A stretch of 20,276 nt of DNA, taken from a virus. The stretch is taken from the IMG/VR virus record IMGVR_UViG_3300022413_000054, positions 1 through 20,276 of that record. The stretch is one strand, 5' to 3'. Under the pieces are notes generated by a model. It was given only the letters and a program-made list of their open reading frames with translations. It had not been told where the DNA came from and did no database searches. Position 1 is the first letter of the stretch. The number at the start of each line of letters is the position of its first letter. This document shows positions 1 through 20,276 of this stretch, one piece after another. Made by a program: the position numbers and the translations under genes.

Positions 1-224
1 TACATTTTCGTGAACATGCCGCCGAGAGCTGTGAGCAATGCCACCGGGAAGGCAGTGATGAATGCTAGGTTAGCTGGTTCGATTGACGATAGATCGAGAG
101 CCGTGTACCACATCCAGGATTCTTCAAAGAGCTTAACGTAAGCGAGAAAGAATACAGTCAAATAGAACCTTGGGAACACTCGTAGAGCATTGATCCGGTT
201 CGCGATTACAGTCCATCTGTCCAT
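1..224 (-). CDS. Holin-like small membrane protein (partial, 3' end cut by window edge)
   Basis: The first 74 codons of a gene that runs off the left edge. It starts at ATG 224, nine bases after the endolysin stop, with a GAGGGAG-type ribosome-binding site just upstream. The N-terminus (MDRWTVIANRINALRVFPRF) is polar and basic. Two hydrophobic stretches follow, around residues 20-33 and 52-71, separated by a loop with Glu and Asp, which fits a small two-helix inner-membrane protein. Position directly after an endolysin gene, size and topology suggest a holin that permeabilises the inner membrane so the endolysin can reach peptidoglycan. The R-I-x-A-L-R-x-F-P-R stretch resembles the N-terminus of small membrane proteins next to endolysins in other siphophages, from memory. 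Function is inferred from context and topology; another small membrane protein such as an antiholin cannot be excluded without the C-terminus. Confidence 0.7.
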   Translation of the reverse strand, partial: MDRWTVIANRINALRVFPRFYLTVFFLAYVKLFEESWMWYTALDLSSIEPANLAFITAFPVALLTALGGMFTKM

Positions 225-233
225 GCGTCTCCC

Positions 234-791
234 TCAAAACGCTGCCCTTCTTCTCCAACCGAGACGAAATTTGGCCAGAATCGGCTTCCTTTCGATCAGG
301 GTCTCGTAGAAATTGCCCTGGCGCTCGCGTATTACGGTCACCAGTTCAAAGTCCTTAGCTAGAAGAGAGTTTACAGCGGCGATGGTATTGATGCCCACGA
401 TGCCGTCAACGACAAGATCGCCACCGAGCTTGTTGATTGATCTCTGTACTATTTTCCAGGCCTGCTTGGATCCCATATTTACAGCCATGTCGAAGATCTT
501 GTTCGAGAGCAGCCCAGACAAGATCGCATCACATTTATTCGGCTTCCAAAAATGGTCGCGATAGAGCTTTACGGCTTCAGCGCGAGAAGCATTCCTAATG
601 TCATCGATATCGACGTCGCCATCGCCATCCAAATCGCCATCCGGAAGGCCATCGCCGTCGAGGTCTCCAGCATTTTGAAGAAAGCGAAGACTAATCCCCC
701 AATTAGTAGCCCCGCCAGAATCACCGACAATATCATTGAATCCACCCTCGTGGTGGAGAACGTTCTCTACTGCCCATTTGAAGTTACTCAT
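234..791 (-). CDS. Endolysin: GH108-type N-acetylmuramidase with peptidoglycan-binding C-terminus
   Basis: 185 aa, the usual size for phage GH108 lysozymes. Residues 14-34 carry the family signature, H-E-G-G-F then D-S-G-G-A-T-N-W-G-I-S; Glu15 in HEGG is the expected catalytic residue, cleaving the MurNAc-GlcNAc bond in host peptidoglycan at lysis. The C-terminal part, from about residue 94 (NKIFDMAVNMG, then VVDGIVGINTIAAVN), matches the peptidoglycan-binding type 3 domain that normally follows GH108. Residues 43-65 are an Asp/Gly-rich insert (DGDGLPDGD and DGDGDVDIDD) resembling EF-hand or dockerin calcium loops, placed between the catalytic motif and the helix ending in LYRDHFW. There is no signal peptide, so export should need a holin; a holin-like gene follows nine bases downstream. 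The start lies one base after the tail-tip gene's stop, with GAGG about seven bases upstream. Confidence 0.9.
   Translation of the reverse strand: MSNFKWAVENVLHHEGGFNDIVGDSGGATNWGISLRFLQNAGDLDGDGLPDGDLDGDGDVDIDDIRNASRAEAVKLYRDHFWKPNKCDAILSGLLSNKIFDMAVNMGSKQAWKIVQRSINKLGGDLVVDGIVGINTIAAVNSLLAKDFELVTVIRERQGNFYETLIERKPILAKFRLGWRRRAAF
597..665 (-). repeat. Asp/Gly-rich calcium-loop-like segment within the endolysin gene
   Basis: This stretch encodes endolysin residues 43-65. It contains two close copies of a D-L-D-G-D-G unit, followed by V-D-I-D-D-I. The pattern D-x-D-G-D-G-x-x-D-x-x-D is that of EF-hand, dockerin and thrombospondin type 3 calcium-binding loops. The near-repeat is visible in the DNA as recurring gccatc/gccgtc blocks on the plus strand. 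Calcium binding is inferred from the pattern only. Confidence 0.6.
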
Positions 792-792
792 T

Positions 793-3700
793 CTAGTACC
801 TCGGATGCCTCTTAGTTGGAGGCGTGAAATTGCCAGAGTATATCACCTTCTTGATAACGCGAAGCTCTTCGATGCGGCCATCCCACAATTCAAAATTGTC
901 AGTGAATGATCCAATGATGATCGGTTCAGTCGTCGGATCAAAGAGCGTAGCTCCCGCGATAGCAGGTTGCACCGGTGACCCTTCAGTCAGCTCGACTCCA
1001 TCGACATAGCATCGAATACGTTCAGGCGAAACCGTATTGTCACGAACGAATGCGACGTGATGCCACACGTTTATGAACGGTGACGGAGCCCACGGGAATC
1101 TCGCAAAATTGAGAGCGGTGCCATCTGTAGACCAGAAAAACTCAAGACGACCAGGACCGACCGACCATCGGGCTCCCCACGACCGTTTCGAAACACCAGC
1201 GTCATAGTGTCCGACAAATGCCTGTGCCTCCTGGTTCTCATGTAGAAGCATTGCCTCGACTGTGAATGGACTGTCGCCTAGGGCTTGCCCCGCATTATAG
1301 GCGAACTGCATCTCCTCACCGTTGCTGATTGATTGCCACGTTTGAGGGCGGTACGTGCGGAACGGCTCATCCGGATCTGGGGACGGCTTCTGGAAGTACG
1401 CATTCTCGTGGCTGTAGTAGACATCAGACACGGCTTGTGATACAGCCGCTCCGATAAATGAATAATCTGCGGCGCTGGAATACTCTGCGACACGACGATC
1501 CGGGCCAGGCTGGAATATAGTCAAGTGCCAGTCAAACGGTTCTGTCCGTGCATCATAGTCACGTGCGTTGTATGCGATATGGCCGATGGTGATACGCGTC
1601 TCCGCGAGCCATCCATCGAGTACATCGACTGGCGCGCTCAGATTGAACGCGGTTCCGAAATTCCATGTCCGTGCGACGGCTGGCGTTGTCGCAATACGGA
1701 AAGGTATCGGTTGACCTTGCAGAACGCCATCAATGTGGAAATACACGATTGAGTCTCTGCGCGTCACAGATACGTGATACCACTGCTCCGGAGATGGACC
1801 GGCGACGGGTGTCCACGGTACAGAGGCCTCTTCTAGAGTTGTGGTTGCACCACTCGTCGTCTGTTGATACGACAAGCTCTGTGTCGCTCCGTTATATCCG
1901 AACCGCTGTGTTCGATCATTCGAATCTTCGTTCCACTGTCCCATAAACGTCGCATATGATTCTGGACTGGCTGTCGGGATGGTATTGAACATAACGAAGC
2001 ATTCAAGTGTGAAGTCAGAATTCTCGTAATCCCATACGGCATCATCCGGAATCGTAGCTCCACCGCGTGGCGATGTAATACCGCTGATCCGAAGCGAACC
2101 TGTCGGTTGTACTGAGTTCGGGAACGGTGTCAACACGTCAAGACTAGATCCGGCGAACACTGTTATCGCCCGAGCGTTCGCACTCACATCAACAGGGGTC
2201 AATAGCGGTGATCCGGCTCCACCGATCCAGTGTGACAAGAACTCCATGTGGGTTGAATCAGGATCAGGTTCACGAACATTTCGTCCGTATAGATTCGATC
2301 CAATTTGATCTGAGAACGGCGTCGTCGGAACCGTGTACGTATATTGAGGAGATTCATTTCCTTGAAGATCGAACGTTCCAGGTGATCCAACCAACGGAAA
2401 TGGCAGTGGTGATGCGGTAACATCGTATAGAGCTTCGTCGAGAGTGATGCGTGGTTCAGTGATCCATCCATCGAGCGCACGACTTCGTGAAGATGCGCTG
2501 ACATCGTAGTATCGACCAATAGCGAGTGTGTTCCCGAGTTGGTTCTTCAACTTGTTCCCGCTATCTGCGTCAACATGCTGGAAGAATCGTTCCTCGTAGC
2601 CTATCAGCTGCCCGTCGAGCCACATAAAGATGTCGTCGCCTTTTCGCGTGACGGCGTGGTGATGCCATTCGTTCAATGGAATCTTCAAGTGAGACGGCGA
2701 TTGTGCAGGCAAGGCCGCCGTCGTCGATTTCTGGCTGGAGATGGTGCCCGTTGGCGACCACCCGAAGATGATATTGTAACTTGCATTGATGTACCACCAC
2801 CAATCAATCGAGTTTCCTGACGGACGATTGTATTTCGTGAGCAACGCGGTTCCATCACCCTCCGTAGCGATGCGTTCCTTGCACCAGACCTCCAACGTGA
2901 AGTCCCTGTTTGAGAACTCGAATCGTTCAAGAACATTGTTGATACCTTCCGTTATCCAACCGCCGTCGGCTATTAGATGCGATGTTGAATCGACGCCGTC
3001 ACATCGAAGTGACCAGCGGGGTCCGACTCCGTCTGGTGATCCATTGAACGGATTGTGAGCCTCGATATCAGACGTTCCACCGAATGCCCATGTCCCATTC
3101 CAAATAGATAGGTCCGCCTTGCCCCCCGCAATAAACGGATCAAATGATGCAAGCAAGGAAGTCTTGTCGAACACCGATGGAAATTGTCCATCAACCGGCG
3201 ACTTCAATTCAGGCAGAACATAGTCGAGATTGTATAGTGCAAATCCCATCGTGAATCGTATCTCGTCCAACCACCCATACACAGATCCATCCGACGCCCC
3301 TGCGTCAGCTGCCCCAAATCCGACAACCCAATCAACGGCAGAATAATCCTGCCATGTGGTCGTGTGAGCTACGCTATCCCAAAGAACACCATTAACGAAT
3401 AGTGAGAATCTATCAACACCACCCGAGAATCTGTGCATAATCGCAAACGCATACCATTGGTCCTCGACGAAATCTAGGGGTGATATTCCAGCGTTAAGGA
3501 AGCTCACATTCGGGTTGACAGAGAATGTGGTCTGGCCACTTGCACTGTTCTGATATGTGATTGTGAATCGACCAAGTGATTCATCATAATAGAGGACGAA
3601 ACGATTCGCTGCTTCATCAACTCCGAAGTGAGAATTGATTCCCGTGTGCATGAAAATCGTCTTGTCTACAGTCAGCAATTCCTGATCGACCCGCATTCGG

Positions 3701-6700
3701 AACTCTAACGTCCAATCATTATTCCAATCAAACGTCGTACTCGGAGATTCCAGAGGAGCCGGAGCAGGGAAGTGCCATCCCGCCGCTCCCTGGTTTAGGA
3801 AACCTGTCGGCTCGTTAGGGATGCTGCCACTGGTCCCACTGAATACTGATTGCGTGGAATCGACCTCTGCGCGTCCAATCGCCGCGGCTGCCTCACCGGT
3901 TGAATATTGTGATACATCAAATACGTCTTTCGCACCATCATCACCAGCGAATCGTGTCTGGAACATGACTGCTTCTGGTGGAACAACGAACACGGCTGTC
4001 ACTTCAAAATCAAAGAACATGATTTCACGACTTGTTCGGAATGTCTCCGGTGATGTGATGATGTCATTCGGGGAATGTGATGTTTCAATTTCAAGACGTG
4101 CGGTGAACGTATTGCTGGTTCTCCCTAGAAGCGGAACCGCAGACTTGAGAAGTTGAATTTCAAATACACTAGGATCTCCAACAACGACATCCTGCGCGCT
4201 GTCAAATTCATCCACACCTCGTGTTGGTGTTGGCGTAGCGTCAAGGTCATAAATCCACCATGAGAGACGAAGCTGATCCTGTAGAATTTCGGTGATGTCG
4301 AACGGTGCACCTTCTTGATCAAGCCCCTCCACTTGCCAGATTGTATTCTCAACACGGAACCATCGGAACTTTGGAACAACTCTCGTCCCAACGAACTGCT
4401 GAACTGGAGACACAGGATTCGCTGATTGTCGAACATCATCGAAATTGATGAAGTTTTCCGGGCTAACAGATGTGATTGGGAAGTTCCCATACGTGAGACC
4501 GAAGTCCAACCCAATCGGTAGAAGCGGCTTCGCGTATCTTTCATCAGCTTCAATCACAACTGGCAAGGCAGAAGGAGGTACCGGAGAGTCCGTCAAATTC
4601 ACTCGATCCGTCTGTGTGATTGGCAAGAGTTTCACATCCAACGTATTCGAGACTGGGAAGACTTGAGGAACGATTCCCGTTCCGCCTGTCCATATAAACC
4701 AGATCTCTTCGCCTGGTGAATGGTTGTGCATCGCTGAATCAAGCGCGGCTCGATAGACTCCCTGGCACTCAACCGCGAGTGTCTCCGGTGATGTCAACCC
4801 AGTCAGGAATACAATCTCAGAAATCAGTATCCATTCTTCTGTCGCTGTCCCAGGATTGATTACGGCGACACCTGTTAGAGAACCAACTCCACCGGGAGCA
4901 TGAGTTCCGACAAGTTCTTCGAGAGGACCCTGTAGCGGATCAACACCAATTGTGAACGTGCCGTTGCCGTCCTGCCAAGGCGTCAAAGTATCACGGATCG
5001 TTCCAACTGTTGTCACACCGTTAGTGATTTCACCTTCAGCATCGAAGCCCGTAGGTGACGATGCGACGCTCTGGTCGACGTTCACTTCGTACGACAACGG
5101 TAGAGGGATCCCAGACCGGATCGCAGTGAACAGACGCGGATAATTTAGAGGGGTAACCGGATCGTTGACGTTGATGATGAATGGTGCTTCCATCGCCATT
5201 TGTGCCGCTGCCGCGAGAGGTGTCGCCACACTTGTTGGAGGAATGAACTCTGACGCTGGCGGATCAACGAACCCAACAAATTCGGATCCAAAGATATCTT
5301 CGACAGCATCAATGAGTAGACTCGCGTTAACCGGATCACCCTGCCGTATAGCAGTGATCCTCATCGCCATATTGGTGACGCCGACTTCAGCATCTGTGAA
5401 TGAGAACACGTCGCCGGGTCTCAGTTGCCATGCGGTTCGATTTATTTCAACCGTCGTTGAAGCCAGTGAGCGTGCCATGCCACGCAAGTCACGCCAGACA
5501 ATCTTATTCGCGACGTCAGCTTCATGAACACCAGGATACCTCGAAGTCCTGCTACGTGGGCGACCCTGAATAATTAGGTTCGCTAGATCCTGGGCAGGGG
5601 CATATCCATCCTTGTACTGTTTCTGCCGATCCGTGTACTGGACACGAAGTTCGTTGAAAGTTTGATTCCCTTCGCTGCGAGCGAACTTGTTGACGCTGAT
5701 GATGTTCGTTGCGTCAGCCTGGAACTCTGATGCCAACGTATAATCTTGTCGAGCGAGGTTGACTTCGAGTTGACCGGTGATTGGATTTGGGCCGATGTAG
5801 CCGTCGATGTGCTGCTCAATCGTATCAATCAATTTCGAAACTTTCTGCACCTGGTCGATAATGATGCTGAACCCGAGGCCTTCCGCCCATATAGTCTCCG
5901 CCGCGGCTTGGAAGTTCGCGAGGTTGATATCGCTAGGAGAAAGTCCCCGTCCCCAGTCGGTGTTCGTGAAGGCTTCATACGCCAATACAATCGGATTCAA
6001 GTCTTCGCCAATGAAGTGATGATCATTACCCAGCAATAGAGCGTCACCGAGTCCGCCGTTCGCGACTGTATCGAATGTCTGAATCTCGAACTTCATATTT
6101 CGAAGAGTATTGTTCTCTCCGATGTTCGCGCCGCTTACCTCCGCCGGCGTAGTCACGACGAAAACTCCGCCGAAACCAGTATTGACTGTCGATTCTATGT
6201 TCGATATTGTGACGTACGAGTATCCGCGGTATGCAGGAAGGTTCGTGATTCTGTCAGTTGGCTCAGGGGATGTAAGCCCAGTTCCCAGAAGATAGGCACT
6301 CTGTGCTTGAGCAGAGTTTCCATCAAAGAGGCGAATTGTTCCTTGGAATCCGCCACCTTCATCCCTGCCGCCAAATATGTCATCTCTATCGACAGTGATT
6401 GCACCGCTTCCGAGAACACTTCCATTGTCAATGACATAATCCCAAACGACATCGTCACCGATCCATATCCGTTTGATGCCGGCAGTCTGCCCGCGGATGA
6501 GTCCCATCTGTAAACCAAGGTAATACGTGAATCCAATGGCTTCATCTTTCTTGAAGATGAGTCCGGTCGTCACGGTACGCTCTTCAGCTCGGAAATCACC
6601 ATACCATACGACGTTCGGACCTTGCACAATCATTGTGCCGAATACGAGCGGCACATATCGTCCTTCAGTCGCAGTTGGAATCTGGAAGTCTCCCAGTCCG

Positions 6701-6831
6701 CTCGCAGTCACCTCAGGCAATGACTCTCGAAAATAATCTGTAATGACAAACGACGCCAACCACAGAAAGAACTGCGGCCAGAACATCAATACTGGTTCAA
6801 TCACATCAAGAGGAAGGAGTATTGCATCCAT
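793..6831 (-). CDS. gpJ-like tail-tip/central fibre protein with four C-terminal LamG-like domains
   Basis: 2012 aa, the largest gene in the window and the likely host-recognition protein at the tail tip. Residues 10-33 form one strongly hydrophobic segment (possible membrane helix). Residues 47-79 (GDFQIPTATEGRYVPLVFGT, then GPNVVWYGDF) match the N-terminal signature of gpJ-type tail-tip proteins, from memory. Residues 250-520 look like the hub region of that family. Residues 550-950 are beta-rich and unassigned. The C-terminal half holds four concanavalin A/LamG-like domains (about 956-1205, 1225-1475, 1528-1760, 1770-2000), each with a W-(H/Y)-(H/A)-type strand, a D/N-G turn and an ending like L-D-G-W-I-x-E-x-R-I-T. 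Such domains usually bind glycans, so surface carbohydrate is the likely receptor. The gene overlaps the gpL-like gene by one base (TAATG). There is no NlpC/P60 (gpK) or separate gpI gene before it, unlike lambda. Confidence 0.85.
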   Translation of the reverse strand: MDAILLPLDVIEPVLMFWPQFFLWLASFVITDYFRESLPEVTASGLGDFQIPTATEGRYVPLVFGTMIVQGPNVVWYGDFRAEERTVTTGLIFKKDEAIGFTYYLGLQMGLIRGQTAGIKRIWIGDDVVWDYVIDNGSVLGSGAITVDRDDIFGGRDEGGGFQGTIRLFDGNSAQAQSAYLLGTGLTSPEPTDRITNLPAYRGYSYVTISNIESTVNTGFGGVFVVTTPAEVSGANIGENNTLRNMKFEIQTFDTVANGGLGDALLLGNDHHFIGEDLNPIVLAYEAFTNTDWGRGLSPSDINLANFQAAAETIWAEGLGFSIIIDQVQKVSKLIDTIEQHIDGYIGPNPITGQLEVNLARQDYTLASEFQADATNIISVNKFARSEGNQTFNELRVQYTDRQKQYKDGYAPAQDLANLIIQGRPRSRTSRYPGVHEADVANKIVWRDLRGMARSLASTTVEINRTAWQLRPGDVFSFTDAEVGVTNMAMRITAIRQGDPVNASLLIDAVEDIFGSEFVGFVDPPASEFIPPTSVATPLAAAAQMAMEAPFIINVNDPVTPLNYPRLFTAIRSGIPLPLSYEVNVDQSVASSPTGFDAEGEITNGVTTVGTIRDTLTPWQDGNGTFTIGVDPLQGPLEELVGTHAPGGVGSLTGVAVINPGTATEEWILISEIVFLTGLTSPETLAVECQGVYRAALDSAMHNHSPGEEIWFIWTGGTGIVPQVFPVSNTLDVKLLPITQTDRVNLTDSPVPPSALPVVIEADERYAKPLLPIGLDFGLTYGNFPITSVSPENFINFDDVRQSANPVSPVQQFVGTRVVPKFRWFRVENTIWQVEGLDQEGAPFDITEILQDQLRLSWWIYDLDATPTPTRGVDEFDSAQDVVVGDPSVFEIQLLKSAVPLLGRTSNTFTARLEIETSHSPNDIITSPETFRTSREIMFFDFEVTAVFVVPPEAVMFQTRFAGDDGAKDVFDVSQYSTGEAAAAIGRAEVDSTQSVFSGTSGSIPNEPTGFLNQGAAGWHFPAPAPLESPSTTFDWNNDWTLEFRMRVDQELLTVDKTIFMHTGINSHFGVDEAANRFVLYYDESLGRFTITYQNSASGQTTFSVNPNVSFLNAGISPLDFVEDQWYAFAIMHRFSGGVDRFSLFVNGVLWDSVAHTTTWQDYSAVDWVVGFGAADAGASDGSVYGWLDEIRFTMGFALYNLDYVLPELKSPVDGQFPSVFDKTSLLASFDPFIAGGKADLSIWNGTWAFGGTSDIEAHNPFNGSPDGVGPRWSLRCDGVDSTSHLIADGGWITEGINNVLERFEFSNRDFTLEVWCKERIATEGDGTALLTKYNRPSGNSIDWWWYINASYNIIFGWSPTGTISSQKSTTAALPAQSPSHLKIPLNEWHHHAVTRKGDDIFMWLDGQLIGYEERFFQHVDADSGNKLKNQLGNTLAIGRYYDVSASSRSRALDGWITEPRITLDEALYDVTASPLPFPLVGSPGTFDLQGNESPQYTYTVPTTPFSDQIGSNLYGRNVREPDPDSTHMEFLSHWIGGAGSPLLTPVDVSANARAITVFAGSSLDVLTPFPNSVQPTGSLRISGITSPRGGATIPDDAVWDYENSDFTLECFVMFNTIPTASPESYATFMGQWNEDSNDRTQRFGYNGATQSLSYQQTTSGATTTLEEASVPWTPVAGPSPEQWYHVSVTRRDSIVYFHIDGVLQGQPIPFRIATTPAVARTWNFGTAFNLSAPVDVLDGWLAETRITIGHIAYNARDYDARTEPFDWHLTIFQPGPDRRVAEYSSAADYSFIGAAVSQAVSDVYYSHENAYFQKPSPDPDEPFRTYRPQTWQSISNGEEMQFAYNAGQALGDSPFTVEAMLLHENQEAQAFVGHYDAGVSKRSWGARWSVGPGRLEFFWSTDGTALNFARFPWAPSPFINVWHHVAFVRDNTVSPERIRCYVDGVELTEGSPVQPAIAGATLFDPTTEPIIIGSFTDNFELWDGRIEELRVIKKVIYSGNFTPPTKRHPRY
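832..3966 (-). repeat. Region encoding four tandem LamG/concanavalin-like domains
   Basis: Four diverged repeats of about 230-250 aa, coded at roughly 3966-3217, 3159-2407, 2250-1552 and about 1525-832. Equivalent core positions are visible: W1126, W1389-H1390-H1391-H1392, W1684-Y1685-H1686 and W1923-H1924-H1925; turns N1147-G1148, D1406-G1407, D1701-G1702 and D1944-G1945; and domain ends YGWLDEIRFT, LDGWITEPRIT, LDGWLAETRIT and WDGRIEELRVI. Domain 1 is the most diverged. The copies differ strongly in DNA, so this is old duplication or repeated acquisition rather than a recent expansion. Confidence 0.8.
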
Positions 6832-7745
6832 TACCAGAATCCTCCAGATGTCTTTCGAGTTCCTTTCGGAAGCTCAGTGGTGAACGGGTTGACTTCAGGC
6901 ACAGACGGCCACCCTCCATAGTTGAGGAGATTGTCATATTTTCGAACACAGATATCGGTGTCTCTCTTGCATCCGGCATACACGGTAATTGGATCACCCG
7001 CCTGTGCATTGACAAACGGGTAGGGAATCTCGATAGTGTCAGGATCCAACGGGCTGACCTGGCCGGATGGATTCTGAACTACTCTTCTAAATTCAGGAGC
7101 CGCGCCTCCGGTTTCACAATACCCATTCAACCAGTATTGATCCAGCTCGGCTGTTGACAGCGCACCACTGACACCGGCATCGAGCACCCCTGCTTGGACG
7201 CGCAAACCACTCACCGTAATGAACCTTTCCGTCACATCAATGCTCGTAATCGTTGCGACGTAGCGGAAATCGTTCTTCAAAATACGACACGTCGTCCCAT
7301 CGAAGAGGAAATAATTGCAGAGGGACTGATATGTGAATCGAGGAATTTCATCCCGTCCTTGCGCTGACGGAATTCCGAGTATCGTAGTCTTCGAGTTCGC
7401 ACTCGAGACGCTCCCAATTTCTCCCTTGAAGAAGACTTGGAGTTGTTGAGATGGATCGTTGTCATGGAACCGTTGGATCGTGATTGACGTGATGTTGCTC
7501 TGTAGAATTTCTCGGTACAGTTGAGCAACCGGATTCGTTGATGGTAGGGTGATCTTGATATTTGAATCATCAGAATCCTTGCTGAGACTCGGGGCGTTTC
7601 GAGTGTACTCGAGAGGCTCGAAAGTATCAGCGCCAATCGTCACCGGGTTGTTCGCATTCGTGTACCGGAACGTCGTCAAGCCATTCAGGAACGTCAACAA
7701 TTCGACTGGTCGTCCGTCTGAAGTTTCAAATGCCTCGAATGTCAT
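6831..7745 (-). CDS. DUF2163/BR0599 family tail-tip hub protein (lambda gpL-like)
   Basis: 304 aa. The N-terminal part (residues 1-140) resembles DUF2163: a short barrel containing TFRYTNANNPVTIGADTFEP, then SNIKITLPSTNPVAQLYRE. The C-terminal part resembles the BR0599 phage family and carries five cysteines: C143, C153, C210, C259 and C266. The last pair has the form C-x6-C and is followed by NLLNYGGWPSVPE, a family hallmark. Lambda gpL, the family's best known member, binds an iron-sulfur cluster through four cysteines in its C-terminal domain; C143, C153, C259 and C266 are the likely equivalents here (inference). The protein should sit at the tail tip between the distal tail protein and the gpJ-like hub. 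It overlaps the upstream gene by ATGA and the downstream gene by TAATG, so the three tip proteins are probably translated in a coupled way. Confidence 0.85.
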   Translation of the reverse strand: MTFEAFETSDGRPVELLTFLNGLTTFRYTNANNPVTIGADTFEPLEYTRNAPSLSKDSDDSNIKITLPSTNPVAQLYREILQSNITSITIQRFHDNDPSQQLQVFFKGEIGSVSSANSKTTILGIPSAQGRDEIPRFTYQSLCNYFLFDGTTCRILKNDFRYVATITSIDVTERFITVSGLRVQAGVLDAGVSGALSTAELDQYWLNGYCETGGAAPEFRRVVQNPSGQVSPLDPDTIEIPYPFVNAQAGDPITVYAGCKRDTDICVRKYDNLLNYGGWPSVPEVNPFTTELPKGTRKTSGGFW

Positions 7746-9466
7746 TCTTTGACTGTCCTTACGGTGAAGGTTAGGTCAGCATCACCGAGAGTGGATCTAT
7801 GTTTGAAGGTAGCTGAATCACCTCCGATGCGAACTAGGTGCATCCACGAGATGACTGTCTGCGAAATCGGGCTAAAGGCTGGAGAACCTGATCCGATGAC
7901 GCTGTTGACAGTGATGGTTTCAGTTCCGTTACCATTGTCAGTGACGTTGGTAATGCGTCGATAGTACACGACTCCTTCGACTGTCACAATTCTAAGGTCT
8001 CGTTTAGGCGCGGCACCGTTCAAAAGATTCTCGATTCCCATGAACGGAACGATGAAGGTATTGCCACCGAGAGTCAATGGCGAGAACAACGGCAAATCGT
8101 TCTGGAATGTCGGAGCGTAAAAGGTTCCCCAAGATCCTCGCATATAGTGAATGAATTTTCGCCAAGCATACATCTCAGATACATCATCGCAGAACACGAC
8201 GACTTGAGAAGACCACTCGCCCAGAGGCTCTGTCCCTGTGACAAAGATTCGACCCGTCTTACTATCTATGGTTGTTTGTTCTCGCGAGATAGCGCCTGTC
8301 AGCTTGCGAATCGCACATCTCTCCCGGAGGATAGGTCGAGCAGGGCTTTCCACCGTATGGAAGTCGAAATAATTCGGATCCACCTCACCGATGTCACGTT
8401 CACTCTCTAGAGTGAATTGAACGGAAAGGTCTTCAAGGTTCTTTTGCGCGGTGCTGATTCTCGCCGGCTGCAACAGGTGACCGAATCGAACAGGGGTCAC
8501 CCACGTTCCGAGAGGCAAGTCTGTACCAACCGCTTGCTCGAGAGTTACGCCAATCTCAGGACTGTTAATCATCAATATCGTTGAGATGATTTCCGTCCCA
8601 TCCGGCGTATTGAAGATCAAAGTATCGCCCGCAGCGATTGACATATTCGCAATCGTGAAGTTCACGACTATGTCAGTGCTCAATGCGGCAGCGGAAATCT
8701 TTCGTCCTTCCCACCATAGTTGAACACCAATCGGTAGGATTGGGTTGCCACCAAAGATTATCGTCTCGAGCTCAGTTCGTTTCTTATCATTATCACTTGA
8801 GAACCTGAAATTATAGTTCACGATCGTCCGAGGTCCGCGCCGTGTGCTGAACGCCTGTTCGAGACCATTCTTCGACCGCATCAAGTCAGTCACGAAAGTC
8901 AACTGTTCCTGCGCCCCTGCTTGGGGATCAGAAATCATTAGCAGAACGCGACGTCCGATAGTTCGTATGACGAACGTCAAAGCTTCTACGGTGAAGGTTA
9001 CCTCGTCATCGAATTCCTGCGGACCGGTTTGCGCCGCACGGAATGTCAGAACCTCGTCACCCATGGACGGCAGGTTAACCGGTAGAGCCGGATCGAAGAG
9101 TGTCACCCCTGCTGTCGGAATGACTACCGAGCTCAATTCCTTCGGATCTCGGAAGGTACTGTAGAGCGTGACTGCGACATCTTTCTGGTCAGCGATGTCA
9201 CCAAAATCAATCGGTGCTGGGGTCGCCCAAACCTTATTTAGGAACCAACCAGCATAGCCTCCAAACTCACCAGGCGTCGTTGCGCTCGTTCGATACGGCT
9301 CAGGAGGCAGAGGCTCATCAAAGAATGTGAAATCAGCACCGAGGCCGAATTCATCAAGGTATCCAACAGACGGATCATTCGCACCTGGGAGTGTCGGAAG
9401 TGCGGGGTTCCCTGGATCATGAAATAGGACACCGTATCCGGAGACCGCTGCGGATTGATCAGCCAC
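7742..9466 (-). CDS. Distal tail / minor tail protein
   Basis: 574 aa, starting with GTG (bases 9466-9464). The start is supported by AAGGAG six bases upstream, which itself overlaps the previous gene's stop. The protein is beta-rich with no membrane segment. Residues 425-455 contain SEMYAWRKFIHYMRGSWGTF followed by YAPTFQNDL, resembling the R-G-x-x-G-x-F-x-x-P-T-W/F-x-x-D-L motif common in phage minor tail proteins that stand where lambda gpM or Dit stands. The C-terminus (WMHLVRIGGDSATFKHRSTL, 541-560) is also typical of these proteins, from memory. Position immediately before the gpL-like gene and after the tape measure and two structural genes supports a role at the tube end, joining tube to tip. 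The exact family (DUF2460-like or another Dit type) is not certain. Confidence 0.7.
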   Translation of the reverse strand: MADQSAAVSGYGVLFHDPGNPALPTLPGANDPSVGYLDEFGLGADFTFFDEPLPPEPYRTSATTPGEFGGYAGWFLNKVWATPAPIDFGDIADQKDVAVTLYSTFRDPKELSSVVIPTAGVTLFDPALPVNLPSMGDEVLTFRAAQTGPQEFDDEVTFTVEALTFVIRTIGRRVLLMISDPQAGAQEQLTFVTDLMRSKNGLEQAFSTRRGPRTIVNYNFRFSSDNDKKRTELETIIFGGNPILPIGVQLWWEGRKISAAALSTDIVVNFTIANMSIAAGDTLIFNTPDGTEIISTILMINSPEIGVTLEQAVGTDLPLGTWVTPVRFGHLLQPARISTAQKNLEDLSVQFTLESERDIGEVDPNYFDFHTVESPARPILRERCAIRKLTGAISREQTTIDSKTGRIFVTGTEPLGEWSSQVVVFCDDVSEMYAWRKFIHYMRGSWGTFYAPTFQNDLPLFSPLTLGGNTFIVPFMGIENLLNGAAPKRDLRIVTVEGVVYYRRITNVTDNGNGTETITVNSVIGSGSPAFSPISQTVISWMHLVRIGGDSATFKHRSTLGDADLTFTVRTVKE

Positions 9467-9472
9467 GGCTCA

Positions 9473-9478
9473 CTCCTT
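9473..9478 (-). promoter_or_regulatory. Ribosome-binding site of the distal tail gene, overlapping the upstream stop
   Basis: AAGGAG on the minus strand, six bases from the GTG start at 9466. It shares bases with the TAA stop of the preceding gene (TAAGGAG). It is strong enough to justify the GTG start. Confidence 0.7.
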
Positions 9479-10724
9479 ACGGCACTGGACCGTTATCAAT
9501 CTTCTTGTATGCCAATCCTTCCCATGCGCTGTAACCTTCTCCTGCGAGAACATTGGTAGCATCATCGTTGATAAGAGGGAAGACCGTGTAAGTATCGGAC
9601 CCAACCACGAGCTCCTGCTCCGGAGCGAGGTTCCTCATGTTGATTCGGAACACGTCGGGAACTTGTGCAACCACTCCCATACGTATGTCACCGGCAAAGT
9701 CAATGTTCGCACCAACATAGATTGGAATCAGTGGTGTCGCATTGCTCGTGAATGTTCGATCCGAGTTATATAGATTCACGCCGAGACCATCTGGATTTCC
9801 ACTGACGTTGCAGAGTCCGAAGATGACTGCATCAGTGCTCTTATTCACGTCACCGATGGCAAATCCGAGAGCGATTCCTTGCTGTTGTTGAAGTGTCAGG
9901 TTGTCACCGAGTTGCGGCTTGTACCAGATGATCTCCGGAGAATTCTGCGCGAGTCCCGGCATGTGATACACGGCGCACATGAACTGAGCTCGGATCGCTC
10001 CACCCGCTCCTGTCTCATTGCCCGCCGAATTCATATGGAAAGGATTCCGGTGGAAAGTGGAATACGGATCATGCTCACCATTCGCAACCGGTGTTGATTG
10101 CGAGCTCTGTGAACTGAGCGCGGTCGGATCGAGTTGCTCCCAGAATTGCGACGTGACATAGAATGAGGTAGGATCAAGATCAGGATGCAGAGGGGTCAAT
10201 AAACCGACATGAAAATGTCGATAGTGTCGAGTGGCGACCTTGATGACACAATGTATATAATCTCCGGCATCATTCGAGAAGAGCCAATACTTGTCAAAGG
10301 TCCCTTCAAGTTGATTGGTAATCATGCACCGAAGACCGGATAGTTGAGCGCTATCCGCGATAGCATAACTAGCCGCAGGCGGGCTCTGCATCGGATTATT
10401 AGGTTGATCAAAGGCCTCCTGTGCGGAATTTACCCCAGTCCCAGTGAACGTGAAAAGGTGTTTACCATTCTCGGTTGTTCGAAAGAAGACGTACGGAGGA
10501 AGGTGTGTTACCGGACTGGTCGTTGGACCCAGTGGAGATCCACCCCGTACCTGACGGGTAACCCAAACCTCAGCTTCTGGAAGAGCGACTTCTGGACTCT
10601 GTACCGGAGCCAAGTTATCAGTCCATTTCGCATCGTCACGTGCGAACGGAAGCCAGATGTTCTCAAGGAACGATCCGATTCCAGCATCGCCGGTGAATGG
10701 GGTGGTTTGAGTTTCATACGGCAT
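9477..10724 (-). CDS. Beta-rich tail-tip structural protein, paralogue of the upstream 480-aa protein
   Basis: 415 aa from the ATG at 10724. A longer form could start at 10748, but the 10724 ATG makes the TAATG junction seen elsewhere in this operon and has GGAG eight bases upstream, while the 10748 ATG has no visible ribosome-binding site. No membrane segment, signal peptide or enzyme motif. Three collinear blocks resemble the upstream 480-aa protein: residues 95-109 (TG-V-N-xx-Q-xx-F-x-QP), 168-179 (YRHFHVGLLTPL) and 377-385 (DTYTVFPLI). The middle part (GDYIHCVIKVATRHYRHFHV) resembles virion proteins of several siphophages from memory. Position between tape measure and distal tail genes suggests a minor structural protein of the distal tail. 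Function not established. Confidence 0.75.
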   Translation of the reverse strand: MPYETQTTPFTGDAGIGSFLENIWLPFARDDAKWTDNLAPVQSPEVALPEAEVWVTRQVRGGSPLGPTTSPVTHLPPYVFFRTTENGKHLFTFTGTGVNSAQEAFDQPNNPMQSPPAASYAIADSAQLSGLRCMITNQLEGTFDKYWLFSNDAGDYIHCVIKVATRHYRHFHVGLLTPLHPDLDPTSFYVTSQFWEQLDPTALSSQSSQSTPVANGEHDPYSTFHRNPFHMNSAGNETGAGGAIRAQFMCAVYHMPGLAQNSPEIIWYKPQLGDNLTLQQQQGIALGFAIGDVNKSTDAVIFGLCNVSGNPDGLGVNLYNSDRTFTSNATPLIPIYVGANIDFAGDIRMGVVAQVPDVFRINMRNLAPEQELVVGSDTYTVFPLINDDATNVLAGEGYSAWEGLAYKKIDNGPVP

Positions 10725-12166
10725 TAGAGAATCTCCATTGCGACCCATTTGTAGAGCTGCGTCGCGCTTATGTCTGGGAATACGATGTACCGCTTCCCGT
10801 TGAATTGTTCAATTTCCTGGAACGATGTGAGTCCTCGACCATGCACCGCTTCAAATCCGTCGATGATCCCGATTATCTGTACGTCACCGGTTTGGTTCGC
10901 GATGATGTGGGGCTGAACAACGAAACTCAGACGATTTGCAATTCCGAGAGGTCCAACACCTTGAACGCCATCACCTCCGCCAGCATCACTTCCAAACCAC
11001 GCTTCACTACCCGCTGATCCCATTTCTCGGAGTATTCCACCCTCAAGGAAACCAGGTAGCCCGGTATTTGGAGTCGTAACAAATCCATCAACCTGTGTCG
11101 CATACGTGAAGTCATAGTTCGCCGGATTGAATTGCGCTGGCCACATTTGAGCGCGCAATTCCGTCAATTCTGAGGTAGAGAAACTGATTGACAGCCATTG
11201 TGGTGATAGGTTGTCGCGGAACCAATACGGACCTGAAGTCACTGTTCCCGCTTGAACAGACATTGGATTTATGATGCCCGCCGCGACCGTGCTCGGATTA
11301 GAACTCAGCGTTGCCCAGACCTGGTTGAATGTAAGCGCCCCAGTCGTGGAACCCGCAGCAAGTCCAGGGAACGGATAATTCGCTTCAGTATTCGTGAACG
11401 GGATAAAGAATCCGAGAATTCCATAGTGAGAGAATGATCCATCTCGTATAAGGATGTTGACACGTCTCTCTGTGCTGGAGACGTATATCTCCGGATCATT
11501 CGATGGGCATGGGAGGTTACCAGCGTTCGGGCTCGCTCCTGGCTGCAAGAAGAATGATTGAGTTTTATCAAATCCTGTCGCAACCACCAGCTGGACATAC
11601 GGATTACCACCACCACCCTGGGAGTCAAGACCGATCGTCGCCGGATTGGTTGCTTTCGTGCTCGTGCAAAGCCAATGAAAATTTGTTCTATCATCGACAT
11701 AGTCTGTCGATGCGATAGGAGACTGAGCTCCGTTTCCTCGATCCTCAGTCCAGTAAGCTTTCTCTGGAATGATGTCAACTGTCAGAGCGTTATCGCCACC
11801 GGCACTTGAGTTCGCTGTCACGACACCAGTGATAGGAGTATCGAACGGTGAAGCTAGATTTGCAAGACCGACATACGAACCACCTGATATAATTGCAACC
11901 TGAGTCACGACGCCTGTCGCCGGACTTGCGGCTATGGCTGTCACAACACCTCTCGCGACAAAATTTACCCCAACCTGAGGTGAGGTTACGACACTGATGT
12001 CAAAAGTCTCACCAACTACGTATCCGGTGCCGCCAACATTGACACTGATTGAGCTGATACTGTCATTCGTGATGAAGTCAAAAATCGCTTTCGCGGTGAT
12101 AACCTGACCCAATGTTTCAGGAGACCCTGATCCACCGTTCGCGACGAGTTGTTCATGAAGCCACAT
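10724..12166 (-). CDS. Beta-rich tail structural protein of unknown function
   Basis: 480 aa. The N-terminus (about 15-32) is polar and helical, then residues 40-130 hold repeated beta motifs such as GGTGYVVGETFDIS and VTQVAIISGGSYVG, with further glycine-rich beta sequence after that. Residues 196-210 (ATGFDKTQSFFLQPG), 244-257 (FSHYGILGFFIPF) and 458-466 (KRYIVFPDI) form three blocks shared in order with the following 415-aa protein, so the two are probably tandem paralogues. No enzyme motif is visible. It directly follows the tape measure gene with a TAATG overlap and GGAG upstream, which places it among tail-tip or tail-surface structural proteins. It could decorate the distal tail or form part of the tip ring; sequence alone cannot decide. 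Confidence 0.75.
   Translation of the reverse strand: MWLHEQLVANGGSGSPETLGQVITAKAIFDFITNDSISSISVNVGGTGYVVGETFDISVVTSPQVGVNFVARGVVTAIAASPATGVVTQVAIISGGSYVGLANLASPFDTPITGVVTANSSAGGDNALTVDIIPEKAYWTEDRGNGAQSPIASTDYVDDRTNFHWLCTSTKATNPATIGLDSQGGGGNPYVQLVVATGFDKTQSFFLQPGASPNAGNLPCPSNDPEIYVSSTERRVNILIRDGSFSHYGILGFFIPFTNTEANYPFPGLAAGSTTGALTFNQVWATLSSNPSTVAAGIINPMSVQAGTVTSGPYWFRDNLSPQWLSISFSTSELTELRAQMWPAQFNPANYDFTYATQVDGFVTTPNTGLPGFLEGGILREMGSAGSEAWFGSDAGGGDGVQGVGPLGIANRLSFVVQPHIIANQTGDVQIIGIIDGFEAVHGRGLTSFQEIEQFNGKRYIVFPDISATQLYKWVAMEIL
10733..10736 (-). promoter_or_regulatory. Ribosome-binding site that decides the 10724 start
   Basis: GGAG on the minus strand, eight bases before the ATG at 10724. 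It sits downstream of the alternative ATG at 10748, so it can only serve the shorter form. Confidence 0.6.
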
Positions 12167-14454
12167 TAGTTATTTCTCCCGCCGTTGAGGGCTTGGTTGA
12201 CAGACGAGCTCTTCTCTCCGATAGCAGTTACAAGAGCTCTTTGACCGTTCGCTGATTGAAGAGCCTGCTCAACCTTCTTCGGATCATCAAGTACGACAAC
12301 CGGAGCAGGCATCACCGTCACTTGTGGTGCGGCCTGTGTCGCGCCATTCGGGATTACTGTCCCTGACTGACGCGGTGTGATAATCTCGGGTCCACCTTCA
12401 CCAACAAGGATTGGTTTGCCACCTTGGAAGTCACCACCACCTTGGAAGGATCCAGCGATTGTGCTGAAGATGTTGCCGCCACCCCCACCAAGGGCACTGA
12501 AGAACGACTTCAGGATCTGCTGCGACAGAAGCTCGGACGCCATTCGACGAAGGGTTTCACCGAAGCTACGAGCGAGACCTTTCAGTCCGTCGCTGAATGG
12601 ATCAAACAAGAAGTTCGCAAAGGCTGACTGAATGTTTCTCGCCGCCTGTACGGCGAACTCCGTCATAGAGTTGCCCGCTTCATCGAGTGTCTTCTTGGCT
12701 TCAGCGACTGAACGGTCAAACAAGTCTTGGTTGATGACACCTCTTTCGAGAAGACGATTGTAATCATCCAACGCCATGTTATACGTTTCAAGCGGCGTTC
12801 GAGTGTCATCGAAGAGCTGTCCGGCGAGTGCAAGGTCATCCGTCAAACCAGTCAAATCGTTGTCAGCTTTGATATAGGATGCGTTCGCTGCCTCAAGAGC
12901 CCGGACAAAGTTTTCAGCTGGAAGTTTTCCGGTGTTCCATTGTTCTACCAGCGCCGCCACTGCCGCCTTGTATGTCTCCAACGGTGTTCGTGTCGCTTCA
13001 ATTGTCTTTTGAATCTGTGTCAGGAGTTTCGGATCAATTGTAACTTCACCTTGAGTTCCCGCCCCTCGCTGTGACGTATCCTCGTTCAGCGCCGCCAGTC
13101 GAGCCTCCGCTCGTTGCCGAATCGCATCTTCCAGTCTCTTCTCCTGTGCGATTTGTGCTTCAACCAATGCCGTTCGATCCGCTTCAAGCGTCGCAAGCTG
13201 TCCAGCTAATTCTCTCTCAAGCCTAATCTGCTCAGCGGCTGATTCACCCGCGATTTCAACTCGACGTGCCGCAGCCTGTTCGGCCACCTCATCGTCTCCG
13301 ATGATTGTCGCAAGTGTCCCAACCAAGGCGTTCTGGAAATTTAGGAAACCAGTCTTCACTTCGCTAAAGAACCTGAACACGCGAGTCTTGAGGATAGCGA
13401 GACCATTCACGATTTCAACGATAGCCCGATTGATGAAGTTGGCAATCGTCAATGGTATCCGAAGCATCGCACGACCAATATCACCAGCGATTTCACCGAC
13501 GTTGATCCCAAGTCCAGTGAAGCCTTCAGTTGTTCGTCTTATTATCGCCCCAAACTCATCGAACGTCACCCCGAGTACGTCACCGAACTGGAGCATACCT
13601 TGAAGCAACGGTCCTTGGACAAATGTCGCGAGTCCGAGCAGGATATCGGCAAAGCCTCCGGCTGCCCCTGTGCTCTCCGCGAAAATACCAACTGTTCTAA
13701 TCAGCGAGTTCTGCAGAACTGTGAACGCCTGACTAATCGTTGGAATCGTCTTCTCAAATTCGGCTTCAAGAACAGACGCCTGACTTTGCAAGGCCTGAAT
13801 AACCGCCACAGATGACAATTTACCAGCCGCTCCCAACTCGCGCAATTTACCAATCGGAACGCCAAGTCCATCGGCGATAGCTCTCGCTAGGCGAGGAGTC
13901 TGCTCAAGAATGGATCGCAGTTCGTCACCACGCAGGGTACCAGAGGCCATGGCTTGACCCAACTGTACGATAGCCGCGTTCGCTGATGCAGCCGCGACAC
14001 CACTCAGGGTGATGGCTTTTGAAACGGTATCCGTGACCTGTGCCACGTCGTCAAGAGACAAACCGAGTGTCTCAGAGGAACGAGCTACCCGTTGAAATAG
14101 CTCAGCCGTGGATGCGAATCCGATACGATTCTTCTGCGCTATATCGAAAATCGTCTGTTGTACCTTCTCCAGCTGTTTACCGGACTTGGTTACAAGCCGG
14201 AGCCTGTTGTTGATTTCCTGGAAGGTGTTTGTCAGTCGACCAAGTTCACGAAGAACAAATGACGCGGCAAGAACTTTTAGGACACGTCCTAGGCTGAAGG
14301 CGCTCTTTCTTTGTCTGTCAAATGCCTTGGTAGTTCTGTCGGCCGCGACGGCAGTCTGGCCAGCGGCCTTTCGGATTCCGAAGAGGCTACGCTTAACCGT
14401 TTCAGCGCCCGTCTGGGCGCGTCTACCGTCAATTCCAACTTTAAGGTCTGGCAT
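12166..14454 (-). CDS. Tail tape measure protein
   Basis: 762 aa. Residues 60-255 match the tape-measure N-terminal domain, including GTLRGDELRSILEQTPRLAR (172-191) and the following GLGV, LRELGAAGKLSS and VIQAL. A hydrophobic middle (about 262-385) contains likely membrane-active helices. Residues 388-455 are an Ala/Glu/Arg-rich coiled coil. TRTPLETY occurs twice, at 488-495 and 551-558, each heading a similar helical unit. The C-terminus has the frequent tape-measure ending GGKPILVGEGGPEIITPRQS followed by GTVIPNG (678-704). The protein sets tail length and fills the tube before DNA ejection; at about 0.15 nm per residue it predicts a tail near 110-115 nm (inference). It lies one base after the chaperone stop. 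Confidence 0.93.
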   Translation of the reverse strand: MPDLKVGIDGRRAQTGAETVKRSLFGIRKAAGQTAVAADRTTKAFDRQRKSAFSLGRVLKVLAASFVLRELGRLTNTFQEINNRLRLVTKSGKQLEKVQQTIFDIAQKNRIGFASTAELFQRVARSSETLGLSLDDVAQVTDTVSKAITLSGVAAASANAAIVQLGQAMASGTLRGDELRSILEQTPRLARAIADGLGVPIGKLRELGAAGKLSSVAVIQALQSQASVLEAEFEKTIPTISQAFTVLQNSLIRTVGIFAESTGAAGGFADILLGLATFVQGPLLQGMLQFGDVLGVTFDEFGAIIRRTTEGFTGLGINVGEIAGDIGRAMLRIPLTIANFINRAIVEIVNGLAILKTRVFRFFSEVKTGFLNFQNALVGTLATIIGDDEVAEQAAARRVEIAGESAAEQIRLERELAGQLATLEADRTALVEAQIAQEKRLEDAIRQRAEARLAALNEDTSQRGAGTQGEVTIDPKLLTQIQKTIEATRTPLETYKAAVAALVEQWNTGKLPAENFVRALEAANASYIKADNDLTGLTDDLALAGQLFDDTRTPLETYNMALDDYNRLLERGVINQDLFDRSVAEAKKTLDEAGNSMTEFAVQAARNIQSAFANFLFDPFSDGLKGLARSFGETLRRMASELLSQQILKSFFSALGGGGGNIFSTIAGSFQGGGDFQGGKPILVGEGGPEIITPRQSGTVIPNGATQAAPQVTVMPAPVVVLDDPKKVEQALQSANGQRALVTAIGEKSSSVNQALNGGRNN

Positions 14455-14455
14455 C

Positions 14456-14803
14456 TTACTTCTTAGCCTTCTGCTTCTCTTTGGCCTTCTTAGCCGCCCA
14501 ATCGAGGTAGATGGTATCTAGCCGTCGAAGATGGCGGACGAGTTCAGCTGAATCTTCCGCATTGTAAAGGTTCAACCTTGCATATGCCTCAATCTCTGAT
14601 GTCAGCAGAGCCTGAGGATGTCCGTATCCGTATTGCCTGGAAGCCTCCAAATCGCCAAAGGCGGACCAGACATGATCCAGTCCTTCGAAGAGTTCGGGCC
14701 TTTTCTCCAACGCTGGAGGTATCTTGCCCGAGTTGTCCCAAACTCTATAAAGCGTCTCTAGGTGGGGTCCCCACTCAAGGTTCCAATCTAGGACGCTTTT
14801 GAG
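14456..14803 (-). CDS. T-type tail assembly chaperone extension, read through a -1 frameshift
   Basis: A -1 frame reading region of 115 aa that continues the G-type chaperone. From the slippery site it reads LKSVLDWNLEWGPHLETLYR and on through LEKRPELFEGLDHVWSAFGD to a Lys-rich end (AAKKAKEKQKAKK), with no stop on the way. A free-standing start is poor: the best candidate is TTG at 14710 with no clear ribosome-binding site, and it would discard residues that look like part of the domain. The P-P-A-L-E-K-R-P-E-L...W-x-A-F-x-x-L pattern is typical of second chaperone ORFs. As in lambda gpG/gpGT, the fused form (131 + 115 = 246 aa) should bind tail tube subunits through the T part and tape measure through the G part. 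It ends one base before the tape measure gene. Confidence 0.85.
   Translation of the reverse strand, partial: LKSVLDWNLEWGPHLETLYRVWDNSGKIPPALEKRPELFEGLDHVWSAFGDLEASRQYGYGHPQALLTSEIEAYARLNLYNAEDSAELVRHLRRLDTIYLDWAAKKAKEKQKAKK
14749..14799 (-). promoter_or_regulatory. Predicted frameshift-stimulating RNA stem-loop
   Basis: Minus-strand RNA 14799-14788 (AAAGCGUCCUAG) pairs with 14761-14749 (CUAGAGACGCUUU): 12 base pairs with one bulged A at 14757. Inside it GUGGG (14774-14770) and CCCAC (14766-14762) form a second hairpin with a three-base loop. The stem begins three bases after the slippery heptamer, or six if the weak AAA/UUU foot is open, which is close to the usual spacing for -1 frameshifting. 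The zero-frame UAG stop (14790-14788) lies inside the stem. Found by hand; no folding energy was computed. Confidence 0.75.
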
Positions 14804-15195
14804 TTTTTTGAGTCTTCCTCTTCAACTTCACGCTGGTACGCATTCATTGTTTCAGAGATTTCAAAAACGATGTCACGGAAATCACGTACCTCTTTCAGAA
14901 GTTCGTATGCCTTCTTCTGACTATACTTGATGTTCTTGCCATCGTCGTCTGTTATCCCCTTCCAATCCAGGAGTATCGTCTCCGATGCTGTCTGGTACAA
15001 GAGTTCCTCTTGCACTTCGATAGGCAACATGCCTCTCGTCATCGTGTGACGATACTGCTTCCCTAGAGTTCGAAGTCTTTCCTTGTATCTTGGGTTCTCG
15101 ATACGGGCGACAAGAATCTCCGCTCCGTCCCCGATATCAACCCAGACTCCATTGACCTCAAGGTCACTATCAGTCTTCAGTTTCGAAATTTTCAT
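14788..15195 (-). CDS. G-type tail assembly chaperone
   Basis: 135 aa, starting at ATG 15195 with AGGAG six bases upstream. The N-terminus (MKISKLKTDSDLEVNGVWVD) and the following beta segment (GAEILVARIENPRYKERLR) are typical of short phage tail chaperones placed between tube and tape measure genes. The rest is helical and the end is acidic (REVEEEDSKNSKAS). Codons TCA AAA AAC near the 3' end contain a perfect slippery heptamer, after which only four more residues are read in the zero frame. Ribosomes that slip make a 246-aa fusion with the next reading frame. The protein should bind the tape measure and is normally absent from the finished virion. A hairpin in the leader may lower its expression relative to the tube gene. 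Confidence 0.88.
   Translation of the reverse strand: MKISKLKTDSDLEVNGVWVDIGDGAEILVARIENPRYKERLRTLGKQYRHTMTRGMLPIEVQEELLYQTASETILLDWKGITDDDGKNIKYSQKKAYELLKEVRDFRDIVFEISETMNAYQREVEEEDSKNSKAS
14803..14809 (-). promoter_or_regulatory. Slippery heptamer A AAA AAC for -1 ribosomal frameshifting
   Basis: The heptamer lies in the correct register of the chaperone gene: zero-frame codons are TCA AAA AAC, giving X XXY YYZ = A AAA AAC, one of the most efficient heptamers in bacteria. After slipping, the next codon is CTC and the frame stays open to the stop at 14458-14456. Confidence 0.9.
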
Positions 15196-15252
15196 CTGTG
15201 GCTCCTAGTTTTCGAAGAGACCCAACGAAATGCTGGGCCTCCTCACTTCAAA
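15196..15252. other. Intergenic gap between tube and chaperone genes
   Basis: The longest non-coding gap in the window, 57 bases. It holds a hairpin (15219-15239) and the AGGAG ribosome-binding site of the chaperone gene (about 15202-15206). No promoter-like -35/-10 pair was found by eye. Confidence 0.7.
15219..15239 (-). terminator. Stem-loop between tube and chaperone genes (possible attenuator or mRNA processing/stability element)
   Basis: On the minus strand GGCCCAGC, loop ATTTC, GTTGGGTC form an 8-bp stem with two G-U pairs. It starts 13 bases after the tube gene's stop codon. The downstream sequence (TCTTCGAAAAC) is not a U-tract, so it is not a classical intrinsic terminator. It may weaken read-through or protect the 3' end of the tube message, which must be made in far greater amounts than the chaperones. 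Confidence 0.45.
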
Positions 15253-16512
15253 TTATTGCACTAGGGTAGGAATGGTACCGAATCGATTGATTCCCATTGT
15301 GAACCCTAGAACCGGGTCCCTCTTTGCAGTGAACTCCGTACTGATCAATACGTCCTCGTCGTTTCCGCCAGCCACCACTTCTCCGGAGGTGAACTTGAAT
15401 GACGGGAAGTCGAACAGGTACGTATTGCCACCGAGCGTTATAGTGAACGACAGTGCGACAGTATCGAAGTTCAAATACTTCTCGTAGAAATCTCTGTTCA
15501 CAAAGTACGCTATCAGCGTACCAGAAACCTGTGTTCGTCCGACACCTATGCCGCTGTTCTCGAGCTGGCCGATGCAAGGCTGGTTTCGAAGATTGTTCTC
15601 AATCGAGATCGAAATCTCCGTGAAACATACATTCGGATCAGCGACTCCGTCGATAAGGACGTTGCCGACATTATCGATAGCGTTGAACACATCAGTGGCC
15701 GCGACTTCAACGAGCTGCGGCGAGATGAGTCCTTCAATCTTTGACCCGGCCTGGACTGTGGCTGTTTCTCCCTGGAAGGCAAATGAGCCGTTCAAGATGC
15801 TTCCAGTCGCGATATTGATTTCCGCAGTACCGACTCGCATGCCTGTGAATGTGATAGTTTCAGGCAATTCCGGCGAGTTGGCTGACGCTGTGTCAAGGAA
15901 CGCCTTCTCAAGCATATACGATTTGAGCGTCGTACCGTTTCGGAGATGGCTCTCACGAATGCGGAACGTATCCTGGCCAATGCTCGGCAGAGCGGGGCTC
16001 ACCGTAATTGAACCAGCGAGGCTATTCGCTGTCACTCGCGTGAAACCGTTGTTCGTCGGTGACGCGACTGATTCTGTGATTTCGATGAACGACCCCACCG
16101 TCAAGGCATTGAGCAAGGCCGCTCCACCTACTTCCGGAGAACCAATTCCGATGGTGCTGCCGTTAGGCGATCCAGCGACAAGGAACGTATCCGCCAGAGG
16201 CGAGATAGTATTGCTGTCCTGGACGGGGGTCCAATCGTTGTAGAGCGCCCCTTCGAATAGATCATCGTGGGACGCGAAACTGAATTCGATTCCGACATCT
16301 CCGCCAGACTCGACACCGGTACGGATGATGTCCGCTACCTGTCTATCGCTCCGGATTTCCTCGGAGACTTCAGTCTGTGCTTCAAAATTCAGAGATTCGT
16401 TCGTGAATCTGAATTCACGCAATGGTAGCAATGGCGATGCGGCCGCTGCTGGGTCTTCACCCCAGACGACTTCCTCGCGATAGGCTAGTCTGGTACTTGA
16501 ACTATCTGACAC
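15253..16512 (-). CDS. Major tail tube protein
   Basis: 419 aa, starting with GTG at 16512; GAGGGAG eight bases upstream supports this start. The N-terminus (STRLAYREEVVWGEDPAAAA, then LLPLREFRFTNESLNFEA and RSDRQVADIIRTG) resembles the tube protein family in which S-x-R-x-x-x-x-x-R-x-x-x-D is typical, from memory. Further beta strands follow, with a Ser/Gly/Pro-rich insertion around 100-175 and a C-terminal strand set ending near VLISTEFTAKRDPVLGFTMG. At 419 aa it is long for a tube subunit, so the insertion probably forms a surface domain on the tube. Hexamer rings of this protein should stack around the tape measure to make the flexible tail. Position between the terminator and chaperone genes fits exactly. 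Confidence 0.88.
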   Translation of the reverse strand: MSDSSSTRLAYREEVVWGEDPAAAASPLLPLREFRFTNESLNFEAQTEVSEEIRSDRQVADIIRTGVESGGDVGIEFSFASHDDLFEGALYNDWTPVQDSNTISPLADTFLVAGSPNGSTIGIGSPEVGGAALLNALTVGSFIEITESVASPTNNGFTRVTANSLAGSITVSPALPSIGQDTFRIRESHLRNGTTLKSYMLEKAFLDTASANSPELPETITFTGMRVGTAEINIATGSILNGSFAFQGETATVQAGSKIEGLISPQLVEVAATDVFNAIDNVGNVLIDGVADPNVCFTEISISIENNLRNQPCIGQLENSGIGVGRTQVSGTLIAYFVNRDFYEKYLNFDTVALSFTITLGGNTYLFDFPSFKFTSGEVVAGGNDEDVLISTEFTAKRDPVLGFTMGINRFGTIPTLVQ

Positions 16513-16520
16513 TGGCTTGT

Positions 16521-16527
16521 CTCCCTC
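16521..16527 (-). promoter_or_regulatory. Ribosome-binding site of the tail tube gene
   Basis: GAGGGAG on the minus strand, eight bases before the GTG start at 16512 and directly after the upstream TAA. A strong site suits a protein needed in many copies and decides the GTG start. Confidence 0.65.
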
Positions 16528-16938
16528 TTACCTGAGCTCGTCGGCTTGAAATGGCGTTGAACAGTTGAATTGGATCCAAGGCCCATCAATACCTGATCGC
16601 TCAAGACTCGTTGCGCGAAATACCACACCGTCAATTGTACGCCCTTCAAATATGTCTCGTATAGTATCACCGATCCTATCTTTTAGTCCGGTGCCGTCAC
16701 CCGTGGGCAAGAATATCTGAATTTCAAGCACACCGGGGCGCCGCCATCTTTTCTTGTTGCCCATTTCAACCTGTTGCGCGGTTCCGTTGAGTATCGTCAC
16801 ACGCACCCAGGCCTCGTCCTTCGTGAATGCGTTCAACTCGCCTTGGTTGTCGAACGTATAGGGAACACTAGCCTGAAGCAAGGGGAACTCCGTATCAAAA
16901 CGGGTTCTTATGGTTGTGCCTATTGCTTCGTAACCCAT
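16528..16938 (-). CDS. Tail terminator protein (DUF4128-like)
   Basis: 136 aa. It opens with a helix (YEAIGTTIRTRFDTEFPLLQ), has V-P-Y-T-F-D-N-Q as the second element, then beta strands WVRVTILNGTAQQVEMGNKK and RRPGVLEIQIFLPTGDGTG, a helix (KDRIGDTIRDIFEGR) and a last strand (WIQFNCSTPFQADELR). This order, with the R-x-x-G-x-L-x-x-Q-I-F-x-P-x-x-x-G-x-G motif, is typical of DUF4128 and related terminators that cap the tail tube and join it to the head. It overlaps the upstream gp10-like gene by TAATG and precedes the tube gene, as expected. Confidence 0.85.
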   Translation of the reverse strand: MGYEAIGTTIRTRFDTEFPLLQASVPYTFDNQGELNAFTKDEAWVRVTILNGTAQQVEMGNKKRWRRPGVLEIQIFLPTGDGTGLKDRIGDTIRDIFEGRTIDGVVFRATSLERSGIDGPWIQFNCSTPFQADELR

Positions 16939-17387
16939 TACGGTGCTATCGCCTCCACTGCTGCCAGAGCTAGACGAACCATACCAGATGGTGCCTGCCC
17001 AGAATGGCCCCGCTCCAATGCGCCGATATAGGGCACATTATTGAAGAGCCAGATGACTCCGAAGGGCATTGCCGACAAGATCGTTCCGGATCCATCACTT
17101 ACGGTGGATCCACCACCACTATCGATTCGTGAAAGTTCATTTTCGGTGGTCGCATTAAGGCCGACCTGCCAATTTCCTCGAGCTCTACCACCAACATACC
17201 CCGCGGGGGCTATCGGAACCTTCCAGAGATCGGGATTACCGACGGGTGTTCGGAAAACGATATCCTTGAGAAGGTCCAACGCAATCTTCTTCTGGAAGGC
17301 GAGGTGCTGCTCAGGCATCACAACCGAGGCAAACCTCTCGAGGTCGAGATTGAAGCTCTGCAAGTTTTGAATTCGAATCTGTGTCAT
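16938..17387 (-). CDS. HK97 gp10-like neck/tail completion protein
   Basis: 149 aa. Residues 34-55 (KIALDLLKDIVFRTPVGNPD), 66-75 (GGRARGNWQV) and 112-133 (IWLFNNVPYIGALERGHSGQ) are the three hallmark blocks of HK97 gp10-like proteins: R-T-P-V, G-x-x-R-x-x-W and N-x-x-P-Y-x-x-x-L-E-x-G-x-S-x-Q-A-P. The family acts at the head-tail interface and in tail completion. ATGA overlap with the previous gene and TAATG overlap with the next indicate coupled translation with the stopper-like protein and the terminator. Confidence 0.88.
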   Translation of the reverse strand: MTQIRIQNLQSFNLDLERFASVVMPEQHLAFQKKIALDLLKDIVFRTPVGNPDLWKVPIAPAGYVGGRARGNWQVGLNATTENELSRIDSGGGSTVSDGSGTILSAMPFGVIWLFNNVPYIGALERGHSGQAPSGMVRLALAAVEAIAP

Positions 17388-17758
17388 TGTCTCAGCTGCA
17401 AATCATAGGCCGCAGTCCGCTCTCCGCTCACAATCGGGTCCGCCGAAACGATTTGCCACGGCGTTCCCTGGTAAATTATCTTATCCGTCACAGGGTTAGG
17501 CGTAATCACCAGCCCCTCCTCTGCGATAATGGTTCTCAAATCACCTGCCTCAATCACCGTGTTCGTCTGTCTCCCTACGACATATGGTGATGGCGGCGTC
17601 ATTTTGATGGTATAGTCCACTGACGTGACAGTATTGTCTCCTGTCGCGGCAGAAAATACTCTCGTTTCTCTGCGAAGAGTCGTTACGAGCCCAAACTTCT
17701 GTATCAGTTGGTTGGCAACACCCTGTGATCCCGCGAATACATCATCGAATAGTGTCAA
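17384..17758 (-). CDS. Head-closure/stopper-like protein
   Basis: 124 aa, starting with TTG (17758-17756) inside a TTGA overlap with the previous gene. The next in-frame Met is far inside (about residue 53), so TTG is the best start; a GGAAGGA stretch about ten bases upstream can serve it. Residues 1-35 are helical with LIQKFGLVTTLRRETRVFSA, followed by beta strands (TVTSVDYTIKMTPPSPYVVG, TVIEAGDLRTIIAEEGL) and an end YQGTPWQIVSADPIVSGERT. The final V-x-x-x-x-x-x-G-E-R-x-x-A-Y-x-L-x-L pattern and small size fit phage head-closure (stopper) proteins, which plug the connector after packaging. Placement between the DnaT-like connector and the gp10-like gene agrees. Confidence 0.75.
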   Translation of the reverse strand: MTLFDDVFAGSQGVANQLIQKFGLVTTLRRETRVFSAATGDNTVTSVDYTIKMTPPSPYVVGRQTNTVIEAGDLRTIIAEEGLVITPNPVTDKIIYQGTPWQIVSADPIVSGERTAAYDLQLRQ

Positions 17759-18339
17759 CTTCTAACCATCCTTCCTGAGAACGGGGCCGATGCGAGCAGC
17801 ATTGCCCAGAGACGCTGTTCCGCGTCCCAATAAACTGTGGTCAGGCGGCTGCTCCCGTCTTCGGCGTTGAAATACTCCACTTCAAGTGGTCCGAGTTTCT
17901 CTCTCTTGGTTGCCCTACCAAGAGCAGGTTGTAGAACTCCCGACGAAATGCCCGACGAGTCCATGGTTGCTGCGGCGACTTGAATCTGTGCGTCTTTAAC
18001 CTCTTGAGGCACTACATTCTCACCGATGAACAGCGTATCCTGGAAACTGATAGGGACATTCGCTTGTTTGAAAAAGGGATCAAAGAAATCCGGCACGTCA
18101 ACGCCGCGGCGAGGCCAATCCAGAGCCTGTTGCGAGTTCACTCGGGATCCTTTCCAGCGGTGCCGATATTTCTGACCAAGGAAATCCGCTCCTTTGATTA
18201 GCGCGAACTCAATTTGATCAGTATCGGCTTCAGCGTTCGTCGTGTTGCCTCGATCTGATTCGTAGCTGACGAACTCAGCGGCTGTCACGTAGGAGTTCGC
18301 GTTCGCGACGATCGTTCCGTCTTCAACTCTAATTGTCAT
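17755..18339 (-). CDS. Head-tail connector protein (DnaT-like family)
   Basis: 194 aa. It starts MTIRVEDGTIVANANSYVTA, matching the V-E-D-G-T-x-x-x-x-A-N-S-Y-V N-terminus of the phage family annotated as DnaT-like. Residues 44-76 (FALIKGADFLGQKYRHRWKG, then QQALDWPRRGV) carry the helical core with W-K-G and A-L-x-W-P-R. Residues 109-128 (VVPQEVKDAQIQVAAATMDS) match the helix usual in gp6-type connectors. Despite the family name, this position in phage genomes points to a connector ring subunit below the portal rather than to replication. The gene overlaps its neighbours by ATGA and TTGA. Confidence 0.8.
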   Translation of the reverse strand: MTIRVEDGTIVANANSYVTAAEFVSYESDRGNTTNAEADTDQIEFALIKGADFLGQKYRHRWKGSRVNSQQALDWPRRGVDVPDFFDPFFKQANVPISFQDTLFIGENVVPQEVKDAQIQVAAATMDSSGISSGVLQPALGRATKREKLGPLEVEYFNAEDGSSRLTTVYWDAEQRLWAMLLASAPFSGRMVRS

Positions 18340-18722
18340 TTCGTGATATCCTGTACGACTTTGAACTTACCAATCTGGGGCGTATTGATTTCGCCATCTG
18401 GGTCAGTGATCTGAATGTCGTAGAAATAATTCCCGACGCCCACTTCTGGTGACCCGGCAAACGCCGCGAAATCAAACCGCAGTATCGCATCTGTGGCGGG
18501 TGAGTTAGGCGCTCCTACGGCCTGAAATACCTGCGTACCGACCACTGGGCTGGCATTCGGGTCAGGTGCCTTGCTCGTATTGATTGTCAACAATCCTGAG
18601 TAGCCTTGGGCTGAGGCTATCGCTGAACCGTTCTGCAAGAGACGAATAGCAATGTCTTTCGTGTCACCACGTCGTCTTTCAAAATCGCACTCTTGTGGTG
18701 CGCCTATCGCTGTCGTAGCCAT
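18336..18722 (-). CDS. Small Ig-like structural protein (BppU N-terminal domain-like)
   Basis: 128 aa, all beta. It has FERRRGDTKDIAIRLLQNGS (14-33), SGLLTINTSKAPDP and the ending GNYFYDIQITDPDGEINTPQ with GKFKVVQDITK. This is the R-G-D-T ... L-x-x-x-x-x-K ... G-x-Y-x-Y-D-I-Q-x-T-D-x-D-G-x-x-x-T-x-x-x-G-K-F-x-V-x-x-D-V-T pattern of small Ig-like domains found in phage baseplate and fibre proteins such as the BppU N-terminus, from memory. Here it stands alone among neck genes, so it may decorate capsid or neck, or anchor a fibre. Translation is coupled on both sides (TAATG before, ATGA after). Confidence 0.65.
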   Translation of the reverse strand: MATTAIGAPQECDFERRRGDTKDIAIRLLQNGSAIASAQGYSGLLTINTSKAPDPNASPVVGTQVFQAVGAPNSPATDAILRFDFAAFAGSPEVGVGNYFYDIQITDPDGEINTPQIGKFKVVQDITK

Positions 18723-18928
18723 TAGCAGGGGATCTCCACTTCAATTACGTCATCGATGACTTCAACATCAATGACTTCAATCAACTCGATGTCGATTTCA
18801 AGGTCAACCAATTCAATTTCAACTGTCTCAAGCATCTCTAGTCCGAATGTCTCGATATATACTACACCCGCAACACCACCTCCCGCTTGGGCTTTCATGA
18901 AAATCGGGAACAAGCTCGGTGTCGGCAT
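18722..18928 (-). CDS. Small acidic protein with alternating hydrophobic/acidic C-terminal half
   Basis: 68 aa, coupled by TAATG overlaps to both neighbours. Residues 1-25 are neutral with a Gly/Ala-rich stretch (MKAQAGGGVAGVVYIET). From residue 31 to 66 only Glu, Asp and hydrophobic residues (plus one Thr) occur: by hand count 15 acidic of 36, and the only basic residue in the protein is Lys12. The sequence ends IPC with a lone cysteine. The alternation (EIELVDLEIDIELIEV) suits beta strands with one acidic and one hydrophobic face. I do not recognise a named family; small acidic repeat proteins are found near head-tail genes of other siphophages, from memory. Tight coupling and intact reading frame in a low-complexity stretch argue that it is real. 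Role unknown; a small virion or assembly protein is plausible. Confidence 0.65.
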   Translation of the reverse strand: MPTPSLFPIFMKAQAGGGVAGVVYIETFGLEMLETVEIELVDLEIDIELIEVIDVEVIDDVIEVEIPC

Positions 18929-20202
18929 TAGCTCGTCCTTGTTCTGATTCGTCCATCTGCACTCACATCGTAGGTTGCAATCACAGTTCTCGGAGACGTG
19001 ATGTTGTCCGGGTCGTACACTGTTATGGTCAAATCGTCGAGCGACACTTCCGCGTCGCCAGCGGTCAAAGCCTTGATTAAACGGATATCTCTACCGTCAA
19101 TGAAGCCTTCGTCGTCAATAAACGACGACGGGCTTCCCTTAGTGATCGTCTTTTTACCGACGCCGCGAAGCACGATTGTTCCGGCAGTGTTCGTGATGCC
19201 TGAAATAAAGTGGCCCGAGAGAATATCGAACGACGCGTTGTCGCCGGTCGTGAAGTTCGTCAATTCTACTCCGCCGGTATAGGCGCGAATGTTCACTTCA
19301 CCAGTTGTACCGTTCCGATTAATCTTCGGAGTGCCTGATCCGGCGACTTCTGACCCGCCGCCGAACATGATGAAATCACCGTTGGCCAGTGTGACATCAC
19401 CATCGAGAAAGCAATTCACAAGGATCGCGTACAATCCAGTCACGGGCATCGCTTCTGATAAATGACAATCCCGCATAAACAAAGGTCGCGCTGGTGATTC
19501 TGAAGGAGCGCCAATCGCGCCGTTTATTGTGCAAGCCTCAAACGACGCCGAATCTATGGATTGACCATTGACATTGACTGCCGACTGTTCTGGAGATATC
19601 CCAACGAAATTCCAATGACTGTATTCCCTATCTAGAGTCAGATGTCCATGAAACTCGAATTTTCTAATTCCTGCGTCATCAGCAATTAATCGCGCATCCA
19701 CGATATTGTCTACCGGGTTCTCTTCTGTGCCAATAGGGAACGCCGTTCCCGGAACACCGAAGCCGTGCGTGTTTATATGAATGGCACCGTGGAACTGATT
19801 TAGTTGAGATTGCTCTAGCAAGATATCAACATTCTGCGTAATCGGCTGCAAACCGAGAAGCAAGACTGTGAAATTACCCAGCGTTGGTACAGCAATCGGT
19901 CTTGCCGAATCTTCCGGTGCAAGGTTCCCGGTGATCAGTATCGTCGCATCTTCTTCAGCTGGACGTATCCGCCAGCCGTGTTGATTTTGGATAAAGTAAT
20001 AGGCGCCAGCATCGATGCCGGCTGTCAGTGGGTCCCCACCAACTGTTCTGAATGCGGGCGGGTATTTCGCATTGTCACCAATTTTGAACCATTCTTTCCA
20101 CTGCGAATAGACATCTGGTTCGATATCAACCTGAGTGATGCCAGCCGCGAGGATGATGCGGAGATTAGGGCCGTCAAATTCTGGTAGGTTAGGAGAGGCC
20201 AT
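18928..20202 (-). CDS. Beta-rich virion structural protein (decoration or fibre-like)
   Basis: 424 aa. The N-terminal domain carries VYSQWKEWFKIGDNAKYPPA, then FRTVGGDPLTAG and HGWRIRPAEED (31-86). The block Y-S-x-W-K-x-W ... P-A-F-x-x-x-G-G-D-P ... G-W-R-I-R-P recurs in structural proteins next to neck genes in many siphophages, from memory. Residues 139-200 (GAIHINTHGFGVPGTAFPIG, then NPVDNIVDARLIADD) and the following turns of short strands look like a right-handed beta-helix, as in fibres and head fibres. The C-terminus (about 375-424) forms another small beta unit. No enzyme motif is visible. It could be a head or neck fibre rather than a tail fibre, given its place upstream of the connectors. 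It joins the previous gene by TAATG. Confidence 0.7.
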   Translation of the reverse strand: MASPNLPEFDGPNLRIILAAGITQVDIEPDVYSQWKEWFKIGDNAKYPPAFRTVGGDPLTAGIDAGAYYFIQNQHGWRIRPAEEDATILITGNLAPEDSARPIAVPTLGNFTVLLLGLQPITQNVDILLEQSQLNQFHGAIHINTHGFGVPGTAFPIGTEENPVDNIVDARLIADDAGIRKFEFHGHLTLDREYSHWNFVGISPEQSAVNVNGQSIDSASFEACTINGAIGAPSESPARPLFMRDCHLSEAMPVTGLYAILVNCFLDGDVTLANGDFIMFGGGSEVAGSGTPKINRNGTTGEVNIRAYTGGVELTNFTTGDNASFDILSGHFISGITNTAGTIVLRGVGKKTITKGSPSSFIDDEGFIDGRDIRLIKALTAGDAEVSLDDLTITVYDPDNITSPRTVIATYDVSADGRIRTRTS

Positions 20203-20276
20203 TAAACCTTATTCCTGTCAATTAGCTGGGTGATAGGGAAAGACGTATCACTTGTCGGGATCGTGAAGTTCCGAAT
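20202..20276 (-). CDS. 3' end of an unidentified upstream gene (partial)
   Basis: The last 24 codons of a gene entering from the right edge, ending at TAA (20204-20202). The visible end contains TIPTSDTSFPITQLIDRNKV. Its stop overlaps the next gene's ATG by one base (TAATG), the same junction used through the operon, which supports it as a real gene. Too little is present to name it. Confidence 0.6.
   Translation of the reverse strand: MRNFTIPTSDTSFPITQLIDRNKV

Follow-up and report, generated by a model that had tools for sequence, protein, structure and literature searches.

Organization of the tail chaperone locus

The window, a 20,276-nt stretch of viral DNA (IMG/VR record IMGVR_UViG_3300022413_000054), carries on its minus strand the gene order tail tube, G, T and tape measure, the classic position of the G/GT tail assembly chaperones (Table 1). 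In profile searches gene G matches the tail assembly chaperone families phrog_313 (E 2e-22) and phrog_8233 (E 2e-15), and its homologues are present in 228 phage records. The T product matches Pfam PF23812, Phage_TAC_18 (E 4e-15), with the profile match running from residue 23, and T overlaps G in the -1 frame with no start of its own at the domain boundary. Positions 8-140 of phrog_8233 are covered by G and positions 141-258 by T, such that a fusion of the two is homologous to known GT proteins from end to end. Because phrog_8233 is one protein through both halves, the fusion predicted in the window is a known protein form.

Table 1. Features of the chaperone locus, in order of transcription
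Feature	Position	Strand	Basis
Tail tube protein gene, directly upstream	15253..16512	-	Pfam Phage_tube_2, E 2e-48
Gene G, 135-aa tail assembly chaperone	14788..15195	-	ORF; phrog_313, phrog_8233; homologues
Shine-Dalgarno-like GAGGA, probable upstream stimulator	14816..14820	-	enrichment and codon choice in relatives
Slippery heptamer A_AAA_AAC	14809-14803	-	in register with gene G; sequence
T domain, -1 frame, 115 aa after the shift	14456..14803	-	translation; PF23812; phrog_8233
Spacer UCA, 3 nt (6 if the A-U foot is open)	14800..14802	-	sequence and fold
Stem 5' arm, 12 bp, includes the stop TAG	14788..14799	-	fold
Alternative inner hairpin GUGGG-GAC-CCCAC	14762..14774	-	about 5% of the ensemble
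Stem 3' arm, bulged A at 14757	14749..14761	-	fold; comparison with L269
Tape measure protein gene, directly downstream	12166..14454	-	Pfam TMP_3, E 3e-59

Between the tail tube gene and G lies a small hairpin, CCCAGC-AUUUC-GUUGGG (15238-15221, minus strand). At the same junction the hairpin of two related loci, L017 and L021, is stronger and GC-rich, and in L017 it is followed by a U run. The junction hairpin resembles a weak terminator and could lower chaperone expression. Elsewhere on the minus strand, positions 234-791 encode a Glycosyl hydrolase 108 endolysin whose acidic repeat of DxDGDG type (DLDGDGLPDGDLDGDGDVDIDD) has the look of a calcium-binding insert. The 2012-aa tail protein encoded at 793-6831, also on the minus strand, matches Phage-tail_3, contains four stretches of concanavalin A-like type (Laminin_G_3) and is probably receptor-binding.

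The frameshift site and its downstream stem

The minus strand reads GAGGAAGACUC A AAA AAC UCA AAAGCGUCCUAG ... CUAGAGACGCUUU, with AAA (14808-14806) and AAC (14805-14803) as the zero-frame codons of the heptamer. A sequence-only reading of the window had proposed a complete -1 frameshift cassette here, and a check against the minus strand finds every one of its coordinates correct. The heptamer is in register with gene G, the spacer has 3 nt or, with the AAA/UUU foot open, 6 nt, and the zero-frame stop TAG (14790-14788) lies inside the stem, where it occupies the last three positions of the 5' arm. As claimed, the -1 frame also stays open for 115 codons beyond the shift, into the T-type ORF; the whole open stretch extends from 14821 to a stop at 14456. 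The 115 aa that follow Asn131 begin with L-K-S-V, and the predicted GT fusion has 246 aa. Inspection of the ORF finds no ATG, GTG or TTG in the T frame ahead of the TTG at 14710.

Folding recovers the proposed stem of 12 pairs with one bulge, at pair probabilities of 0.84-1.0. The fold of 14812-14740 reaches -26.3 kcal/mol (z -4.59), a value that none of 200 dinucleotide shuffles equals. When the T protein is held fixed and synonymous codons are drawn from the window's own two genes, 10 of 1000 shuffles fold as well as the window (z -2.85). The hairpin begins a few nucleotides downstream of the heptamer and is stronger than expected, which is the pattern by which dnaX- and IS3-type sites are recognized. 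The stem interior is less settled: the 5-bp GC-rich inner hairpin of the sequence-only reading can form, but as a minor conformer rather than as the dominant nested fold. The nested structure has -20.1 kcal/mol against -21.5 kcal/mol for the minimum free energy structure, whose interior instead pairs CCU (14780-14778) with GGG (14772-14770), plus GG with CC, and several stem interiors fall within about 1.5 kcal/mol. A duplex between the loop and downstream sequence, which a frameshift-stimulating pseudoknot would need besides the stem, is weak (-6.2 kcal/mol, duplex energy only). Rfam returned nothing above threshold, the one chance match (sraL) scoring 15.9 bits where the gathering score is 39.

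Frame and slippery sequence in related phages

A viral contig collection was searched with a conserved tape-measure segment and then with aligned G and T proteins, which yielded many relatives; single-protein scans with G, T or the whole tape measure protein found no close ones. Profile hits for the two chaperone parts adjoin at 134 loci. All of these place T in the -1 frame of G, and at 125 there is an in-register heptamer, mainly A_AAA_AAC or G_GGA_AAC. The 75 nonredundant sites, set by a 75% identity cut-off that controls relatedness only in part, comprise 43 A_AAA_AAC, 21 G_GGA_AAC and a few variants. The other nine of the 134 loci (L237, L239 and L262-L268) have no canonical heptamer by the rule used, with T still in the -1 frame, and so another shift motif may operate there. 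In most relatives the homology of T starts at the shift point with the pattern L...L.W.L..G, where there is no start codon.

All 12 annotated phage loci have A_AAA_AAC or G_GGA_AAC in register, and in all of them the -1 frame is open. Two annotated phages with a G homologous to that of the window are Kakheti25 (Septimatrevirus), whose record carries a 'projected programmed translational frameshift', and CcrMagneto, annotated with a 'programmed frameshift'; AAAAAAC has been named as the site at the same gene in phiCbK (PMC3556154). In the deposits of Pan1 (L008), Pavpe01 (L009) and R5C (L003) the T half is unannotated or a separate ORF, and all three have an in-register heptamer and an open -1 frame. 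Four distant loci, L040 (3294), L044 (2698), L098 (3294) and L099 (3270), carry an in-register U_UUU_UUC that lies 57-81 nt ahead of the stop of G, and two of them sit in Gemmatimonas-type genomes. This points to a further slippery sequence for this pair of genes.

The frame of T, the retention of the heptamer, the span of phrog_8233 across the fusion, the homology of both halves and the annotations of Kakheti25 and CcrMagneto argue for an ordinary gpG/gpGT programmed frameshift. We put the probability that the site is a -1 programmed ribosomal frameshift making the tail chaperones gpG and gpGT at roughly 0.9. The basis is sequence and comparison, in the form of an in-register heptamer, an open -1 frame, homology, conservation and excess structure.

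A hairpin kept by position

Fold z-scores in 60-nt windows slid over G and T of 32 nonredundant loci show a sharp minimum (mean -2.08) in the window directly after the heptamer, with other windows mostly between about 0.3 and -0.8 and secondary dips near -1.0 at -60, +45 and +60. Under a synonymous-codon control the 32 loci have a mean z of -1.82 after the heptamer and 0.01 in internal T windows (Mann-Whitney p 5e-8); the corresponding values are -1.18 and -0.11 at 75 loci (p 2e-8) and -0.86 and -0.13 at 45 held-out loci that were fetched afterwards (p 5e-4). Values of z < -1.5 occur in 39% of nonredundant relatives versus 9% of control windows. Over half of the relatives have no significant structure after the heptamer, and the stem may therefore be dispensable. 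Four Loki-like, Septimatrevirus and YuA relatives (L007, L009, L010 and L011) are mostly unstructured or nearly so just past the heptamer, L009 excepted, and fold strongly (z -3.3 to -5.1) about 45-105 nt beyond it.

Compensatory changes, to which the sequence-only reading had looked, appear in one subclade. In the subclade of L183, L184, L189, L199-L201, L203 and L205 both sides have changed at 6 of 17 stem pairs, and the covariation score is 0.231, where slid registers reach 0.101 at most. A 16-sequence alignment of the wider set gives no shared pairs in RNAalifold, since the pairing register drifts: in the register of the window, relatives keep a mean of 5.0 of 12 pairs, barely above slid registers, so that base-by-base conservation of the pairs seen in the window is absent. 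Two of the closer relatives are instructive as single cases. L181, a close relative in G, has a G_GGA_AAC heptamer and keeps the 5' arm AAGCGUCCUAG, which its 3' arm complements despite a 2-nt offset and different encoded amino acids. L269, the closest relative in T, keeps 9 of 12 pairs and the position of the bulged A, with three pairs via wobble changes.

Because folding is better than expected with the protein fixed and the subclade carries compensatory changes, the downstream stem is probably a real frameshift stimulator. The comparison would best be read as selection, in a large part of the family, for having a hairpin at this position, with drift in the exact bases that pair. The sequence-only reading would have been in difficulty had relatives kept neither heptamer nor stem pairing, and what they keep is the heptamer almost throughout and the stem by position.

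A Shine-Dalgarno-like element upstream

The window also holds an element that the sequence-only reading did not mention, GAGGA, with GAGG about 7-8 nt before the heptamer and AGGA at 7 nt. Within the experimentally supported range of stimulatory spacings, taken from PMC4066793, such a motif occurs in 55 of the 75 nonredundant relatives, versus 18% of control positions. As the G tail is Glu-rich, codon choice provides a fair test of the motif. The position tested is the fourth codon before the P-site codon, wherever this encodes Glu and is followed by a codon with G as its first base; the position was picked on a first set of loci and confirmed on a second, with relatedness handled by the 75% cut-off. 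GAG is used at this codon in 31 of 38 cases against 19.0 expected, and in the held-out loci in 20 of 22 against 12.4 expected. GAGGA is thus a probable upstream stimulator of the shift.

Alternative explanations

The most serious alternative accepts the frameshift and lets the heptamer alone drive it, the stem and GAGGA being incidental to the coding sequence. Many relatives, L007, L012, L190 and L006 among them, lack excess folding, the exact stem pairs are not conserved family-wide, and Glu-rich G tails yield GAGG through codon content. Yet codon content leaves the preference of GAG over GAA at a fixed Glu unaccounted for, and a merely incidental stem is hard to reconcile with one that folds better than 990 of 1000 synonymous versions, with a family excess that peaks just past the heptamer and is seen again in held-out loci, or with the covariation in the L183-L205 subclade. 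We consider this alternative unlikely though far from negligible, and prefer a shift with probable stimulators on either side.

A second alternative makes T a separate protein from its own internal start, without fusion, as its annotation as an independent ORF in several deposited genomes (e.g. R5C, Xp15) and the TTG at 14710 might be taken to indicate. That TTG, however, stands 31 codons into T, and a protein begun there would lose L...L.W.L..G and part of Phage_TAC_18. Separate genes would also have no need of the -1 frame at all 134 loci or of the heptamer at 125, and phrog_8233 is a single protein across G and T. Since the first possible start is codon 32 of T, a separate T start is rejected as very improbable. 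Equally improbable is slippage of RNA polymerase on the run of six consecutive A, with the fusion made from an edited mRNA instead of by the ribosome: it is rejected because 21 of the 75 nonredundant relatives, including L181, use G_GGA_AAC, which has no six-base homopolymer, and the strict codon register of the heptamer fits slippage of tRNA, not of polymerase.

Comparison with known systems and model of the shift

In phage lambda the gpG/gpGT slippery sequence is G_GGA_AAG. As in the window, the lambda pair sits between the tail tube and tape measure genes, consists of a short G and a -1 frame T extension, and has a canonical X_XXY_YYZ heptamer near the end of G. The heptamer of the window is A_AAA_AAC, and the window differs from lambda further in its Phage_TAC_18/phrog_8233 family and in having a strong downstream stem and a Shine-Dalgarno-like motif. 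Frameshifted G/GT pairs are conserved across long-tailed phages (Xu, Hendrix, Duda 2004; reviewed in PMC5009743).

Closer to the window are the pre-tape-measure chaperones of Kakheti25 (gp18/gp19), the phiCbK-like phages (CcrMagneto; phiCbK gp93/94) and Burkholderia phage KL1 (gp18/gp19), all with A_AAA_AAC or G_GGA_AAC sites; G is homologous in Kakheti25 and CcrMagneto, and KL1 is likened by description only. From the heptamer start to the end of the zero-frame stop is 9 nt in Kakheti25 and CcrMagneto and 21 nt in the window, which has four extra codons (SKAS) and its stop placed inside the stem. The sequence-only reading held so well placed a nested structure downstream of such sites to be less common, a view that needs tempering, as hairpins there are not unusual. 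A hairpin has been predicted for the KL1 and AH2 frameshift sites (PMC3483164), a survey of E. coli-type motifs predicted a conserved hairpin in three of five phage clusters and judged it relevant in one (PMC4066793), and the excess of strong folds among the relatives points the same way.

By the criteria of PMC4066793, the window shares with E. coli dnaX and IS911/IS3-family elements an upstream Shine-Dalgarno-like motif, an A-rich heptamer and a hairpin a few nucleotides downstream. The genes are different and non-homologous, the dnaX heptamer is A_AAA_AAG in contrast to A_AAA_AAC, and the GAGG of the window, 7 nt before the heptamer, is near the short end of the tested range.

In the model that we favour, most ribosomes would read G and stop at the TAG, producing gpG, which is the output of ordinary translation. 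In a minority, tRNA-Lys on AAA and tRNA-Asn on AAC would slip back by one base on A_AAA_AAC, and the slipped ribosomes would continue through the T frame to give the 246-aa gpGT. The stem-loop may pause or pull on the ribosome and thereby raise the shift rate, while GAGGA would pair with 16S rRNA as in dnaX and IS911; the assumptions on tRNAs and the anti-Shine-Dalgarno sequence are general rather than specific to the host. By analogy with lambda, G would bind the tape measure protein and T would recruit the tail tube protein, and the ratio of G to GT would matter for tail assembly (PMC5009743).

The window is a clean added case of a known phage mechanism that would set the ratio of two tail chaperones. 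The assignment bears on annotation, as T is treated as a gene of its own, or overlooked, in several deposited genomes. More useful than the single case is the comparative result, and what it offers that is modestly new would be evidence, controlled for the protein and tested on held-out loci, for stimulators before and after the heptamer in the Phage_TAC_18 family. We lean, by a little, towards the view that a large share of this family uses a three-part cassette of GAGG about 7 nt upstream, the heptamer, and a hairpin about 3-8 nt downstream, the hairpin being selected by position while its pairs drift in register.
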